DNA from: a virus
Reading direction: 5' to 3' (one strand)
DNA: 64,000 nt
IMG/VR virus record: IMGVR_UViG_3300026521_000527
Span: 1 to 64,000 of that record
The translations under genes and the position numbers were made by a program. Shown piece by piece: positions 1 through 64,000 of the stretch. The notes beneath the pieces were generated by a model. That model made no database searches. It worked only from the letters and a program-made list of their open reading frames with translations, and was not told the origin of the DNA. Positions within the stretch are counted from its first letter, which is position 1. Each line of letters opens with the position of its first letter.

Positions 1-2
1 AA

Positions 3-1703
3 GATGTATCTACTGATATTGATAATATTATAAGTGCATCTGATGAGATGTCAAATACTCTTCAAAACCTAACATCTGATGAATTTCATGATAAAATCGA
101 ATGCCCAGATCCAAATATTGATGGTGATACAACTCATGAAAAAATAGAAATTCCTATCACAAATGATGCTGGCGAAATTGTCCAAATGGTTACAGCAGAT
201 TTAGAACAACGTGAGACATCAACTTGCACTGATGCAAAAACCGATGAAATGATTGCTACTATTATGAATCAGATTCCAGATCTAGAGTCATTTAAAACTG
301 GAAATGATTCTAAGTCAATTAAGCAATCAATATGCTCTTTACCAGAAGGACAATTAAAGAATACGATATTGGCCGCAACGAACGGCCAAATCAATACTGT
401 TGATGATTATAAAATATATCTTGATAAATTAAATCAATCTTTAAAATTTTATAGAGATGATCAATGGATTAATAATGGTTTTGATGGTGAGTTTAATGAA
501 GAAAGCGTTGCAGAATTACTAGCTAAAAATATTACTTCAGTAAATGAAATAACCAAAGAAGAAACTCCACAATATTATGGAATACCATTAATAGAGTTGG
601 ATGCAGGATATGCCGAAGATGGGAGTGAAGCAATCATCCTTCAAATAGATACAAAGAATGATTGGAAATTAAATATATTAAATTTTAATAATTTATTTGA
701 TAATGTTGAGAGTTCACTTGAACTCGATGTAAGAGTTCCACCTGGAACCAAGTTCCTCACTGGTTTTATAACAGATGGGATTCGACATACGTTGGTTTAT
801 AAAACACTCGCACCTGGATATAAGCTAATATCAAAGACCGTTATAAAACCACACAAGTTTACAATAAATACAGTTGGAACTGACTCAAGACAATTAAAAA
901 ATTTCTGTGGATATATTTATGATATTTATGTAAATGATTGGGCAACACCATCAGATGCTGAATCTATTTCAGAATTGAATTCATTACCAGATTATCCATT
1001 TGGTGCTCTAGCATTCTATGACTTTCATAGAACTAGAGTTATTTGGAACTTAGTACATGAAAGAAGAGAAATGCAAAAACCTCTTCAAATTGGAGGAATA
1101 CCGAAAAAAGAATGGACTCTTTTTAGTGACGAAGTTTCCAAAGATTGGAAATTCTTACAGAATGGATATCTGGAGAATTTTTTCTGTCGAAAGAAATTCT
1201 TAAATAATAGTTTTAGTATAATTTGGTATAGTTGGATTCCGAGGCGCGGAAAGCAAAATGAGTATATAATATCTGACGATATTAATGATAATTATTTATA
1301 CTATAATTATTACTCTTCAGAGTTCGTGATAAAATTTAATGCTAGAACATTCAAATGGTTTTTTTATATTCCGGAGAAAAAATGGTTTCAATATAGTTTT
1401 AGGTATAATAAAGAAACTGGTAATTTAACTATAGGTGCTTTTGATTTCGCCAGCGAAAAATTCTTCGGTGAAACTTTTAATATTGGAATGGATTTAGAGT
1501 TTGAATTAATGTCAATGTTGGCGAAATATAATAAAGTTCTTAAAAGATACGACTCTAAATTCAAATGTAGTTTTGGTGCACTAATGTTATTTGATAAATA
1601 CCAAGCAGACGCTTTTCTTAAAAAATATCTTATAGAAGAGAAAATAATTATCGAAAAATTAGACCCAGATATCGAATTAAAGGATACCTATGATTTTAGC
1701 TAG
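3..1703 (+). CDS. Virion protein with LamG-like domain, 5' end outside window
   Basis: The frame is open from the left edge. The first internal ATG (48) lacks a convincing ribosome binding site, so the true start is probably outside the window. About 566 residues are visible. The first ~170 are acidic and polar. Two beta-rich blocks follow; the second (about residues 380-540) has alternating strands, a YNKETGNLTIGAF turn and a closing CSFGALMLFDKYQADAF strand, typical of LamG/concanavalin folds in phage fibres and baseplates. The 3' end overlaps the PAAR gene by 14 nt, which places it in the tail-tip module. The specific function is unknown; the structural role is inferred from fold and context. 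Confidence 0.55.
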   Translation, partial: DVSTDIDNIISASDEMSNTLQNLTSDEFHDKIECPDPNIDGDTTHEKIEIPITNDAGEIVQMVTADLEQRETSTCTDAKTDEMIATIMNQIPDLESFKTGNDSKSIKQSICSLPEGQLKNTILAATNGQINTVDDYKIYLDKLNQSLKFYRDDQWINNGFDGEFNEESVAELLAKNITSVNEITKEETPQYYGIPLIELDAGYAEDGSEAIILQIDTKNDWKLNILNFNNLFDNVESSLELDVRVPPGTKFLTGFITDGIRHTLVYKTLAPGYKLISKTVIKPHKFTINTVGTDSRQLKNFCGYIYDIYVNDWATPSDAESISELNSLPDYPFGALAFYDFHRTRVIWNLVHERREMQKPLQIGGIPKKEWTLFSDEVSKDWKFLQNGYLENFFCRKKFLNNSFSIIWYSWIPRRGKQNEYIISDDINDNYLYYNYYSSEFVIKFNARTFKWFFYIPEKKWFQYSFRYNKETGNLTIGAFDFASEKFFGETFNIGMDLEFELMSMLAKYNKVLKRYDSKFKCSFGALMLFDKYQADAFLKKYLIEEKIIIEKLDPDIELKDTYDFS

Positions 1704-1983
1704 GGTTGGTGATATAGTTAATGGTTTTTGTCCAGCACCTCATGGAGGATTAGTACCAGTTATTGGAATAATTTCATCAGGTAGTCCAAGATCCATTGAA
1801 ACAGGAGCACCGTACGCTAGGGTTAGTGATATAGTATCATTTCCATGCGGTACTTCAATAATTACAACTGGGACACCTAGATTTATTGAATCCGGGATGC
1901 CACTAGCTAGAGTTGGAGATAATGTTTCAGGTGTGGGTTTTGGAATTATTACTTCAGGTAGTCCAAGATTCCTAGAAATTTAA
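1690..1983 (+). CDS. PAAR-domain tail spike tip protein
   Basis: This 97-residue protein consists of three to four repeats of about 30 residues, each starting with A-R-V-(G/S)-D and containing SGSPR, TGTPR or SGSPRF turns. That is the glycine/proline-rich pattern of PAAR proteins. In contractile tails (T4 gp5.4, T6SS PAAR) such a protein caps the central spike and sharpens the membrane-piercing tip. Size and repeat pattern fit the family. It overlaps the upstream LamG-like gene by 14 nt and is followed by further presumed baseplate genes. Expression is probably coupled to the upstream gene. Confidence 0.85.
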   Translation: MILARVGDIVNGFCPAPHGGLVPVIGIISSGSPRSIETGAPYARVSDIVSFPCGTSIITTGTPRFIESGMPLARVGDNVSGVGFGIITSGSPRFLEI

Positions 1984-1995
1984 AAGGAGATAATA

Positions 1996-3192
1996 TTGAT
2001 AGATTTTTATTCTAATGAGTACATTGACACAGGAACCAGATATTCAAATGTACATTACCCAAGTTTATGGCCTTATGAAAGCAAAGTTAAAATGTACACT
2101 GAAGATTTAAAGAGGCTTAATAAATATTTTATTGATGAACTAAACGCCTCCATTTTAACGTATTCAAATAAAGCAGATCCGGTTGACGAAGAACTCGTTA
2201 GAAAGTTAGAGATCTGGAGAGATAGACAAGAGAATGATTATAAATTACAATACCTTTATGATAATGGTAGAGAAATTTATGTCGAACCAGATGAAGATGA
2301 GTGTCCAGAATCTGAAGCAAATTATAAATGTCTATTAAAATTAATCCTTAATCGGACAGAACCAAAGACACCAATCGTTCCACCACCAAATGAGGCGAAG
2401 GTCTTTAGTGAAAAAATAGTTGATTTTTATAATAAATATTTTGCAGGATTTCAAAATTATTATCTTCAGGCACGACAATTAAATAATTACGATTGCCAAT
2501 ATATGCCAACATTTAGAAGACTTTTCGTTTTCACTAATGGGATGGTTGATGGAAGAATATTTGGATATTTCGATGTAAAAATGAATAATTTATATAATGA
2601 GTTACAGGATGTGCTAAATATTATAAAAGAACATTATTTAAATATTCAGAATTTAACTTGGGATGATGATGGTGGAAAAGATGATGATGGTAATTTAATT
2701 ATTGATAGAGTGATTGATGACTATTTTGATGAGATATTTAATCTATATGCTGATAGATACAATCCAGCAGTAACAACATACAGATATGATATTTCTATAG
2801 GTGTGGATGAAATGGAGGAAATAATTAATACAGCTAATTATTTCTTATTTAGTCTAAATACTGGAATTAATGTTATCAGTACCGCTAATATTTCTTTGAC
2901 AGCCGATAGAAATCATGATGATATGTTGATAGCAAATTCCAGAAATGGTTTTACAATGACTCAAGCAATGAATCCAGCATTAAGTGATACAACAAGAAAC
3001 CTAATGTTGGATAATATTAAAGTACAGTCAACTGTAACACAAATTGCTCTCGAAATGAAAAAAAGTATTGAACCAGATTATAGTAATTTTGAGTTCATAA
3101 TGAGTAATTGTGTTACAGTAGGTTTAGTTCAAACTGGAACCAAACGTTGGTTAGAAAGAATGCAAATAGTTTTAGGGATGTATGAAAAATGA
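1996..3192 (+). CDS. Unknown virion-associated protein
   Basis: Start is TTG, preceded by AAGGAGA with suitable spacing; no ATG fits better. The 398 residues are rich in Tyr, Asn and Asp. There is an acidic insert (DEDECPESEANYKC) near residue 100 and a DDDGGKDDDG stretch near 230. No known motif was recognised. It sits between the PAAR tip gene and the next gene (ATGA overlap at 3189), inside a one-direction block of tail genes. A baseplate or tail-tip part is likely by position only. Confidence 0.4.
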   Translation: MIDFYSNEYIDTGTRYSNVHYPSLWPYESKVKMYTEDLKRLNKYFIDELNASILTYSNKADPVDEELVRKLEIWRDRQENDYKLQYLYDNGREIYVEPDEDECPESEANYKCLLKLILNRTEPKTPIVPPPNEAKVFSEKIVDFYNKYFAGFQNYYLQARQLNNYDCQYMPTFRRLFVFTNGMVDGRIFGYFDVKMNNLYNELQDVLNIIKEHYLNIQNLTWDDDGGKDDDGNLIIDRVIDDYFDEIFNLYADRYNPAVTTYRYDISIGVDEMEEIINTANYFLFSLNTGINVISTANISLTADRNHDDMLIANSRNGFTMTQAMNPALSDTTRNLMLDNIKVQSTVTQIALEMKKSIEPDYSNFEFIMSNCVTVGLVQTGTKRWLERMQIVLGMYEK

Positions 3193-3794
3193 TAGATGTA
3201 GACTTAATTGATTCGGAGGAAGATGGTTTAATAAGTGATATTTTAAATCATAAGAAGAAGATTCGCGGAGGTATTCATGGACATGACGTAATTAAAATCG
3301 ATTATGAACAGTATCGTGAAAATTCATTTAAGAAAAATAACGCTTTATTGACAAGACCAAAAGGTTGGTTGATAATGGACTCATTTAATAATCCATTTTT
3401 TCCAATCAATGCTTTCACTGTAGATACAATGAAATTCAATACAAGTAGATTAAGTATTGAATTTCATAAACGATATGGTGGTAATGTAAAAGATTTATTT
3501 TTGCCGTGGCATTATACAATTGAGGTCGTTGACGAAATGCCTTTTGTAATTCAAAATCGTCCTCTTTTATATAAAACACCAATTAAAGGTTTTAATAGTC
3601 ATATATCGATTATGATTATAGGTGACTCAAATATCGATATGTATAATGGTAAATTTTATAAACAGATGGCTCATAATATAATTAATCCGTATAAATCTGC
3701 ACCAGGAATAAGAATGTCGAATCAAAAAGAAACATTTACTTTTTTTACAGGTACCAATTTCAATAAAGATAATTTATTTAAAGAATTACATTAG
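3189..3794 (+). CDS. Unknown protein in tail module
   Basis: The start overlaps the previous stop as ATGA, indicating translational coupling. The protein is 201 residues, soluble and mixed alpha/beta in appearance, with a basic segment (KKKIRGG) near residue 23. No family was recognised. The gene ends 70 nt before the next start; the gap carries a weak GAGT...ACTC inverted repeat followed by a T-run near 3818-3826, possibly a partial terminator. A role in the baseplate or spike is inferred from neighbours. Confidence 0.35.
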   Translation: MIDVDLIDSEEDGLISDILNHKKKIRGGIHGHDVIKIDYEQYRENSFKKNNALLTRPKGWLIMDSFNNPFFPINAFTVDTMKFNTSRLSIEFHKRYGGNVKDLFLPWHYTIEVVDEMPFVIQNRPLLYKTPIKGFNSHISIMIIGDSNIDMYNGKFYKQMAHNIINPYKSAPGIRMSNQKETFTFFTGTNFNKDNLFKELH

Positions 3795-3864
3795 AAAGAG
3801 TCTAAAAACACTCAAAAGCTTTTTTAAAAAACAAAGGCATTGTAAGACATAATAAGGAATATAA

Positions 3865-4434
3865 ATGCAAGTAAATTTAAGTAATATAAAATTGCCTGGT
3901 ACCGAAGAAGAACCTAGCAAAAATCTATCTCAAGAAGAACATCATAAATTAAATTTTGATAAGAATACTGATATTATAAAACATGAAATAGAGTTAAAAA
4001 TAACTCAAATGAATAGAAAAATTGAACGTTTTCATAATAAAGAAAGCATTCTTGATAAAATGATTTCGATGACTAATCAAGAGATAGAATCATTATCACC
4101 AACTGAATTTACAAGGCGAGGGCAGAAACAGGCTATACTTTTGAAACAACTCGAGGCACTTTCAGTTCTGAATGACACAATCCTAAAATATGAAGATAGT
4201 ATTCAAAAATATAATAAAATGATTATTGATATCGAGAATAATAAATTAAAAACATTTATAAGCATTAAATCTATTTCAAAAGAGGAAATCAATGAAGAAA
4301 TGGACTTGAAAAAATTACTGGTTGAAGTTCAAGAGTTAATAAAAAATGGTTCGACTGGTTCGAATGGAGAATTAGGTAACCAAGGAATGTTGTCCGAAAT
4401 AGAAACGGAATTAATAGAGAATAATTATAATTAA
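3865..4434 (+). CDS. Predicted coiled-coil protein, unknown
   Basis: The start has AAGGA six bases upstream. The 189 residues are highly charged, with heptad-like spacing of Ile/Leu from about residue 35 to 135 (alpha-helical coiled coil), then a Gly/Ser/Asn-rich linker (NGSTGSNGELGNQG) and a short acidic tail. No enzyme motif was seen. The gene order and ribosome binding sites of the following genes suggest one operon. It could be a tail chaperone, a scaffold or a small structural protein. Confidence 0.35.
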   Translation: MQVNLSNIKLPGTEEEPSKNLSQEEHHKLNFDKNTDIIKHEIELKITQMNRKIERFHNKESILDKMISMTNQEIESLSPTEFTRRGQKQAILLKQLEALSVLNDTILKYEDSIQKYNKMIIDIENNKLKTFISIKSISKEEINEEMDLKKLLVEVQELIKNGSTGSNGELGNQGMLSEIETELIENNYN

Positions 4435-4455
4435 ATTTATCAAAGAAGGATTAAT

Positions 4456-4794
4456 ATGTTTAAAGAAATACAAGAAAATTATGCAGATCAACTTATGAGA
4501 AAAAAATCAGGTGGTGGGAAATTAGCAGCAGGTGTTATTGGCGGTGCTACTTTATACGGTGCAAAAAAGATGATCAATGGTGTACAAAAGGCTGCCGACC
4601 AAATAAAAGCCAATCAACATGATGAATTAATAGGACAATTAACAGATTCCACAGATATGTCATCAACTGTCGAAACACTTAATTTATTTGATGAAAGTAA
4701 TGGTTTTGAGTACAGACACAATCCAAAATTTACTCTTAATGAAAATTCTACTATTGGGACATTCGTAAATAGATTTAGATATCTAAAGGATTAA
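4456..4794 (+). CDS. Small Gly/Ala-rich protein, unknown
   Basis: This 112-residue protein has a good ribosome binding site (AAGAAGGA). A Gly/Ala-rich hydrophobic segment (GGGKLAAGVIGGATLYGAKK, residues 19-38) could insert into or contact membrane. Similar segments occur in the 512-residue neighbour and in the 148-residue gene at 20.5 kb. The gap to the next start is one base. No family was recognised. Small Gly-zipper proteins of this kind may be packaged in virions or plug the tail tube, but nothing here proves it. Confidence 0.3.
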   Translation: MFKEIQENYADQLMRKKSGGGKLAAGVIGGATLYGAKKMINGVQKAADQIKANQHDELIGQLTDSTDMSSTVETLNLFDESNGFEYRHNPKFTLNENSTIGTFVNRFRYLKD

Positions 4795-4795
4795 A

Positions 4796-6334
4796 ATGAC
4801 AACTTTAGAATTATTTGAAGATCAAGTTAAAAAACACTGGGATTCTTTAAAAAACAATTCGGAAACTTTATTTGAAAATACAACCACTTGTATAAATTTT
4901 AATAAAGAATTTGATAAATTTAAAGAATCTCCTGCTTTTATGGAAGTTGTATCAGAATCCGATCTCTATACTAAAAAAAGAATTATCGAATCTTATTTTT
5001 GGTCAGATATTGTGGCGCCTCTATATGAAGCAACTTTTGAGGTACTCGAAAAAGCTGGGCTTGTTGAAGAAAGTATGCAATCTTTCGAGAACTCTTATAA
5101 ATTTGAAAATACAGCTAGATTAATTCTCGAAAATGGTATTTTTAGTTCTTTTCCGTTAAAAAAAGAACTAACCGATGAATTAATCGAAATGTTCTTTTAT
5201 CCTTCTGATGAAATTATCGAAGAAGGTTTTTCAGAGACAGGAAGAAAGGTAATTGACGCGGGAAGATCTGTCTGGACATTGATGCAGCTATTAGGATACA
5301 TATTAATTTCCCCGGCGACAAGCGCATTAAATTATAAAAGTGATTCACCAACAAGTCGAAAAATGGTTAACCTATTAGCTCTTCTTTTATTGGGTGGTGC
5401 TATCGGTTATGGAGTTCTTGGTGGAGTAAATTTAGCAATATCAGGAGCAGGTGCCGTTGGTATTAAATCGGAAGTTGCTACTGGAGTATTGGCAGCTCTA
5501 TTTGGAATCGGTGGTAAATTTGCAGCCATGAAAACTATCGGTCTACCTGGAGAAATTTGGAAATTTATCAATGAAGATTTAATTGAAATTACTAAATATC
5601 TTTCAATGGTGAATAAACTTGGAGGAAGTGATTCAAAAGCGATTCTTCAAGAAATAGGAATTAATCCAAAAGAATTAATTACTAAATGTTGGGAAAGAAA
5701 TAATCATCAACTTCCGGCAAATGATGATTTAAAGAATGGGTTCTCTAAAATTATTAGAGCAATGTCGAATGGTTCTAACGCTATAAGAAATTTAATTAGA
5801 GATCCTTATTTTTCAAGTAATGCTCAGATGGCACTCTCTTTAAAAAGGGACGCAAGTGATCCAAAATATCAAAAGATGTTTTATGATTTCAGAGTATGTA
5901 TGTATGATAAAATTTTCGAGGTAATTATTGGATATGCTCAGATGATATATTCTGTGGATGATGCAAGTTATGAAATTATCAGACATGCGAACCAGGTTCA
6001 TCGACGCAAAAACTTTAAAGCATTCTTTGCATTAGATCCAAAAACTGATTCAGAAGTAGCTATGTTTAAATTAATTAAATTACTTATCGTCATCGAAGAT
6101 ATGATAATTAAATTGGAAGAACATAAAAGAGAGTTAGTTGCTGATAAATTCATCGATCAATTTATTCAACATATGAAAATGCAAATTAAAAATACATATA
6201 CAACTTTAGATGAAATGGCTCAATTGAGATCATATAATAAAGCAAGATATGATGAAGAACAACCAACAGATGAAGAAAAAGCCGAAGCTATACAAAAAGC
6301 AAGAAATGAAGCCAAAAGAAGTATTTTTTCTTAG
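4796..6334 (+). CDS. Unknown virion-associated protein with hydrophobic Gly-rich segment
   Basis: The 512-residue protein is preceded by AAAGGA. The N- and C-terminal parts are helical and charged. A hydrophobic region at about 190-250 (LLALLLLGGAIGYGVLGG, then an Ala/Gly-rich stretch) looks like one or two membrane-inserting helices. The final 40 residues are highly charged (EEKAEAIQKARNEAKR). No enzymatic motif was recognised. Its place among tail genes and its hydrophobic centre would suit a tail-lumen or membrane-delivered protein, which is inference. Confidence 0.35.
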   Translation: MTTLELFEDQVKKHWDSLKNNSETLFENTTTCINFNKEFDKFKESPAFMEVVSESDLYTKKRIIESYFWSDIVAPLYEATFEVLEKAGLVEESMQSFENSYKFENTARLILENGIFSSFPLKKELTDELIEMFFYPSDEIIEEGFSETGRKVIDAGRSVWTLMQLLGYILISPATSALNYKSDSPTSRKMVNLLALLLLGGAIGYGVLGGVNLAISGAGAVGIKSEVATGVLAALFGIGGKFAAMKTIGLPGEIWKFINEDLIEITKYLSMVNKLGGSDSKAILQEIGINPKELITKCWERNNHQLPANDDLKNGFSKIIRAMSNGSNAIRNLIRDPYFSSNAQMALSLKRDASDPKYQKMFYDFRVCMYDKIFEVIIGYAQMIYSVDDASYEIIRHANQVHRRKNFKAFFALDPKTDSEVAMFKLIKLLIVIEDMIIKLEEHKRELVADKFIDQFIQHMKMQIKNTYTTLDEMAQLRSYNKARYDEEQPTDEEKAEAIQKARNEAKRSIFS

Positions 6335-6356
6335 GTTTCCTAGATAAGGAGAGATA

Positions 6357-6569
6357 ATGGTTACAACATCAACCACAATAAGAACACATGAAGCTAAGAA
6401 AAATGCGGCTATTGGGGCAATAGCCGTTGCGATAGCCCGTAAGAAAAATGATGTTCTTTTTCACAAATTAAAAAAATATAGAAGTCTTTGGAAAGATACA
6501 AAAGCACAGATTGTTCAAAAGTATGGTTCAATAGCCTTACAACAATGGTCTAAAAATCAATCTAAATAA
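6357..6569 (+). CDS. Small basic protein, unknown
   Basis: Starts at ATG 11 bases after AAGGAGAG. The 70 residues are strongly basic, with an Ala-rich helix (AAIGAIAVAIARKKND, residues 17-32) and many Lys/Arg, and only a few acidic residues. The gene is tightly spaced from both neighbours. No family was recognised. Confidence 0.35.
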   Translation: MVTTSTTIRTHEAKKNAAIGAIAVAIARKKNDVLFHKLKKYRSLWKDTKAQIVQKYGSIALQQWSKNQSK

Positions 6570-6585
6570 TATATAGGAGAAAATA

Positions 6586-7287
6586 ATGCTCCTAAAAAAA
6601 ATTAAAGAAATTAAATCTCAGGAGAAACGAGATGATAGAAATAGGATGAAGCAGGATGGTCTAGACCATCCTGCTTCATCCTCCAGTCCTCGATTTCAGA
6701 TTCAAGAAAATAAAGTAGAAGATTTAGATGATGACCTAATTGAAAAATATAAATATAATCCTCTTAGGCAAGATAATATTAAAGAACATAAACCTGTTCA
6801 ATCGGGGTTGAGTTCTAAAGAACTCAACCCCGAGAAAATAACTTTATTTGACTTAAGTCATAAATGTCGTAATTTTGTGGCCATTAAATTATTTGAACCG
6901 AAAGAAATATCTGCCCAAAAATTATACGATCTTGAGGTTGAATATTTATTTTCAAAAATAGATATGTTTATAGATACATCAAATCCAAGTAATAAAATTA
7001 TTTTAGAGAATGATGTGTTCAAGGACACTCTTTATAAATATAAAAATATTATTTTATTGCCAGAAGAATTAAAATCAGCGAGTGGATTTTTAAGAGAATA
7101 TTTTAATATTGAGGAAATAATTATTTTGAATCGTTCTGGGCAATTAGAGAAAACAATAACCGATTATTGTGATTTCTGGTTAGATCTTGACGAAATCAAA
7201 AATACAAGAATTCAAGATTTGGATATCCCAACTGATAAAGAAAAGTGCAAACATTGTTTGATGGGCAATTACGGCTGCGCAATTTAA
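6586..7287 (+). CDS. Unknown protein carrying two long palindromes, Cys-rich C terminus
   Basis: A 233-residue protein with ribosome binding site ATAGGAG. The N-terminal ~85 residues are low-complexity and are encoded partly by two large inverted repeats (6643-6682 and 6802-6833), so this part is probably a tolerant linker. The remainder (about 90-225) looks like a folded domain, and the end (KCKHCLMGNYGC) has a C-x2-C plus Cys that could bind metal. No family was recognised. It is in the tail operon; a role in the virion is inferred from position. Confidence 0.35.
   Translation: MLLKKIKEIKSQEKRDDRNRMKQDGLDHPASSSSPRFQIQENKVEDLDDDLIEKYKYNPLRQDNIKEHKPVQSGLSSKELNPEKITLFDLSHKCRNFVAIKLFEPKEISAQKLYDLEVEYLFSKIDMFIDTSNPSNKIILENDVFKDTLYKYKNIILLPEELKSASGFLREYFNIEEIIILNRSGQLEKTITDYCDFWLDLDEIKNTRIQDLDIPTDKEKCKHCLMGNYGCAI
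6643..6682 (+). repeat. 40-bp perfect palindrome inside a coding sequence
   Basis: Two 20-bp arms meet at TCTAGA with no spacer and no mismatch. The palindrome is fully inside the 233-residue gene at codons ~20-33. The arm begins AGGATGAAGCAGGATGG. This is the longest perfect palindrome in the window. Confidence 0.95.
6802..6833 (+). repeat. 32-bp inverted repeat containing GAGTTC hairpin, inside CDS
   Basis: Arms of 15 bp around a 2-nt centre. The core is GAGTTC-TAAA-GAACTC and the outer part is CGGGGTT/AACCCCG. It lies about 120 bp after the previous palindrome in the same gene and encodes SSKEL. Confidence 0.95.
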
Positions 7288-7336
7288 ACAAACGCTAAAT
7301 GCGCAAGGCGCATATAACACATTAAAAAGGAATTCT

Positions 7337-10219
7337 ATGAAGAAAATTAGATTCGGTTCCTTTCCGTTGGTAGAAATACCGAAAAAAGAAAGAAGATGTC
7401 TGGATAGGTATTTAATAAAGAACTTCAGTGATAATATTTCAATATCAGATGCGATGAGAAATTTAAATGTCACTAAGAATCTTTTATATGTATCACCGGA
7501 TTATCTAATTAAACATTTTATGGAAGATGCCAATACATCTCCTATAAACCACCCTGATCAAGACAAGACACCAGATTCAAAAGGATACGACTTATCATTA
7601 AAAAGAGCTTTTTATATTATGAAAGAGTTCTATAAGAATATAAAAAATAAACCATTTTACCACGAGTATGTTTATTACCCAATTTATGTTGAGAAGATAG
7701 ATGTTCAAAGAAGTACAATGTATGGTAAAATTACAGATCCAGGTTCTGGTAAAATGCTTAAAGAGTACAGCTTTATTATTCTATCAAATGATTTGGATAC
7801 AACTTTAAAAATTGATGAGATTCGATATGACGAAAATGCTACCCTGAATTTTCTATATCTATATAGTGAATTTTTCGCAGACCCAAAATACGCGACAAAA
7901 TCATTAAATGATTTGGATCACACAGATTTAAACTTCTTAATGAAATTATATCAATATATTGAAAAGTCAGAAGTATCACCGATTGAACTTGTGTTGAAAT
8001 TGTACTCTTTCTTGAATCAATTAACACCAGGGAGCACTTTTACTACAACAACAGATATAACAGCCGCCTTTAAAAATGGTACAGATATGTCCGATCTTAA
8101 AAAGTACAATGGTGTTTTAAAATCAACTTTCTTTAGATCATTACAGAGCACTAATGGAATTTATTCGAATGAACAGGCTCGCGAGAGTTTTATAAAAATG
8201 TTGGATACCCTCTTTAAAGAGAAAGGTTTCATAGATTTATTTGGTGAAATCCAATCAGATAAAATTATAGATAGACAACAGTATATTTATAATGCAAATA
8301 AATACAAAGAAATTATTGGACTTGTTGAAGAACTTGTAAAATTCAATAAAAGCAATGACTCTCATTCAATCATCCAGGATGACCAAATAGATTTTGATTT
8401 TAAAATCCAGAATGATCATTATCAAGTCGAAGTTCGCGATAAAAGAATAGCCGAAGTTTTTACGAGCAGATTTAAAGATTTAATTGAGCAATCAAAGACT
8501 TTCGTTGAAAATGAACTCAAGTTAATAATTACTAAATTTAAAAATCAATTTCAGAATGATCTGTCCAATGAAAATGGCTTTAAATATCTTGAAAAAGAGG
8601 AAGATCGCCTTAAAAAAGAAAATCAGGCTGTGTTATCTTTGCAGGCTCAGATGCAGGTTGAAATGGCAAGAATTCAACATAGCACTGATCCGAATGATAT
8701 AAAACGTTATAATGATTTAAGTATTGAGCTTAATAAATTAAATAATGAACACCACGCTCTTCAGACGTCAATGAGTCAAATTCAAGATGAGCTTCGATTA
8801 AATAGATATCTATTTCAAAACGCGACTAGCGTTATACAAACATTAAAAAATAAAACTACGGATATTACTAATAATATTATGGGAGATAGTGTAACTGATT
8901 ACACTTATCTATTCGAAGATTTATTTAGTATTTTTAAAACTAGAACTCTTGTTGAACAGCAAATGGAAGTTGAGTTGACAAATGGAGATTTCGTTAAATT
9001 AAGCACTAATCTTCCTGAAGATAAAACTGAATTAGCTGAAGTGTATAGAGCTATAGCTGATGATATTGACCAAATATCTGACCAAGTTAAAGAAAGACTC
9101 CGTGGTGTAATGATTAATCTTGTCGGGCGGTATACTGAAGAATTTGATAACGTTATTAAAAGTTATAAACACGTGCTGAATAATAAACCAAAAAAATTCA
9201 AAAAATTATTGATGGCATTTATTAATGATTTGGATGAACCTGATTATCAAGAACAGTTTAAAGCCAGGTATAAAAACATCTTAACAACAGGTTCTAAGAA
9301 TATAATTACTCTTATAATTAAGAAAGAGTTCCAAAGAACTCAAGTTCATCAAGAAATTTCAAAGAATGATAAGTTGTCAGAATTACATCCATTGATTAAA
9401 AAATTACTCCAAGAACCCCAAAACTTTAGAAGTTATATTCTGGATTTTAAAATTCTTGAGAACCTATATCAACTTTGGTTTATTACCCAAACGAAAAAGT
9501 TTGGTCTAGGTTTAGTAAAAACACTACCAAGAAAATTAAACCATCCAAAGAATAGAATAGAATTCACAATAGAGACAATTCTTGGACTTAAGAAGAATCC
9601 AGTTTGGATACTAGCTGATCAAAAGATTTATCTAAGTATGCCAGATTATTTATCATTAACTGGTGTTAAAATTCTAAGCAGTGTACCTAAAGAAGAAATT
9701 CTTGAAGTTTGTAAAATCAAGGGTCGAGATTATTGGAATGAAAATAATATTGGCACATCTGATAAAGTTTATGAGCATAAAAAAGATGAAGAACTCGCGG
9801 CTAAAGTCGAAGAGCTTAAAGTTGAAATTAAAGATCTTCAATCTCAGAAAAATAAAACTACTGATAAAAATAAAATTAAGCAGATTGATTCTAAATTAAA
9901 ATCAGCTAAGAAACATTTGGTTGTTGCAAATAATAAACTTAAGAAAGTTCGTCAGCAAAAAGTCCTCAATCGTTCAAATATCCAAGCTTTCGATTTATTC
10001 GATGATCCACATATGAGTGATAAAACAACATTATTAACTCCAGCTGAGAAAGACGCTATACGAGATAAAGAAGAAACACTTATGAAGGAAGAATTTAAGC
10101 CTGGAGTTCAATTGCCTGGTGTTGATATACAGGAGCCAAGTCCAAGTAATCAATCAACAGTATTCGGCGCAACTCAAGAAGATATTTTCAAAAAACGTGA
10201 TAATAGAGTACAATTCTAA
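7337..10219 (+). CDS. Large coiled-coil protein, unknown (tail or baseplate)
   Basis: Ribosome binding site AAAAAGGA before ATG. A 960-residue protein. The first ~380 residues are globular. About 390-530 and 820-890 are strongly predicted coiled coil (KEEDRLKKENQAVL; KVEELKVEIKDLQSQKNK), and the C-terminal ~60 residues are Pro/Ser/Gln-rich and flexible. A GAGTTC-CAAA-GAACTC hairpin lies at 9326-9341. There is no recognised enzyme motif. Size, coils and location in the tail block would be compatible with a tape measure, hub or neck component, but hydrophobic tape-measure features are absent, so the role is left open. Confidence 0.35.
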   Translation: MKKIRFGSFPLVEIPKKERRCLDRYLIKNFSDNISISDAMRNLNVTKNLLYVSPDYLIKHFMEDANTSPINHPDQDKTPDSKGYDLSLKRAFYIMKEFYKNIKNKPFYHEYVYYPIYVEKIDVQRSTMYGKITDPGSGKMLKEYSFIILSNDLDTTLKIDEIRYDENATLNFLYLYSEFFADPKYATKSLNDLDHTDLNFLMKLYQYIEKSEVSPIELVLKLYSFLNQLTPGSTFTTTTDITAAFKNGTDMSDLKKYNGVLKSTFFRSLQSTNGIYSNEQARESFIKMLDTLFKEKGFIDLFGEIQSDKIIDRQQYIYNANKYKEIIGLVEELVKFNKSNDSHSIIQDDQIDFDFKIQNDHYQVEVRDKRIAEVFTSRFKDLIEQSKTFVENELKLIITKFKNQFQNDLSNENGFKYLEKEEDRLKKENQAVLSLQAQMQVEMARIQHSTDPNDIKRYNDLSIELNKLNNEHHALQTSMSQIQDELRLNRYLFQNATSVIQTLKNKTTDITNNIMGDSVTDYTYLFEDLFSIFKTRTLVEQQMEVELTNGDFVKLSTNLPEDKTELAEVYRAIADDIDQISDQVKERLRGVMINLVGRYTEEFDNVIKSYKHVLNNKPKKFKKLLMAFINDLDEPDYQEQFKARYKNILTTGSKNIITLIIKKEFQRTQVHQEISKNDKLSELHPLIKKLLQEPQNFRSYILDFKILENLYQLWFITQTKKFGLGLVKTLPRKLNHPKNRIEFTIETILGLKKNPVWILADQKIYLSMPDYLSLTGVKILSSVPKEEILEVCKIKGRDYWNENNIGTSDKVYEHKKDEELAAKVEELKVEIKDLQSQKNKTTDKNKIKQIDSKLKSAKKHLVVANNKLKKVRQQKVLNRSNIQAFDLFDDPHMSDKTTLLTPAEKDAIRDKEETLMKEEFKPGVQLPGVDIQEPSPSNQSTVFGATQEDIFKKRDNRVQF
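9326..9341 (+). repeat. GAGTTC-CAAA-GAACTC hairpin
   Basis: Perfect 6-bp arms with the sense loop CAAA, inside the 960-residue gene where it encodes EFQRTQ. It is a member of the recurrent hairpin family described in the findings. Confidence 0.85.
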
Positions 10220-10254
10220 AAATTCTAAAAATAAATAAAATAGGAAGGTTAAAA

Positions 10255-11448
10255 ATGTTACAAGCTACTTTTGCAAATTTAATTGAAGGACAATTTAATT
10301 CAAAGAGATCTAAGACAAAAGAAATTTTGACAGAGGGTGATGAGTTGAGTTCAAAAGAACTCAACGAGTCTAAAAAAAGAGTATTTGAAGAAAATATTAA
10401 CCCAGGTTTTCTTTCAACTATAGAGGAACAAGTTCAACACGCTAAGAAAAAAGAAGAAATTAAAATGACTCTAATGACTGAAGCGTACGACCAAAATAAA
10501 GCTGAGAAGAAATTAGCTAAAGATATGATTTATTTTAATTATCTAATTGAGAATTTCGTCCCAGAAGCTCAAATGAGTGATTTTAAAATGATTCTCGAAT
10601 CAACATTAGTAAGCTTTTTAGATTTACATAAAGAGTGTGATATAAAACCAAGAATGTTAACAGAGTCGGTAATGAATATTGAGTTATCTGAGGGGCAAAT
10701 TCTTGATACATATAGAAACCATTTGAATTTATCTATTAAAGATAATTATACAAAGCCTGCTCTTAGTGGAACACTTGGCGAACTATATGAAAGTGAATTT
10801 AAAACACTTGTGGGAAAATTGGTCGAAGAAGGAGTAAGTGTCGATATGGAGGCTATCTCAACATACTTACCATTCGAGCAAACTATCTATGAATTTACTG
10901 AATCAGTTTTGATTCCAGAAGCCACTAAAATGAAATTAGATAAAATAGTTGAGGAGCAGTCAGAATTAACTGATTTATTCGAAAATACAGCCGAGGATTT
11001 AATTCAAGATATTCGCAAGAAAATAAAAGCTCTTGTTTCTATCGTAGCTCCAAATATGTTTAATAAAGCTGTTGATTCAGATGTTGATGGTACAAAAATG
11101 GCTGGTATTACAATAACTGTTGATAAAAATTTTGATTCTGGTTTAGGTTCAACTAACACTGGAACATGTCCAGGAAAAATTGATTCTGGGGATATTGTTG
11201 ATGAGTTAGACGCTGAACTTGAGGCAACTGATGACGATGTTCTAAATCCAGAAAATGAGCCAGAAGAACCAGTAGAAATTGATTCAGATTTGGAAGATGA
11301 AATCAAAGATGCTGAAGCTGCTTCTCCAGATGAAGATGAAGATCTAGCTGGTGATGATGAGTTTGATGATATTGATATAAATGATGAAGAAGTAGAAGAT
11401 AAGGACGACGATAAAGACGGCGAGCTTGTTGAAACAGATATTAAGTAA
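10255..11448 (+). CDS. Unknown structural protein with acidic tail
   Basis: ATG preceded by AGGAAGG. 397 residues. Residues ~1-280 are helical. From about 305 the chain is dominated by Asp/Glu and ends in a long acidic tail (e.g. DDDVLNPENEPEEP and DDIDINDEEVEDKDDD). Several LTEG/MTEA/LTES tripeptides resemble the L-x-E sites cut by T4-type prohead proteases, but this is weak. Acidic tails are seen in scaffold or chaperone proteins. The start region contains a GAGTTC hairpin (10344-10365). Function unknown. Confidence 0.35.
   Translation: MLQATFANLIEGQFNSKRSKTKEILTEGDELSSKELNESKKRVFEENINPGFLSTIEEQVQHAKKKEEIKMTLMTEAYDQNKAEKKLAKDMIYFNYLIENFVPEAQMSDFKMILESTLVSFLDLHKECDIKPRMLTESVMNIELSEGQILDTYRNHLNLSIKDNYTKPALSGTLGELYESEFKTLVGKLVEEGVSVDMEAISTYLPFEQTIYEFTESVLIPEATKMKLDKIVEEQSELTDLFENTAEDLIQDIRKKIKALVSIVAPNMFNKAVDSDVDGTKMAGITITVDKNFDSGLGSTNTGTCPGKIDSGDIVDELDAELEATDDDVLNPENEPEEPVEIDSDLEDEIKDAEAASPDEDEDLAGDDEFDDIDINDEEVEDKDDDKDGELVETDIK
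10344..10365 (+). repeat. GAGTTC-AAAA-GAACTC hairpin with 9-bp arms
   Basis: Arms GTTGAGTTC/GAACTCAAC around AAAA, inside the acidic-tail gene. The encoded SSKEL peptide is the same as at 6810, so the reading frame is the same in these two copies. Confidence 0.9.
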
Positions 11449-11471
11449 GAATACGGTATAATACCGTATTC
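11449..11471 (+). repeat. Intercistronic inverted repeat directly after stop codon
   Basis: Arms of 11 bp (GAATACGGTAT/ATACCGTATTC) around a single A, beginning at the base after the upstream stop codon. There is no T-run after it, so it is more likely an mRNA 3'-end stabiliser or processing hairpin than a simple terminator. Confidence 0.8.
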
Positions 11472-11489
11472 AAGAATAAAGGATATATT

Positions 11490-12683
11490 TTGACAAAAGA
11501 ACAGAAATCAAAATTACCACAAGAACTTCAACAAGTAATCGAAAGATTCCATCATGATCCTATTTTACTATCAAAATTAAAAAATGTTATGCGTATTGCA
11601 ACTCAACATATAGCTCAAAAAGCAATGCAGCAATCAACATTCTGTGATACTTTTCAACCACCGAATAAATTACCTGAAAGATTATTAGAATATTTTGGAT
11701 TATCCGAGAGAGAGATGAAAGCAGCGATGGCTAAAATTGGCTTTATTCTTCATAGTCAATATCTCTCAACATATTATCAATCATTCTGCCTCGTGTATTT
11801 AATCGGTTTGGAGTTTAATGATCCAGCTTTAAGAAAGATGGCAATTCTAATGATTGATATTCGTCTTTGGAATGGTTTCAAGAAAACATTCTGGCCAAAA
11901 TATTGCGACCCAGATATAGCAAGATATGTTGTAAATTATCTTATTAAAAACAATCATACCTTCAAAAAACCAGGAACCCCATTTAAATTCTTAGATGAGT
12001 TTAGTATTCCAGCAGTTGATTTAAAATATCATCAAACAATTCCGAATAATTTGGATCATGATAGAGAAGGACTTAGAAAATTAATTGAAGCCAATAAAAG
12101 TAGATTGCGTCAAGTAATTGATTCTCTTCGTGAGCACTATTATAAAGCAGCAGCTGAGGGCAAGAAAGAAATAATTTCAGGGATGTATACTAATCAATAT
12201 CAAGATGGAGATATCGTTGAAAAAAGAGAATCTTTTAACTCAACTATAGAGAGACTTGTTGATAAAATTCAGAAAAATGCAGTCATGAAAAGAAATATAC
12301 TTCTTCATCCAGATGTAAAAGTAATATTTCAAGAAAAATTCAAATTGAGTGATAATAGTATTAGATTATTTCAAAAATGGTTAGATGATGATGATAATCA
12401 CGAAGAAATAAAATATTTCTTCGAGTTAATTTTCACTAGTTTTAAACCAAAGGATGAATCTGATGTTTGTCAATTCGAAGTTGAAGTCTTGGCGAATAGA
12501 ATTACTGGGGCTAAGAAAGATAAAGAATTAATGAAAGCCAAAGAAATACTTGATCATATGGTTATGAGTATTATTGGGCCGAGATACAATTCAATGGCAT
12601 CCTCAAGTATAGCACGAGCAAAAAATATTGCAGCTTTTGCAGTAGTGGCTTACGCTAAAGTTTTATTATGTAAAAAGATTTAG
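11490..12683 (+). CDS. Unknown tail-module protein
   Basis: TTG start with AAAGGAT upstream (spacing 6). 397 residues, mostly helical, with an Ala-rich C-terminal segment (SSSIARAKNIAAFAVVAYAK). No motif was recognised. It is the last gene of the first sub-operon: its stop codon is inside a 38-bp palindromic terminator, and a separate late promoter follows. It is likely a virion or assembly protein by location. Confidence 0.35.
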   Translation: MTKEQKSKLPQELQQVIERFHHDPILLSKLKNVMRIATQHIAQKAMQQSTFCDTFQPPNKLPERLLEYFGLSEREMKAAMAKIGFILHSQYLSTYYQSFCLVYLIGLEFNDPALRKMAILMIDIRLWNGFKKTFWPKYCDPDIARYVVNYLIKNNHTFKKPGTPFKFLDEFSIPAVDLKYHQTIPNNLDHDREGLRKLIEANKSRLRQVIDSLREHYYKAAAEGKKEIISGMYTNQYQDGDIVEKRESFNSTIERLVDKIQKNAVMKRNILLHPDVKVIFQEKFKLSDNSIRLFQKWLDDDDNHEEIKYFFELIFTSFKPKDESDVCQFEVEVLANRITGAKKDKELMKAKEILDHMVMSIIGPRYNSMASSSIARAKNIAAFAVVAYAKVLLCKKI

Positions 12684-12722
12684 GAAAGAGTTGAGTGCCT
12701 AGGCACTCAACTCTTTCCTTTT
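12682..12722 (+). terminator. Rho-independent terminator from a 38-bp perfect palindrome
   Basis: A 19-bp arm AGGAAAGAGTTGAGTGCCT is followed at once by its exact reverse complement, centred on CCTAGG, then CTTTTC. It starts within the stop codon of the 397-residue gene. Confidence 0.85.
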
Positions 12723-12734
12723 CTGTGCCTAATT

Positions 12735-12742
12735 TATAAATA
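12735..12742 (+). promoter_or_regulatory. T4-type late promoter octamer TATAAATA
   Basis: An exact TATAAATA lies between the palindromic terminator and the next start (12754), where a late promoter is expected. T4-type late promoters have only this -10 element. The AAAAGGA ribosome binding site follows directly, so the 5' leader would be very short. Confidence 0.55.
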
Positions 12743-12753
12743 AAAGGATTTAA

Positions 12754-13593
12754 ATGTTTTTTGGATTAGAAGATCTAAGTCCGGATCTATTCTTCGAAAT
12801 CAATGATGAAAATATATATTTATATTTAAATGATATACGGAATATGATTGATGTTGCTCAGATGGTACCACTTGAGTCATTTGGGCAAGATAATAAAATT
12901 AAATTTAAAAGCTTACCATTTAACCTGAGGTTAACTATCGGCATTCAATATCTAAAAAAAGATGGATATATAAAACGAGAATATGGTAAAGATTACCTAA
13001 ACGCTAGAATATTTGAAAATGAATTCTATAGTATTCCAAAGTTAATAAAGATTCTTAAAAAATATGGTTTACAACCAAACGGATTGATTAAAGAATTTAT
13101 TCCTGTCGAAGACTTTTACACAGGCGGATCCAATGGTGTACTTGATTTATATTATTTAATAATAACCTATTTTAGTAGTATTTATAGGGAAATAAATACA
13201 GATCAACTTAAACGGGAATATAAAATATTAACGGATACTGATCTGGATTTAAATAAATTTCAAATAATTACAAAAGTATCCGATTTCTTTTTTAAAGAGT
13301 TTAAATATTATTTGGGCACTAAGCCAAATGATATTCCGTTCTGCTGTGGGTACGGCACCAACTTACATAAAGCATTGCAGTCTAAAAACACTCTAGTACT
13401 TAAAGTTCAGGTTGAAAATGAAATCAATGGATTTATTAATAATTTTAATACAATTTATGATGATTTGGTACATGTTGAAAATATAAATATCGAATCAGAG
13501 GATGCAACCGATGGTTCAGCTGAGTGGTCAATAAATATACTTGCCAAGATTGATAATGAATATATTTCTTTTAAATTGATTAAAACACAATAG
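12754..13593 (+). CDS. Putative baseplate wedge protein with gp25-like C-terminal domain
   Basis: 279 residues. The first ~185 are not recognised. From about residue 194 the pattern IPFCCGYGTNLHKAL, then a helix and the strand VHVENINIE, then a further strand SINILAKID, resembles the lysozyme-like gp25 fold of contractile baseplates (P-x-G-x-x-L ... EP-x-I ... strand). It is preceded by a late promoter and followed by presumed baseplate genes, which supports the call. The similarity is by eye and modest; a fold prediction would settle it. Confidence 0.4.
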   Translation: MFFGLEDLSPDLFFEINDENIYLYLNDIRNMIDVAQMVPLESFGQDNKIKFKSLPFNLRLTIGIQYLKKDGYIKREYGKDYLNARIFENEFYSIPKLIKILKKYGLQPNGLIKEFIPVEDFYTGGSNGVLDLYYLIITYFSSIYREINTDQLKREYKILTDTDLDLNKFQIITKVSDFFFKEFKYYLGTKPNDIPFCCGYGTNLHKALQSKNTLVLKVQVENEINGFINNFNTIYDDLVHVENINIESEDATDGSAEWSINILAKIDNEYISFKLIKTQ

Positions 13594-13602
13594 AGGTAAA
13601 AT

Positions 13603-14724
13603 ATGAAAATAAATCAATCAAATTTAACAGATTATCAATACGGGTTGTATAATGATTATCTCTCCCAACTTGATGATAATCTTATTCTTTACAGTAATCA
13701 AAATTCTATGTCAATTAAGTACTGGAATATTAAAGTTCAAGAAAGTTTTAATACCAATGATCTAAACTTTCAAAATAGTTATAAAAATTTTACTTATGAT
13801 ATTTACCATTTCATGCCGACCCTTGAGATGTCCCCATTAACCTACCAAATAAATTATGAGACTCAACACTCAGGAACAAGCAATATCGCGACAGGTTCAA
13901 TGACCATATTTTTATTAGATAAACCTCTTCCTGGAGATCTATTTACCTTTTATTCAATAGATGATGTTCACAACGCAGGTGAAGTATTTAGAATTAGTAA
14001 TGTTAGATATATGAGAACCACGAAAAATAAATTAAAACTATTCCAACTTGATTTTGAAACAGCTCCGTTGACAAAGAACTCAATTGATAATTTAAAAATT
14101 AATAATGTTTATTATTGGGATACAGAACTCAATAAATTTTTTATAGATGATCAATATAATAAATTACTTGAGTTAAATGAGACTCGAGATGATATACTAG
14201 ATGAAATAAATAAATATTATAATCAAACTATGGGAGTATATGAAGAGACTGAAAATACAAAACCAGTTCTTTTGAACTCAGTATTAAAAAATATTAAATT
14301 AATATTTCCAGACATTGATATAAAATTACAACACGGTATTAAATTTAAAGATATTGATTTTCTTAAATTTACTAACAGTTCGGACGAAAATTTTATTGAT
14401 TATTTAGAGTGCTCTGGAACTGAAGTTCAAGAAAAAAATAAAAATTTATATTCTTTGGTAAAAAGATTATTTACAATGTATTATGATTTGGTGCCAGATG
14501 AGTTCGAAAACAATCGAGTCTTAAATAACTGCAATGAAGAAAATAATAAAGAAAGTGATTGTTCCGGTAATATTTCCAATACATCATCGAAGATATTCTA
14601 TGAGAATCCTAATACTAAAAATATTGCTCTTTATCCAGGAACTATTGAGATACCATTATATATTGATGACTCTGGAACACCAAGAGGTTCAACTAGGATA
14701 TATATCGGTGAGAAGGAGTTATAA
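13603..14724 (+). CDS. Unknown baseplate or neck protein
   Basis: 373 residues with AGAGG upstream. The segment PLPGDLFTFYSIDD ... VFRISNVRYMRT ... LFQLDFETAP (about residues 104-165) resembles beta-rich structural proteins of contractile phages that describe a DLxxFY...xYxVxxI...YxLxFE pattern. The C-terminal third contains a Cys/Asn-rich flexible stretch. The stop overlaps the next start by one base (TAATG). Virion structural role inferred; exact part unknown. Confidence 0.4.
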   Translation: MKINQSNLTDYQYGLYNDYLSQLDDNLILYSNQNSMSIKYWNIKVQESFNTNDLNFQNSYKNFTYDIYHFMPTLEMSPLTYQINYETQHSGTSNIATGSMTIFLLDKPLPGDLFTFYSIDDVHNAGEVFRISNVRYMRTTKNKLKLFQLDFETAPLTKNSIDNLKINNVYYWDTELNKFFIDDQYNKLLELNETRDDILDEINKYYNQTMGVYEETENTKPVLLNSVLKNIKLIFPDIDIKLQHGIKFKDIDFLKFTNSSDENFIDYLECSGTEVQEKNKNLYSLVKRLFTMYYDLVPDEFENNRVLNNCNEENNKESDCSGNISNTSSKIFYENPNTKNIALYPGTIEIPLYIDDSGTPRGSTRIYIGEKEL

Positions 14725-16706
14725 TGCAACCTATTGAAATAAATGCAATCAGTGAGATGAACTCAATGATTCTTGAATTACCAGCGATCAAAGAAGCTTC
14801 TGGAAAAGAAGGATTCGGAAATATTTTAAATTATCTTTTAAAAGATATTTATATTGATACACCAGAAGAGTTATTTCAATACATGAAATACAATCTTAAT
14901 GATAAAATGACAGAAATTTTATTAGCAAACTATGGAATAGATATTAAATATAGTAAAAAAGTAAATAATTCAATTAAAAGGATTCTAGTTTTTTATCTAG
15001 AAAGATTATTTCAATCTAAGGGATCTAATGAAGCTTTTGGTTTATTTGCAGAGATATTTGAAAATTTCTTCAGTAGTATAAATTTTTATAACATCTCAGT
15101 TGATAAAAGTTGGAAGAATTTAACATTTGATGATGATGGAAATCCGACTTATAAAAATGGTGAATTTATATTAAACTATAAGCTTGATCCTATTTTTATC
15201 AACGACGAAGAAAATATTATTCATGAAATTGATGACGATATTAAAATATCTAATAAGTATTTAATGACGCTAAAGCAGTATGAAAATTATTCTTTATTTC
15301 CAATAAATACAAATTTAATTTACATCCAATTCAGTGGTGGAATTGGGGCGATAAATAATATGAAAGTTTTCGCTGATGGTATTAGATCATACGGTGCAAC
15401 ATTTATGCAACAATTTGAATTGGAATATCCGACTTCAATAAATGGAAAAAAAAGTTACTTGAATATAAATTGCAGTCATTTAGAACTGCTTATAAAATAT
15501 TTTCAATTAAAAGAATTGCAACATCGTGGAGAAAATATATTTTTTGAGTACAAGAAACAGTTCTTTACGAACCTTTTATTTGAAATAGAATACATAGATG
15601 CGATTGAAGATGTTCTCCATGAATACAAACAAGCCAATTATAGTAATCGAAATGAGATGCAAAATCTTAAAAGAAAATGGCAGACAATTCTTAGGCATGG
15701 GATGAAGTCTGATGGCACAATCACATCTTTCAGTTCTTTAGAAACTCTTATGAAAGATATGTATAAACCTTTAATAGATGAATTTCTAGAAACTTTGGAT
15801 TCTGATCCTGAAAAAGTTATTGATATTTATATGAAATTATTTACTGAAACAATTACCGCAATAAATACTAGTAATTTATTTGTGCAATTATACACGAATA
15901 CTATTTTTATGCAAGTGTTAACTGGAGATGTTTTTGTAGAAAATTTCTTCCAACCGATTTTTGATATTTTCACAAAATATTTCTTTCCAGTTGAAATGGA
16001 CTATTTGAACAATTTTTTAAATAAAATGCTTATTAAAGATAAATGGAATTCAATTAGCACAGATCATTTCGTAAAAACGACATTAAGTACTAGTGAATTT
16101 AGTCTCGCGACCCCACAACGTGGACTTGATAGATATCAAATATTCTTCTTCTTTGAGAATACAACTATTTTGGATAAAGCCCGAGATAAATTCAATATAT
16201 TTTTAATAAAAAACGCAACAGATATTTTATTAAATTCTGATAAAAATAAAATCAACTTAAATAAAAAAATAAAAACAACTAGAGTTATGTTGGACTCGAA
16301 CTCTTTAAAAATTTATAAAGAGTTAACTGATAAAATTTCATATAATCAGGTTCATGATTTTTATAAAATTATTTTGGAAATTCAAAGAGTTGATTCAATA
16401 GACTTTGAGTTCAGAAGAACTCAAAGTCTAAAAATGTCTCAAAAAAGTAAAATAGGGAAAATCTCAAAACAAATGCTCGGTCTTAATTTAATTAGTCGAT
16501 CTTCAACTAACCAATCTGACATAATACAAACAATAATTATTCAAGGGAATTATAATAACTATTCAATTGTATCAAATTATGATAGATATATGTATGATAT
16601 GTTGGTAAAATATGGTTACCATGAAGAATTTCGACAATTTGAGCTTCAACAAAAATATACTTTTAACAAGTATATGCATTTAACAACAATAGATGATAGA
16701 TTATAA
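14724..16706 (+). CDS. Putative baseplate wedge structural protein
   Basis: 660 residues starting at an ATG overlapping the previous stop, with GAAGGAG upstream. The N-terminal region has the pattern YLERLFQSKGSNEAFGLFAE (residues ~92-111), reminiscent of baseplate proteins of large myoviruses that have a similar ERKGT..A...LF motif. The rest is large, aromatic-rich and helical. A 32-bp inverted repeat (16399-16430) interrupts a C-terminal linker. It lies directly before fibre-type and sheath genes. Function by similarity of pattern and position only. Confidence 0.45.
   Translation: MQPIEINAISEMNSMILELPAIKEASGKEGFGNILNYLLKDIYIDTPEELFQYMKYNLNDKMTEILLANYGIDIKYSKKVNNSIKRILVFYLERLFQSKGSNEAFGLFAEIFENFFSSINFYNISVDKSWKNLTFDDDGNPTYKNGEFILNYKLDPIFINDEENIIHEIDDDIKISNKYLMTLKQYENYSLFPINTNLIYIQFSGGIGAINNMKVFADGIRSYGATFMQQFELEYPTSINGKKSYLNINCSHLELLIKYFQLKELQHRGENIFFEYKKQFFTNLLFEIEYIDAIEDVLHEYKQANYSNRNEMQNLKRKWQTILRHGMKSDGTITSFSSLETLMKDMYKPLIDEFLETLDSDPEKVIDIYMKLFTETITAINTSNLFVQLYTNTIFMQVLTGDVFVENFFQPIFDIFTKYFFPVEMDYLNNFLNKMLIKDKWNSISTDHFVKTTLSTSEFSLATPQRGLDRYQIFFFFENTTILDKARDKFNIFLIKNATDILLNSDKNKINLNKKIKTTRVMLDSNSLKIYKELTDKISYNQVHDFYKIILEIQRVDSIDFEFRRTQSLKMSQKSKIGKISKQMLGLNLISRSSTNQSDIIQTIIIQGNYNNYSIVSNYDRYMYDMLVKYGYHEEFRQFELQQKYTFNKYMHLTTIDDRL
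16399..16430 (+). repeat. Inverted repeat with 14-bp arms inside CDS
   Basis: TAGACTTTGAGTTC, loop AGAA, then the exact complement. It contains the GAGTTC-N4-GAACTC core (16407-16422) and encodes EFRRTQ, a different frame from the copies at 6810 and 10347. Confidence 0.95.
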
Positions 16707-16720
16707 TAAAAAGGAAAAAA

Positions 16721-17431
16721 ATGTCCGAAAAAAAATTAGTACATATTGATAAAAAAGTACTACATCCAGGCGAACAATTTAAATTTGATGCCTTTGATAA
16801 TAAACCACAAAAAGGTATTATAGGTCGTCCGAAGATATATAATTTCAAAGGTGAATTATTAGCTGAAGAAGAGAATTTAGTTGTTTTAACTGGAAGGGAA
16901 TTTCTTGCACAAAAATTATTAACGCAATCAGTTGATAGTAATTTTGATTTGACAAAATATGATATTAGATATTTTGGAATTGGTAATGGTGGTACGAGTA
17001 ATGGTGATACGCCATCAACAGTTGGTCCATTTGATACAGATCTTGATTTAAATTCGCCCGTAAAATTTACAAGCACAGGAGGAGATATAAATACAAGTAC
17101 CAATGATTATAAATATATTTCAAATGGGTATTTGAAGAAAATTGTTTCGGATGGAGAGATGAAAATTATCCAAGAAGAACATACAGTAAATACGGAAAGT
17201 GGGAATGTCACAATCCAGAAATACACTAGTATAAAATTTACTTTAAAGATCCAAATGGAAGAGCCTGCAGTAAAACCATTTAAATTTAATGAAGCAGGAT
17301 TATATGCTGTCGAGTATGATAGTAATGGTACTCCAACTTCAAATAAAATTCTTTTCGCTAGATTTACAACTCTAGATAAATATCTTGATTCAAATGATGG
17401 TATAATTATTGAATGGCATGTTCTTGTTTAA
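16721..17431 (+). CDS. Putative virion structural protein before sheath
   Basis: 236 residues with AAAAAGG upstream. The centre contains YFGIGNGGTSNGDTP (about residues 88-102) and later PFKFNEAGLYAVEYD and ILFARFTTLDKY. Beta-rich with acidic loops, this pattern is common in phage baseplate/fibre-attachment proteins that precede tail sheath genes. No named family can be assigned with certainty. The gap to the sheath gene is 20 bases. Confidence 0.4.
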   Translation: MSEKKLVHIDKKVLHPGEQFKFDAFDNKPQKGIIGRPKIYNFKGELLAEEENLVVLTGREFLAQKLLTQSVDSNFDLTKYDIRYFGIGNGGTSNGDTPSTVGPFDTDLDLNSPVKFTSTGGDINTSTNDYKYISNGYLKKIVSDGEMKIIQEEHTVNTESGNVTIQKYTSIKFTLKIQMEEPAVKPFKFNEAGLYAVEYDSNGTPTSNKILFARFTTLDKYLDSNDGIIIEWHVLV

Positions 17432-17451
17432 AAAATTAAGGAGTTTAGTTT

Positions 17452-19542
17452 ATGGTTTATGATATTCCAGGAATCACCACTTCAGTTGCTGATAGAAGTT
17501 ATCCTACTGCAACTGAACTTGGTGGTAGATCAGTTTTAATAGCTGGTTTTAGTAAATTTGGTGAAGAAGATTTTCATGAATATTCCGATCCAGAAAAAAT
17601 GAAGTTTTCTTTGGGTGAGATTGATCTGAAGAAATATGGGCTTGGGTTATTCTTCGCTTATGGTGCCTTAAGTAAAACAAGAAATGTTATCTTTAGAAGA
17701 CTTCTCCCCCAAGATGCAACTTTCGCGAATCTTGTTTTTAAAGATCAAGGTGATGGTGTTTCAGTAAAATCAATAAGTTCAGTTATCCAGAAAGATGCTT
17801 TTTATGAAACTCAATTAAATAAAGAAGATACATTTTCAGTTTTGAATGCCAAACATAGAGGAACAGGATATAATAATATATATGTCAGATTTTCTCCAGC
17901 CTCTGATTTTGAAAAATATTTCGCAGATAAGCATGGAAATGTTAAATATAGATTTAATTTTTTAAGTATTTCAATATTTGAAGAATCATCAAGTGGGGTT
18001 AAGACAAAATCAAATGAGTTTGTAATATCTCTAATAGATACTGATCCAGATACGAATGTTCCTCTGGTTGACCCATTGATGACTAATGAATTATTCGCGA
18101 ATAAAAAATTTAGTCAAAATAATGAGTACGCTGACTTTTTAATAAATGTTGATAAATTAGAATTATTTAAGAAAGATTTAAATATAAATGACTTAACAGC
18201 TGATTATAAAGATGGTGTGTTGGTTAAAGGACTCAATAGAGTAATACTTAAAGATACTGAGACTGGTAAAAATTTCGAGGTTACTGCTGATAAAGAAGGT
18301 AGATTAATTCTAAGAGCAACTATTCTTGATGGTAAAGACAAAATGTACACCAAGGTTAATGTAAATGGAAATGATATTTTAAAATCTATTTATATTACTA
18401 ATGGTAAATTTAATATAGAAACAGATGTATCTGGCTCAGGAACAGAAAAAATTCTACCTGAATTTCATATTGATGGTGAAGATAGCTTCTGGGTTCTGCA
18501 AGCTGATGAAGATTCAACTTCAGGGATTAAAACATTTAAATATGTTTCTGAAAGACAGAAACTATATAATTTATTAACTAGTGGTAAATCAGAATTACCT
18601 GGATTATGGAGATTGAAATCAGGATCAGATGGTAGTAATTTAGTTATAAATAACACATTAAATTTCGATAGTTCTAATGCTGAAGTTGGTAAAGAAAATG
18701 CTAAGCAACTTCTAATTAATTTCTTTGATCAAGATCAAAATATTCGTGAAGTAATATATCCAGAACTTGATTTCGATTATATTCCAGATTGGACGGAAGA
18801 TATTGATGTCCAAGAAGCTATTGTAAAATTAGCTGATGATATTGGTATAACAATGCCATTGATAAGTTTTAAAGGTACTCGTAATTACACTGATGACTAT
18901 AAAAGAAGACTTGAAGATCTTTATTTCAGTTCATATAATACCATGATTTATAGTGGCCAATCAAACTTAAATCATTATGTTCCTGAAACAGGTCAAATAA
19001 TTTCATGTCCAGCTAGTTATTACGCAATGCTTGATCATTTAACCATTGATAATAATATGAGTATAACTGAACCAGTAGCGAACATGAATAAAGGTGAATT
19101 ACCAGTAGCTGGTGTTCAACTCTCTTATATAGCAAAAACTCCAGTTATTGCTAAACTTAGAGCAGTTCAGATAAACACAATTATTAAAGAAACTGATGGT
19201 ATTTATTTTATTGATCAACTTACAGCTTATAAAAACGCTAGTAAATTATCAAGAGCGAATGTTGTAAAAGTAATTCATAGAATGCGTAAAGATATTCCTA
19301 GATTACTTAAAGATTTATTACAATTAAAAGCGATAAATGATATTACGGGCAGAGCTGAAGCCAGAGTCCGTGAGTACATGGATAAATGGAAAGCTACACA
19401 AGATAATGTTGTAGATGGAATATTCGAATCAATTGAAGTAAATAGTGTATTTATTTCTGAAGAATTTAAATTAATTATTTCAATAGCAGTTGTTCCTATC
19501 GGCACAATTGAGAAAATTGAAATACCTATTACAGTACTGTAA
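17452..19542 (+). CDS. Tail sheath protein
   Basis: 696 residues, close to T4 gp18 length. The start VYDIPGITTSVADRSYPT is the usual sheath N-terminal arm (G-x-x-x-x-x-x-D-R-S). The C-terminal part (about 590-696) has the conserved sheath core: IDQLTAYKNASKLSRANV, a long helix (MRKDIPRLLKDLLQLKAI), and final strands VVPIGTIEKIEIPITV. The polymerised sheath contracts to drive the tube through the host envelope. The downstream order (two small genes, then tube) fits a contractile-tail cassette. Start with TTAAGGAG. Confidence 0.9.
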   Translation: MVYDIPGITTSVADRSYPTATELGGRSVLIAGFSKFGEEDFHEYSDPEKMKFSLGEIDLKKYGLGLFFAYGALSKTRNVIFRRLLPQDATFANLVFKDQGDGVSVKSISSVIQKDAFYETQLNKEDTFSVLNAKHRGTGYNNIYVRFSPASDFEKYFADKHGNVKYRFNFLSISIFEESSSGVKTKSNEFVISLIDTDPDTNVPLVDPLMTNELFANKKFSQNNEYADFLINVDKLELFKKDLNINDLTADYKDGVLVKGLNRVILKDTETGKNFEVTADKEGRLILRATILDGKDKMYTKVNVNGNDILKSIYITNGKFNIETDVSGSGTEKILPEFHIDGEDSFWVLQADEDSTSGIKTFKYVSERQKLYNLLTSGKSELPGLWRLKSGSDGSNLVINNTLNFDSSNAEVGKENAKQLLINFFDQDQNIREVIYPELDFDYIPDWTEDIDVQEAIVKLADDIGITMPLISFKGTRNYTDDYKRRLEDLYFSSYNTMIYSGQSNLNHYVPETGQIISCPASYYAMLDHLTIDNNMSITEPVANMNKGELPVAGVQLSYIAKTPVIAKLRAVQINTIIKETDGIYFIDQLTAYKNASKLSRANVVKVIHRMRKDIPRLLKDLLQLKAINDITGRAEARVREYMDKWKATQDNVVDGIFESIEVNSVFISEEFKLIISIAVVPIGTIEKIEIPITVL

Positions 19543-19557
19543 TAAAAAGGTTACGAT

Positions 19558-20484
19558 ATGAAACAATCTTTAATTAAAAATTTAGCTCCAGCTTCGGTAT
19601 TAGTCGGTGGTTACCATTTGGCTAAAAAGATCGGAAATGTCGCCGGCGACATTTCCGCGCAGCAGGAGTCAACTGAATTAACAGAGGCGAATGCAACTGA
19701 TTTTATGAAAAGATATGGTGGGCATGTAATGGGTGCAGGTGCTCTTGGGTTAGCAGCGATGAACCGTTCTGGTGTAGCTGCTGCTCAATCAGCAGCTACT
19801 TCAAATCTGAAAAAAATTAATACAAACACAGCTGGTGTTAAAACTAACGCCGGGCAGATAGCTACAAACACAACAGGTATTAAAACCAACGCAGGAAATA
19901 TAGCTACAAACACAGCTGGTATTAAAACCAACGTAGGAAATATAGCTACAAACACAACTGGTATTAAAACCAACGTAGGAAATATAGCTACAAACACAAC
20001 AGGTATTAAAACCAACACCGGGCAGATAGCTACAAACACAACAGGTATTAAAACCAACGTTGATGATATATCCAATGTTTCAGATAGAGTTGGAGTCAAC
20101 TCACATAACATTGGGACAGCTTTCTCCAAAATTAATACAAACACAACTGGTATTAAAACTAACGCCGATCATTTAGGTACAATTGGTGAAAGAATTAATA
20201 ATAATGCGCATAATATAGGGTCAGCTTTCTCTAAAATAAATGCCAACACTGAAGGTCTTAATGACATTAAATATAATATAGGTCATTATTATAGTTCGAT
20301 AGCTAAAAATCTAGCTGGAATTCATGAGAATATATTCCTTAAAGTTGATAGGTTAGTTGAGGAAGCTTCAGTCAAATCTAAGAAAGAAAAAAAAGAAGCT
20401 AAAACGCACCCAGCAGTAACTGCGCTTCAACTTGGAATTATAGGTGCGTCTGGTGCTAAAATATATGGGCACCTTCATAATTAA
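19558..20484 (+). CDS. Repeat-rich rod-like virion protein between sheath and tube
   Basis: 308 residues. Residues ~88-170 are six tandem 14-residue (double-heptad) repeats of the type IATNTTGIKTNVGN, which would form an elongated coiled coil or beta-helical rod as in phage fibres and trimeric adhesins. The C terminus (ILKVDRLVEE-like; here IFLKVDRLVEEA, residues ~259-270) is nearly repeated at the start of the next gene. The N-terminal region includes a 26-bp palindrome (19632-19657). Located between sheath and tube; possibly a tail-associated or internal protein. Function unknown. Confidence 0.45.
   Translation: MKQSLIKNLAPASVLVGGYHLAKKIGNVAGDISAQQESTELTEANATDFMKRYGGHVMGAGALGLAAMNRSGVAAAQSAATSNLKKINTNTAGVKTNAGQIATNTTGIKTNAGNIATNTAGIKTNVGNIATNTTGIKTNVGNIATNTTGIKTNTGQIATNTTGIKTNVDDISNVSDRVGVNSHNIGTAFSKINTNTTGIKTNADHLGTIGERINNNAHNIGSAFSKINANTEGLNDIKYNIGHYYSSIAKNLAGIHENIFLKVDRLVEEASVKSKKEKKEAKTHPAVTALQLGIIGASGAKIYGHLHN
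19632..19657 (+). repeat. 26-bp perfect palindrome inside CDS
   Basis: Arms of 13 bp (CGGAAATGTCGCC) centred on GCCGGC without a spacer, at codons ~25-33 of the repeat-rich gene. It is locally GC-rich in an AT-rich gene. Confidence 0.95.
19821..20072 (+). repeat. Six tandem 42-bp coding repeats
   Basis: Six consecutive 42-bp units beginning TACAAACACA and ending near ATAGC, differing at a few positions (AACAGG/AACTGG/AGCTGG; GTAGGAAATA/CCGGGCAGATA). Each encodes 14 residues. A seventh, isolated degenerate unit starts near 20134. Likely site of copy-number change by recombination. Confidence 0.9.
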
Positions 20485-20510
20485 TTATAAACATAAAAAG
20501 GATAATAAAC

Positions 20511-20957
20511 ATGATAACATTAAATGAAAATACAATTCTTAAAGTAGATAGACTAGTTGAGGAAAGCATTATGGATACAAGAAGAGGTAATCTTTCTTTA
20601 ATGTACCAAGGTCTATCGCCAGAAGAAAGAGAAAGACTTCAAGGACAATATTATCCTGTTCAAAATGCTGGTAAGGCCGCACTTAAATTTGGTGCTCTCG
20701 GTACTCTCGGTGGTTCGGCGGGTTACGCGTTGGCAACTGGAGAGGGGATTGATGATGCACAAGATATACTTACACATGGTGCTATAGTCGGTGGTGGTAC
20801 TGGATTAGGTGCTGGGATAGGACAATATTTTAATGCTAAATCTATGCAGCAAATAAATCCTTCGCAAGCGAAGAAAGATGCAAATACTATGCGTAAGAAA
20901 TATGGTGATGTATATGCTGATGGAGTGCAGGCACAAGGAAGTAAAATATACGGTTAA
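20511..20957 (+). CDS. Small Gly-rich protein, unknown
   Basis: 148 residues with AAAAAGGAT upstream. The first ~18 residues (NENTILKVDRLVEES) echo the C-terminal part of the preceding gene at both protein and DNA level, implying a duplicated segment. Residues ~55-110 are Gly/Ala-rich and hydrophobic (ALGTLGGSAGYALATG; GGGTGLGAGIGQYF), like a glycine zipper or membrane-active helix. Located just before the tube gene. Perhaps a virion-packaged small protein; unproven. Confidence 0.35.
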   Translation: MITLNENTILKVDRLVEESIMDTRRGNLSLMYQGLSPEERERLQGQYYPVQNAGKAALKFGALGTLGGSAGYALATGEGIDDAQDILTHGAIVGGGTGLGAGIGQYFNAKSMQQINPSQAKKDANTMRKKYGDVYADGVQAQGSKIYG

Positions 20958-20982
20958 TCAAATATAAATCAAAAGGATAATC

Positions 20983-21747
20983 ATGGGTATAGATTATGGA
21001 GTCCAACTGGGAGGACCAGTTGGACAAGCACAAGTAAATAGATACCTAGGAGGAAGTCAAAGAACAGAAGGAAGTCATCCTTATATAAAAGGATTCTTCT
21101 ATACATTCTTCGGATTCCCTAGTAAATTATTTACGAGTGATACTATTAATTCTTCTGATGCTTTAACTTATTTGATGTCAGCTGCTGAGGGATATACTCC
21201 TCCAGGTGATAGACAGTTAAAGACAGAGGATGTAATGGGAATGGGTGGAGTAGATTCTAGTTTTATTACTGGACAAACTATTGATAGAAACTTTAGTATT
21301 CAGTATAGAGACTATTGGAAAGCTCCAATTTTTAGAATCCATAGATTATGGACAGGTTTTATAAATCCATATACTGGTGGGGCAACTGGAAAAGATGTAT
21401 CTTTTAGTGCAAATGATTATAAAGGTACATGTATGGTTATTCAAACGAAACCAGTTACTAAAATGGAGAGCGCAGCTTGGTCAGCTGATGATATTATAAA
21501 AGTTGATTTCTTTGACGGTGTTTTTCCAACAACTGATTTGAAATCAATGTATGATGCTAATATTACAGATAATAGTATAGTTAGACCAAATGTTCAATAT
21601 AGATTTGATGGACATCCATTGGATGAGACAAATCCGACAGTTTTATCAAAAGCGCTTGGGTTACTAAAGACAATCAATTATGGAACAGATAGTTCAGCTG
21701 CTGTTTACGAAAAATTATTGAGTAGTAATACTATTCAAGGACTTTAA
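20983..21747 (+). CDS. Tail tube protein
   Basis: 254 residues. The pattern SSFITGQTIDRNFSIQYRD, then an aromatic-rich strand (FRIHRLWTGFINPY), then KGTCMVIQTKP ... VDFFDGVFPTTDLK, and a C-terminal QYRFDG matches gp19-type tube proteins of T4-like phages, in which a beta-barrel ring stacks into the inner tail tube. Position (last gene of the sheath cassette, before strong terminators) agrees. An alternative is a tube-initiator paralogue; a second tube-like gene is at 33.1 kb. Confidence 0.7.
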   Translation: MGIDYGVQLGGPVGQAQVNRYLGGSQRTEGSHPYIKGFFYTFFGFPSKLFTSDTINSSDALTYLMSAAEGYTPPGDRQLKTEDVMGMGGVDSSFITGQTIDRNFSIQYRDYWKAPIFRIHRLWTGFINPYTGGATGKDVSFSANDYKGTCMVIQTKPVTKMESAAWSADDIIKVDFFDGVFPTTDLKSMYDANITDNSIVRPNVQYRFDGHPLDETNPTVLSKALGLLKTINYGTDSSAAVYEKLLSSNTIQGL

Positions 21748-21750
21748 CTC

Positions 21751-21780
21751 TCTAGAGATAGGCTTAAGCCTATCTCTAGA
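21751..21780 (+). terminator. 30-bp perfect palindrome after the tube gene
   Basis: Arms of 15 bp (TCTAGAGATAGGCTT) centred on CTTAAG, starting 4 bases after the stop codon. It is followed by CCCTCTTG rather than a T-run, so termination efficiency is uncertain; it may also be a 3'-end stabiliser. Confidence 0.7.
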
Positions 21781-21851
21781 CCCTCTTGTGCCTCAATTTA
21801 CATAAAAAATCAAAAAACTAAGCAAAAAAATAATTGTTTAAATATTTCAAA

Positions 21852-21873
21852 GAGTTATGTTGGAACATAACTC
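21852..21873. terminator. Inverted repeat between convergent units
   Basis: Arms of 10 bp (GAGTTATGTT) around GG. It lies between the plus-strand tube gene and the minus-strand membrane gene, and could act on either strand. Confidence 0.55.
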
Positions 21874-21877
21874 AAAC

Positions 21878-21913
21878 GAGTTTTAAATTAGGCCGTGGCC
21901 TAATTTAAAACTC
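21878..21913. terminator. Inverted repeat with 17-bp arms between convergent units
   Basis: GAGTTTTAAATTAGGCC, 2-nt centre GT, then the exact complement. Read on the minus strand it follows the stop of the membrane-protein gene by about 12 bases. Probable bidirectional terminator together with 21852-21873. Confidence 0.65.
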
Positions 21914-21925
21914 TCCTCTAAACTC

Positions 21926-22732
21926 TTACAAGAATTTCTTATGCATTTCATCATCAATATCCAATTGATAGTACGCCCTTTTATCAATAAAATCTAATTG
22001 TTTTTTGTACTCAAAATCAGAAAGCATTTTATCGTATATTTTTAGATATATTTTTAATGGTTCGTAATTTTCACGAGCTAATACAATAATAAATTTTATG
22101 ATATCATGAGCAACCATTGCTAAAGTAAAAGGAACCAGGCTTTTTCCAAGGATAAAAGCTGAGTTTAATAAAGTAATTATTGTTATAAAATTGAATTTTG
22201 TCAATTTATCCACAGTAGTTGTCGCCATATTATCTGCAAAATAATTATAACTCGATGTTGTGAGACGAAGTATAGTTGGGATAAAATAAAAGGACACAAT
22301 ATTATGTACGTACATAAGTCGATATACATCGTTATTCATAAAAATTTCTTTTTTATTTGAATTGAAAAGTCCGAAGACTTTATTGAATTTTGGAGTATTT
22401 TTAATCTTTGTATTGAATTTTTTGATAAAATCATCTTTTTTTGATAATTCCGTCAGATTTTTTTCTAAGCATTTCATTTTAATTGCTACACTACTTTGAT
22501 TAAAAATATCATCAGGATTTTGAGTCAGGTCATCAAAAGTTCTACCAGAATACTCTTTAAAAAACCAGTTATAGAATCTATAAATCAATATTATATAAAT
22601 AATAACCGAAAATACGATTATATAATCCGGAATTTCTGCACCTAATAATCTACATATAATTGAGTACACAAAAATTATTAGTACCGGAAACATCCAATGA
22701 ACTATAGCATTTTCAATTTTACGAAGCATCAT
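21926..22732 (-). CDS. Predicted membrane protein, unknown
   Basis: 268 residues (two adjacent ATGs; the stop of the upstream gene overlaps the first as TAATG). Two strong transmembrane segments near the N terminus (about 14-31 and 38-58) and another hydrophobic region at about 185-222 (ITIITLLNSAFILG; FTLAMVAHDIIKFIIVLA). The rest is charged and cytoplasm-like. It is co-transcribed with another membrane protein, suggesting they act together, for instance in envelope modification, superinfection exclusion or lysis control. No family recognised. Confidence 0.45.
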   Translation of the reverse strand: MMLRKIENAIVHWMFPVLIIFVYSIICRLLGAEIPDYIIVFSVIIYIILIYRFYNWFFKEYSGRTFDDLTQNPDDIFNQSSVAIKMKCLEKNLTELSKKDDFIKKFNTKIKNTPKFNKVFGLFNSNKKEIFMNNDVYRLMYVHNIVSFYFIPTILRLTTSSYNYFADNMATTTVDKLTKFNFITIITLLNSAFILGKSLVPFTLAMVAHDIIKFIIVLARENYEPLKIYLKIYDKMLSDFEYKKQLDFIDKRAYYQLDIDDEMHKKFL

Positions 22733-23457
22733 TAATTCCTTATAAATCTAGTACTAAAATGATGATGAATTAACATCATGATAAACATCAATAGGGACCA
22801 TACTGATAAAAATTCAAAATATTTTGAAACGACTTCAAACTCCTCAAATATTTTTTTGAATCCTCTTTTTTGAACTTTCTTTTTTTGAATTATATTTATA
22901 TAACCACTCGAAAGATTCTGCTCTTTAGTAAAAGTATATTTTGTCGAATTTAAATCAATCCCAGTATTTTTAATCTTAGTGATTGTCTTTTCTTCAACAA
23001 CATAAACTGGAAGTTTTTCGTAAGGGATATAAATCTTTTCTAAGATTTCAAACGACCCAGGATTTGCAATTAAAAAAACAGTGCACTGAATTATCAAACC
23101 TAATGTCAATACCACAAACAGATTGTCAGATCTATAAACAGATTCAGGTTCATTATCCGAATCTGTGGCTAAAAACTGTAGTAAAAAATAAAAGTTCGTT
23201 ATATTTTTTAGGGAGCTTAGTATATAAACTACCCCAAAAACCCCAAGAGAAATTAGAAACATTGCAACTAATACAATATCTAAATGCATCATAAAAGAAC
23301 TGTATTCTTTTATTGAAAATAGAGCAACATAAAAAAAATTTAGTCCTTCTATAAAAATAAAAAACGCAATCAACCCAATATAATACTCTGCTAAAAATAT
23401 ATAAAAAGGCCGTGTAGAATAATACTCTTTCATGACCCTTAAGAAATTTATTTGCAT
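22732..23457 (-). CDS. Predicted four-helix membrane protein, unknown
   Basis: I prefer the ATG at 23457 (protein MQINFLRV...) because AAAGGAG lies seven bases before it; an upstream ATG at 23475 is also possible. Hydrophobic segments at about 15-45, 55-78, 105-125 and 215-235 flank a charged loop containing several Lys (QKKKVQKRGFKK). It overlaps its upstream gene by 10 bases and its downstream gene by one, so translation is coupled. Paired with the next membrane protein. Function unknown. Confidence 0.45.
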   Translation of the reverse strand: MQINFLRVMKEYYSTRPFYIFLAEYYIGLIAFFIFIEGLNFFYVALFSIKEYSSFMMHLDIVLVAMFLISLGVFGVVYILSSLKNITNFYFLLQFLATDSDNEPESVYRSDNLFVVLTLGLIIQCTVFLIANPGSFEILEKIYIPYEKLPVYVVEEKTITKIKNTGIDLNSTKYTFTKEQNLSSGYINIIQKKKVQKRGFKKIFEEFEVVSKYFEFLSVWSLLMFIMMLIHHHFSTRFIRN

Positions 23458-23831
23458 ACCTTGACTCCTTTGCATATTTGGAATCCTTCGCAGATAGTTA
23501 CTTTGCTATCTGCGTTTGGTCTTTGATCACCTGGCGCAATGAATTTAGACGCCAGGTGAGGCAACAATTCACATATAGCATCCAGTGTTTTTTTGGACAC
23601 TATGAAACGGGTATCCTTTGGATACCACGAAAACTTTGGAAAGTTTTCGAAGCTCTCTGGAACCTTTTCAAAAAAATCCCCTTTTTCATCCACTAGGACT
23701 TTTTTATACTTAACCCGAACCTGGTGGCTTTTGCCACACGGCTCCCAATGGTATATACCATCTGAAAGCTTTACAGTCACCGGATGATAGCATAGGTTCA
23801 CGATGCTATCATCAGTTTTGAACTTATTCAT
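23448..23831 (-). CDS. Small protein encoded by a hairpin-dense mRNA, unknown
   Basis: 127 residues with AAGGAGAAAGG before ATG. The Cys-rich end (CEGFQICKGVKVCK) and YHPVTVKLSDG near the N terminus are the only distinctive elements. The nucleotide sequence is unusual: at least seven inverted repeats with 5-11 bp arms in 384 bp (e.g. 23489-23514, 23527-23559, 23610-23626, 23628-23649, 23724-23737, 23783-23813). Overlaps both neighbours. Probably an early accessory gene. No family recognised. Confidence 0.4.
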   Translation of the reverse strand: MNKFKTDDSIVNLCYHPVTVKLSDGIYHWEPCGKSHQVRVKYKKVLVDEKGDFFEKVPESFENFPKFSWYPKDTRFIVSKKTLDAICELLPHLASKFIAPGDQRPNADSKVTICEGFQICKGVKVCK

Positions 23832-24411
23832 CCTTTCTCCTTTTGTAAATTCTTTTAATTATCCAGGAGATAATATTATACTTACTCCCGAAATTAATAT
23901 TATATTTTTTACCACTTTGAGTTGCATAAACAACCAAAGCAGCTCCCTCTACAGAAAATACATGAGACACTTTATTAGTCCCAGGATATTTTCTTTCAAA
24001 GACAAAAGCCGATGCTATTTTCGCAAATGGGCTTTTGTCTAAAAGCTTTTCTATCTTCTTGAGCTCCTTAAGCTCACCTACCTCCATAAGGCATGTTGAA
24101 CTTAATTCACAAACCCCATGTAAAGTTCTATAAAGAACTTCTTTTTGTAGAGTCCATTTAGACTCTACAGGGCGTGAAGATAGTTTATCAATAGCCGCGA
24201 AGATCAACTCGTCTCGATCATAATAATGAACAGGAGCTCCAGGTCCGCCAGCAGCTTCCTGAGTCAATCTTCTAAGACCAAAATTCTTTACAAGATCTTG
24301 TAAAGCCGAGTTTACACTCGTTTTTACTTTAGATCTATCCAGAACCATATTGGCTTCTTTAGCCACTAATACCAATGAGGCTATAGCCTCTGACGAAATT
24401 AAAGAAGACAT
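23824..24411 (-). CDS. Unknown accessory protein
   Basis: 195 residues with AAAGGAGATC before ATG. N-terminal ~60 residues look helical (possible DNA-binding: SKVKTSVNSALQDLVKNFGL). The C terminus is basic (KRIYKRRKDE). Inverted repeats again are frequent in the coding DNA (e.g. TAGAGTC-N6-GACTCTA near 24150; ACAAGATCTTGT near 24293). It overlaps the 63-residue upstream gene by 13 bases. No motif sufficient to name a function. Confidence 0.4.
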   Translation of the reverse strand: MSSLISSEAIASLVLVAKEANMVLDRSKVKTSVNSALQDLVKNFGLRRLTQEAAGGPGAPVHYYDRDELIFAAIDKLSSRPVESKWTLQKEVLYRTLHGVCELSSTCLMEVGELKELKKIEKLLDKSPFAKIASAFVFERKYPGTNKVSHVFSVEGAALVVYATQSGKKYNINFGSKYNIISWIIKRIYKRRKDE

Positions 24412-24590
24412 AAGATCTCCTTTAATTCATCCATTGTAATGCCTAAAGAGGCTAATCTACCTGAAGCTTCATAGAATCTACCTGCCATAGATCCTTTTTT
24501 GATGGTTACAGTTGTCCCATCATTGGTGCTAATTTTAGCAACACCTTTTGATAGCTCAACTATCAACCCTCTTTGAATTAATTCTTTCAT
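24399..24590 (-). CDS. Small protein, first gene of an accessory transcription unit
   Basis: 63 residues, with AAAGGAG six bases before ATG. Short beta/alpha protein (LIVELSKGVAKISTNDG, then a helix ending EILCLL). It is the first gene after the conserved promoter (24662-24696) and leader hairpins, so it should be strongly and probably early expressed. Not recognised. Confidence 0.4.
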   Translation of the reverse strand: MKELIQRGLIVELSKGVAKISTNDGTTVTIKKGSMAGRFYEASGRLASLGITMDELKEILCLL

Positions 24591-24596
24591 CTTTTC

Positions 24597-24661
24597 TCCT
24601 TTAAAAAATAAAAAAATAGCCTGTTGTAGGCAACATGAAGAACCTCCCGATTGAGGTTCAA
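24597..24661 (-). ncRNA. Conserved leader RNA with two hairpins and U-run
   Basis: Read on the minus strand: hairpin 1 has arms GAACCTC/GAGGTTC (24640-24659) around a loop containing ATCGG. Hairpin 2 has arms GCCT/AGGC (24619-24631) followed by T7-A-T6. A second copy is at 32941-33009 with compensatory changes in hairpin 1. The U-run after hairpin 2 makes a transcription attenuator plausible; the ribosome binding site follows. Confidence 0.6.
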
Positions 24662-24696
24662 TATAATTATTTATATACTTACTTGAGTAATTCTAA
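24662..24696 (-). promoter_or_regulatory. Promoter, TTAGAAT-N12-TATATAAATAATTATA type
   Basis: Minus-strand reading gives TTAGAAT (24696-24690), 12 bases, then TATATAAATAATTATA (24677-24662). The same two blocks with the same spacing recur at 33010-33044 and 61776-61810, each upstream of a minus-strand accessory unit. TATATAAATAATTATA includes TATAAATA, so a late reading is also possible. Confidence 0.7.
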
Positions 24697-24703
24697 ATGC
24701 AAG

Positions 24704-26137
24704 TTAAATGAGATCAATGTCAATTAAATCCTGAAACTGAGTCTCATTTGACATATGTATATAAAAACCAAGATTCTCCACAACTTTTATTAAATCAGGT
24801 GGGAGTTTGTATCCTAATCTGGCATAATAATTTTTTAAATAATTCACTCCATATTTTTTAAGAAATTTTGTATTTATTTCTTGTCCATGAATGAACCATT
24901 TTTTCTCTCGGATCATACCGTTAATATTATATTTAATACGAGCTGGTTTATCTAAATTATGCAACTGATCAAGATAATAAAATTCTTCCAGTTTTATTGA
25001 ATTATTTTCATTATCATGATATTTAATTCTTGCTGGTCCATCACTCCTATGTAATAAATTATGCCTTCTATATTCTTGCAATTTTAAATTACCTGAATGA
25101 AATCTATGTGTAATCGCCGGCCCATTTTCTCTATGATTAAAACCGTATTGATAATACTCTTCTTTTAAATTAATACAATCATCTAATAATTTATCATTTT
25201 CCTTTGCTTTATGAACAATAAGCGCAGGCCTATCTTTACGATGCAATGATCCCATATATTTATATTTTAACATTATTTTTATATCGTCGTTTGATCCAAC
25301 GATTCTGATTTCTGTTAGATCATTGGTATTATCATGCCCTATGAATCCACCATCAGTTGATCTATACCCATATTGCATCAATTTTCTTTTATGATTATTT
25401 TGATAAACTATTGGTAATTGAGCTATTGAATGTTCTTTTTGACTTAAATTAAATTTTTTGATAAGTTCTTTTGGTAGAACTGGAAGATCATCAGGCCAAT
25501 CGAAAAAGTCATTCTCATGTTCCTTTAAAATAACCCCCATTTTTTCTTCGAGATTTTGAATGACTTCGAGTTCTTTTGGACTCAATTGAAGATCATTGAA
25601 TTCATCTTTATTGTACTCATTATCGAAAGCATAGAAATTTTCTTCAAAAATATGAACTTTACCGGTTGATAAATCCATATGTCGTTTGATATAAGCAGGA
25701 CCATCTTCTCGATGCAAAATACCAAATTGTCTATAGATATCAATTGTTGTATAAAAATATTTATCTTCATCATAATAATAATTACCTAGGTATTCAACTG
25801 GCAATCCATTATCATTATGTATTTTACCGTTTTTCCTGTACGAATAATCGAACCGATCGATTTTTTCTTGGTGATAATTACCAGTTATAAAAGTAACTTG
25901 TGCCGGCCCATTATCACAATGAAGAGTATTTGATTTATATATATCAAAACTCATTAAGTTGGCAGATATATTAAAAGAATGATTTTCTATAGTTTTTGAA
26001 ATTATTGAAATCTTTTCAAACGCAGCCTTGATTGGATCCATGCTTATTTTAGGCTGCTCACCAAATTTAAATGAATCATTATAGAATTTCTTCTGATGAA
26101 CTATCTGTTGTAGTATTTGACTCCCTAGTTGCGGCAT
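24704..26137 (-). CDS. HRxDGPAxI-repeat protein D (MORN-variant type)
   Basis: I choose the ATG at 26137 (MPQLGSQ) because AAAGGAGAG lies just before it; this start still overlaps the upstream gene by 59 bases. 477 residues with about eight to nine repeats of roughly 25 residues, each with an aromatic/Gly pair, then H-(R/N)-x-D-x-P-A-x-(I/V) (e.g. FGILHREDGPAYI, YGFNHRENGPAIT, HNLLHRSDGPARI). Ends with a terminal module (IHGQEINTKFLKKYGVN). Paralogous to the three upstream genes. Such repeats are known in phage and giant-virus proteins of unknown function, and probably mediate binding. Confidence 0.55.
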   Translation of the reverse strand: MPQLGSQILQQIVHQKKFYNDSFKFGEQPKISMDPIKAAFEKISIISKTIENHSFNISANLMSFDIYKSNTLHCDNGPAQVTFITGNYHQEKIDRFDYSYRKNGKIHNDNGLPVEYLGNYYYDEDKYFYTTIDIYRQFGILHREDGPAYIKRHMDLSTGKVHIFEENFYAFDNEYNKDEFNDLQLSPKELEVIQNLEEKMGVILKEHENDFFDWPDDLPVLPKELIKKFNLSQKEHSIAQLPIVYQNNHKRKLMQYGYRSTDGGFIGHDNTNDLTEIRIVGSNDDIKIMLKYKYMGSLHRKDRPALIVHKAKENDKLLDDCINLKEEYYQYGFNHRENGPAITHRFHSGNLKLQEYRRHNLLHRSDGPARIKYHDNENNSIKLEEFYYLDQLHNLDKPARIKYNINGMIREKKWFIHGQEINTKFLKKYGVNYLKNYYARLGYKLPPDLIKVVENLGFYIHMSNETQFQDLIDIDLI

Positions 26138-27713
26138 TGTCTCTCCTTTCTTTTTCAACTTCATTGACCCATATTTGAATCTCTTCTGGGATTAAAATAT
26201 TCTCGTCAGAATATAATCGTTTAAGATCTTCTAAATTTTTAGGAACTTTTAAAAAATCTTTTGTAATATGATCACCAAATATAATATAGTGCCAGTCGAC
26301 TGGCACTCTTTCATCATTATATTTAATGTACGCAGGCCCATCCAACCGATGTTTTTTACCCATGTTGTAATATACTTCTTTATATAATACACCGGGTTTG
26401 CTATATATAATTACTGCCGGACCATCATCTCGATGCAGCAATCCCATTTTATAATATTTTTTTAACCTCATATTAACAAGCCCATCATCACACAGACTAT
26501 CGAAATAAAACAATTCCGCTGGTCCAATTTCACGGTGCTTTAAACCGAATGAATATATGCATTTATATGCTAGAACACTTTGTGAATCACTAATATATTT
26601 ATATTTTAAATGATGTCCATGTTTTATACCGAAACTATAACATATAGTTTCTTTTTTACAACCACTATCAAAATATTTTTTAACTGCTGGGATGTGTTCA
26701 CTCTCACGATGTAAAAGCCCAAATTTATAATACTGTTCCAAAATAGTTTTTCCTGATGGACCTATTTCAATAACAGCTGGAGTCAAAGCTGAATTCCGGT
26801 GTTTTTTACCGTTAAAAGTGCAGTATGTTGTTTTTTTAGTATGTTTTCCTTTTTGGCGCTCGTAAACTTTTTCACCCAATTCTGGCAATACAATTAATCT
26901 ATCGAATTCTTTTTTTGGTAATTGCGTGCCAAAAAGAAAATATATTTCATCAGCAGGCACATCATCATTTTTATTGTATTTAATTCTCGCAGGACCATTT
27001 TCATTATGTCTGAATCCAAATTGATAAAACTCCAAAGTCCTAGATGTATTTTTATCATAATCTATTCCAGTCAATGTTGCATCTTTTTCAATAATATTGA
27101 TTTTCGCAGGTTCGGAATCCCTATGAGTCAAACCAAACTGATTCCAAGTAAAATTAAATGTTCTATTCAATTTATCTCTTCTTGTTGTATGCATTTCATA
27201 TTTTACAGCTGGGAGATCTAATTCCGAATGCAGTTTACCAAAACGAAAGTGTCTAGATTCTTTCGTAATTCCTCGACCTTGATAACTTTCATATACAGAG
27301 ATGTTGTATTTTCGAATACTGTTGGTAACCTGACTAGCCAAAGATATATTATGACGAATTCCGTACTCAAAAGATTCCATCGAAATGTGAAAATGACCAT
27401 CTGTTTTTGCATTCATAAAATAATTCGGAGTAATTACATTATGTTGAATACCTGCCTTAAAAAAAGAAAAATCTCTTCTTGTTTCGAAATGCATAGTATC
27501 ATCATTCGCCTCCAGTGGTTCAGTATATGTAAATGTTATCTTTGATGCCGCCTCTAAATTTTTCATGTTATTTACTTCTGGATCAATCATTGCAACAGGT
27601 GTATGCAAAATACCAAAATAACTATTGTTTGAACTAGCTCGCCCACCATTCTGGTTCTTAGATCTTAAATGATTGAAAATTCCTTCTTTAGGTTGAGTTA
27701 CTAAATATCTCAT
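26079..27713 (-). CDS. HRxDGPAxI-repeat protein C
   Basis: 544 residues, start at 27713 with GAGGAGG upstream and ATGA overlap with the preceding gene. About twelve repeats, several degenerate (FGLTHRDSEPAKI, FGFRHNENGPARI, FGLKHREIGPAEL, MGLLHRDDGPAVI, MGKKHRLDGPAYI). A module of the form LFGTQLPKKEFDRL interrupts the series and a similar IFGDHITKDFLKVP module closes it. The C-terminal 30 residues are Ser/Thr/Glu-rich. A palindrome (26288-26307) lies in the coding sequence. Paralogue of its neighbours; function unknown. Confidence 0.55.
   Translation of the reverse strand: MRYLVTQPKEGIFNHLRSKNQNGGRASSNNSYFGILHTPVAMIDPEVNNMKNLEAASKITFTYTEPLEANDDTMHFETRRDFSFFKAGIQHNVITPNYFMNAKTDGHFHISMESFEYGIRHNISLASQVTNSIRKYNISVYESYQGRGITKESRHFRFGKLHSELDLPAVKYEMHTTRRDKLNRTFNFTWNQFGLTHRDSEPAKINIIEKDATLTGIDYDKNTSRTLEFYQFGFRHNENGPARIKYNKNDDVPADEIYFLFGTQLPKKEFDRLIVLPELGEKVYERQKGKHTKKTTYCTFNGKKHRNSALTPAVIEIGPSGKTILEQYYKFGLLHRESEHIPAVKKYFDSGCKKETICYSFGIKHGHHLKYKYISDSQSVLAYKCIYSFGLKHREIGPAELFYFDSLCDDGLVNMRLKKYYKMGLLHRDDGPAVIIYSKPGVLYKEVYYNMGKKHRLDGPAYIKYNDERVPVDWHYIIFGDHITKDFLKVPKNLEDLKRLYSDENILIPEEIQIWVNEVEKERRDNAATRESNTTTDSSSEEIL
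26288..26307 (-). repeat. 20-bp perfect palindrome inside CDS
   Basis: Arms of 10 bp (AGTGCCAGTC) centred on GTCGAC with no spacer, within repeat protein C. Confidence 0.9.
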
Positions 27714-28078
27714 ATATCCTCCTCAATTATATTATTGATATCAAAACTTCCAAGATAAACCTTAGAGTTCTTTGGAACTCTTTTAATTCCTTCTGGATGC
27801 TTTTTCACCCGTTGTCTTATTTCAAACGAGTTTAATTCGAACTCAGTTTTTTGGTCACACCAATATACAAAAGGTAAACCATCCCAAGATTTTACAATCT
27901 TTTTTTGACCGGCAATTACAACATGAAGCTCAACAATATATGCCTGTATATTATCATCAATGTATGTTGCAACTTCAAAGACTTCACCTGAATTAAATTC
28001 AGGTTTATCTAAACCGAGGTCAAATAACTCAATCTGATCTTCAGTTATATTTTTAAATTTCAATTTCCATAATTTCAT
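27710..28078 (-). CDS. Small unknown protein between repeat genes
   Basis: 122 residues, coupled to both neighbours by ATGA overlaps (28075-28078 and 27710-27713). Beta-rich look (AYIVELHVVIAGQKKIV; GLPFVYWCDQKTEFEL). It does not contain the HRxDGPAxI repeat, but it is in the middle of the repeat-protein operon, so it may be a partner. A GAGTTC-hairpin (27765-27780) lies near its 3' end. Not recognised. Confidence 0.4.
   Translation of the reverse strand: MKLWKLKFKNITEDQIELFDLGLDKPEFNSGEVFEVATYIDDNIQAYIVELHVVIAGQKKIVKSWDGLPFVYWCDQKTEFELNSFEIRQRVKKHPEGIKRVPKNSKVYLGSFDINNIIEEDI
27765..27780 (-). repeat. GAGTTC-CAAA-GAACTC hairpin (minus-strand sense)
   Basis: Plus strand GAGTTC-TTTG-GAACTC. 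In the mRNA sense the loop is CAAA. It encodes VPKNS in the 122-residue gene, the third reading frame used by this motif. Confidence 0.85.
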
Positions 28079-30099
28079 AATGTCTCCCCTTTATCATCTT
28101 GACTTAAATTAATTAAAATATTTTGCTCTTGAGTTCTTTGGAACTGAAACTCTCGTTCTTTTTTTTTAATTTCTTTTTGGAGTTCTGGTGGAATATCCCG
28201 TCCAATTGCCCCAAAATACTTTCGGATTTCGTCAATAATTTCTTGATCCATTCTAGGACCACCAATACAACAACCAGCCGATTTAAATATTCTTTGTCCG
28301 AATAAACACCATTCTTGATAATAGCCTGAGCTTTCTATAATCGCAGGTCCGTCCAATCGATGTAAGTTATTCATAATAAAATATTTTTTAAGAATAATTC
28401 TCCCATCAGTGTTTCGCTTGACCCAGGCAGGCCCATCCAATCGATGTTTGTGCCCATACTTAAACCATATCTGTTTTCGAATACTACCGTCAGGATTGTA
28501 ATATACTCTCGCAGGTCCATACTCGTTATGTATCATATCCAAACAATGATATTCAATTTTCACTAAATGATACTCATCTGTTTCTGTCTTCTTAAATATT
28601 TTTACACTTGGACCCCAACCATATTTACTTTGACTATGTAAGTATCCAAATTGATAATAGTACTCTTTTGATACACGACCGTCTGAAAAATACTCAATTA
28701 TAGCTGGTCCATCCTCTCGATGATATTTATTAAATTGATAATAATCTTCTTTTATTTTACAACCATTTTTATCAAACTCAATAATTGCTGGACCATCATC
28801 ATTATGCAAATAATCAAATTGGTAAAACGAAGCTTGTTTCATTTTAAATTCTTCAGTCACATCTAGCTTTTCGTCGAAATAATTTTCAACTATAGCTGGT
28901 CCGCTGTCCCGATGTCTTTGACCAAATTGAAAATATTCCTCTCGAATAACTCTACCAAACTCATCCTGTAATAAAAAAGCAGGACCATCTTCTCGATGCA
29001 TTCTACCAAATTGCCTCCAGACTTTTAAAGTAAATTTATAATGACTTCCGTCAATATCAGATATTGATTCTCCAATAACTGCTGGCCCATCACTACAATG
29101 AATTCTACCAAAAACATTTTTAAATGAACATCCAAATTCCAAATTTAAAAATATATCTAGATGATGTATGCCATATCTTACGGTTTTTTCAATAATACTA
29201 CTGTTTTCAGCAATTAGTCTTTCTGCACCAAGCTTTTTGTAAACAGATTCTTCGATTGATTGCCCAAATAAAAAGAATCTTTTTTCCGGTATAAAGAAAT
29301 TAGTATCTGTTGTTTCATTCAAGACAATAGCAGGACCATCTTCTCGATGCAAAATACCAAATTGTCTATAATCAGCAATATATGCCAACTTATCTTTATC
29401 CAGTATTTTTAATTTTGGGCCATCAATTTCAATAAGTTTATACATATTATTGAATTTATTAAAAAATGTAATATCTGCCGGCCCGATTGTGTTGTGACAC
29501 AAATTAAATTCAAGATAAGATATAACATTTTTATTACTAGTTTCCATATCAGTATCAATAAGCGCTGGCCCAATAAGATGGGATCTATGAGGATTCCCAA
29601 ACTTAATAAATTTTTCAACGGTCCCTGTTTCTGTATTTAAATTTTTTGTAATAACAGCAGGACCATCATCTCGATGCAAAATATCAAATTTATACCATAT
29701 TTTTTTCATGCCTGAAAATCTCCCATGATAGTTTCGAATTTCGGCCGGCGCATTTTCTTTATGCTTGAAACCAAATCTATGAAAAATCGAAATAGTTTCG
29801 TCATCATTATGTATTTTTACCTCCATAGGTTGACCAACTTTATATTTTTTAAAAGTTGCATAATTTCTTATTTCAGTTATAAAACCAAAATCAAATTTTT
29901 TCTCAATGATACACGAACCATTAACTGTTATTCGGTTTATTAAATCATTATTAACAGTAATTGATGGATAGTTAGGATTGTGTTTAATTCCATATTTATA
30001 AAACTGGGTATCTCCATTATTATAAATAACAGCTGGCTCTGCATCATTTACATTATGAAGCACTCCGAAATATCTTTCTTCTTTTAATTTTTGAAGCAT
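28075..30099 (-). CDS. HRxDGPAxI-repeat protein B
   Basis: I choose the ATG at 30099 (MLQKLKEERYFGVLH) since AAAAGGA precedes it and it starts 11 bases after the previous stop; a longer frame to 30159 would overlap the upstream gene without a ribosome site. 674 residues, about seventeen repeats (FDILHRDDGPAVI, FGILHREDGPAIV, FGRMHREDGPAFL, FNKYHREDGPAII, YGHKHRLDGPAWV). A non-repeat module (LFGQSIEESVYKKLGA) occurs mid-protein and a related FGQRIFKSAGCC ending lies before the Lys/Glu-rich C terminus. Elongated solenoid-like protein predicted. Function unknown. Confidence 0.55.
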   Translation of the reverse strand: MLQKLKEERYFGVLHNVNDAEPAVIYNNGDTQFYKYGIKHNPNYPSITVNNDLINRITVNGSCIIEKKFDFGFITEIRNYATFKKYKVGQPMEVKIHNDDETISIFHRFGFKHKENAPAEIRNYHGRFSGMKKIWYKFDILHRDDGPAVITKNLNTETGTVEKFIKFGNPHRSHLIGPALIDTDMETSNKNVISYLEFNLCHNTIGPADITFFNKFNNMYKLIEIDGPKLKILDKDKLAYIADYRQFGILHREDGPAIVLNETTDTNFFIPEKRFFLFGQSIEESVYKKLGAERLIAENSSIIEKTVRYGIHHLDIFLNLEFGCSFKNVFGRIHCSDGPAVIGESISDIDGSHYKFTLKVWRQFGRMHREDGPAFLLQDEFGRVIREEYFQFGQRHRDSGPAIVENYFDEKLDVTEEFKMKQASFYQFDYLHNDDGPAIIEFDKNGCKIKEDYYQFNKYHREDGPAIIEYFSDGRVSKEYYYQFGYLHSQSKYGWGPSVKIFKKTETDEYHLVKIEYHCLDMIHNEYGPARVYYNPDGSIRKQIWFKYGHKHRLDGPAWVKRNTDGRIILKKYFIMNNLHRLDGPAIIESSGYYQEWCLFGQRIFKSAGCCIGGPRMDQEIIDEIRKYFGAIGRDIPPELQKEIKKKEREFQFQRTQEQNILINLSQDDKGETL

Positions 30100-30109
30100 G
30101 TTTTTCCTT

Positions 30110-32302
30110 TTATAATAATATATTTTCATCTGGAGATGAATCATTAAGTAACATATCATGAAAATATTTGGGGCGAGGTCTCATTAATATTTCATAATAC
30201 CTACTAATTGATTCAAGATGATCAAAAATATTATTTTGAGTTATAAGGCAACCCATTAAATAATATTTATTGAGAGGTCTTTCAGTATTTATAATTGCTG
30301 AGCCGAAGTCTCTGTGGATTTTATTGAATTTCTTAAATATCGAAATTCTTTTCTCCTTATCTTTATATTTAATTTCTAAATTTTCCGCTGGCCCTTCATC
30401 TCGATGAATTTCGCCAAATTGACAATAAGTTGATTTCTTTATAGATTTTACAGATCCGTCATTTAAAACTATATTTTTTTGACTGCACTTAGCTGGCCCG
30501 CTATCACGATGCAAGTACCCAAATCTACAATAAGTTATTTTTTTAAAAATAATATTATTATATTTCTCAAGTGGACTTAACGAAGTTGATGTTTGAGTAA
30601 TAATTTCAGCCGGCCCGTCCTCATTATGAATAATGTTATGATAATAAAACCTTTCTGTTTTTTTCACAACATTTGGGCTGGATGAATCTTTTATAATTAC
30701 AGCCGGATCATTTTTTCTATGCAATTTGCCAAATTGCCAATATTTTTTACGATAGTATATTTCATTACCATTTTCATCCAACCGACGATAAATTGATGCT
30801 GGTAAGTCCCCATTGCGATGTAAATGATTAAATTGATAATATTCTATCGTACTTTCAAATTCACTATGTTTTACCAGAGCTGGCCCATTATCTCGATGTA
30901 GATACCCAAATTTTAAAAACAGTGATGTTTTATTGGAATCATTTTCGATGATAATTGCAGGACCATCTTCTCGATGAATTTTTCCAAATTGTATCCATAT
31001 TTGAGTTCTTTGGAACTCTTTTCCAGATGAATTGTATATGATTCTTTCATAAGCTGGTCCATCATCTGAGTGAAGTTTAAACATTTTAAACTTCCAAATT
31101 GTCTTAAAAGTATATCCATCAATATCTGGATAATTCCCTGATGATTCAATCAATGTAGTCTCATAATCATCGTGTAAATTAACAACATCATTTCTGGTAG
31201 GATATTTATTTTTATCAAATATATCAATTTCAACTAAATTTTTAGGTACTAATATATTATGTAAACAATTAGCTGCAAAATCATCAATTAGGTATCTCTT
31301 CACGAGTTCAATCATTTTAACTCGCTCCAACTCTTGTCGTTCTTCGAATGATAATTTATAGAACTCATGTTGAGTAAAATTTTCACCAGCAATATAGAAC
31401 AGATCTTGAGGAGGTTCATTAAACCTCCTGACGACATTGATTACCGCCGGACCATCTATTCTTGAATACACACCCATTTTATAATATTTTTCTACAGTTG
31501 ATATACAATCATCCTGTGTTTTAGATTCAGTGATAAAAGCTGGCCCATTTAATCGGTGATATTTATCAAATCTAAAATATTCTTCCCTTTTAAAACCTTT
31601 AGATGAAGTCAATATTGATGATCTTGATACTGTATCAATATCCGAATGCAAACAATAGAATTTTATATAAGAGTAAAATATTATTTCATCACCTTCTTGA
31701 TTAACTATAGCTGGGCCATTTTCTCTATGTGTGTAATCAAATTGAGCAAATCTTATTGTTTTTTCGAAACCATTTGCGAAAATTCTAGACGGTCCTGAAT
31801 CTCTATGTTCTAAACCAAACTGATAATAATTTTCCGAATTTATTTCTCCTTGATAATCATACTCAATTACAGCTGGCCCATCTTTTCGATGACATAGATT
31901 AAATTGAGCAAATCTTTTAGTTTTTATTACTCCGTCTGGGTAATAAAAAATTAAAGCTGGTTTATTATCGACTGGTGCATGTAAATCACCAAATAGAAAT
32001 CTAGCTTGTTTTTTTAAATAAGCATAACCAGCAGATGTATTCCATTCAATAACAGCTGGTGTAAATCGATGATGCCTATATCCAAATTGATAATACTCTT
32101 TAGACATTTCATCAATCCAAGCAGGACCATCATCTCGATGAATTAGATCGAATTTAAATGTTGCTAGAGCATCTTGTTCTTCAGTCTCAATATAAACTGA
32201 AGATCTAAAATTATCTGGAGTATGATCCATACCGAACATTTTTGGCATTAATCTTGCTTTTGGGTTGTGTTCTAAACCGAACACTTTATTTTTATTTCCC
32301 AT
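30110..32302 (-). CDS. HRxDGPAxI-repeat protein A, largest paralogue
   Basis: 730 residues, about seventeen repeats (FDLIHRDDGPAWI, FNLCHRKDGPAVI, FGKIHREDGPAII, FGYLHRDNGPALV, FGEIHRDEGPAEN) with a central non-repeat module (AGENFTQHEFYKLSFEER) and a closing one (LMGCLITQNNIFDHL). The first six codons (MGNKNK) and the preceding leader, 29 bp in total, are identical to those of the 78-residue gene upstream. It is the first repeat gene of the cluster. A GAGTTC hairpin lies at 31003-31018. Role unknown; likely binding scaffold. Confidence 0.55.
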   Translation of the reverse strand: MGNKNKVFGLEHNPKARLMPKMFGMDHTPDNFRSSVYIETEEQDALATFKFDLIHRDDGPAWIDEMSKEYYQFGYRHHRFTPAVIEWNTSAGYAYLKKQARFLFGDLHAPVDNKPALIFYYPDGVIKTKRFAQFNLCHRKDGPAVIEYDYQGEINSENYYQFGLEHRDSGPSRIFANGFEKTIRFAQFDYTHRENGPAIVNQEGDEIIFYSYIKFYCLHSDIDTVSRSSILTSSKGFKREEYFRFDKYHRLNGPAFITESKTQDDCISTVEKYYKMGVYSRIDGPAVINVVRRFNEPPQDLFYIAGENFTQHEFYKLSFEERQELERVKMIELVKRYLIDDFAANCLHNILVPKNLVEIDIFDKNKYPTRNDVVNLHDDYETTLIESSGNYPDIDGYTFKTIWKFKMFKLHSDDGPAYERIIYNSSGKEFQRTQIWIQFGKIHREDGPAIIIENDSNKTSLFLKFGYLHRDNGPALVKHSEFESTIEYYQFNHLHRNGDLPASIYRRLDENGNEIYYRKKYWQFGKLHRKNDPAVIIKDSSSPNVVKKTERFYYHNIIHNEDGPAEIITQTSTSLSPLEKYNNIIFKKITYCRFGYLHRDSGPAKCSQKNIVLNDGSVKSIKKSTYCQFGEIHRDEGPAENLEIKYKDKEKRISIFKKFNKIHRDFGSAIINTERPLNKYYLMGCLITQNNIFDHLESISRYYEILMRPRPKYFHDMLLNDSSPDENILL
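31003..31018 (-). repeat. GAGTTC-CAAA-GAACTC hairpin (minus-strand sense)
   Basis: Perfect 6-bp arms in repeat protein A, encoding EFQRTQ. The mRNA-sense loop is CAAA. Confidence 0.85.
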
Positions 32303-32341
32303 TTTTATCCCCTTTTTTTAAATATAAAAAATAGTTGTTTT

Positions 32342-32366
32342 AGGATCTGCGTAAAACACAGATCCT
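32342..32366 (-). repeat. Intercistronic hairpin between 78-residue gene and repeat protein A
   Basis: Arms AGGATCTG/CAGATCCT around a 9-nt loop. The T-run is on the plus-strand side only, so for the minus-strand transcript it is a processing or stability hairpin rather than a canonical terminator. Confidence 0.5.
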
Positions 32367-32370
32367 TTTT

Positions 32371-32607
32371 TCATTTTTTAACCGAATTCTTACATCTTTT
32401 CGGCAATCCGGTCTTTTTATCGAATATAGGGGCCATTCCTGTATTTAATACAGCTATATACAAAAAATCATGAGAGCAGATTTCTCTACCCTCAACAACA
32501 CTAACTTTGTCAGTTTTCATAACAGTATTAATTATTATGAAAATAATGACTGGCATTATTATAATGCCAGTCAATGCTAATATTATCTCTTTATTTTTAT
32601 TTCCCAT
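32371..32607 (-). CDS. Small single-pass membrane protein, unknown
   Basis: 78 residues: a short polar start (MGNKNK), one transmembrane helix (about 7-29, IILALTGIIIMPVIIFIIIN), then a ~48-residue soluble domain with two Cys. Probably inner-membrane anchored. The leader and first six codons duplicate those of repeat protein A. A 27-bp inverted repeat (32547-32573) codes for the helix region. Function unknown. Confidence 0.45.
   Translation of the reverse strand: MGNKNKEIILALTGIIIMPVIIFIIINTVMKTDKVSVVEGREICSHDFLYIAVLNTGMAPIFDKKTGLPKRCKNSVKK
32547..32573 (-). repeat. Inverted repeat with 13-bp arms inside CDS
   Basis: Arms TGACTGGCATTAT/ATAATGCCAGTCA around a single T, within the transmembrane-coding part of the 78-residue gene. 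Confidence 0.9.
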
Positions 32608-32619
32608 TTTTATCCCCCC

Positions 32620-32934
32620 TTAAATTTCTGTTAATCTTGATCTCTTGGGATCAAAGTCAAAGACTTTAATCCCTTCCTGGAAGTACGAAAGCTCGCGAAG
32701 AGCTTTCACAATATGGATTATAATATCCTCATAATCTATATTGTCTTCACCAATTAGTGGTAGATTAATACCACCACATAAATAACCCTCGTACGGGAGT
32801 TGTTCATATTTTACTACAACTCTAATCTTTTTAGACTGGGGGTTGTAGATTTTTATCTCAACCCCCTGACAAGACACCCCTTGGAAGGGTTGTCTTGTGT
32901 AATCGACCTCAGTTTTCAATGTGAGGATTTTCAT
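32620..32934 (-). CDS. Small protein, first gene of the repeat-protein unit
   Basis: 104 residues with AAAGGAG six bases before ATG. It follows the second conserved promoter/leader. Beta-rich N-terminal half (GVEIKIYNPQSKKIRVVVKY), helical end. Coding DNA is crowded with inverted repeats (e.g. GAAAGCTC-N5-GAGCTTTC near 32692, GGGGGTTG...CAACCCCC near 32838-32866), as in the genes behind the first promoter. Not recognised. Confidence 0.4.
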   Translation of the reverse strand: MKILTLKTEVDYTRQPFQGVSCQGVEIKIYNPQSKKIRVVVKYEQLPYEGYLCGGINLPLIGEDNIDYEDIIIHIVKALRELSYFQEGIKVFDFDPKRSRLTEI

Positions 32935-32940
32935 CTTTTC

Positions 32941-33009
32941 TCCTTTAAAAAATAAAAAAAATTAGCCTATTTTGGGCAACCTTAAAGAACTTACCCGATG
33001 TAAGTTCAA
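32941..33009 (-). ncRNA. Second copy of the conserved leader RNA
   Basis: Minus-strand reading: hairpin 1 arms GAACTTAC/GTAAGTTC (32987-33007) with the same ATCGG-type loop as at 24640-24659 but with changed, still complementary, stem bases. Hairpin 2 (GCC...GGC, 32965-32977) is followed by a T-run. The TAAAGGAGAAAAG ribosome site follows directly. Confidence 0.6.
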
Positions 33010-33044
33010 TATAATTATTTATATACTAAATTAAGTAATTCTAA
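33010..33044 (-). promoter_or_regulatory. Promoter, TTAGAAT-N12-TATATAAATAATTATA type
   Basis: Second exact copy of both blocks and spacing (33044-33038 and 33025-33010 on the minus strand). It drives the 104-residue gene and, downstream, the repeat-protein operon. The divergent plus-strand unit starts at 33098. Confidence 0.7.
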
Positions 33045-33097
33045 TTTTTTAGGAGGGGCAAAAACAAAGAGCTGTTATTTCAATATAAAGGAAAGTG

Positions 33098-33985
33098 ATG
33101 ACAGATATTGCACCAAATTTAGATAATTTGAATCTCGATCTTCGAGGAACTTGGAATGAAGCAGTTGATACTCAAATTATGCAATTAGCAGAACAGTATA
33201 GTCAAACAGAAAACGTAAAAAATATTTTATTTAATTGGCATAAAAATATTACAACCGGTATTAGATATTCATACAGCCCACATATTAATGGATTCTATAT
33301 GGTTTTTATGCAACATGGAACTTGGTACGACGATTATTTAGCCTATATGAAAGAACATAAAAGTGGAGATAGTTTAACACTAAGTCAGCTCCCAGACACA
33401 AATTTCGATTTAAAAAAAACATTTCCAATTTTAGCAACAGATATAGATCTTCCAGATATTACTAAAGAATATATTACTGTATCAAGTAGACTTAGAAATA
33501 GTTTCGTGGCGGCAAGAGATTACTTTGTGTCAGATTTCACTGTAAGTTATATTGAAAATATAAATATGGATGTTATGCGATATCATGAAGCATGGAATAA
33601 ATATATCACTCTTGCTAAAACAGGAGCACTTAATAATAAATCTAATATTTTAAATTGCAGTACTCAAAAACTCAATAGTGATTATTTTATAGATGTTCCT
33701 TATGCTAATGCTATTTGGATTGCAGTCTTTAAACCATTTACAACAGATATACAACTCCTTATAAAAATCATGGGAGTAATGCCAGTCAATAATCCATTAA
33801 AACAACTCATTGGTAATAGAAGTCAGTCAAAAATGACTGTACTGAATTTATCTTATAAAGGTGCAGATATGTTTTATAAATTTTATGATGGAACTGAGCA
33901 AGTTTATAATGATCCTGGTGTTTTAGCAACATCATTTAAAAGGGAAATACTTGATCTTGAGGCAAACGCCTATACTAAAAAATAA
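33098..33985 (+). CDS. Putative tail-tube-like baseplate protein (tube initiator type)
   Basis: The ATG at 33098 is preferred (AAAGGA upstream); an in-frame GTG lies one codon earlier. 295 residues. Pattern: FPILATDIDLPDITKEYITV, a basic segment SSRLRNSF, then SDFTVSYIENINMDVMRYHE and a C-terminal strand KMTVLNLSYKGADMFYKFY. This resembles tube-fold proteins at the baseplate (T4 gp54/gp48 or gp19 type). The following gene is gp6-like, which supports a baseplate role. The precise part is uncertain. Confidence 0.45.
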   Translation: MTDIAPNLDNLNLDLRGTWNEAVDTQIMQLAEQYSQTENVKNILFNWHKNITTGIRYSYSPHINGFYMVFMQHGTWYDDYLAYMKEHKSGDSLTLSQLPDTNFDLKKTFPILATDIDLPDITKEYITVSSRLRNSFVAARDYFVSDFTVSYIENINMDVMRYHEAWNKYITLAKTGALNNKSNILNCSTQKLNSDYFIDVPYANAIWIAVFKPFTTDIQLLIKIMGVMPVNNPLKQLIGNRSQSKMTVLNLSYKGADMFYKFYDGTEQVYNDPGVLATSFKREILDLEANAYTKK

Positions 33986-34002
33986 AAAGGAAACGAGTAA
34001 TA

Positions 34003-36459
34003 ATGCAATCTACATTTAATCAAACTCTTGATAAATATGAAGATATCGTTCGTATAAATATGAAAGTTACGAACCCAACTCTTCTTAAATCGGGGACGCT
34101 TGGAGTTATTACTAACTATATAGCTAATTTAAAATTCGATACTTATCAGTACTATACTAAAATTTTTAAAGAAATGAATATAGGATTGGCTGAGGATTTT
34201 AAAAGTCTTCTTTTCCATAGCACAATATACGATACAGAAATCGAATTGGCGAAGCCAGCGACTTTCGGAGTTAGTTTTATTATACCTGAGATTAACCTCA
34301 GTGAAATTAAGTACTTAAAATACATTATTCCAAAGAATAAAGAATTTACATCAAGAGAAGGAATCCCTTTTATAATCGAAGATGAAATAATTATTGAAAT
34401 AAGTCAGAATAATATTATAGCGTATACTTGGAGTGAGATTAATGGTAAACAGGAATTGACTGTCATTAATACTCAGAATCCCAACTCCCCAGGAACGACA
34501 GTAAATCTAATAAATTATAATAATGTTAGACAGTATCAAAGAACATTTTATAAATTTATAGTCCCAAAATATGATGTCGGGGAGACTTTTAACTTCAGTG
34601 TTACAATTCAAGATTATAAAATGTTTAAGAAATTAAATGCATGGTATAATCCAGATCCAAAAAATAATCCAATTAAATTATTCGAATTGCAAAATCAAAA
34701 CTCAGAAGACATAATGAGTTTATTTGAACTCAAAGATTTTGATATAAAATATTATAATTATGGATCTTCTAGATATGATCTTGACTTATTTTTAGATATC
34801 CAGCCAACTTCATTAAGATTAACGACTGGTAATGGTATTAATGGAATGCTTTTGCAACCAGATTCTGAAATAATAATTGAGAGTCAATTAACGCTAGGTG
34901 AGCAAGGAAATTTACCAAACATGGAATTTCTAGTTGAAGATATAATTATCCAAGAATTCAATCTAGATAATAAAATTCAATCTTACACTGGAAATATTAA
35001 TGGATTATCTATTGCTGGCGGAACTGGTGGTCAGAATATTCAAGATGTTAAAGATATTCGTAGAAATATATTTGATAAAATATCAACACGAAATTCAATT
35101 ATAACCGAAAATGATTATGAGAAATCATTTGCTTATAATGGAGTTGAGCCTTTTGTCGATGCGAAATTTATAGATGCAAAATCATATATATTTTTATTTA
35201 ATGTATTAAAATCGCAAGATATTATTATTGACACAACCTCAATAAATATTCAAGAGTATATTATAGCAAATGATCCGTTCTATCCAAAATACGATTACAA
35301 TGGAAAAGAATTAATATCTCCCTTTTATTTTAAAAGAGTAAATACTAATGAAACTGAGGGATATATTGTCAATCCAGATGTAATATTAACTTTAACTTCT
35401 CCTGCTGGGACACCGAAAGAAACATCAATTGAATATTTAGTAAGCCTAAGTATTCAATATGACTTCAGTGCCAGAAAAACATATATAACCATTAAAGATG
35501 GTGCTAAATCAGGAACTACTTATAATTTTAAAAGTTCTGTGTTCAACTGCACTCTAGACTTTGGTAATAATTATAAATATGAAGTTAATACTAGATACAC
35601 AGATACGTATTGTATTATTAGAGACATCCTTAGAGATGTTCGTCTAGATGTTTATAATGAAGACGGTGCTTTTATTACAACATATTATGCTTTCGGTGAG
35701 TGGACACAATTAATAAAAAAACAGACATTTTTTAAATATTATAAGCATATTCCAGAACTAGAAGGTGTTGATGTTTATACGTCAGATGATGCATATTCGT
35801 ATTTGGATAATGCATTGGCAGATATATTAAACGATATTAATGAATTGGTGGCGGCCACTAAAGACCAAGGAGATGTTCCGTACTTATTAAGAGTTCCGTT
35901 CATAGACATTGAATTTTTTAATAGAACAGACTGGTTGGAATTTTATAGGTTAATTGATAATTTTTTTATGGTGGATTCATTGTATCCTAGAATTTCGTAC
36001 AATACGCGTGTTGCTCAAGCATTTTATAATACAATTGACATACCTGAGGTTTACCAACCGCTAATTTTTAAACAAACGTCTATGGGGGTAATGGATAAAC
36101 CCAAAATGAATGTTGAATTGGGCATAGTGATCGATGAGCAAAATCTTCTTTTATCAAAATTCAATAGTATTTTTGATTTTGAGATAGAAGTAAAATTAGA
36201 CATTGTAAATTATTTAAAAGACTATGAAGGTTTCAAAGTTGAGTTTTTTGAGACTGAACTCGAGACTTTTTTATACGGAAAATATAATTCGATAATTAGA
36301 AATATAGAATTAAAAAGTCCAAAGATGTTTAAAATTAACTCAGCTGATGAAATTTTTGCATTGATTAATGAAAATTTAGACTTAGATCATATGTTAAATT
36401 TCGTACCGAATTATTTTTCATATGATTATAATTCAATTCATATAGATATTACAACTTAG
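34003..36459 (+). CDS. gp6/gpJ-like baseplate wedge protein
   Basis: 818 residues. The diagnostic stretch is NGINGMLLQPDSEI, then LTLGEQGNLPN, an IAGGTGGQNIQDVKDIR segment and STRNSIITENDYEK (about residues 285-373), the pattern of the T4 gp6 / P2 gpJ core that forms the inner baseplate ring. Long N- and C-terminal extensions are aromatic-rich. Ribosome site AAAAAGGA. It follows a tube-like gene and precedes the long fibre gene, as expected in a baseplate cassette. Confidence 0.7.
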   Translation: MQSTFNQTLDKYEDIVRINMKVTNPTLLKSGTLGVITNYIANLKFDTYQYYTKIFKEMNIGLAEDFKSLLFHSTIYDTEIELAKPATFGVSFIIPEINLSEIKYLKYIIPKNKEFTSREGIPFIIEDEIIIEISQNNIIAYTWSEINGKQELTVINTQNPNSPGTTVNLINYNNVRQYQRTFYKFIVPKYDVGETFNFSVTIQDYKMFKKLNAWYNPDPKNNPIKLFELQNQNSEDIMSLFELKDFDIKYYNYGSSRYDLDLFLDIQPTSLRLTTGNGINGMLLQPDSEIIIESQLTLGEQGNLPNMEFLVEDIIIQEFNLDNKIQSYTGNINGLSIAGGTGGQNIQDVKDIRRNIFDKISTRNSIITENDYEKSFAYNGVEPFVDAKFIDAKSYIFLFNVLKSQDIIIDTTSINIQEYIIANDPFYPKYDYNGKELISPFYFKRVNTNETEGYIVNPDVILTLTSPAGTPKETSIEYLVSLSIQYDFSARKTYITIKDGAKSGTTYNFKSSVFNCTLDFGNNYKYEVNTRYTDTYCIIRDILRDVRLDVYNEDGAFITTYYAFGEWTQLIKKQTFFKYYKHIPELEGVDVYTSDDAYSYLDNALADILNDINELVAATKDQGDVPYLLRVPFIDIEFFNRTDWLEFYRLIDNFFMVDSLYPRISYNTRVAQAFYNTIDIPEVYQPLIFKQTSMGVMDKPKMNVELGIVIDEQNLLLSKFNSIFDFEIEVKLDIVNYLKDYEGFKVEFFETELETFLYGKYNSIIRNIELKSPKMFKINSADEIFALINENLDLDHMLNFVPNYFSYDYNSIHIDITT

Positions 36460-36477
36460 AATAGGAGATGACCAGAT

Positions 36478-39400
36478 ATGGCAGATTTTGATAATAGTAT
36501 AGAAGATTATGGAAATGATACACAGACAGATTCATCAGGTGATGCATACCTTGACCAATCTGTTAGCTCGATGACTATTGAAGATTTAAAAAATTATATA
36601 GATTATTTAATTACCAGAAGTGGAATATTAACGGCTGATGAAATAGAGGCTAAAGTTCAAGAAATTGCCAGAGCATCTGGTATGATGTCAGTGCAGGAAA
36701 TTCAAAATCTAGTAATGCTTACGCTAAATAATGCTCAAGCTTTGACTAGAGATACTGCTGAAGAAATAATCAATCTTAAAGTTGCTAAAGCAATCCTTGA
36801 TTTAAATGATAATAAAGATTTTATCGCTGATGTAAAATCTCAATTAGAGTTAGAAATAAACAGAGTTCGTGAAGAACTCAATTCAGCTAGAAATGATTTC
36901 CAAGCAACTGAAGATGACTTGGAATTGGTAAAACAAGAGTTCAAATTCAACCAAGAGAATGTAAAAAGAAGTCTAAATCTTTTCGAAAGTCTTTTGAATA
37001 GTTCTCTTGAAAATAAAGAAGTTTATAATTTATTATCAATTGAAAGAAATACAAGAGCTACTCAGATTGATGAAGTTAGAACAGATATTTCTACAATCGA
37101 GTCAAAATTAACTGAAACATTTAATAGTATAGAAAAAAAGTTAAATTCCCAAGGCAATCTTTTTAAAATCCAGGATACTAACCTTAAAAATACTCTTGAT
37201 ATTCTTAAAACAGAATTCGAGGGCAAAATTAAGTTAATTGAGAATGAAGTTCGTGATGCTGGTGAGATGCTAAGTAGTCTAATGCTTAGCACATCTGATT
37301 TAACATCGAAACTTCAAGCAATTAACTCAATCGATATGACTGAAGATGGTAATGTAATAATTGCATTCCAAGATCAAGTTGATGGGATTCAAACAGATAT
37401 TAATAATTTAACTATAGAATTACAAGAAGCAGTAAGTAATCTCACGCAAGCTAGTTCTAAATTTTCGGATTTAGAGTCAAATGTTCAAAATGAACTCATT
37501 GCTAATAAAACTCTTTTGGTTTCTGAGCTTTCGAATATCAGTGGGCGTCTAGATATGGAAACTCAAGATAGAAAATCACATGATAATGCTATTTTAAACG
37601 CTTGGGTAGATTACACAACAGATGTTAATTCTAAAATCCAATTAATGAATTCAGAAATTAATAAACTTAGTACTCAACTAAATGAATTCCCTAGAGTTCT
37701 TGATGAACTTATTCAAGTTGAGCAAGAAGTTAGAATTAAATCTGATGAGACTCTTTTGACTAAAATGAATGTCGAGCTTCAAAAAATTAGAGATAATATT
37801 GATAATACAACCCTAAGAACAGATATTGAATTACTTAGCCAAAGATTATCAAGAGCAATTGAGAAGTATGATAAAGCAATTGTTCAAGAAATCAAGCTTA
37901 TGTTTGATACAATAAATAATGAACTTGTTAATGTAAAGAGTGATATTGAACTCAATAAATCAATTCAAAATGGAAATCTTAGAACTGAATCTACTTTAAG
38001 AGAACAAGGCGATTCAAATCTAAATCAATTGATTCAATTAGAGTCAAGTATTCGTCAAACGAGGGTTCAAGAAATAACTAATCTGGCTAATAAATTAGCT
38101 GAAGATGTTAATAGGCTTCAAATTGCAGTAGGTTCTGGAGATAATACTAATATACAAGATGCTGTTGATTCATTAAATGCCAGATATTTAAATGTTTTTA
38201 ATACAATTAATGAGTCTAAAGATAAATTTACAAAAGATATTACTAAATTAACTCTAGATTTTAAAAATCTGGATGATATCGTAACTACATTCAAAGAAAC
38301 ACTTCTTGATAATATTAAATCAGAAGCTGACGCAAGACTCGCAGGTGACAATGGAATTCAAGTGATTCTTAATAAATTATTGACTGATTTTAATAATTTT
38401 ATTGGTATTCTGGATCCTTCGAAAGTTAGTCTATCTAAAGTTTATGATACTATTGAGTCAGTCAGAACTGAACTCAATAAATTTAAAATAGATTTCGATG
38501 ACAATATCGAGTTAAAAATCAACTTAATCAATACATCTCTTGATGAAATTAAAAATACTCAAAGAGCTTATTCTAAAGATATTCAAACCGAAATACAGGC
38601 TAGAGAGACAGCTGACTTGAACTTAGATTCTAAAATTAGAATTGTAGATAATAAATTACCTGAATTAAGAGCAGAATTGAGTTCAGAATTAAGAATTCTT
38701 GAGTCAAATCTAACTGATTCAGTAAGTAAATTGACAAGCGACTTAGCTATTGAAACACAGGTGCGTGAAGATGGAGATGCTTCAAGAGAAGCTGATTTCA
38801 ATGCTTTTAAAGATAACGTTGATCTTAAACTAAATAATTTTAATACCGCTCTAAGTACTGAGCAAGCCGACAGATTAAATAGCATATCTGATCTTACTAA
38901 TTCAATCAATAGAGAAGTTCAAGAAAGAACAGAAGTTGTTACTAATATTGAAATAGCTATCGCTAATGAAACACAAGCAAGAGCCAAAGGTGATGCCGAT
39001 CTTAAAAAATTAATCCAAGCACAGAACGCTACAATTCAAAGTATTCTATCAAGTGAAAGTGAAATAGATCTTGAAAACCTCCAAGCAGTTTTAGATATTG
39101 TAAAATATTTAAATGAAAATCCAGACGCTAATCCAACAGCCGAACTTCTAGAAGGGTTGCATTCAATAGAAGAAAATTTAACAACTTTAGTTGAAAATGA
39201 AGCTCAGTTAAGAACACAAGCCGATGGTATTTTAGACGGTAAAATTGGATCATTGAATTCAAAAGTTCTTGAAGAAGCTCAAAAGAATATAGAAGAATTC
39301 AGTAGAGTTAGAAATGAACTTAACACATCTGTTCAAGATTTAATTACTAAAATAGATGCTAGCCTTGTATCAGCAACTGATTTAATTAATACTGAAAAAC

Positions 39401-41097
39401 AAGATAGATTATCAAGTGAAGCTGATATAATTTCAACGATCACTACTGAAACAACAAGAGCACAAGATAAAGAAAATGAGTTATTGGCTTCAATTGGTGA
39501 CGAGCAAAGAGCTAGGATAGAAGCTGATAATATAATTTCAAATGAGTTAAGTAACACCCAAACTAATGTTTCCGAATTATATACAAGAATGAGTACACAA
39601 GAAGCAAATTACGGTGCTCTAATTGATGGGTTACCGGATGATGTTAAAAATCTAAAAGATCTTCTTGATATAATTAATGGAAATTATACAAATATTACTA
39701 CCAGAATTGATAATGAAGTAACTGATTTAACCGATGGGATTAATTCAAATAAGAATTCAATTCAAGCTGAAGTATCCGCTAGACTACTTGGAGATAGTGA
39801 ATTACATGATGCTCTTGATGATTTTAAAGAAGAGTTCCAAAACACTCAAGATGAAATAAATTCTAAAATAGATGACGAAGCTGCTGCAAGAATCAATAGA
39901 GATAATAGTTTACAAGATAGTATTACTGCGGTTGAGAATGTTAATGCTGAACAGGCAGAATCAATAGAAGCTAATGATTTAGCAATAGCTAATGAAATTA
40001 ATAATAGAATTGATCATTTCAATAAATTCTTGACGTTGAATGAGGATTATACTACAGAAAACCCAGCTGTACTAAAAGATGTAACTGGATTTGATACTGT
40101 TGAAGATCTAGATACAGCTTATAAAAATAGATTCGGGACAATCGAAGACAATATAACTTCTATTGATACTAGAGTTCAAGATAACTCTACAGCAATATCT
40201 ACAAACGCCGATAATATTTCTAAAGAAATCCAGGATAGACAAGACGCTGATGAAACACTTGATACTAGAATTACTGACGAAACATCAGCGATAAAATCTG
40301 ATTTAAATAATACTAAAGATAGAGTTGGGACACTTGAAACTGAAGTTAATGAAATATTAAAAGACGCTGATGATACAGCAAATAGTTTTAAAGAGATTAA
40401 AACTATAATTGATGATAATAAATCAGATATTGAGACTAAGTTAGGTGATACTAAATCAGAATTACAAGATAATATCGATAATAATTCATCTAGAATTGAT
40501 TCTGAAGAAACTTCAAGAATCAATGGAGATAATAATCTTAACTCTAAAATAGATGATGAAATTACTGATAGACAAGATGCTGATGACGCTTTGGATACTA
40601 AAATTAGTGATGAAGCAACAGCCAGAAATGATGCGGATGACGCATTACAATCAAGTATCAATGATGAAGTTTCTGCAAGAAAATCAGCGGATGATTCATT
40701 GCAAGCAAATATAGATGCATTGCCTAAGAAATTTATTGATTTATATGATGTTGATGATGTTACTGATCATGAAAATTATTTAGTGCAATTGAACTCTGAC
40801 GCGACAGGAGTAGAATTTATTTCTATCCAGGCAGTTCAAAGACCAATTAGACTAGACAAAATTTTAGAAGAAGAAGACATTACTGAGACAAAATATGTCG
40901 TTGAAGATGATACTGAGACTGATAAGATAGATAAAATAACTTTTGGTAATAATTATTACACAGTCTATAGTTACAATACAGATGATTTATTGACAGCTAT
41001 TGATTATTATGATCCAGATGATAATAATGTAGCTACTAAATCATTTACATATAATGATAATAATAGATTGGATACTATTACTTGGGAAAATAAATAA
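36478..41097 (+). CDS. Giant coiled-coil tail fibre protein
   Basis: 1539 residues, ATG with ATAGGAG upstream. Apart from ~30 residues at the start and ~125 at the end it is continuous heptad-like sequence with many units resembling ETQARAKGDADLKKLI or DDALDTKISDEATARNDADD, typical of trimeric fibre shafts. The end (PKKFIDLYDVDDVTDHENY, about 1413 onward) resembles the linker-plus-tip modules of phage fibres and is followed by a beta-rich tip (ITFGNNYYTVYSYNTDD). Probably a very long fibre or whisker binding the host surface. A GAGTTC-type hairpin with 5-nt loop is at 36863-36879. Confidence 0.7.
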   Translation: MADFDNSIEDYGNDTQTDSSGDAYLDQSVSSMTIEDLKNYIDYLITRSGILTADEIEAKVQEIARASGMMSVQEIQNLVMLTLNNAQALTRDTAEEIINLKVAKAILDLNDNKDFIADVKSQLELEINRVREELNSARNDFQATEDDLELVKQEFKFNQENVKRSLNLFESLLNSSLENKEVYNLLSIERNTRATQIDEVRTDISTIESKLTETFNSIEKKLNSQGNLFKIQDTNLKNTLDILKTEFEGKIKLIENEVRDAGEMLSSLMLSTSDLTSKLQAINSIDMTEDGNVIIAFQDQVDGIQTDINNLTIELQEAVSNLTQASSKFSDLESNVQNELIANKTLLVSELSNISGRLDMETQDRKSHDNAILNAWVDYTTDVNSKIQLMNSEINKLSTQLNEFPRVLDELIQVEQEVRIKSDETLLTKMNVELQKIRDNIDNTTLRTDIELLSQRLSRAIEKYDKAIVQEIKLMFDTINNELVNVKSDIELNKSIQNGNLRTESTLREQGDSNLNQLIQLESSIRQTRVQEITNLANKLAEDVNRLQIAVGSGDNTNIQDAVDSLNARYLNVFNTINESKDKFTKDITKLTLDFKNLDDIVTTFKETLLDNIKSEADARLAGDNGIQVILNKLLTDFNNFIGILDPSKVSLSKVYDTIESVRTELNKFKIDFDDNIELKINLINTSLDEIKNTQRAYSKDIQTEIQARETADLNLDSKIRIVDNKLPELRAELSSELRILESNLTDSVSKLTSDLAIETQVREDGDASREADFNAFKDNVDLKLNNFNTALSTEQADRLNSISDLTNSINREVQERTEVVTNIEIAIANETQARAKGDADLKKLIQAQNATIQSILSSESEIDLENLQAVLDIVKYLNENPDANPTAELLEGLHSIEENLTTLVENEAQLRTQADGILDGKIGSLNSKVLEEAQKNIEEFSRVRNELNTSVQDLITKIDASLVSATDLINTEKQDRLSSEADIISTITTETTRAQDKENELLASIGDEQRARIEADNIISNELSNTQTNVSELYTRMSTQEANYGALIDGLPDDVKNLKDLLDIINGNYTNITTRIDNEVTDLTDGINSNKNSIQAEVSARLLGDSELHDALDDFKEEFQNTQDEINSKIDDEAAARINRDNSLQDSITAVENVNAEQAESIEANDLAIANEINNRIDHFNKFLTLNEDYTTENPAVLKDVTGFDTVEDLDTAYKNRFGTIEDNITSIDTRVQDNSTAISTNADNISKEIQDRQDADETLDTRITDETSAIKSDLNNTKDRVGTLETEVNEILKDADDTANSFKEIKTIIDDNKSDIETKLGDTKSELQDNIDNNSSRIDSEETSRINGDNNLNSKIDDEITDRQDADDALDTKISDEATARNDADDALQSSINDEVSARKSADDSLQANIDALPKKFIDLYDVDDVTDHENYLVQLNSDATGVEFISIQAVQRPIRLDKILEEEDITETKYVVEDDTETDKIDKITFGNNYYTVYSYNTDDLLTAIDYYDPDDNNVATKSFTYNDNNRLDTITWENK

Positions 41098-41100
41098 AAA

Positions 41101-41188
41101 TAAGGAGAATTAATGCAGGAAGGTATTTCGATATCGAATCATAACGACCTTGTTGGTTTTAAAACCAACAAGGATCAAATTCTCCTTA
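41101..41188 (+). promoter_or_regulatory. Long-range stem masking the ribosome binding site
   Basis: TAAGGAGAATT (41101-41111), which holds the ribosome binding site of the 84-residue gene, is perfectly complementary to AATTCTCCTTA at 41178-41188, inside the gene. Between them sits the 26-bp palindrome 41148-41173, which would bring the two together. This would close off translation until opened. Confidence 0.6.
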
Positions 41189-41367
41189 ATGTTGAAAAAA
41201 TTTATTCAGATGGTAATACAGATGGCCTTTTACCTTATTATTTAAAAGACGAAATTGATTTAGCTTTATCCAATATCGAGGATCAATTTAATAACATTAT
41301 TGATTTATTAAATTCTTTGGATGAACGAGTTCAAGCTCTAGAAGATGCAGAGGAAGATGATGGCTAA
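41113..41367 (+). CDS. Small fibre-accessory protein
   Basis: 84 residues, with TAAGGAG six bases before ATG (probably masked in RNA structure). C-terminal half is a short acidic coiled coil (LNSLDERVQALEDAEEDD). It directly follows the long fibre gene and overlaps the next gene by eight bases. May be a fibre connector or adaptor. No family assigned. Confidence 0.45.
   Translation: MQEGISISNHNDLVGFKTNKDQILLNVEKIYSDGNTDGLLPYYLKDEIDLALSNIEDQFNNIIDLLNSLDERVQALEDAEEDDG
41148..41173 (+). repeat. 26-bp perfect palindrome inside CDS
   Basis: Arms CCTTGTTGGTTTT meeting at TTTTAAAA, at codons 12-20 of the 84-residue gene; it forms the apex of the ribosome-site-masking structure. Confidence 0.95.
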
Positions 41368-42076
41368 TTTTACTGGTGATATTAATGAATTGATAGAACT
41401 AGTAGCTGAGAAGAATAAGAAATATGTTGATTCAAATATCAATAGTTCATTAGCTGCTCAGGCGAAAGTCTTTCAAAAGGAAATTGAAAAAGATTTAAGC
41501 AAATTAGCTTCATTAATTCAAGCTCTAGAAGATATTGAATATGAAGATGGTGATGTTGATCCAGAGGATATTATTGCTGAAATAGCTGTTGTTCGGGCAA
41601 CAGCCGAAGCAAACACCCAGGAATTGGTAGACCTTAGAGAAGCTTTAGCTAATGAAGTTAAAGCTAGAATAAATTTAATGTATAGTGAATCGTTGACCGA
41701 AGATGATTTCAATGATACTAAATATAAAACTATATTAGAGTTAAGTTCCAACTTAACTCTTTTAGAAAGAATCGTTCAAGATATTGATGATGCAGTATCA
41801 GGCGATATACATCAGGTCCCAGCTGATTGGAATCAAGAAGACGAAACAGCAAGAGATTATATTAAAAATAAACCACAGATTCCGAAAATTATAAGATCAA
41901 TTTATAATTTTTATGAATTCCTCGATAATGATATTATTCGATATGATGTTTTTGGAGATACGAATTCTTGGAAAGTTGAGCGTTTTTCAACACAAACCAA
42001 CTCAATTAAAATATCAACTGGTTCAGGTGAAATACCTGATACTTTAGCTGATTGTCAAGTTCTTGAGTACAATTAA
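41360..42076 (+). CDS. Putative fibre protein with ADWN...YIKNKP linker
   Basis: ATG at 41360 chosen because GAGGA lies five bases before it; ATGs a few codons earlier are possible. 238 residues. Coiled-coil N-terminal ~140 residues, then PADWNQEDETARDYIKNKP, a widespread phage fibre linker motif, then a ~65-residue beta-rich tip. Overlaps the 84-residue gene. Likely part of a short fibre or fibre tip. Confidence 0.6.
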   Translation: MANFTGDINELIELVAEKNKKYVDSNINSSLAAQAKVFQKEIEKDLSKLASLIQALEDIEYEDGDVDPEDIIAEIAVVRATAEANTQELVDLREALANEVKARINLMYSESLTEDDFNDTKYKTILELSSNLTLLERIVQDIDDAVSGDIHQVPADWNQEDETARDYIKNKPQIPKIIRSIYNFYEFLDNDIIRYDVFGDTNSWKVERFSTQTNSIKISTGSGEIPDTLADCQVLEYN

Positions 42077-42120
42077 ATTTATATTTATTTAAAGGAAGAA
42101 TATTACATTAAGGATTGCAT

Positions 42121-43698
42121 ATGGCAAAAATTATAGATCCTGATGGATTAGTAAGATCTTCAACTCGCGAAAAACTTGGAGAAGATGGAAATATTTGGAT
42201 AGATACTGCAACAAGAACCATAAGTCTAGCTGAATATGATCAATTAACATCTGATGGTGTTACAATTCAAGCATTGTATTCTTATTTAAAAGAAGAATGG
42301 AATACCGATCCAGAATTAATTAAATTCCCTTTCCCTATGGTTGCGATTACTTCAGAGCAATTTGAGTTCGTTGAAGATTGGCAACCCGCAGATTTTACTA
42401 CGGTTAATTTATTTAAAGATGGTGGGTTCGCGGTACAAGATTCTGCAGGATATGCTTCAAGCATGTTTGCCGGAATTATTACATTGGGTGAAATTGGATC
42501 AGAAGACCAAGTTTATTATCAACAACGTCAAGACGGTGAAGCAAGAAATGTTGTTCTTACTGGAGCGGTGAATCAATCAATTAAAGTTTATTCATATGCT
42601 AAAGGTACAGATATATCTTTCGCAGAAACAGATAGTAAAATTACTTCAACTGATACAAACTTAGCTGCATTTACCACAGGCGATATTATAGAAATATCTG
42701 GTACTTCAAATAATGATGGTGAGTTCACGATTACTGAAATTGTAAGCCCGAATGAAATTAAAGTTCAGGAAGCTTTAGTTGATGAAGACGCTGGTTCCGA
42801 AGTGGAATTAAAAGCGGATTATCGCTCTTATTTCAAAATTTTCGTAAGAGAGCAGGCTAAACTTTATGCACAATCTGAGCAATCAGATATTGGTGTATCT
42901 TCATTTACATATCAAGCTTATCGTTTCCCTCTGGCGAATGCAAGTGACCTTAAAATTACACATAATGATGATGATATTGCAAGTGATCTTCCATATACTG
43001 ATATGAGCATCACTTATTATTCAGAAAATCAGACAAGGACAATCGGTTCTGATGATTATGATTTTAATATTATTATTGATGCAGATGTTGCTGATGATGG
43101 AAATCTACCAACAGCTGAAGAAATTTATGAGTTTGTACAATATAGCTTGCGTCAAAATAATGACATTGATTCGGGAGATGGTACAGTTATTGGTAAAACA
43201 GCCTCGTCTCTTTTGAAATTCGTAGGAGATACACTTGTAACTTCAGATGGCGTATTTATCGATAATTTCTCAGAAACTGATATCAACAGAATTGAATTCT
43301 ATGATGTAACAGGAATTAAAAGGGTATTCCCATTCGTCGCAGCTGGTTCAATTAACTTTAATGATAACCTTGTGCAAGATGAAGGTGCTGAATATAGAAT
43401 GTTCTTTACAGACGCAAATGGGCATAAATTTGGTGAACCTGATGCAATTATCGTTCAAGATAATGATGGTGATGAAATTGCTGGATCTGTTCCAGGATCA
43501 CAAGTTCAATTTACTTTCGATTATGATGGTAATGATCAAGGTGGGCGTACACCAGGTGAAGATGCTCCAATCACAATTGTTGCAATTGGACTCAATAGAG
43601 CGCAATATATTAAAGCGAATGGTGTTATAGCAAGAACTAACGCGAATAGTATATCGCTGGTTGCATCTTTAGAAAGAAATTACAGTAATCCTGAGTAA
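42121..43698 (+). CDS. Virion structural protein (phage fibre/baseplate-associated family)
   Basis: Start at the ATG 42121 with AAGGA six bases before it; an in-frame TTG lies two codons upstream. 525 residues. The N-terminal IDPDGLVRSSTREKLG ... WIDTATRTISL ... TSDGVTIQALYSYLKEEW ... FPFPMVAITSEQFEF is a pattern I recognise from tail/fibre-associated structural proteins of many large environmental phages. The rest is beta-rich, with DN-turns (DNDGDEIAG). Exact location in the virion unknown. Confidence 0.6.
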   Translation: MAKIIDPDGLVRSSTREKLGEDGNIWIDTATRTISLAEYDQLTSDGVTIQALYSYLKEEWNTDPELIKFPFPMVAITSEQFEFVEDWQPADFTTVNLFKDGGFAVQDSAGYASSMFAGIITLGEIGSEDQVYYQQRQDGEARNVVLTGAVNQSIKVYSYAKGTDISFAETDSKITSTDTNLAAFTTGDIIEISGTSNNDGEFTITEIVSPNEIKVQEALVDEDAGSEVELKADYRSYFKIFVREQAKLYAQSEQSDIGVSSFTYQAYRFPLANASDLKITHNDDDIASDLPYTDMSITYYSENQTRTIGSDDYDFNIIIDADVADDGNLPTAEEIYEFVQYSLRQNNDIDSGDGTVIGKTASSLLKFVGDTLVTSDGVFIDNFSETDINRIEFYDVTGIKRVFPFVAAGSINFNDNLVQDEGAEYRMFFTDANGHKFGEPDAIIVQDNDGDEIAGSVPGSQVQFTFDYDGNDQGGRTPGEDAPITIVAIGLNRAQYIKANGVIARTNANSISLVASLERNYSNPE

Positions 43699-43744
43699 AG
43701 CCCATGTTGCCAACAGGCCGGAATAGTTTATTTAATTAGCTTCT

Positions 43745-43764
43745 TAAGGGGGTTCGCCCCCTTA
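43745..43764 (+). terminator. GC-rich hairpin with TTCG tetraloop
   Basis: TAAGGGGG-TTCG-CCCCCTTA, between the structural gene and the HNH gene. Very stable, but without a T-run, so it may be a weak terminator or mRNA 3'-end stabiliser. Confidence 0.6.
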
Positions 43765-43796
43765 GTTAGATATCAGAATTAAAACTGGAGAAAACT

Positions 43797-44816
43797 ATGA
43801 ATTTATCTTTTGAATCAATGCACAAGTGTTTTCCAAATAATAAATACAAACATTGGTATATTAATTTAATAGAAAAAGCTAATCTCAGAAGGGGTGGGGA
43901 TATCCCCACCCCTTCTGAGAAACATCATGTGTTTCCAGTTTCAATCTTCGGCAAAAATAAATTAACCGTTAAATTATCTCTTCGTGAGCATTTTATAGCT
44001 CACCTTTTACTCGCAAATATCTATAAAAATAACCCAGAAAATCTTCAAATAAATAAAATAAATTATCAAAAGATGTCAAAAGCAGTTATGTGTTTAATGG
44101 ACACTGATAAATTAAAAAACAGAACTCGATTGGCTTCGAAAGAGTTCGAGTGCACTCGAACTCAAATGCATTTAAATCAAAAGAGATTCTGGAAAAAATA
44201 TTGGTCCGATATTAAAAATAGGAAAGCTGCGAGTCTCAGGCGCAAAAGGTTTCTAAAGAACTCGATCAATAAAAATAAATTAATTCAAATCAATAGAGAA
44301 ATTACTTCACACCCTGAGTTTAAAGCAAAACGTAGTCAATTTCAAAAAGAGTTCTTTAGAAACCTATCTGAAGAAGAAAAAGTAAAACGTATTAGGTTAC
44401 TGAATTCTCCAGAGGCTAAAGAAAAAGCTAGAATTAAACGCAAAGAAACAATTGAAAGAATGACGCCAGAAGAACGTAAAGCGAAGTTTGCAAATAATTT
44501 CACTTTTGAACGGAAAGAGAGACAACGAAATCAAATTAAAGATAGGCTCGCCCTTTTCAAGGGCTCCGAAAAAAGAATGATTGATGTAAAAAACACGACA
44601 GAATTATTTAAATTAATAAAATCTGGTTGGGTTCCGTTGTTTATAAAACATTCCAAATTAATTCAAGCAGTTGAGTCAAAAAAATACTCTCAGAAAGAAG
44701 CAGCTGAAAAAGCACAGATGAGTCACTCTGCTTTTAATAAATTATATAATAAATATATCAGTATTTATAAAAATAAATATAAAGGAATAGAATGTCAATT
44801 AGAGATCACATCCTAG
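43797..44816 (+). CDS. HNH homing endonuclease
   Basis: 339 residues, ATG with CTGGAG upstream. HNH motif: EKHHVFPVSIFGKNKL (residues 41-56), then LREHFIAHLLL (62-72), as in phage homing endonucleases. Basic helical middle (many Lys/Arg) for DNA contact. A helix-turn-helix-like end (SQKEAAEKAQMSHSAFNKLY). Free-standing within fibre genes, as typical for mobile endonucleases that cut phage relatives lacking them. The 38-bp palindrome 43883-43920 codes for the linker just before the catalytic His pair. The end overlaps the next gene by 25 bases. Confidence 0.85.
   Translation: MNLSFESMHKCFPNNKYKHWYINLIEKANLRRGGDIPTPSEKHHVFPVSIFGKNKLTVKLSLREHFIAHLLLANIYKNNPENLQINKINYQKMSKAVMCLMDTDKLKNRTRLASKEFECTRTQMHLNQKRFWKKYWSDIKNRKAASLRRKRFLKNSINKNKLIQINREITSHPEFKAKRSQFQKEFFRNLSEEEKVKRIRLLNSPEAKEKARIKRKETIERMTPEERKAKFANNFTFERKERQRNQIKDRLALFKGSEKRMIDVKNTTELFKLIKSGWVPLFIKHSKLIQAVESKKYSQKEAAEKAQMSHSAFNKLYNKYISIYKNKYKGIECQLEITS
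43883..43920 (+). repeat. 38-bp perfect palindrome directly before HNH active site
   Basis: Arms of 19 bp (TCTCAGAAGGGGTGGGGAT) meeting at GATATC. Locally very GC-rich in an AT-rich gene. Encodes LRRGGDIPTPSE, followed immediately by the catalytic HH. Confidence 0.95.
44142..44163 (+). repeat. 22-bp perfect palindrome inside HNH gene
   Basis: Arms GAGTTCGAGTG centred on GTGCAC. The outer six bases are again GAGTTC/GAACTC. Confidence 0.9.
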
Positions 44817-46369
44817 ATTTAGGTGCAAGACATTTTTTTACTTTCGATAATAAAGAAAAAGATGAAGATGGGATTGAGTCAGAGACACCGACAAAAATAA
44901 AAGATGGTGAATACAGTTTTGTAGAGAGGCCTGTTTGTGAGGGATTTAGATATAGTTTAAAATCAACGAATGCTGATGATGACACGACGAGAACTAACGG
45001 CGCAACTCTTAAAAATCAAAAAGATATTAATACATCATCTGCTAATAAATATTGGAATAATTCAAATGGGACTTGGATGTTCTGGACTAGAATTTATAAA
45101 GCGGATAACCCTTCAGTTATTTATGAACAAGGAGCTAGTGTTAATAATATCGCTTTTATTTCAGGAACAGGGGGACTTTTTTCATTCCAAGCAGCGGATG
45201 ATGAAAGACCATTTTTGATTGCTTTTACTAAATGGCCTATCGAAGAAATGAGAAATTATTTTCTCGTTGGTCGTTGGGAAAAAGCAAGTTATTCTGGAGA
45301 AAGTGACAATAGAATTCTATTTTATGTCAATGGAGTTCTTCAACGAACGATTATGATTTCTGAAAATACTGATGAATTTCCAACACACAGTGGGGATATA
45401 AATGTCGGCAATTCAGACGATAGTCTAAAATATTATAATGATGATACTGTAAAATTCGCAACCAGAAGAAAATGGTTTAATCTTTTCGCTATGTTTACGA
45501 ATAAGGATTTAGCTGAAGCTGATTTTAGAGAAGTGTTCGAAAGAACTGTAATCCCAGAAATTACAATTCAAGCAGATACTGTCATAAATCAACAGAAAGC
45601 TCTTGATGATTTAATTGGTACTCGTTTCGGAAGTGTCAATTGTGCAATCAGAATAGTTCAAGCAACCGACGCAACCGATTATAAATTAATCATCGAAGAT
45701 ATTATGTTTAAACAGAATGAATACATAAAAGATATAAATATTCAGTTCGTTGGAACTGGAAGTCTTTTAGTTGATTGTGCTAATGGAACTAACGTTGAAA
45801 TAGTAAGTACCCCTCCGGAAGTCGAATTGGTTGATGAAACACTTGATGGTGGTGGATCAATATCTGTTCAGCTAGATAGTCTAAGAATTCATAATACTGA
45901 TGACTTAGAAAATATAAATATATCCGGAAATTTATATTTAAAAATAGATTCTGAAGATGATCATCTAGAATTAAATTATCATAATGTTAGAGTCCAAGGG
46001 AAAGTTTTTAACGAGACTGATAAATCAATAACTATCAACGCTAATACAACATGTCATTTAGAAGCAGATCAACCTGGAATTGGGTCAGGTGAGGTAAATA
46101 TTCAAACAACCCATAACTTAACTCTAAATAATGTCATTATTGGATCAGAAGTCCGTCTATATAATAATGATTTAACTGAAGAAATATTTGGAGTAGAAGA
46201 AGCAGATGATAGTGATATTTCAATAGATTATCTTAATAGTTATCCTGGTGCTGTCCTTGTAATTTTCAAAAAAGACTATGAAGTAATAAGAATGGCACTT
46301 GATTTGGGTAATGGTGATATTACTATCCCAATCCAACAACGCAAAGATAAATGGTACACTAACCCATAA
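44792..46369 (+). CDS. Virion protein with LamG/concanavalin-like domain
   Basis: 525 residues, AAAGGA upstream. N-terminal half (about 15-260): NGTWMFWTRIYKADNP, then FLIAFTKWPIEEMRNYFLVG, RILFYVNGVLQRTI and WFNLFAMFTNKDLAEADF is the classic LamG arrangement (display strand, WH/ V-x-x-G-R, FYVNG, and the NKDLAEADF end). C-terminal half is beta-rich, possibly a carbohydrate-binding or fibre tip domain. Second such protein in the window. Likely host-surface binding. Overlaps the HNH gene by 25 bases but has its own ribosome site. Confidence 0.6.
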   Translation: MSIRDHILDLGARHFFTFDNKEKDEDGIESETPTKIKDGEYSFVERPVCEGFRYSLKSTNADDDTTRTNGATLKNQKDINTSSANKYWNNSNGTWMFWTRIYKADNPSVIYEQGASVNNIAFISGTGGLFSFQAADDERPFLIAFTKWPIEEMRNYFLVGRWEKASYSGESDNRILFYVNGVLQRTIMISENTDEFPTHSGDINVGNSDDSLKYYNDDTVKFATRRKWFNLFAMFTNKDLAEADFREVFERTVIPEITIQADTVINQQKALDDLIGTRFGSVNCAIRIVQATDATDYKLIIEDIMFKQNEYIKDINIQFVGTGSLLVDCANGTNVEIVSTPPEVELVDETLDGGGSISVQLDSLRIHNTDDLENINISGNLYLKIDSEDDHLELNYHNVRVQGKVFNETDKSITINANTTCHLEADQPGIGSGEVNIQTTHNLTLNNVIIGSEVRLYNNDLTEEIFGVEEADDSDISIDYLNSYPGAVLVIFKKDYEVIRMALDLGNGDITIPIQQRKDKWYTNP

Positions 46370-46380
46370 AAGGAGATAAA

Positions 46381-46914
46381 ATGAAATATAAAATTATGTC
46401 AAGTACTGGTGGAAATAAAGATTATTTAAATGGAATAATATTTGATTATGTTATACCAAATAAAGAAATAGGTACTGTAGTAAAATGTTTTGGAGATGAG
46501 TACAAAATAACTCAAACTGGAAAAATTTTGGTGCTTAGTAATCTCAATAATGTTTTGACTCTAATGGAAATTGAAGACCCTTTAGATAAAATTAAAAAAG
46601 AAAGTCAAAAGAGTGCAAAAGAACTCAAACCCAATAGAGATTTCGATTTATTTTTAGAAGACAAAACACTAAAATTATATAAAACTCCAGCAACTGAAAA
46701 TTTAACATTCGATGAGTTATTTGGAACTCTAAAGAAAGAATTTTCTTTCATAAAAGAATTAAGAGGAATTGATTTTAATACAGTCTTTGATTACAATGAA
46801 GAATTTGATATATTCACATTCCTTAATGATTGGAATTGGGCAGATGATGAGAGCAAAGAAATTATTAAAAAAGGAACTTGGGGTAGAAAAAACAAGTTCG
46901 ATAGATCTATTTAA
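46381..46914 (+). CDS. Unknown fibre/baseplate-cluster protein
   Basis: 177 residues with AAAAGGAG upstream. The N-terminal ~70 residues are beta-rich and the C-terminal ~80 helical and acidic (TFDELFGTLKKEFSF). Lies in the same operon as LamG and fibre-type genes. Not recognised. Confidence 0.35.
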   Translation: MKYKIMSSTGGNKDYLNGIIFDYVIPNKEIGTVVKCFGDEYKITQTGKILVLSNLNNVLTLMEIEDPLDKIKKESQKSAKELKPNRDFDLFLEDKTLKLYKTPATENLTFDELFGTLKKEFSFIKELRGIDFNTVFDYNEEFDIFTFLNDWNWADDESKEIIKKGTWGRKNKFDRSI

Positions 46915-46925
46915 AAGGATAGTTG

Positions 46926-47414
46926 ATGAAAGTTACATTCGATGGTCCAAATAAATTAATTAAAATAAATGATGATGTAACTTATATTGATGTTGGTACT
47001 GATTTATATAGCGCGTGGAAACATTGGTGGTTAGAAGATGATAATTCTAAATACTCTCAAGCTTTTCGAACATTCGGTGGGGATCCGACAAATGCTGATG
47101 GAACCCAGTTCGCCCCTCAATATTTTTTTCTAATGAATGGTTGGCGAGTGGTCGTCGATGGAACTAATGTTACCTTTCATACGAATCTTTATACAGATGA
47201 GGGGGATTCACCTTATATTGTCGAAAATAATGGTTCAGTAAGTGCAGCTATATCTGACGCTCAAGTTGTAGATCTAAGTAAAAGTATAAATAATAATATC
47301 TGGGAGTTATTATTATCAGAACATCATGAACCTGGATCATTCGGTGAGATAATTCAAAAAATATTAGTAAACACAAGCAGATCAGCCAGCATTGGTATAG
47401 ACCAAGGAGAATAA
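46926..47414 (+). CDS. Phage structural protein (conserved WKxW...GGDP...NGWR family)
   Basis: Start at ATG 46926 with AAAAGGA upstream; an in-frame TTG lies just before. 162 residues. Pattern DLYSAWKHWW ... QAFRTFGGDPTNADG ... YFFLMNGWRVVVDG, then a beta strand and NLYTDEGDSPYI, seen in fibre- or baseplate-associated proteins of diverse large phages. Likely a virion part. Confidence 0.55.
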   Translation: MKVTFDGPNKLIKINDDVTYIDVGTDLYSAWKHWWLEDDNSKYSQAFRTFGGDPTNADGTQFAPQYFFLMNGWRVVVDGTNVTFHTNLYTDEGDSPYIVENNGSVSAAISDAQVVDLSKSINNNIWELLLSEHHEPGSFGEIIQKILVNTSRSASIGIDQGE

Positions 47415-48722
47415 ATGCAAGACGTAAAAAATAATATTATACAATTAGAAGAAAAACTTCAAAAAGAAATTATTCAGAGAAAACATCTGGTTCAAATTTT
47501 TGAAAATAAATATAATAATTTTGAAAAAGAACTAGAGTATTTTATAGATGATTTAAAAACTGATTTTGAAGGGATTAGATTAAATAAACCACCATCTGAT
47601 ATTAATATAGAATTAACTACCTTTAAATTAAATTTTAGAAAATTACTAAAAGTGGTTAAAAATGACACAAAAGAATCATTAAAAAATTTGGCTGATCAAT
47701 TGAAGTTAAGTCATGAAAATTTAGAAAGTATTTTCAATAAAAAACTTCAACAGGCAATAGAGTCACAAAGAACTCTTTTGACGCAAAAATTTAAAAATAT
47801 AAACAATCAATACTCAACATTAAAAGATTCTTTTAGGTTTATAACAGACACAACATTACCAAATTTTGATAAAAGATTAACATCCAGTATTAATAAAATG
47901 CAGAATAATGTTAATCGTATGCAGAATGAATTAAAATCATTGGACACTAGAGTTCAAAAGAACTCAATTGAGCTTCAAAATAAATTCGATGCAGTTATGA
48001 GTTTCTATAAAAAAGAGAATCAATCTTTTAAAGAAAAAATATCGAGCCTGGAGTTCAAAAGAACTCAAACTCTGGAAAATAAAATAAAAAATCTAGAGAC
48101 TCAATTAAAAGATTTACTTGATTCTTTTAATAAAACAAGTAAATCTCCAGCAAGAAATACCATACAAAAAGATTTAAATGAATTAATAACTTCTCAAAAA
48201 GAAATTCAATTAAATTTGGAAATGGTTGAGTCTAGACTCACTCAAGTGAATAAAAATTCAAAAGAGATTGATAACCTAAAAAAAGAAAATATATCTTTAT
48301 CTGAAATAATTAATTCAACTCAAAATACAATAAACCAACATCAATTAAAAATTACATCAATTATTGAGAGGCATCAATCTATTTTAAATACTCAAGATAC
48401 CATTAATAATTCCATAAATCTCATAAAAAAGACTGCATTGGATACTAGAAAAGAGTTTATTCAAGAATTTGAAGATTTAACTATTGAATTTTTAAAGGCA
48501 CGGGGTATATTTGAAAAACATTCGAGAAAAGCAGACGAAAAAATTATCTACCTGGAGTCAAAAATAACTCAAATTGTATCACAAAAAGATAAAGAAATAA
48601 AAGAAGCAAATAAAAAAATTAAAGCTTTGGAGAATAGTCAAAAAGAACTCAAAGAGCAAAATATTTTATTTGAAAATGAATTAAGAGGAATTAAAGAGAG
48701 TATTGATTTATTATCAATATAG
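47415..48722 (+). CDS. Long coiled-coil protein, unknown
   Basis: 435 residues, almost entirely heptad-like and charged, with Lys/Glu/Asn dominance, so a rod-like fibre or tail-associated protein is likely. Ribosome site CAAGGAG. Contains two GAGTTC-AAAA-GAACTC hairpins (47950-47965, 48051-48066), and related partial copies at about 47759 and 48549. No globular domain or enzyme motif recognised. Confidence 0.45.
   Translation: MQDVKNNIIQLEEKLQKEIIQRKHLVQIFENKYNNFEKELEYFIDDLKTDFEGIRLNKPPSDINIELTTFKLNFRKLLKVVKNDTKESLKNLADQLKLSHENLESIFNKKLQQAIESQRTLLTQKFKNINNQYSTLKDSFRFITDTTLPNFDKRLTSSINKMQNNVNRMQNELKSLDTRVQKNSIELQNKFDAVMSFYKKENQSFKEKISSLEFKRTQTLENKIKNLETQLKDLLDSFNKTSKSPARNTIQKDLNELITSQKEIQLNLEMVESRLTQVNKNSKEIDNLKKENISLSEIINSTQNTINQHQLKITSIIERHQSILNTQDTINNSINLIKKTALDTRKEFIQEFEDLTIEFLKARGIFEKHSRKADEKIIYLESKITQIVSQKDKEIKEANKKIKALENSQKELKEQNILFENELRGIKESIDLLSI
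47950..48066 (+). repeat. Two GAGTTC-AAAA-GAACTC hairpins 101 bp apart
   Basis: Identical 16-bp hairpins at 47950-47965 and 48051-48066. They encode VQKNS and EFKRTQ respectively, i.e. two different reading frames, so the DNA/RNA sequence and not the peptide is conserved. Confidence 0.9.
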
Positions 48723-48739
48723 ATAAGAATGGAGAAGAT

Positions 48740-49135
48740 ATGGAAAAAAATAATATCAAACAAGTCGCCGAAAATACAAAGGATATCTATTCTAGAAAAT
48801 TAAATATCCTTATTAAAAAGATCCAAGATCAATCTAAAATTATAAAAGATTTTAAATTAGAATCATACAAAGAGAATTATGATGATTTATTAAAAGAATT
48901 TGATATTTTGAAAAATAAATACATAAAGAGTTCAGAAGAACTCATTGAATTAAAAAAAGAAATGGTTTTACTAAAAAAATTAATTAAAAGTAAAACAGAA
49001 GTTCTAGAAGAAGTTAAAAATAGTAGTAGTTTATTATTTGAAAGCATCTCACAAAATAATAATAAATTAAAAAAAGAAATAATAGAAGATATAGATAAAT
49101 ATGTTGAAAAAAAATTATTAAAGTTATTATCATGA
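48740..49135 (+). CDS. Small coiled-coil protein, unknown
   Basis: 131 residues, ATG preceded by ATGGAGAAG. Lys/Glu-rich with continuous heptads. Resembles a shorter version of the previous gene in composition. A GAGTTC-AGAA-GAACTC hairpin (48928-48943) lies mid-gene. Last gene before the GIY-YIG gene, with which it overlaps by four bases. Confidence 0.4.
   Translation: MEKNNIKQVAENTKDIYSRKLNILIKKIQDQSKIIKDFKLESYKENYDDLLKEFDILKNKYIKSSEELIELKKEMVLLKKLIKSKTEVLEEVKNSSSLLFESISQNNNKLKKEIIEDIDKYVEKKLLKLLS
48928..48943 (+). repeat. GAGTTC-AGAA-GAACTC hairpin
   Basis: Perfect copy inside the 131-residue coiled-coil gene, encoding SSEEL. Confidence 0.85.
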
Positions 49136-49626
49136 TGAAATGTCCGAATGATGCTTTGCTAAAAACTTATAAATTATTTCCAAGATTACATGAGTTTAAT
49201 TATATGAGAGATAAATATTTTATTTATGTTTATCTTAATCCTTTTAAAGAATACAGTACCTCCTATAAATTCAAGGTAAAGGATATTAACTTCTGTTCAG
49301 CATTTGAGCCAATTTATGTGGGTAAAGGGACTAATGGGAATGGTTATAGACACAACCAACATATAAGTGCATTTTTAAATAATAAAGAAAATAACAGTAT
49401 CAAAATAAATATGTTTAAAAACATTGAAAAAGAGATGCAGAAAGCGAAAGAATTAAAACTTGTAAATAAGCCGTGGAATTGGCAAGAATATCAGAAGAGT
49501 TGGGTATTCGTAGTTAGATCATTGAATTCTCAAGAAGAACTTAAACAATTTGAGATGGCAATGATTAATGAAATAGGTACTCGTTGGGATGCAACAGGAC
49601 CTCTAGTAAATAAAATTAAAAATTAA
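49132..49626 (+). CDS. GIY-YIG-type endonuclease-like protein
   Basis: 164 residues (ATG ATG at 49132/49135; no strong ribosome site, so translation is probably coupled to the upstream gene through the ATGA overlap). Motifs: FIYVYLNP (about 30-37), IYVGKGTNGNGYRH (61-74) with the usual Arg, and a later MINEIGTRWDATGPLVNK, i.e. the GIY-YIG strand pair, catalytic Arg region, Glu and C-terminal GPLxN. Such proteins are mobile/homing or repair nucleases in phages. Lies at the end of the fibre operon before the terminator. Confidence 0.6.
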   Translation: MMKCPNDALLKTYKLFPRLHEFNYMRDKYFIYVYLNPFKEYSTSYKFKVKDINFCSAFEPIYVGKGTNGNGYRHNQHISAFLNNKENNSIKINMFKNIEKEMQKAKELKLVNKPWNWQEYQKSWVFVVRSLNSQEELKQFEMAMINEIGTRWDATGPLVNKIKN

Positions 49627-49633
49627 AAATTAA

Positions 49634-49661
49634 AAACTATCTTGGCTAACCAAGATAGTTT
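49634..49661. terminator. Bidirectional terminator hairpin
   Basis: AAACTATCTTGG-CTAA-CCAAGATAGTTT, 12-bp arms, between the convergent GIY-YIG gene (stop 49626) and the minus-strand 131-residue gene (stop 49646). A-run and T-run flanks on both strands; it overlaps the end of the minus-strand gene. Confidence 0.8.
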
Positions 49662-50041
49662 GATCTAATAAATTCCCATTCATTTAAAGAAATTATCTCC
49701 CTAAGAATAAGTCCATCCTTAAAAACAATCTCTAGATGAATTTCATCTATCTCCCCATTATAAACCTTTTTATCATTTATAAATAAAATCTCATTAAGAT
49801 TAATAAAATAATTATTTAGACTAAATAAACTATACTCATGAAATAATTTAAAAGTGCTGTAGTTATTTTTAAATCTCACTGGTTGGTGTTTAGTGCTGCT
49901 TTTATATTTCCAAAATAATTCAGTCTCTATAAACTTAGCACCTCGGTTAATGATTTTCAAATAAGAAATATTATTAAAATTCAAACGAGTACCTCCGAAA
50001 GAGGTACTCAAACCAGTCTTAACTCTATTAAATGTTTTCAT
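49646..50041 (-). CDS. Unknown small protein
   Basis: 131 residues; AAGG six bases before ATG. Beta-rich, aromatic-rich (ETELFWKYKSSTKHQPVRFK). Contains a hairpin GAGTACCTC-N5-GAGGTACTC at 49987-50009 near its start codon. Last gene of a minus-strand operon, 14 bases after the 470-residue gene. Not recognised. Confidence 0.35.
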   Translation of the reverse strand: MKTFNRVKTGLSTSFGGTRLNFNNISYLKIINRGAKFIETELFWKYKSSTKHQPVRFKNNYSTFKLFHEYSLFSLNNYFINLNEILFINDKKVYNGEIDEIHLEIVFKDGLILREIISLNEWEFIRSNYLG

Positions 50042-50055
50042 TAATTACCTTCATC

Positions 50056-51468
50056 TTATTTAAGGGTTTTCTTCATAAGGACTATAAATTTCTCCATAAA
50101 ATTAAGGTATTCATCAAATGACAATTGTAATGAATTATAATTATCATCAAGATAATGATTTATATTTAATTTTAACATCAAGTCTTTCGACATCGCCTCG
50201 AAAATCTCATCAACAATTTCCCTATCCCTAAAATGTTCGTAAAAATATCTCCATAAATGTTTATTTAATAATTCTTTTATGATAACTCTATTCTTTTTAG
50301 CATTAACTCTTTTAAAGAAATTACTATTTACTTTATGATATCTACTTTCCTTAAGAACAGCATTATTTGTAAATTTTAAACTAGTGCTGTAAAAATACAT
50401 ATGATCGACAAATGGCATATTATCTCTATATGAAGCAAATACGTCGAAATAATTTGGTTCGAAAAAATGCTGAGTATAATCATCATCAAGTAATGAAAAA
50501 TCTCTTTTTATTAATTTCTTATTTTTCATTATATGTGAAAATACTAATGAGTTTATAATAAACTTTTTAGGATCTGTTTGAGTTCCATGATCAAATAAGA
50601 GATCGAAATTTTCATGGAAAAGACCTTCAAGTTGTTTAAAATAACCTATCTTCACCTTAGTTAGATTTGTCGCATAAAAACTAAAAAGATTTTTATGAAT
50701 TAATGTTATATAACTACTAAAGATTGCTCTCAGAGTAAATGGATTTTTATTTCTAACAGCGACTAACATTATATATTTAAGAATTTTCTCGACAATAAAA
50801 TCTGGTGTTATCATTAACACATCATAATAAAATTCTCCAATTTTAGTTTTACTATTATATTTCATTAACCACTGTTCAATTAATGATTTGATAGTTAAAG
50901 TAAACTTAGTTAATTCTTCTTTATAAGCAATCAAATCATAAATCTCTCTGATGAAAATTTCAGCTGGATTTTTAGAACCATTAATATTTTTAATACCATT
51001 CTTTTCAAGATACGGCTTGGCAACCTGATCAATAACTTTAAGGAAATAATGATAACTAACTAAAGTCATTCTTTGAACGCCAGTTTCAAACATTGTTAAC
51101 GGAATTGGATCCATGATGTTATCAATAATTGCTTTGAATCTTTCTGCTTCCATCTCCCCCTTTGTGTCCAAAAGAAACTTATGTTCTGTTTTAACATTTT
51201 CATTAATTATTTTAGATACAACTAAACTAAACTCATCAAATAATTCAGCACCAAATTGAGGAATATAATTTTTTTTAGAAGCTTTAAGATTTTTGGAGAC
51301 TAAATTCCAGTCAATAATTTCTTCAAATTTATTATATAACCACGATTGAACTCGAGCATCTATGTTATATTTTTCGAGGTATGCTTCACATACCTCTTCA
51401 ATATCTTTATAATCATATTTTAACTTTACTTCTCGTGATGTGCTTAAATCTTTGCGGACTAACTTCAT
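50056..51468 (-). CDS. Unknown protein, 470 residues
   Basis: ATG at 51468 overlaps the preceding stop (TGATG), with GAGGAG upstream; an in-frame TTG is one codon earlier. Helical, rich in Phe, Tyr, Lys and Asn. No transmembrane helices or enzyme motifs were recognised. Co-transcribed with a phosphoribosyltransferase, so a role in nucleotide or NAD-type metabolism or its regulation is possible but unproven. Confidence 0.35.
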   Translation of the reverse strand: MKLVRKDLSTSREVKLKYDYKDIEEVCEAYLEKYNIDARVQSWLYNKFEEIIDWNLVSKNLKASKKNYIPQFGAELFDEFSLVVSKIINENVKTEHKFLLDTKGEMEAERFKAIIDNIMDPIPLTMFETGVQRMTLVSYHYFLKVIDQVAKPYLEKNGIKNINGSKNPAEIFIREIYDLIAYKEELTKFTLTIKSLIEQWLMKYNSKTKIGEFYYDVLMITPDFIVEKILKYIMLVAVRNKNPFTLRAIFSSYITLIHKNLFSFYATNLTKVKIGYFKQLEGLFHENFDLLFDHGTQTDPKKFIINSLVFSHIMKNKKLIKRDFSLLDDDYTQHFFEPNYFDVFASYRDNMPFVDHMYFYSTSLKFTNNAVLKESRYHKVNSNFFKRVNAKKNRVIIKELLNKHLWRYFYEHFRDREIVDEIFEAMSKDLMLKLNINHYLDDNYNSLQLSFDEYLNFMEKFIVLMKKTLK

Positions 51469-51947
51469 CAATTCTCCTCTGAGTCAAAATGATCCCAAGG
51501 AAATACGACCCATAAATTTTTATTGACCGATTTTCCAAAAATAATATCGGCTTGTGGTTTTTTATTATACGCAGCACACATAATTATATTTTGATTATCA
51601 GTTACTTGATCTTCCAGAAGAGTTCTAATAGACTCAAGTGTATCACCAGTATCATAAATATCATCAACTACAATAATATTCTTAAATTGATTAAAATCAA
51701 GATTGGGTAATTTTATAGACAATTCTCCTTTTTTAGTACCCGAATAGCTTTGAGCAGATACTAAGTCAATATTTCTATTATTAAAAATATAACTTAAAAT
51801 CTGTGCGCTATATAAACCACCTCTAGCGACTGCCAAAATCAAGGTTTCATCCGGGTCACAAATACCATCGTAAGATTCTAAAATTGTATTAGCTATCTTT
51901 TCGGTACTGTCTTCAATTCCTTTATTTGAGATATAATATTTAGTCAT
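51468..51947 (-). CDS. Phosphoribosyltransferase-family protein
   Basis: Start ATG 51947 chosen: GGAGG lies six bases before it and it overlaps the preceding gene's stop. 159 residues, like xanthine/hypoxanthine PRTases. The PRPP-binding motif IIVVDDIYDTGDTLE is at residues 91-105. An earlier LILAVARGGLYSAQI (36-50) is the PP-loop region and VFPWDHFDSE the C-terminal hood. Would transfer a ribose phosphate to a purine-type base (nucleotide salvage). Exact substrate not visible. Confidence 0.8.
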   Translation of the reverse strand: MTKYYISNKGIEDSTEKIANTILESYDGICDPDETLILAVARGGLYSAQILSYIFNNRNIDLVSAQSYSGTKKGELSIKLPNLDFNQFKNIIVVDDIYDTGDTLESIRTLLEDQVTDNQNIIMCAAYNKKPQADIIFGKSVNKNLWVVFPWDHFDSEEN

Positions 51948-52377
51948 TATCAGCCTCCGTTCTTTCCGGAAATTTATATTTAAATACAGGAAATCCATTT
52001 TCTTTTAAGATATCTTGAATGCTTTCACTGACCTCATACATATCACCACCTGGAATATAATCCGGATCTACTGATTGAATAATTCCTTTTTTCGCAGTAG
52101 TTAATCGAATAATATATTTTTTCTCAGTATCAAGGATTAGGTAATTTTTAACTTCAGTATTATTTTTATAGAATTCTTCTGCTTCTTCTGATGTATTAAC
52201 CTCATCAGGTTTTCTAAGAACCTCAATGGATATTAGATTACTCTCTCCGAACATTTTTTGAATCTCTTCTTTTTGCTGTTCGATTTCTAAGTCGCTAATT
52301 AAATCATCTGTTGTTTTTATGCTACCTGATTTATCCACTGGGTTGTTTAGTACTTTTAACTCTGCTGTTTTTTCCAT
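51940..52377 (-). CDS. Unknown acidic protein
   Basis: 145 residues with AAAGGATATTTAA before ATG. Acidic N-terminal 40 residues (DDLISDLEIEQQKEEI), then an alpha/beta segment (NYLILDTEKKYIIRLTTAKK) and a charged end. Overlaps the phosphoribosyltransferase gene, so it may be its partner or regulator. Not recognised. Confidence 0.35.
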   Translation of the reverse strand: MEKTAELKVLNNPVDKSGSIKTTDDLISDLEIEQQKEEIQKMFGESNLISIEVLRKPDEVNTSEEAEEFYKNNTEVKNYLILDTEKKYIIRLTTAKKGIIQSVDPDYIPGGDMYEVSESIQDILKENGFPVFKYKFPERTEADND

Positions 52378-52421
52378 TTAAATATCCTTTAATATTTTAT
52401 AAGCTCATAAAAGCTTCGTAA

Positions 52422-53222
52422 TTAATTCTTTATATCGTGTTCCCAAACCAACTTAAAGTTTTCTTTATCAATATGTATTTTATTTATCAAATCACTGAGT
52501 TCAATTAAATAATCTTCTATTTTATTTGATTGAGGTCTTGAATTAGATATTAAATAACATTCAAAATACGGATCATCTGAATTTGGAATAATTAAAAATA
52601 TTTTCCAGAGCGCTGATGGAATATTTACCCGAACTTTATTTTTAATAAACTTATCACTTCTCAAGACTCCGGTAACTACATAAATTTTTTTATTAATTAA
52701 GGCGAGTTTTCTTTCGTATTTTTCAAGCTTTGACCACAATCCTCTATTTAAATTCTCTTCTTGTGGGACACATGCGTTTATTACATAAACCTCATCTGCT
52801 GCCTCAATATTTATATCAACACTACTTGATGCCGGCAAATGTCCAGCATCAAAACCATCATAAGAATATTCTTTGTATGATGGTCTATACTCCCTCGGAA
52901 TTCTTTTATCAGTTCTTAGATACTGTCTTTTATATTTCTCAACCAAAATGTCCGCTGAATCTAATGAATAAATCACAAAATCAGGCGTGTTGTAATAATA
53001 ATTATAACACTCCTGATATTTTATATTTATTAAAACTTGATTACAATCGTCTTTTATATAAAATCCAGTTGGTTTATGGGGAGCCAAATAAGACTCAACT
53101 TGATCGGGAACTTTTAAAGTATCTGCCCACCCAAATACAGAATTCAAAAATATTAGCAAAAAAAATAATTTAATCTTGGCTCGAGCCAAGATTAAATTAT
53201 TAAACTTCATGAATTTAAACAT
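52422..53222 (-). CDS. Secreted DNA/RNA non-specific endonuclease (NUC1 family)
   Basis: 266 residues. N-terminal signal peptide (KIKLFFLLIFLNSVFGWA, residues 16-33). Two Cys (60, 72) probably paired. The NUC1 core is GFDAGHLPASSSVDI (123-137; usual D-R-G-H, here D-A-G-H) followed by INACVPQEENLNRGLWSKLE (148-167), the Asn metal-binding helix. The pattern CNQVL ... YQECYNYYY ... IPREYR ... YDGFDAGH is like the Campylobacter prophage DNase family. Expected to degrade nucleic acid in the periplasm or outside. A 38-bp palindrome encodes the residues between the first ATGs and the signal peptide. Confidence 0.75.
   Translation of the reverse strand: MFKFMKFNNLILARAKIKLFFLLIFLNSVFGWADTLKVPDQVESYLAPHKPTGFYIKDDCNQVLINIKYQECYNYYYNTPDFVIYSLDSADILVEKYKRQYLRTDKRIPREYRPSYKEYSYDGFDAGHLPASSSVDINIEAADEVYVINACVPQEENLNRGLWSKLEKYERKLALINKKIYVVTGVLRSDKFIKNKVRVNIPSALWKIFLIIPNSDDPYFECYLISNSRPQSNKIEDYLIELSDLINKIHIDKENFKLVWEHDIKN
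53164..53201 (-). repeat. 38-bp perfect palindrome at 5' end of nuclease CDS
   Basis: Arms of 19 bp (AATTTAATCTTGGCTCGAG region) meeting at CTCGAG, 20 bases after the start codon; it may control translation. Confidence 0.95.
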
Positions 53223-53238
53223 TATTTATCCAACCTTT

Positions 53239-55155
53239 TTATTTTTTAATAATTCCAATTCCAAGACAATGGGGACATTCCTGAATACCAATATCCTCCT
53301 GTAAACCATAAACTTTTGATTCAAACAATCTAACTGAATTTTGTGCTGTGTCCTTTAATTGATATAATATTTTATAATTCAGAATTGTATTTATATTATT
53401 GAGTATTTTATCTTTCGAATTAAATATCTCAAAAGAGTTCCGAAGAACTCTTTTCTCTTTTAATAAATTTCGGAATAATTTTATTAAAAGAATATTTCTC
53501 TGAATTGAGTTCTTTTGAACTCTTTTATTGTAAATTTTTATATTTATATTAGTATTGATATAAAAGTTAAGAATCCAATAATTATAAATTAATTTCTGTC
53601 TAAGTTGATTCTTTTTAATGTTGTGGTCTATTTTATCGATGCTGTTTTGATATACTCTTATCGAAGTCGATAATATCAAATGCCATAAAAGATAATTAAT
53701 TTTATTTAATATCTTTTCAGTTCTTTGGGACTCAAATAATTTATTTCTTTCAATATCTAGAATAGAATTACTATCTTGAAATTCTCTTATTAGATAATAA
53801 CTCTTTAATATTTTTAGCTTTTTAATTTCTAGTTGAGTTTGAGTTATTTTTGACTCAATTAAAATAATTTCTTCTTGAAATTGCTTATGTTTTTGATTCA
53901 TATCAATTAATGAATCTTTTATCTGGGCGACAGCCAGTGCAATATTTTCAGTATTGAATAAAAAAGAAAATATTTTTTCAGAATCAGTTGTTTTGGAACC
54001 TATTAAAAATAAACCATCGTATTGATTAGTATATGCAATTCTTTCTGTCTGTTCTTTTAACGCTCCTTTAAAATTTTTATATAGGTTTTTTACATCAATA
54101 TATTTGAAACCTATTTCTTCAACTGCTTCTTTTAATTTATCTGCGGCAAGATTTTTACCATAATAAGCTTCACCGTTGATAATAAATTGAACTTTTTTTC
54201 CTTTATAAAGTAATCCAATTTCTTTATGTTCTTTACCTTGCTCCTCTTCTTCTAATGTTGGTATATACCCAAAAGTAATTTCAGTTTCTAGATTTCGACC
54301 ACCTGGATTTAATCGAGGATAGTTATTAACATTAAAATTATTAAAAAGAATAGATTCAATTGCACGAAGCGAAGCACTTTTACCACTATTATTAGGCCCT
54401 CTGATAACAGTAAACCCACTATATACAAAATGTTGTTGTTTTATACTTTGAAAATTTTTGATACTGTTATAAAAGAATCCACTTTCTGGGAGTTCACCTT
54501 CTTGATTAACTATTTCTAAAGTAGGTATTCCATCTTTATCTGGAGTTGCTTGAACTTCATAAACAAGATGTGCATCAAAATCCAACTCTTCAGTTTGTGA
54601 GACAACAACTAAAGTGAATCCATAGGTATCACAAAATTTTCTAAGAAAACTACTCAATCTAATTCTATATTGTGGACTAACTTGACTGAGACTTTCATCA
54701 AAAATATAGAATTTATTTTGGCTGTATAAATAGCCTATTAGTATTTTGAAAAATAAACTTGCGATTGAAAGCACTCCACCACCATTACTCGCAGTTAGCT
54801 CATCGTTTTTTGCAATCTCAATCCCATTCTGATAAAAAATTATATCGTACTTTTGGGTTCCAGAAGCACTCTTTCCTCTTTGAATTCTGGGTTTTATATC
54901 TAATTTATAGTCAGCTTCGAAAACATCAACTAGAGCTGAATTTACAACTTTAAGAATAAAATCTTTCCTTTTTTCAAGCTTATGATTTTTTAATAATTCA
55001 AGAAGTACTTTTGCTTCAGTATGATGTTTAATTCTAACTTCGAGTGCTGCAGCACTCGAAGTTAGATTATTTTTTTCATGTTCAAGATGAATTAAATTAT
55101 CCTCTTGAACTCTGAGTTTAATATGAGTCTCATTGTAATTTGAAGTCAAATCCAT
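53239..55155 (-). CDS. Circularly permuted Rad50/SbcC/gp46-like ATPase
   Basis: 638 residues, TAATG overlap with upstream gene. Order of motifs is reversed relative to Rad50/gp46: short coil (about 8-62), C-terminal-lobe signature LTASNGGGVLSI (120-131), Walker B KFYIFDES (148-155), H-loop position VVVSQ (183-187), then the N-terminal lobe NFQSIK (234-239), FTVIRGPNNSGKSASLRAIE (Walker A, 248-267), long coil (about 400-620) and a final CPHC hook (627-630). It should pair with the gp47-like nuclease of the same operon to process DNA ends for recombination. Contains palindrome 55033-55066 and GAGTTC hairpins near 53435 and 53507. Confidence 0.7.
   Translation of the reverse strand: MDLTSNYNETHIKLRVQEDNLIHLEHEKNNLTSSAAALEVRIKHHTEAKVLLELLKNHKLEKRKDFILKVVNSALVDVFEADYKLDIKPRIQRGKSASGTQKYDIIFYQNGIEIAKNDELTASNGGGVLSIASLFFKILIGYLYSQNKFYIFDESLSQVSPQYRIRLSSFLRKFCDTYGFTLVVVSQTEELDFDAHLVYEVQATPDKDGIPTLEIVNQEGELPESGFFYNSIKNFQSIKQQHFVYSGFTVIRGPNNSGKSASLRAIESILFNNFNVNNYPRLNPGGRNLETEITFGYIPTLEEEEQGKEHKEIGLLYKGKKVQFIINGEAYYGKNLAADKLKEAVEEIGFKYIDVKNLYKNFKGALKEQTERIAYTNQYDGLFLIGSKTTDSEKIFSFLFNTENIALAVAQIKDSLIDMNQKHKQFQEEIILIESKITQTQLEIKKLKILKSYYLIREFQDSNSILDIERNKLFESQRTEKILNKINYLLWHLILSTSIRVYQNSIDKIDHNIKKNQLRQKLIYNYWILNFYINTNINIKIYNKRVQKNSIQRNILLIKLFRNLLKEKRVLRNSFEIFNSKDKILNNINTILNYKILYQLKDTAQNSVRLFESKVYGLQEDIGIQECPHCLGIGIIKK
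53431..53522 (-). repeat. Two GAGTTC-type hairpins in the Rad50-like gene
   Basis: 53431-53454 has 10-bp arms AAAAGAGTTC/GAACTCTTTT with the mRNA-sense loop TTCG. 53507-53522 has GAGTTC/GAACTC with sense loop AAAA. Confidence 0.9.
55033..55066 (-). repeat. 34-bp perfect palindrome inside Rad50-like gene
   Basis: Arms of 17 bp (TCTAACTTCGAGTGCTG) meeting at CTGCAG, at codons ~30-41, in the N-terminal coil. Confidence 0.95.
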
Positions 55156-55469
55156 TACTTATTTTCCTTTAAAATATTCAAAGATAGATAAGTTTGGCAG
55201 GTAATTGCTTCTTTTAATGTACTAAAATCAAAAGTAATTAACTCCATTTTATCAGTTACATGAAATCTCAATTTCTTAATACTTATATCAGTCAGTAAAC
55301 TAACTGACCATAAATCTGGATGTTCTTTTCGTAATCCAATCATCTCAATATAATTTGACTGTAAATTTATACTAACACCAGAAGGAAATGTTACAAAAAT
55401 ATCTTCCTTTTCATTACCCTTACCAAGACCTCGACTGAAAATATAATCCCCAACATGCAATTCTTTCAT
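55155..55469 (-). CDS. Small protein between gp47-like and Rad50-like genes
   Basis: 104 residues, coupled on both sides (ATGA at 55466-55469; TAATG at 55155). Beta-rich start with GDYIFSRGLGKGNEKEDIFV resembling a small SH3-like or OB-like barrel. Its fixed place between the two nuclease subunits suggests an accessory subunit or regulator of that complex. Not recognised. Confidence 0.4.
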   Translation of the reverse strand: MKELHVGDYIFSRGLGKGNEKEDIFVTFPSGVSINLQSNYIEMIGLRKEHPDLWSVSLLTDISIKKLRFHVTDKMELITFDFSTLKEAITCQTYLSLNILKENK

Positions 55470-56521
55470 TCTAAATACTCCTTAGCTATCTGTAAAGCTT
55501 CATTTGAAATATTATGCTGATGCATAAATTTTTCTAATGTACTTAAATCATCTACTTCTACAAGATCCTCATCTAATGTAACTTCTTCAAAAAATTTAAA
55601 TTCTGTTTTTCCAATTTCTTGTAATAAGTTTATAACATCAATATTAAAAGCTTCACTGAATGGTTTAACTTTTAAAGGAATTGTTTTTGATAGTACTTGA
55701 AAATCATCAGAAGAATCTTCTGGTGCCTCCGATATACTAAAAACACAAAATTCTGGAATATGTTCATCCATTTTTGCAGCATAGTCTCGTGCAACTCTTG
55801 TTAAATTCCAAGGGTTGCAAAAAATAGTTCCTGATGTTTCAAATATAGATCCAAGTTGTGACTGAATATGATAATGTCCACAATTAAATAAATCTACATT
55901 GTATTGTGATAACTCCCCATAAGTGAAATCAGTTAATCTTTCAATATCCGAAGTTATATTTGAGTGTAATGTAACTACTTTAAAAGTTTTTTTATCAGGG
56001 ATAAAATCCATCTCAATTGATTTTAGCTGATTAATTATTTTTGATTTATCCTCACTGTAATCAATACCATAGAAAATTATATTTTTTCCCAAGGCAATAT
56101 CAAATACTTTTTTATTTCCTGCACCGATATATGTAATTAACCCACTTTCCACACAATCTTCAAAAAATGTTTCCTTGATAGTCTCATGACCGTCGAAATA
56201 ATCATGATTTCCTAAAATGGAAAATACTTCTATGCCTGCGTCATTAAACTTACGAAGACGTTTTTTATTCTGGAGCCCTTGGCTTAAACTCCAGTCTTTC
56301 TTTCGCGATTTCTCAAATATATCACCCGTAAATATAATTTTATTAATATTATTTTCCAGACAATAATTTATAATCTGATCAATTTTATCATCGATATCGA
56401 TTTCCCATTTTGATTTACGGATTCTATTTTTGAAGCCGAACATAAAATGAGGATCTTTAATTACAATGAAATCAAATGTGTCTGATGAGATCATTTGATC
56501 GGATGAATTTTCATAAATCAT
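55466..56521 (-). CDS. Mre11/SbcD/gp47-like metallophosphoesterase nuclease subunit
   Basis: 351 residues, AAAAGGA before ATG. Phosphoesterase motifs in order: IKDPHF (D23, H25), FTGDIF (G66-D67), LGNHDYFDGH (GNHD 104-107), TLHSN (H186) and CGHYHIQ (215-220). These coordinate the two metal ions. The C-terminal ~100 residues form the capping/ATPase-binding part. Partner of the Rad50-like protein encoded downstream; role in DNA end resection, recombination-dependent replication or host DNA breakdown. T4 equivalent would be gp47. Confidence 0.85.
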   Translation of the reverse strand: MIYENSSDQMISSDTFDFIVIKDPHFMFGFKNRIRKSKWEIDIDDKIDQIINYCLENNINKIIFTGDIFEKSRKKDWSLSQGLQNKKRLRKFNDAGIEVFSILGNHDYFDGHETIKETFFEDCVESGLITYIGAGNKKVFDIALGKNIIFYGIDYSEDKSKIINQLKSIEMDFIPDKKTFKVVTLHSNITSDIERLTDFTYGELSQYNVDLFNCGHYHIQSQLGSIFETSGTIFCNPWNLTRVARDYAAKMDEHIPEFCVFSISEAPEDSSDDFQVLSKTIPLKVKPFSEAFNIDVINLLQEIGKTEFKFFEEVTLDEDLVEVDDLSTLEKFMHQHNISNEALQIAKEYLE

Positions 56522-56539
56522 AGTTTTCCTTTTGAATTC

Positions 56540-56577
56540 AATAGCAGTAATCTGCTTATGTTATAGTTTATATTATA
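56540..56577 (-). promoter_or_regulatory. Possible promoter of the gp47-like operon
   Basis: Minus strand has TATAAT (56577-56572) in TACTATAATATAAACTATA, about 50 bases before the ATG. A TTAGAGT block 10 bases upstream of TATAAT makes this look like a degenerate version of the TTAGAAT-N12-TATATAAA promoter. Small inverted repeat AGCAG-TAAT-CTGCT in the leader. Confidence 0.4.
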
Positions 56578-56607
56578 GTAAAAATAAACTCTAAATAAAA
56601 ACTAAAT

Positions 56608-56635
56608 AAAAAAAAAAGGGGGGGGGCATATGCCC
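56608..56635 (-). terminator. Rho-independent terminator with G/C and A/T homopolymers
   Basis: Read on the minus strand: GGGGCATATGCCCC, extended by C5, then T10, directly after the stop codon of the 236-residue gene. On the plus strand it is A10-G9. It separates this gene from the gp47-like operon. Confidence 0.8.
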
Positions 56636-57346
56636 CTATAAATAAAATTCATCCGATTCTAAGAAACTAAAATTTTGACTTATTAACACATCGTTATCAA
56701 TATCAATAAATTTTTCTAGAATTCTTTTTCTAAAACCTATTCGATTTGATTTATTATTTAGATTCATAATAATTTTTAGAACCTTTTTTCGACAAGTCTT
56801 TTTTTTTATAGGTTTAAAGTACCCATCATGCAAAAGATTATCAAAAACATGTTTATTAAAAACATGAGTTGTTATGCGCTGCCGATAACCCATATGTTTA
56901 ACCATCCAATCACCTTCAGTCCTAAAATATTCCAATTCGACGTCAAAATATAATGCTTTTGAATTAAATAAACGGTCAATGAACTTCTCTATACTACCAT
57001 TATAGTCATATATCTCGGTGTCATAATATAAATTAAAAAGGTACTTATAAAGTATATCTGCCCTAAAGATTATATTATGATTTTCTAAATCACTTACTGT
57101 TTTAAGTTTATGAATTAATGATACCCCATCCTGATAAGCATCATCAAATTCTTCTAGAGTACTTTCAATTTCTTTAATATCATCTTTTGATATTTTACAA
57201 GTAATTTTATATTTTTTATCAATAAAAAAAATTAGATGTGCTCTTGGCAAATAATTCATTAGTTTATGTTTTTTTATGGTTTCCAATAACCCAAATCTTT
57301 CAGCGACCAGTTCAAATAAATTTACTTTAATTTTCATAAGTTTCAT
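56636..57346 (-). CDS. Unknown protein, 236 residues
   Basis: GGAG six bases before ATG. Mixed alpha/beta, with a basic segment (KPIKKKTCRKKVLKIIMN) at about 180-197. A hairpin (57360-57386) precedes it and a strong terminator follows. It is between the JAB-like gene and the gp47 operon; whether it belongs with the E1/E2/JAB genes is unknown. Not recognised. Confidence 0.35.
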   Translation of the reverse strand: MKLMKIKVNLFELVAERFGLLETIKKHKLMNYLPRAHLIFFIDKKYKITCKISKDDIKEIESTLEEFDDAYQDGVSLIHKLKTVSDLENHNIIFRADILYKYLFNLYYDTEIYDYNGSIEKFIDRLFNSKALYFDVELEYFRTEGDWMVKHMGYRQRITTHVFNKHVFDNLLHDGYFKPIKKKTCRKKVLKIIMNLNNKSNRIGFRKRILEKFIDIDNDVLISQNFSFLESDEFYL

Positions 57347-57359
57347 TTTACACTCCAGT

Positions 57360-57386
57360 CGATCGGTGAGGTATCCTCACCGATCG
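57360..57386 (-). repeat. Intercistronic hairpin, 12-bp arms
   Basis: CGATCGGTGAGG-TAT-CCTCACCGATCG between the JAB-like gene and the 236-residue gene. The T-run lies on the plus-strand side only, so for the minus-strand transcript it is probably a processing or mRNA-stability element. Confidence 0.65.
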
Positions 57387-57394
57387 TTTATTTT

Positions 57395-58843
57395 TTAACC
57401 AAAAAGGGAACCCATTACTTTCCCAAGCCCAGTTAAACCATCATTTTCTGATTTTTTTGCATCAACATCAGTTGCATCAGTTGCATCATATATTTCAATA
57501 GAATCTTTGTCACTTGATATCAAACATGAATTTACTTGATTGATATCATAATCAAGTGTTCTCATTACGGATCTGATCTGTGGATCAGTGTAATGTTTAT
57601 ATTTTAACGCTTTAACGAAAGCTGCAGTATCTTCAGGGGTTGCACTTCCATCCACCCCAAATTTTTTAGGATCTAGTCCCAAAATATTCAGTTGTCTTTT
57701 CGCCTGCTGTTCTTTAAAAACAGGTCGTGTTGTTTGTGACAATTGAGTAGATTCATTGATTCCATCATAGATATCATCATAACCATCATAATCATATCCA
57801 GTATATATATTCCCTTTCCCAACACCACCTGAATATCTTGATGTATAATTGTAAGTTCTAGCCTTTATAAGATTCGGATCCATTATAAGGATCGGTTCAT
57901 ACTCACTGACCGTTAAAAATTCACTCAGTACTCTTTGAAGCTGCCCTTTTACAAAATCAACATCTTGTACTGGACAGTGTTTTGATTCCAGAACTCTAAA
58001 GTCAAAAATATTTTTAGCTTCCTCATTAACACCAGATTCATTGGAATCTGGTGTTCTAAAGAACTCATCGTACATTTTGATAACGGGAACATTTTCATCA
58101 ACCTCAGCGTCTTGTACAATAAAAGTCATTGTAGGCATTTCTGTATATGTACCATCAATACCACCATCTTCAAGTAAATTTACATTAACAACTTGTGTTT
58201 CTGTAACAACTATTTTAGTTGGTGTGTTAGTGCTAGGAATATACATAACACTATCTGTTTGTATTTTATCCTCTGCTACAGCGTTTCTAAAGATCACACC
58301 AGGATTCTCTGCTTTATTATCTCTATCAATTGTACTGAATCCAAAATCACCTGGATGTCTATGAATTGAACCCATCTCAAGTTCACGGGCTTCTAGTTCG
58401 AAGCCCCTTTCGATAAACTCTTCTTTTGGAAAAGCCTCTGCAAATTTTGCAACAAGTTGATCAGAAACAGGAATCAGTTGGTTTGAGATCTCACTAACTT
58501 CATCCAATGAAAAACTTACACTTGCTGTTGTAACTTCTTGAGAGAAGTTAAAGAACACAGTAGGTATTGTAAATACCATTCTTTGTCCTGTTTCCTGATG
58601 TTTAAATATCAGCTGAAGTCCTCTATAATGGACTTGATATTCTGCACCACCAGCTGCTGGTAAACCAAGGTCACGAACTTGGTTTAAAAGTTTTTGACTA
58701 TAAAGTACAACATTTAAAGTACTATTGCTTTTTCTTGTACTCGGTGTTTTTTTAACTCCAAAATAACTACCTACTTTTTTACCTATTCCCCATTTAGCCA
58801 TATTTTTTCCTTTATTTTTTTTTGATTTTTTTCTTTTTGCCAT
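57395..58843 (-). CDS. JAB/MPN (JAMM) metalloprotease-like protein
   Basis: 482 residues from ATG 58843 (AGAGGA nine bases before); the ATG at 58801 has a better-spaced AAAGGA and may be the real start. JAMM pattern: Glu in GGAEYQVHYRG (E68), then ELEMGSIHRHPGDFGFSTID (H161, H163, S170, D173), followed by NPGVIFRN. The usual spacing between the second His and Ser is seven, here six. Such enzymes remove ubiquitin-like proteins or cut peptides. The ~280 C-terminal residues are unrecognised. Directly downstream of the E2-like and E1-like genes, as in prokaryotic ubiquitin-like operons. Confidence 0.65.
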   Translation of the reverse strand: MAKRKKSKKNKGKNMAKWGIGKKVGSYFGVKKTPSTRKSNSTLNVVLYSQKLLNQVRDLGLPAAGGAEYQVHYRGLQLIFKHQETGQRMVFTIPTVFFNFSQEVTTASVSFSLDEVSEISNQLIPVSDQLVAKFAEAFPKEEFIERGFELEARELEMGSIHRHPGDFGFSTIDRDNKAENPGVIFRNAVAEDKIQTDSVMYIPSTNTPTKIVVTETQVVNVNLLEDGGIDGTYTEMPTMTFIVQDAEVDENVPVIKMYDEFFRTPDSNESGVNEEAKNIFDFRVLESKHCPVQDVDFVKGQLQRVLSEFLTVSEYEPILIMDPNLIKARTYNYTSRYSGGVGKGNIYTGYDYDGYDDIYDGINESTQLSQTTRPVFKEQQAKRQLNILGLDPKKFGVDGSATPEDTAAFVKALKYKHYTDPQIRSVMRTLDYDINQVNSCLISSDKDSIEIYDATDATDVDAKKSENDGLTGLGKVMGSLFG

Positions 58844-58863
58844 TTTTAGAATTCCTCTTTATA

Positions 58864-59946
58864 TTAATCTGCATCAGATATTTGAGGATTTCTGGCCGCA
58901 CTGTATGCACCCCAAATCTCCGCACTAAATTTTTTACAAGCCATTATATATGGATATGTGCTTTTTTTCCAAAGAATATTACCGTAAAACATACTATTTA
59001 GGTTAACATTAGAAAGAGTCAACCATCCACTTCGTGCAGCTTTATTTTCAGAGCCAGTACAAACACTACCAGCACTTCTCAAATAAGACTCATTAATATT
59101 TCCACTCATCATCGGTGAAATATTATAACCAACCTGGTTATCCTTAGTTGGTTTTTCTATATACACCAATCCATAATATGGCGTACTAACGCCATCTGAT
59201 ATCTTTTGGAGCGGGATTAGAAGAGATTCTGGTTGAATACCACTTTGACTTATTTCTCTTATATTTATTTTAAGATTAACATCGTTCACTGATGAAATCT
59301 GAGGTCGTTCGATCATATTCAACATTTGATCTTTATCAACACTCACAGATCGTTCAATAATAGATGGTGACATTATTATATTTGGTGTCAGTTGCAAAAA
59401 CTTTACCAACTCATTAAAATACTCATCAGTTTTTGATTGAAGTGTTTCTGGTGCAATAGCCTCTTTAAAATAATTAACTCCCTGAATTCCATTACGCCAT
59501 TCATATATATGGAGTTTTCCCGTTTTTGGAAGCTCTATGATATTGGCATTATACATAAATGCAATTAAAGGGTGCAGTGGATTAATATTAAAGCCATCTT
59601 CAGTTGTCAGAAGGCAACCATATACTCCTTCATTTTGAGCAAGCTGTTGCAAAAATACTCCGATATCAATTGCATCCGAATTATATTCGATCGTTGTGAT
59701 CGCATCTTTACATGTCGATCTTATTTTATCCCATGATATTTTCGAATCATCATCCACTAATGAAAAAGATGGTAATGTATCACTAGTTATTGATGGTCTA
59801 ATATTCAACGGGATAAAAATATCTCCTTCTTGATTTAGCATCTGATTTCCCTCTTGCACTTCATCTGAAGTATATTTATTGATTGCATCCTGTGTGGACA
59901 TAATCAAAGAATGTGCTAAAATGGTTGTAGGTTGATTAAATTTCAT
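58864..59946 (-). CDS. PRTRC-B / Prok-E2-like protein (putative)
   Basis: 360 residues with AAGGAG before ATG. Features: an N-terminal beta-rich half, HPLIAFMYNANIIELPK (about 125-141), LHIYEWRNG, and a C-terminal GSVCTGSENKAARSGW (Cys296, Trp308) followed by helices ending in SAEIWGAYSAAR. The Gly-x-Val-Cys-x-Gly ... Trp pattern is like that of the E2-related protein B of PRTRC operons. Cys296 is the candidate conjugating residue. The match is by eye; the position between E1- and JAB-like genes is the main support. Confidence 0.5.
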   Translation of the reverse strand: MKFNQPTTILAHSLIMSTQDAINKYTSDEVQEGNQMLNQEGDIFIPLNIRPSITSDTLPSFSLVDDDSKISWDKIRSTCKDAITTIEYNSDAIDIGVFLQQLAQNEGVYGCLLTTEDGFNINPLHPLIAFMYNANIIELPKTGKLHIYEWRNGIQGVNYFKEAIAPETLQSKTDEYFNELVKFLQLTPNIIMSPSIIERSVSVDKDQMLNMIERPQISSVNDVNLKINIREISQSGIQPESLLIPLQKISDGVSTPYYGLVYIEKPTKDNQVGYNISPMMSGNINESYLRSAGSVCTGSENKAARSGWLTLSNVNLNSMFYGNILWKKSTYPYIMACKKFSAEIWGAYSAARNPQISDAD

Positions 59947-59955
59947 ATTTTCTCC

Positions 59956-60957
59956 TTATCCTAAAATATCCCACTCATCTTGAGTGCTCAGTTCAACAGC
60001 GTCTGGGTTAGCTTCTAAGTACTCAGCCATATTGAAAGTAAATATGTCAGAGTCATGTTCATAATCCTCACCTGTTCTTATCCTATTTGCCTCTTTTTTA
60101 ATCCAAGCAGCTGTTGCAACTTGAAAATTTAAAAGTAATACTGGGATATCGATACTCCCATAAGTTTCATTACCTAACTCGGTATTAACTACCGGCTGAT
60201 ATGTTAAATCAACTGATGTTCCTCCATGCCCAAAGAACATAAAATTCTTATCTTCAAGAAGCTTTCTGGTCTCAAAATCAGGTGCACCAATCATATTGTA
60301 TCCATTTTGAGCAAATAGATCAATTGCTTTTTGATCAACATACTCATTTTTATTCATTGGGCTAATGTCCTCAACCAACCATTTAAGATTTTTGGTGAGC
60401 ACTAATTTATATATACCACCGATCTCATCATCAATATCCCTAACCGTACTAGCACTTGTCTCCATCACAATATCTTCTCCAATTCGTGGGATATTTGTGA
60501 ACTCCAAGAAGTCCGCCTCCCTAACATGCATTCTATGGAAGATGCCTGGCACTTCTAATTTCATGCACCAGTATTGCAAGTTATAGAAGAAGTTAATCAT
60601 TGCACCGCCCATACCGATAGACAATATTTTATATTTGCTATCTTTTATGACTTTTAAATCATCTCTTGTTGGGACAATATCTAAATCTCTTATAATCTTC
60701 CAAAGCAACTTGTTATTGAAATGTCTAGGATATTTTCCATAGTCCTTTTTAATCTTTAAAAATAATCTAGCTTCCAATTTAGCTAAATTTGGATTCATGA
60801 TATTGAATCCAGATATATCCTGGAATGAGAAATTTTGCGGGTTTGCGTAATAATCAATGACAATTTTATTGTCATCAAACGGTAGAATTGAATTCGGTTT
60901 GTATCTCATTCTGAGATTCTCTTGAATCTCATTTTTAAGATTTATATCTGTGCTCAT
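59956..60957 (-). CDS. ThiF/E1-like adenylyltransferase
   Basis: 333 residues with AAAGGA before ATG. Rossmann nucleotide motif YKILSIGMGGAMINFFYNL (109-127, GMGG at 115-118), then VREADFLEFTNIPRIG (145-160; D149, E152, N155, R158), the E1/ThiF D-x-x-E-x-x-N-x-x-R block. Later FGHGGTSVDLTYQP and TYGSIDIPVLLLNFQVATAA match the C-terminal part of ThiF-like proteins in mobile operons. No E1 catalytic Cys is obvious. It would adenylate the C terminus of a small protein modifier. First gene of the E1-E2-JAB operon. Confidence 0.7.
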   Translation of the reverse strand: MSTDINLKNEIQENLRMRYKPNSILPFDDNKIVIDYYANPQNFSFQDISGFNIMNPNLAKLEARLFLKIKKDYGKYPRHFNNKLLWKIIRDLDIVPTRDDLKVIKDSKYKILSIGMGGAMINFFYNLQYWCMKLEVPGIFHRMHVREADFLEFTNIPRIGEDIVMETSASTVRDIDDEIGGIYKLVLTKNLKWLVEDISPMNKNEYVDQKAIDLFAQNGYNMIGAPDFETRKLLEDKNFMFFGHGGTSVDLTYQPVVNTELGNETYGSIDIPVLLLNFQVATAAWIKKEANRIRTGEDYEHDSDIFTFNMAEYLEANPDAVELSTQDEWDILG

Positions 60958-61011
60958 GTTTTTCCTTTAAATTTTTTGATTTCTTACTAGTTTCAATTCC
61001 AATTAAAAATA

Positions 61012-61116
61012 TTTTTTAAGCTTAAAAAATAAAGAAGATTGAGGTGGGACGGGGGTGTCCTCTGACACCCCAACTCCGATAGATCTACATTAGATCAAAA
61101 TCGTTATCCCCACCTC
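61012..61116 (-). ncRNA. Three-way-junction RNA / complex terminator
   Basis: Minus-strand transcript: outer stem GAGGTGGG/CCCACCTC (61116-61109 with 61048-61041), inner stem GATCTA-ATG-TAGATC (61096-61082) and inner stem GGGGTGTC-AGAG-GACACCCC (61071-61052), then a U-rich tail and the palindrome TTTTTTAAGCTTAAAAAA (61012-61029). It follows the 190-residue gene and precedes the E1-like gene, so it may end or modulate transcription into the E1-E2-JAB operon. Confidence 0.6.
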
Positions 61117-61132
61117 CTACAATCACTTCCAT
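61085..61132 (-). CDS. Possible 15-residue micro-ORF
   Basis: ATG at 61132 with an excellent AAAGGAGATAAG ribosome site, 10 bases after the previous stop, encoding MEVIVGGGDNDFDLM and stopping in the first inner stem of the three-way-junction RNA. Translation would open that structure, so it may act as a leader peptide. Too short to prove. Confidence 0.35.
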   Translation of the reverse strand: MEVIVGGGDNDFDLM

Positions 61133-61142
61133 CTTATCTCCT

Positions 61143-61712
61143 TTATAAGCGGATATTTAAGATCCATTTCATTTCTGAAAGACCTTTCAATCCACCTAGA
61201 TTTACTGCACCATAAAGCATATCTAGGACCTTTTTATGACGCAGATTAACTGGCAACATAATCCATTTCTCAAAGGTTTCACGATCATTAAGTTTAAGAT
61301 CGTTATCTTTAAGAACATTCGGCCACAAATCAGTAGCCGAAGTTTTCTCCAAGTCAGTATTGCTTAGAAAATGCAAGTACTTTATACTTGGAAAAAATGG
61401 ATTTTGCTCCTGAAGAACTTCTCTACTATACATGTAGAAACTTATATATTCTTCAGGAGCCAATTTTTTATACACTGGAATAAAGCGTTTAAAGCGATCG
61501 CCAGCTTTAGCTTTAAACGCTTTCGGGAAATGTTTCTTCAGTGTGTAATACTGAAGACCATCTTTCCCGCGATAAATTATCCGAGGTCCTTCTTCGAACT
61601 CTTTATCATATCCCAGGATGACGAATGGTTCCTGCCATCGCTGAACCAGCTTTTTTTTAAGCTGGTAAATATCATCAGCTATGTTCAGGAACCATTCAGG
61701 AATCTTGGCCAA
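61143..61712 (-). CDS. Unknown accessory protein, hairpin-dense gene
   Basis: TTG start at 61712, with AAGGAGG five bases before it. 189 residues, helical, basic and aromatic-rich (YQLKKKLVQRWQEPFVILG). First gene behind the third conserved promoter. Coding DNA is full of inverted repeats (61406-61460 with 12-bp arms; 61482-61523 with 14-bp arms; 61535-61557; 61645-61666), like the genes at 23.4-24.6 kb. Not recognised. Confidence 0.4.
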   Translation of the reverse strand: MAKIPEWFLNIADDIYQLKKKLVQRWQEPFVILGYDKEFEEGPRIIYRGKDGLQYYTLKKHFPKAFKAKAGDRFKRFIPVYKKLAPEEYISFYMYSREVLQEQNPFFPSIKYLHFLSNTDLEKTSATDLWPNVLKDNDLKLNDRETFEKWIMLPVNLRHKKVLDMLYGAVNLGGLKGLSEMKWILNIRL

Positions 61713-61775
61713 AAATCCTCCTTAAAATTTTTTAGGAAGGGTCAAAAAAAAGAACAGTTTTTATCACCTTCCTAC

Positions 61776-61810
61776 TATAATTATTTATATACTTTATTGA
61801 TTTATTCTAA
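61776..61810 (-). promoter_or_regulatory. Promoter, TTAGAAT-N12-TATATAAATAATTATA type
   Basis: Third exact copy of the bipartite motif, located across the end of the 91-residue gene and upstream of the 190-residue gene. The 34-bp A/G-rich element 61726-61759 lies in its leader. Confidence 0.7.
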
Positions 61811-62069
61811 AATTCTTCCAGTCGAGTAATCTATCAAGATGTTTGATTTTAGAGCGCAGTAATTTATGAATCGCTCTAGATAATGGGTTATTATAATTTT
61901 CGGAAGCTACCTCTATATTGAATTCTTCTTGAAATCTTTTTTCCAGAAGAAGGATATCCTTCTGAACTTTTTCAATCAATGAATCTATAGAAACTCCATG
62001 AAAATCACAATACTCTTGAATATCTAAACCATAAATATCATCGTATGAAAATTCATTTGGTTTACTCAT
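61794..62069 (-). CDS. Small unknown protein downstream of gp52-like gene
   Basis: 91 residues with ATGA overlap with the topoisomerase subunit gene and AAAGG upstream. Helical, charged (ALSRAIHKLLRSKIKHLDRL near the end). Possibly an accessory protein of topoisomerase or replication; not recognised. Confidence 0.4.
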   Translation of the reverse strand: MSKPNEFSYDDIYGLDIQEYCDFHGVSIDSLIEKVQKDILLLEKRFQEEFNIEVASENYNNPLSRAIHKLLRSKIKHLDRLLDWKNFRINQ

Positions 62070-63430
62070 ATCAAACCTTTTTCTTTAAGTTCGTCCTGTA
62101 CGAATTCTTTTATTTCAAGCAATTCAGTACAAAATAACTCTACTGGTTTTTGTCGTTTTTTTACTTTTAAAAGCTTTTTAAGTTCAGTGCTTTTTGAACG
62201 AAATTCTTTTATTTTTTCTGGTGTCAAATTCCATATCCGCATATTTAAAAGATAATCGAAAGAACCATCAATCTCAAGAATTTCTTTTTCTTTTAAATCT
62301 TTAATCAAATCTATTTTTTTCTTATTAACTATTATTTCACCAGAATTTACTAAATCAATAAAATGAATTCTATTTTCAAGAATAGTTAATTCTTCTTCAA
62401 TCTTCATAATTTCATAATCAATTCTTTTTTGATACCAAGGGAGTCTTTGAGTCAAAAAGAACTCTAAATATTCTTCGGCTGTCTCAAATGTCATTATTGG
62501 ATCGAAACTGGAGTTTGGGTAAATGAAAGTAAAATTCTCTTGAATTTTATCGCGGAGGCCTAATGTATTTATAATTTCTTCATCAGTTAAACTTTTAGGA
62601 TTCTCAGTAAACCTAATATTGAAAAAGAACTCATTCTCAATACATCTTTCGGTAAATGATTTTATTATTCCCTTTTCTTGAAGCTTCTTTAATTTTTTAA
62701 TATAAGATTCCCTAGTATAATTCGGAGGGATTTCAGTTACTTCAATTGAATTTCTTTTAGCTCTAGTAAAGCAACCGAGTATTTCATAAGAACCATTATT
62801 TTCACCTTTAACTATTGAACCTTTAAAATAAGGAAAGGCTACCTCAATTTCAGACATATTTTGAGTTCTAAGGAACTCGATACTTGAATCTATAATTGAT
62901 AATGGGTGTCTTGGTAAAAAACTACTCGCGAATCCATTCGCAATAGCTGAGTTTCCATTTATAAGCATTATTGGAATTATTGGTAAAAAATGTTCCGGTT
63001 CTATCTCAGCTCCCTCAAAATATTGAGGAGTCAAAAGAGGTTTATCTTCATTTCTAAAAATCAATCTGGCTGCATCACTAAAACGAGTATTGGTATATCT
63101 TGGTCCACCAGCAGTCTTATCAGTCCTTGTCCCAAAGTTACCTTCTTCTGTAAAAATATTTATATTATTGGTAGCAGATCTAGACATACTTTCAGATGTA
63201 TTAAATGCGCTTGCGTCACCATGCCTGTATTTCATTTTATTATATATTAATCCATATGTCTCAGCCGTCTTGAGCTTCCGAGACCTAGGAAGCTCACTAA
63301 GAACTTGAATTAATTTTCTTTGAGTATTCGCTAAGGTATCGAGAGCATGTGGGATTCTCTGAAGAACTTTATAAACTGAATAATTCGTGTAGCGATCTTC
63401 TAAGAAAGCTTTCAAATGATTATTTGACAT
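62066..63430 (-). CDS. Type II topoisomerase medium subunit (gp52-like)
   Basis: 454 residues, TAAGGAG before ATG. GyrA/ParC-type breakage domain: KYRHGDAS (68-75), GNFGTRTD (98-105) and AGGPRYTNTRFSDAA (107-121) with catalytic Tyr112 after Arg111. Then FLPIIPIMLINGNSAIANGF and a C-terminal coiled linker. Size equals phage T4 gp52. It relaxes or decatenates replicating phage DNA together with the large subunit encoded just upstream. A GAGTTC hairpin lies at 62863-62878. Confidence 0.9.
   Translation of the reverse strand: MSNNHLKAFLEDRYTNYSVYKVLQRIPHALDTLANTQRKLIQVLSELPRSRKLKTAETYGLIYNKMKYRHGDASAFNTSESMSRSATNNINIFTEEGNFGTRTDKTAGGPRYTNTRFSDAARLIFRNEDKPLLTPQYFEGAEIEPEHFLPIIPIMLINGNSAIANGFASSFLPRHPLSIIDSSIEFLRTQNMSEIEVAFPYFKGSIVKGENNGSYEILGCFTRAKRNSIEVTEIPPNYTRESYIKKLKKLQEKGIIKSFTERCIENEFFFNIRFTENPKSLTDEEIINTLGLRDKIQENFTFIYPNSSFDPIMTFETAEEYLEFFLTQRLPWYQKRIDYEIMKIEEELTILENRIHFIDLVNSGEIIVNKKKIDLIKDLKEKEILEIDGSFDYLLNMRIWNLTPEKIKEFRSKSTELKKLLKVKKRQKPVELFCTELLEIKEFVQDELKEKGLI
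62863..62878 (-). repeat. GAGTTC-N4-GAACTC hairpin in gp52-like gene
   Basis: Plus strand GAGTTC-TAAG-GAACTC; mRNA-sense loop CTTA. Member of the recurrent family, encoding part of EFLRTQ. Confidence 0.85.
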
Positions 63431-63450
63431 TTATTATAATCTCCTTATAT

Positions 63451-64000
63451 TTATATTAAATTGATGTCGAAATTATCTATTGCTGAAGAAATTTTTCGTT
63501 TTCTAAAAGCAATGTCATCACTCAACCAACCGATTAATTCAGCTATCTCTTCTTCAGTGTTTTCAGACTCTTTTAAATGCAATGGTTCTAATAATTCATC
63601 AAGAGTGTATCTTTTAAATAACTCTTTCCATTCCAACTTCTCTAGAGTACCAAGTCCTTTTTTATAGTCAAATATCAACCCAGCTTTTTTATTTTTCGCT
63701 TGGAATTCTTCCAGCTCTTGCATAGAGAATATAAAACTATGTATTTTTCCAATGCCAGAATAAACAGTAATTAATGGGGTGATGAATCTAAATACTTTAC
63801 CCTCGTATAAATATTTAGGAAAATATTTATAAATAAACCCGAGCACCAATCCTGCGATATGGTCTCCGTCTACATCCATATCAGTAGCTATAGCTATTGA
63901 ATCGTAAACTAGATTTTCATTATCATTTTTCGATAAATCCAATCCAAGAATTGTCGCCAGTTGTTTTATTTCAGCATTTGATAGAACTTTTTTACTATCT
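63451..64000 (-). CDS. Type II topoisomerase large subunit, C-terminal part (gp39/gp60-like)
   Basis: The frame runs off the right edge, so only the last ~183 residues are visible. ATDMDVDGDHIAGLVLGF carries the TOPRIM D-x-D-x-D metal motif; before it NAEIKQLATILGLD and after it FRFITPLITVYSG are as in GyrB/T4 gp39. Ends with a short acidic/helical tail. The next gene encodes the gp52-like partner. Confidence 0.85.
   Translation of the reverse strand, partial: DSKKVLSNAEIKQLATILGLDLSKNDNENLVYDSIAIATDMDVDGDHIAGLVLGFIYKYFPKYLYEGKVFRFITPLITVYSGIGKIHSFIFSMQELEEFQAKNKKAGLIFDYKKGLGTLEKLEWKELFKRYTLDELLEPLHLKESENTEEEIAELIGWLSDDIAFRKRKISSAIDNFDINLI

Follow-up and report, generated by a model that had tools for sequence, protein, structure and literature searches.

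A Rad50-like phage ATPase with circularly permuted lobes, and its two-gene relatives

Rad50 and SMC ATPases are pictured as a single polypeptide, leading out through a coiled coil and returning, and hook and head are believed to communicate through this continuous chain. How, then, should one read a phage gene in which the two ATPase lobes stand in reversed order? Such a gene lies in the window, that is, the whole stretch of 64,000 nucleotides analysed here (positions 1 to 64,000 of IMG/VR virus record IMGVR_UViG_3300026521_000527, which is 136,864 bases long). A first-pass annotation made from the sequence had described it as a Rad50/gp46-like ATPase with circularly permuted lobes and with an order known from no described Rad50 family. 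Relatives, profile HMMs and structure models now support the description, and in the open-access literature searched we found neither a family with this order nor any paper on a permuted or split Rad50. Fusions of the Mre11 and Rad50 genes have been reported in Mimivirus R555 and others (PMC3175470); these also are odd gene architectures of the same complex in viruses, but there Mre11 is joined to a Rad50 of canonical order, without permutation. For the fusion of Bacillus phage 0305phi8-36, one SbcC P-loop NTPase segment was not observed (PMC3175470), and a survey of jumbo phages treats SbcC as a single conserved ATPase (PMC7824862).

Order of lobes and motifs in the window protein

The gene reads on the minus strand, which had not been specified before, as a single uninterrupted frame of 638 codons from an ATG at 55155 to a stop at 53239-53241 (Table 1). 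Its domains follow one another as short coil, lobe II with signature and Walker B, linker, lobe I with Walker A, long coil and CxxC, and eight residues remain beyond CPHC before the C terminus. All motifs stand in this one frame exactly where the first-pass annotation had placed them, with SNGGG and YIFDE ahead of GPNNSGKS and CPHC at the C-terminal end; the permuted order is confirmed. The canonical proteins (T4 gp46, SbcC, Rad50) likewise have both ABC lobes, an antiparallel coil arm (predicted in our case), a CxxC and an Mre11/gp47 partner, but they run Walker A, coil, hook, coil, signature, Walker B, with the hook internal.

Table 1. Positions of the permuted gene, its parts and the adjacent genes in the window
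Feature	Position	Strand	Basis
Circularly permuted Rad50 gene, 638 aa	53239..55155	-	Motifs, HMM matches, model
N-terminal coil helix, residues 1-60	54976..55155	-	Model: antiparallel partner of 403-460
Lobe II (C-terminal lobe of canonical Rad50), residues 61-219	54499..54975	-	Structure alignment; PHROG 15167
ABC signature-like motif SNGGG (123-127)	54775..54789	-	Sequence
Walker B YIFDE (150-154), catalytic E154	54694..54708	-	Sequence
H-loop position Q187	54595..54597	-	Alignment
Junction linker 220-226 between lobe II (last strand) and lobe I (first strand)	54478..54498	-	Model, pLDDT ~92-94
Lobe I (N-terminal lobe of canonical Rad50), residues 227-402	53950..54477	-	Structure alignment; Pfam below cut-off
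Walker A GPNNSGKS (253-260)	54376..54399	-	Sequence
Q-loop Q378	54022..54024	-	Alignment
Long coil: helix 403-460, break, distal helices 465-621	53293..53949	-	Model; L014 likewise
CPHC (627-630), terminal zinc-hook-like motif	53266..53277	-	Sequence
Small gene, 104 aa, between Mre11 and Rad50	55155..55469	-	Homologue in the same place in L012
Mre11/SbcD-like nuclease, 351 aa	55466..56521	-	Metallophos E 5.5e-10; SbcD PHROG 100 E 6.8e-08

This order is also more than a chance arrangement of motifs. Profile HMMs built from phage genes that encode the two halves separately (described below) match residues 13-203 (E 1.3e-22) and 231-439 (E 1.9e-21) of the window protein, and neither reversed nor shuffled proteins scored against the same HMMs. 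Across the five permuted proteins found in total, the HMM made only from split C genes hits the first half with E from 1.3e-22 to 2.9e-27, and that made only from split N genes the second half with E from 7.5e-22 to 2.3e-29. HMMs of canonical Rad50, built from five phage proteins (T4 gp46, Moonbeam and three others), gave no match to the first half of the permuted proteins and matched the second half in 2 of them only (~1e-9).

The same order in other contigs and the split genes of relatives

Canonical phage Rad50s run in the other order and metagenome assembly can rearrange sequences, so that the gene might be an assembly artefact or two broken pieces fused in a single genome. For that reason we looked at its occurrence elsewhere. 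Six-frame analysis of 77 IMG/VR loci, retrieved by scanning with a profile that covers the Walker A half, revealed the permuted order in a single ORF in four further contigs (L012, L013, L014 and L015, of 281, 35, 114 and 66 kb). They derive from three metagenome accessions and encode proteins of 604, 660, 685 and 677 aa, respectively, that are 42-55% identical to the window protein; moreover, neighbouring genes of the window locus are shared with L012, and the catalytic residues are retained. Four other contigs encode the same uninterrupted order and so exclude both a faulty assembly and a broken copy; the artefact reading is thereby refuted and keeps practically no probability. Nor do the relatives point to a normally ordered family from which this copy was pieced together: the five permuted proteins form one clade (support 99/99), and most of their relatives consist of two intact genes.

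The permuted form was confined to these contigs in every search made. Two more profile scans of IMG/VR yielded no additional permuted contig, a profile of the permuted alignment found zero relatives in reference genomes and zero in plasmids, a scan of viral contigs with one protein as query gave no match, and the GenBank phages searched held split relatives alone. Some candidates had to be discarded. Acinetobacter phage vB_AbaM_3098 seemed permuted, with Walker A at residue 348, and is actually a fusion of Mre11 with a canonical-order Rad50; this 938-aa protein (L011:2972-5788) is annotated as hypothetical. Salinibacter gene 24 and the AAA-ATPase of Pseudomonas phage Jeremy match only in the vicinity of Walker A and have no CxxC.

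In 45 of the 77 loci the two halves are separate genes: an N gene with Walker A and the long coil, nearly always with a CxxC a few residues before the stop, and a C gene of ~210 aa with the short coil, signature and Walker B, which belongs to PHROG 15167. The N gene always lies upstream of the C gene on the same strand, in all 45 loci as well as in two GenBank phages, with gaps of 134 to 4653 bases in the former and of 822 and 6272 in the latter. The remaining surveyed loci, neither two-gene nor permuted, show the N gene alone within the fetched flank. A later scan added eight non-permuted loci, all eight with a split N gene and six of them with the C gene too. Among named phages, the split pair occurs in Bacillus phage vB_BboS-125 (gp35 and gp32) and in Microbacterium phage Magritte (gp2 and gp155), to which can be added the uncultured huge phage LR745208 and the C gene of Tunturi_5. 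Magritte gp4, considered as N half, proved to be a clamp-loader-like ATPase, the real N half being gp155. Of the 77 loci, 64 include an Mre11 gene; those with both halves show the order N, C, Mre11 (27 loci) or N, Mre11, C (18 loci).

Compared part by part, the permuted protein is a C gene joined ahead of an N gene. Both halves are homologous to their split counterparts along their length, CxxC ends the N half in most split pairs as it does here (it is absent from Magritte gp155), and Mre11 is found in the genome, mostly close by. The two forms differ in that split Rad50 is made of two proteins with the N gene first, whereas the permuted one is a single ORF with the C half first. They share the same asymmetry of the coils: lobe I is separated from CxxC by 200-237 residues in permuted proteins and by 152-348 residues in split N genes, and lobe II is preceded by 77-90 residues in permuted proteins and by ~85 in split C genes. 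The first-pass lengths for the window protein (~55 and ~220) were right, the first coil being of ~55-60 residues and the second of ~220, and their inequality is a property of the whole split and permuted group, not a peculiarity of this protein.

Active site, predicted fold and Mre11 partner gene

The Walker A lysine (K259) and the Walker B Asp-Glu pair (D153/E154) are invariant in the five permuted proteins. The Q-loop glutamine (Q378) is present in all five as well and in 22 of 24 split N genes, and CxxC in all five and in all 24 aligned split N genes, although without its usual proline in four of the five. Two positions set the permuted proteins apart. First, they carry SNGGG, with Asn (N124) before the GG, instead of the canonical signature SGG(E/Q), and split C genes have Arg, Ser, Tyr, Thr or His there. 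Second, the H-loop residue is Gln in all five, whereas His is kept in 20 of 20 split C genes. These two residues are markers of the permuted clade. Taken by themselves, they could indicate an expressed but catalytically degenerate protein that serves only as a structural tether. We find this quite improbable, given that K259, D153/E154 and Q378 are invariant and that the signature position is variable in split relatives too. The pattern of residues rather suggests an altered hydrolysis, not a loss of ATP binding.

Structures were modelled with AlphaFold2; for the window protein the input alignment contained the 5 permuted proteins together with 24 split N genes and 20 split C genes. With split genes among the inputs, the models test the fold and not independent ancestry. 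The model of the window protein has a pLDDT of 80.9 (mostly near 90 in the head) and a pTM of 0.64. By VIA-align, residues 57-219 superpose on residues 738-882 of Pyrococcus furiosus Rad50 (1f2u_B; Z 9.0, 143 of 145 residues, rmsd 2.9) and residues 225-400 on residues 2-167 of an SMC head (1xex_A; Z 10.1, 149 of 166, rmsd 3.0). Helices 3-60 and 403-460 are modelled as an antiparallel pair, and residues 1-462 match antiparallel coiled coils such as the dynein stalk 8i3j (120 residues, rmsd 1.2), a weak indication when taken alone, since helices often match one another in this way. The L014 model repeats all these features, with helix 5-90, lobe II, a junction loop at 233-246, lobe I lying on Rad50 residues 1-162, helix 436-492, a break and distal helices, and it places two short terminal strands around the CxxC; its head, too, lies mostly at a pLDDT of ~90. 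Both models thus predict a head of the Rad50/SMC type whose lobes follow each other in reversed order along the chain, connected by a short loop, and place both chain ends within the coiled-coil arm. The earlier claim that both termini sit at the hook end is upheld by the model as far as the arm is concerned; CxxC may sit at the very tip, but it falls in the distal 160 residues, where pLDDT is ~40-70. The short coil pairs in the model with the opening 57 residues of its longer counterpart; what remains of the latter must, on that model, fold back on itself or pair between subunits, in a region of low confidence.

The gp47/Mre11-like gene with which the first-pass annotation had paired the ATPase is intact and lies two genes upstream. 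Its product keeps the metallophosphoesterase motifs D23, H25, GD66-67, GNHD104-107 and GHxH215-218. The TAA of the small gene in between overlaps the Rad50 ATG (TAATG), and at its other side the small gene overlaps the Mre11-like gene, so that Mre11, small gene and Rad50 look, from the sequence, like one translationally coupled operon. Mre11 also lies two genes upstream in L012; in L014 and L015 it shares the strand of the permuted gene at a distance of ~14 kb upstream, and no Mre11 was found on the L013 contig, which begins close to the permuted gene.

This neighbourhood bears on whether the protein could be an SMC-like or other ABC ATPase (RecF/RecN, a defence ATPase) that is no Rad50 partner of Mre11. 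Pfam gives only generic matches below cut-off (SMC_N, AAA_27), SMC heads fit the model equally well as Rad50, and the H-loop His, which is absent from some SMC proteins, is missing. Against this stand the adjacent intact Mre11, which in 64 of 77 loci is conserved along with halves of Rad50, the CxxC at the end of the arm and the operon layout; such an identity is very unlikely. A search for an SMC hinge gave no Pfam match at E up to 1.

Several other genes of these loci were recognised. The small proteins (104-105 aa) of the window and of L012 (5022-5339) are 38% identical over 78 residues. In the subclade of L013, L014 and L015 the gene immediately ahead of the permuted one is not Mre11 but encodes a metallo-beta-lactamase-fold protein (L013:2647-3456, L014:4441-5217 and L015:4414-5223; PF00753, E 1.9e-8 for L014). 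The gene directly downstream of the permuted one, at 52422-53222 of the window, encodes a non-specific DNA/RNA endonuclease (PF01223, E 3.9e-24) whose N-terminal part includes a hydrophobic stretch. Nine other large window proteins had no PHROG match; a tail sheath protein encoded at 17452-19542 (PHROG 19666, E 2.3e-12) indicates a contractile-tailed phage.

Proposed history and function

Considering all our observations together, we think it very probable that the protein is a functional natural circular permutant of phage Rad50 (SbcC/gp46) that arose by splitting and rejoining in reverse and that works as the motor of a nuclease with Mre11. An ancestral canonical Rad50 would have broken near its zinc hook into an N gene, with the Walker A lobe, the long coil and a terminal CxxC, and a C gene, with the short coil and the signature/Walker B lobe. 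In one phage lineage a rearrangement would then have put C ahead of N, and a fusion would have produced the permutant, its lobes tied directly by a short loop and both chain ends in the arm.

The trees set permuted and split proteins apart from canonical phage Rad50 (95/95 for the C lobe, 100/100 for the N lobe), a separation to be taken cautiously in view of the long branches of the canonical rows. The permuted clade stands beside all split genes in the N-lobe tree (86/75 for the split genes as one clade), and in the C-lobe tree an AU test of permuted inside versus beside split (p 0.374) does not reject that same placement. Both results would suit the opposite history, in which tandem duplication with trimming first permuted a canonical Rad50 and breakage at the linker later gave rise to the split genes. 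As the trees allow the permuted clade either inside or beside the split genes, we infer the polarity from gene order. Permutation first predicts split loci with C before N, whereas all 45 two-gene IMG/VR loci and the two GenBank phages have N before C, as breakage of a canonical gene predicts; we therefore consider permutation first unlikely and favour a split followed by a reversed fusion.

Functionally, the polypeptide is predicted to fold as a usual Rad50 head, and two such heads would close around two ATPs, with the neighbouring Mre11 docked at the base of the arm. The terminal CxxC would pair with that of a partner and coordinate zinc. In T4, ATP use by Rad50 (gp46) renders the exonuclease of Mre11 (gp47) processive (PMC13402864), and homology together with operon structure leads us to expect the same mechanism here. 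As with T4 gp46/gp47, the ATP cycle would drive Mre11 to resect or degrade DNA ends during recombination and replication of the phage; the resected ends may serve recombination-dependent replication, or host DNA may be degraded.

Head, arm and CxxC are all retained in the permutant and in the split forms, but the chain is interrupted within the arm; in the permutant the lobes are joined instead. We tentatively suggest that the permutant may represent a Rad50 class with a covalently open arm and lobes tied at the head, in which signals between hook and head could not follow a continuous chain. If true, covalent continuity from lobe to hook to lobe would, given the split Rad50 as well, be dispensable for the Mre11-Rad50 cycle. 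A natural permutant and a widespread split form offer ready-made tests of the idea of coupling along the chain. The case is also a rare one in that the likely intermediate of such a permutation, with the halves on two separate genes, is common to this day.

The two-gene family is large (L004/L006, L009, L016-L088, L109-L116), with Mre11 between or beside the N and C genes; L009 offers an example of a pair (3980-5395 and 6217-6852). Its members are annotated as ATPase, exonuclease or hypothetical, so that our reading corrects the annotation of a repair complex in many phages. One split N gene (L088:4603-6726) carries an intein-like insert of ~310 aa inside Walker A (GPNNSGK / TALIRAI).

Follow-up and report, generated by a model that had tools for sequence, protein, structure and literature searches.

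A candidate ubiquitin-like conjugation cassette in phages with a possible low-complexity SG-tail modifier

Gene organization of the locus and its relatives

The stretch of DNA analyzed here (the window) is the initial 64 kb of an IMG/VR virus record, G000, that totals 136,864 bp and is labeled T4-like on the basis of gene content alone. Three adjoining genes on the minus strand, separated by 9 and 20 nt, are present at the positions given in the earlier note, and encode an E1-like (ThiF-type) adenylyltransferase of 333 aa (59956..60957), a probable E2-like conjugating enzyme of 360 aa (58864..59946) and a JAB/MPN metalloprotease of 482 aa (57395..58843). We identified the motifs quoted for these proteins, all encoded on the minus strand: in the E1-like protein the GMGG nucleotide-binding loop (residues 115–118; 60604..60615) and the E-x-D-x(5)-N-x-x-R motif (residues 147–158, with E147, D149, N155 and R158; 60484..60519), in the E2-like protein the proposed catalytic Cys296 within VCTGS (59059..59061), and in the JAB protein the JAMM glutamate E68 (58640..58642) and the HxHP...SxxD motif (residues 161–173, with H161, H163, S170 and D173; 58325..58363). 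As key residues of each are invariant across relatives (seven for E1, seven for E2 and eight for JAB), these motifs are not a product of chance.

On one side, the trio borders on genes for an SbcD-like phosphoesterase and an SMC/RecN-like ATPase, and on the opposite side on a type II topoisomerase gene, so that the neighbors named before, an SbcCD-like nuclease and a type II topoisomerase, were rightly identified. This place among recombination and replication genes gives only a hint of the targets and the benefit of the trio. Adjoining the SbcCD-like genes, a minus-strand gene (52422-53222) encodes a protein whose start looks like a signal peptide and whose DAGH motif by eye recalls DNA/RNA non-specific (EndoG-type) nucleases. 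Elsewhere in the record, inspection by eye revealed QueD-, QueE- and QueC-like genes (73528-74136, 85223-86053 and 111215-111931) of the 7-deazaguanine pathway, which might serve to modify DNA or tRNA, and genes like pieces of a multisubunit RNA polymerase (104588-108787 and 129820-131091). A run of tandem paralogous genes at 74339-76148 was not assigned a function.

Single-protein viral scans for relatives found nothing, whereas a search with a JAMM DNA pattern, followed by profile scans, yielded eight further records. Pattern matches at loci L008, L010, L092, L093 and L095 were judged to be chance and rejected. The earlier note had proposed a search for the trio in related phages; the order E1-E2-JAB was found in six other records, one of them ending at a contig edge. 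The trio is complete in the window and in records G003 (42 kb), G004 (281 kb), G005 (272 kb, with one gene between E2 and JAB), G006 (122 kb) and G008 (a contig in a bacterial MAG); G007 (17 kb) encodes E1 and E2 up to the contig end. Records G001 and G002 share synteny with the window around the topoisomerase and SbcD-like genes, and JAB is the only gene of the trio there; neither E1 nor E2 was detected in these two records, both of which are fragments. Their JAB genes (L012 9755-11866 in G001 and L015 9809-11905 in G002) are intact, encode approximately 700 aa and lie in the same neighborhood, which may reflect loss of the partners or a stand-alone role.

By BLASTP, the genes of the trio are the only ones common to G000 and either G003 or G007. 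The cassette therefore appears to move as a unit, the small phages that carry it otherwise sharing nothing detectable with G000. The window trio had no DNA or protein match among annotated phages, in a collection of 50,697 phage records, nor did searches of annotated phages with the E1 and JAB of G003 give any, and 386 genomes from the phylum of G008 contained no further JAB relative. Searches of Pfam, PHROGs, NCBIfam and PADLOC gave no confident match for the trio. A phage-borne E1-E2-JAB cassette was not found in the open-access PMC literature, and neither JAB nor ThiF turned up in a text search of a comparative jumbo-phage overview (PMC7824862).

Features of the E1-like, E2-like and JAB proteins

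The assignment of the first protein to the ThiF/E1 superfamily is supported by profile comparison. Aligned to a profile built from 12 PRTRC-ThiF sequences, which came from plasmids and one phage, it gave an hhalign probability of 88% (E 3e-6, 169 columns), pairing the glycine loop, the E/D-x-D...N-x-x-R motif and the GAPD region. The score of 49.6 was not reached by any of 100 column-shuffled profiles, of which the best scored 22.7. The protein has both the GxGG loop and the acidic-x-D-x(5)-N-x-x-R signature of the superfamily, and G115, G117, G118, D149, N155, R158 and R231 are invariant among the seven relatives. No conserved cysteine is present among them. Against PDB sequence profiles, just a weak match to FtsZ was obtained, at the glycine loop. 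The E1 of G008 (L020 5385-7001) has an extended N-terminus, in which GYEEGY-type repeats match the Yae1_N and FliH profiles; these matches, though strong, were rejected as they are located in the repeat region.

For the second protein, described before as an E2 of PRTRC-B type, the conserved features probably point to an E2, and the resemblance to PRTRC-B does not extend to membership of that family. Cys296 and one upstream asparagine are invariant among the seven relatives, consistent with the conserved catalytic-cysteine loop of E2/UBC enzymes. The best match to the PRTRC-B profile is the active-site loop, placing VCTGS on VCTGN; none of 100 shuffles scored as high, nor did any of 150 in a trimmed test, while the hhalign probability itself is approximately 1–2%, so that the comparison suggests an E2 at the level of the motif. 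The G008 protein carries SPNIKPNSICLGN, which closely resembles a classical E2 PNI...ICL loop. The AlphaFold2 model of the window protein is poor (mean pLDDT 46.7) and its Foldseek matches are meaningless; PDB sequence profiles gave no match.

The third protein was earlier called a JAB/JAMM protease, and both the predicted fold and the conserved residues bear this out. An MPN fold with a metal site, proposed as a check, was recovered: the AlphaFold2 core (residues ~35–245) has a pLDDT of ~85, and the PDB matches listed are MPN/JAB proteins or assemblies holding them (Prp8, Rpn8/Rpn11, Npl4, AMSH, BRCC36 and bacterial BubCD). All five active-site residues (E68, H161, H163, S170 and D173) are invariant among the eight relatives and make up the E...HxHP...SxxD metal site. 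Compared to the usual JAMM spacing, H163–S170 is one residue shorter and E68–H161 is longer. In a viral structure library, a relative with 32% identity was present in Podoviridae sp. ctiuS14. Matches to NADases in PDB sequence profiles were discarded, as they fall outside the JAB core. Following the MPN core, residues ~403–443 form three helices in the model that recall UBA/CUE domains, without Pfam support.

Small proteins with a C-terminal SG as candidate modifiers

The earlier note had remarked that no obvious ubiquitin-like gene lies nearby. This holds within the window, and the remark led to a possible answer: a candidate modifier, not of the beta-grasp type, is encoded ~57 kb away in the same record. 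The neighbors of the trio at 61143-61712 and 56636-57346 were dropped as modifiers, as their conservation extends at most to G004.

The candidates (tags) were first noticed by eye: the small genes just before E1 in G003, G007 and G008 end in KSG plus 0–2 residues. A subsequent search of small ORFs ending in SG or GG plus a few residues gave one such gene per trio record. All seven records thus encode a low-complexity protein of 43–60 aa that ends in [A/S]-[K/E/A]-SG plus 0–3 residues. With a hyphen placed after the SG, the tails read ...SIQGRAKSG-F in G000 (117489-117671 of the record, minus strand, outside the window), ...TVTGKAKSG-TV in G003 (35872-36012), ...HIRGQAKSG-KDL in G004 (276525-276680), ...YSKDAESG-RI in G005 (160814-160984), ...AKGDAASG-FVA in G006 (51599-51763) and ...SVEGKSKSG-C in G007 (14961-15092); the tag of G008 (G008:C10, about 47718-47876) ends at the SG itself (...NIKQNAKSG). 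Order-promoting residues make up 15–29% of the tags, and a Shine-Dalgarno-like sequence precedes each of the seven genes. No SG-tail gene was found in the two records with JAB only, which, these being fragments, is weak evidence.

Four tags are encoded near the trio: in G007, in G003 (with one HNH-like gene between), in G008 (with one gene between) and in G006 (240 bp after JAB). In the three jumbo phages (G000, G004 and G005), they share a different neighborhood, following orthologues of two genes located at 112001 and 112915; the tags of G000 and G005 are directly downstream of a RecJ-like gene. Just before the G000 tag gene lies a run of tandem paralogous genes (113667-117308 of the record) to which no function was assigned.

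In a held-out test, a profile of the 18 C-terminal residues was compared to all 8532 six-frame ORFs. The held-out tag was the top non-training ORF in five of seven cases, with E-values from 8e-5 to 1.5, of which those for G000 (1.5) and G008 (1.0) are weak; the tags of G005 and G006 failed. With a profile of the three tags located before E1, those of G004 and G000 ranked directly behind the training sequences. The strict ending [AS][KEA]SG(x0-3) occurs in 10 ORFs, compared to 1.8 expected by shuffling, and 7 of the 10 are the tags. As the pattern was picked after the sequences had been seen, these statistics are strongly suggestive without being proof.

Relation to known conjugation systems and proposed mechanism

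PRTRC systems (class 6d of Iyer et al., 2006; PMC1779556) resemble the trio in having separate E1, E2 and JAB genes on mobile elements, in the E1 profile and in the E2 loop VCxG[SN]. They differ in encoding proteins C (ubiquitin-like), E, F and a ParB-like protein, which were not recognized among the trio neighbors scanned or read, and in the order F-B-A-ThiF, compared to E1-E2-JAB in the trio. The histidine conserved after the cysteine in the PRTRC E2 class (PMC1779556) is not conserved in the phage E2 proteins. None of the trio proteins matched a PRTRC model over its curated cut-off, the best being the E1 of locus L016 to PRTRC_ThiF (14.1 bits vs 144.75), and JAB has no detectable similarity to PRTRC-A (18 of 100 shuffles score equally well). 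A PRTRC-like F-B-A-ThiF set is present in Burkholderia phage BgVeeders33 (L117; OK665841.1, 27083-30438), its products carrying the annotations hypothetical protein and dinucleotide-utilizing enzyme.

Type II CBASS likewise combines E1, E2 and JAB activities without a beta-grasp modifier, and its Cap2/Cap3 enzymes provide a precedent for a non-beta-grasp protein that is conjugated via a single C-terminal glycine (PMC10449767). It differs from the trio in that Cap2 is an E1-E2 fusion, whereas all relatives encode E1 and E2 as separate ORFs, in that the modifier is the CD-NTase of its own operon, and in being a bacterial defense that is not phage-borne; PADLOC matched no trio protein to Cap2 or Cap3, or to anything else. 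By the features compared, the trio is thus a member of neither PRTRC nor CBASS. Bil/Bub systems also encode E1, E2 and JAB, and BubCD (9ea8, 9eav) is among the fold matches of the JAB protein. They are bacterial defenses as well, and use a beta-grasp ubiquitin-like protein, whereas no such partner was recognized among the trio neighbors scanned. Pup, similar to the candidate tag, is a small disordered protein joined via its C-terminal tail; it ends in GGE or GGQ, however, in contrast to SG plus 0–3 residues, and is ligated by PafA, not by E1 and E2, with no JAB involved.

By analogy, the best reading is that the trio would work in the manner of PRTRC, CBASS Cap2/Cap3 and Bil. We estimate a probability of roughly 55% that it is a phage-borne ubiquitin-like conjugation cassette whose modifier is a separate, tiny low-complexity protein ending in ...[A/S]-x-SG, and not a beta-grasp ubiquitin. 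The most far-reaching proposal, that phages encode a ubiquitin-type E1-E2-JAB cascade with a dedicated stand-alone disordered modifier of ~50 residues, non-beta-grasp and with a C-terminal SG, we hold at only slightly better than even odds. We infer E2 activity, processing, activation and conjugation of the tag, as well as targets and a benefit, along the following lines. The JAB protease would cut off the 0–3 residues beyond the SG, and E1 would adenylate the newly exposed C-terminal glycine. The activated tag would be transferred to Cys296 of E2, probably without an E1 thioester, since E1 lacks a conserved cysteine. E2 would then join it to lysine residues in proteins of the phage or the host, from which JAB could also remove it.

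There is perhaps one chance in a few that the cassette conjugates another modifier, either an unrecognized beta-grasp protein or, as in CBASS, the C-terminal end of some other protein of phage or host, and that the SG genes are unrelated to it. The E1, E2 and JAB assignments each have their own evidence, the tag lies far from the trio in the jumbo phages, two of seven tags fail the held-out test, and testing for a ubiquitin fold covered a minority of the proteins of the record; against this stands the C-terminal motif in all seven trio records, beside or near the trio in four. A role in counter-defense, in which JAB strips host ubiquitin-like or CBASS conjugates and E1 and E2 divert a host modifier, would agree with the two sister records that retain JAB alone with its active site intact. 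We consider this improbable, as seven records retain E1 and E2 with conserved catalytic motifs, plus a tag of their own. ThiF-type enzymes also modify peptides in microcin C7-type pathways, and the tags are short and of low complexity, so that an MccB- or RiPP-like modification might be envisaged, in which the small protein is adenylated at its C-terminus by E1 and the modified peptide is released by JAB, with no conjugation to other proteins. This appears a shade less probable still, as a JAB together with an E2-like protein whose Cys loop is invariant better fits transfer and removal. A divergent yet true PRTRC system taken up by phages, in line with the E1 profile similarity, the E2 loop and the set in the Burkholderia phage, is very improbable and has already failed, as three tested features came out against it; cut-off scores, the E2 histidine, the JAB comparison and gene order all speak against it.

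Bacterial E1-E2-JAB systems are known from plasmids and as anti-phage defenses, and a cassette common to phages that are otherwise unrelated would imply that viruses carry out protein conjugation on their own. What is new here is a candidate SG-tail modifier in every trio record, possibly a new sort of modifier. Whether further proteins lacking the hallmarks of ubiquitin are conjugated, and how these can be found, is a question raised in a commentary on CBASS conjugation (PMC10449767); the SG-tail family provides specific candidates. If the proposed reading is true, a small disordered modifier activated by an E1 would join the beta-grasp proteins and Pup, and viruses would possess a machinery of their own for tagging proteins, with a tag that differs from ubiquitin.
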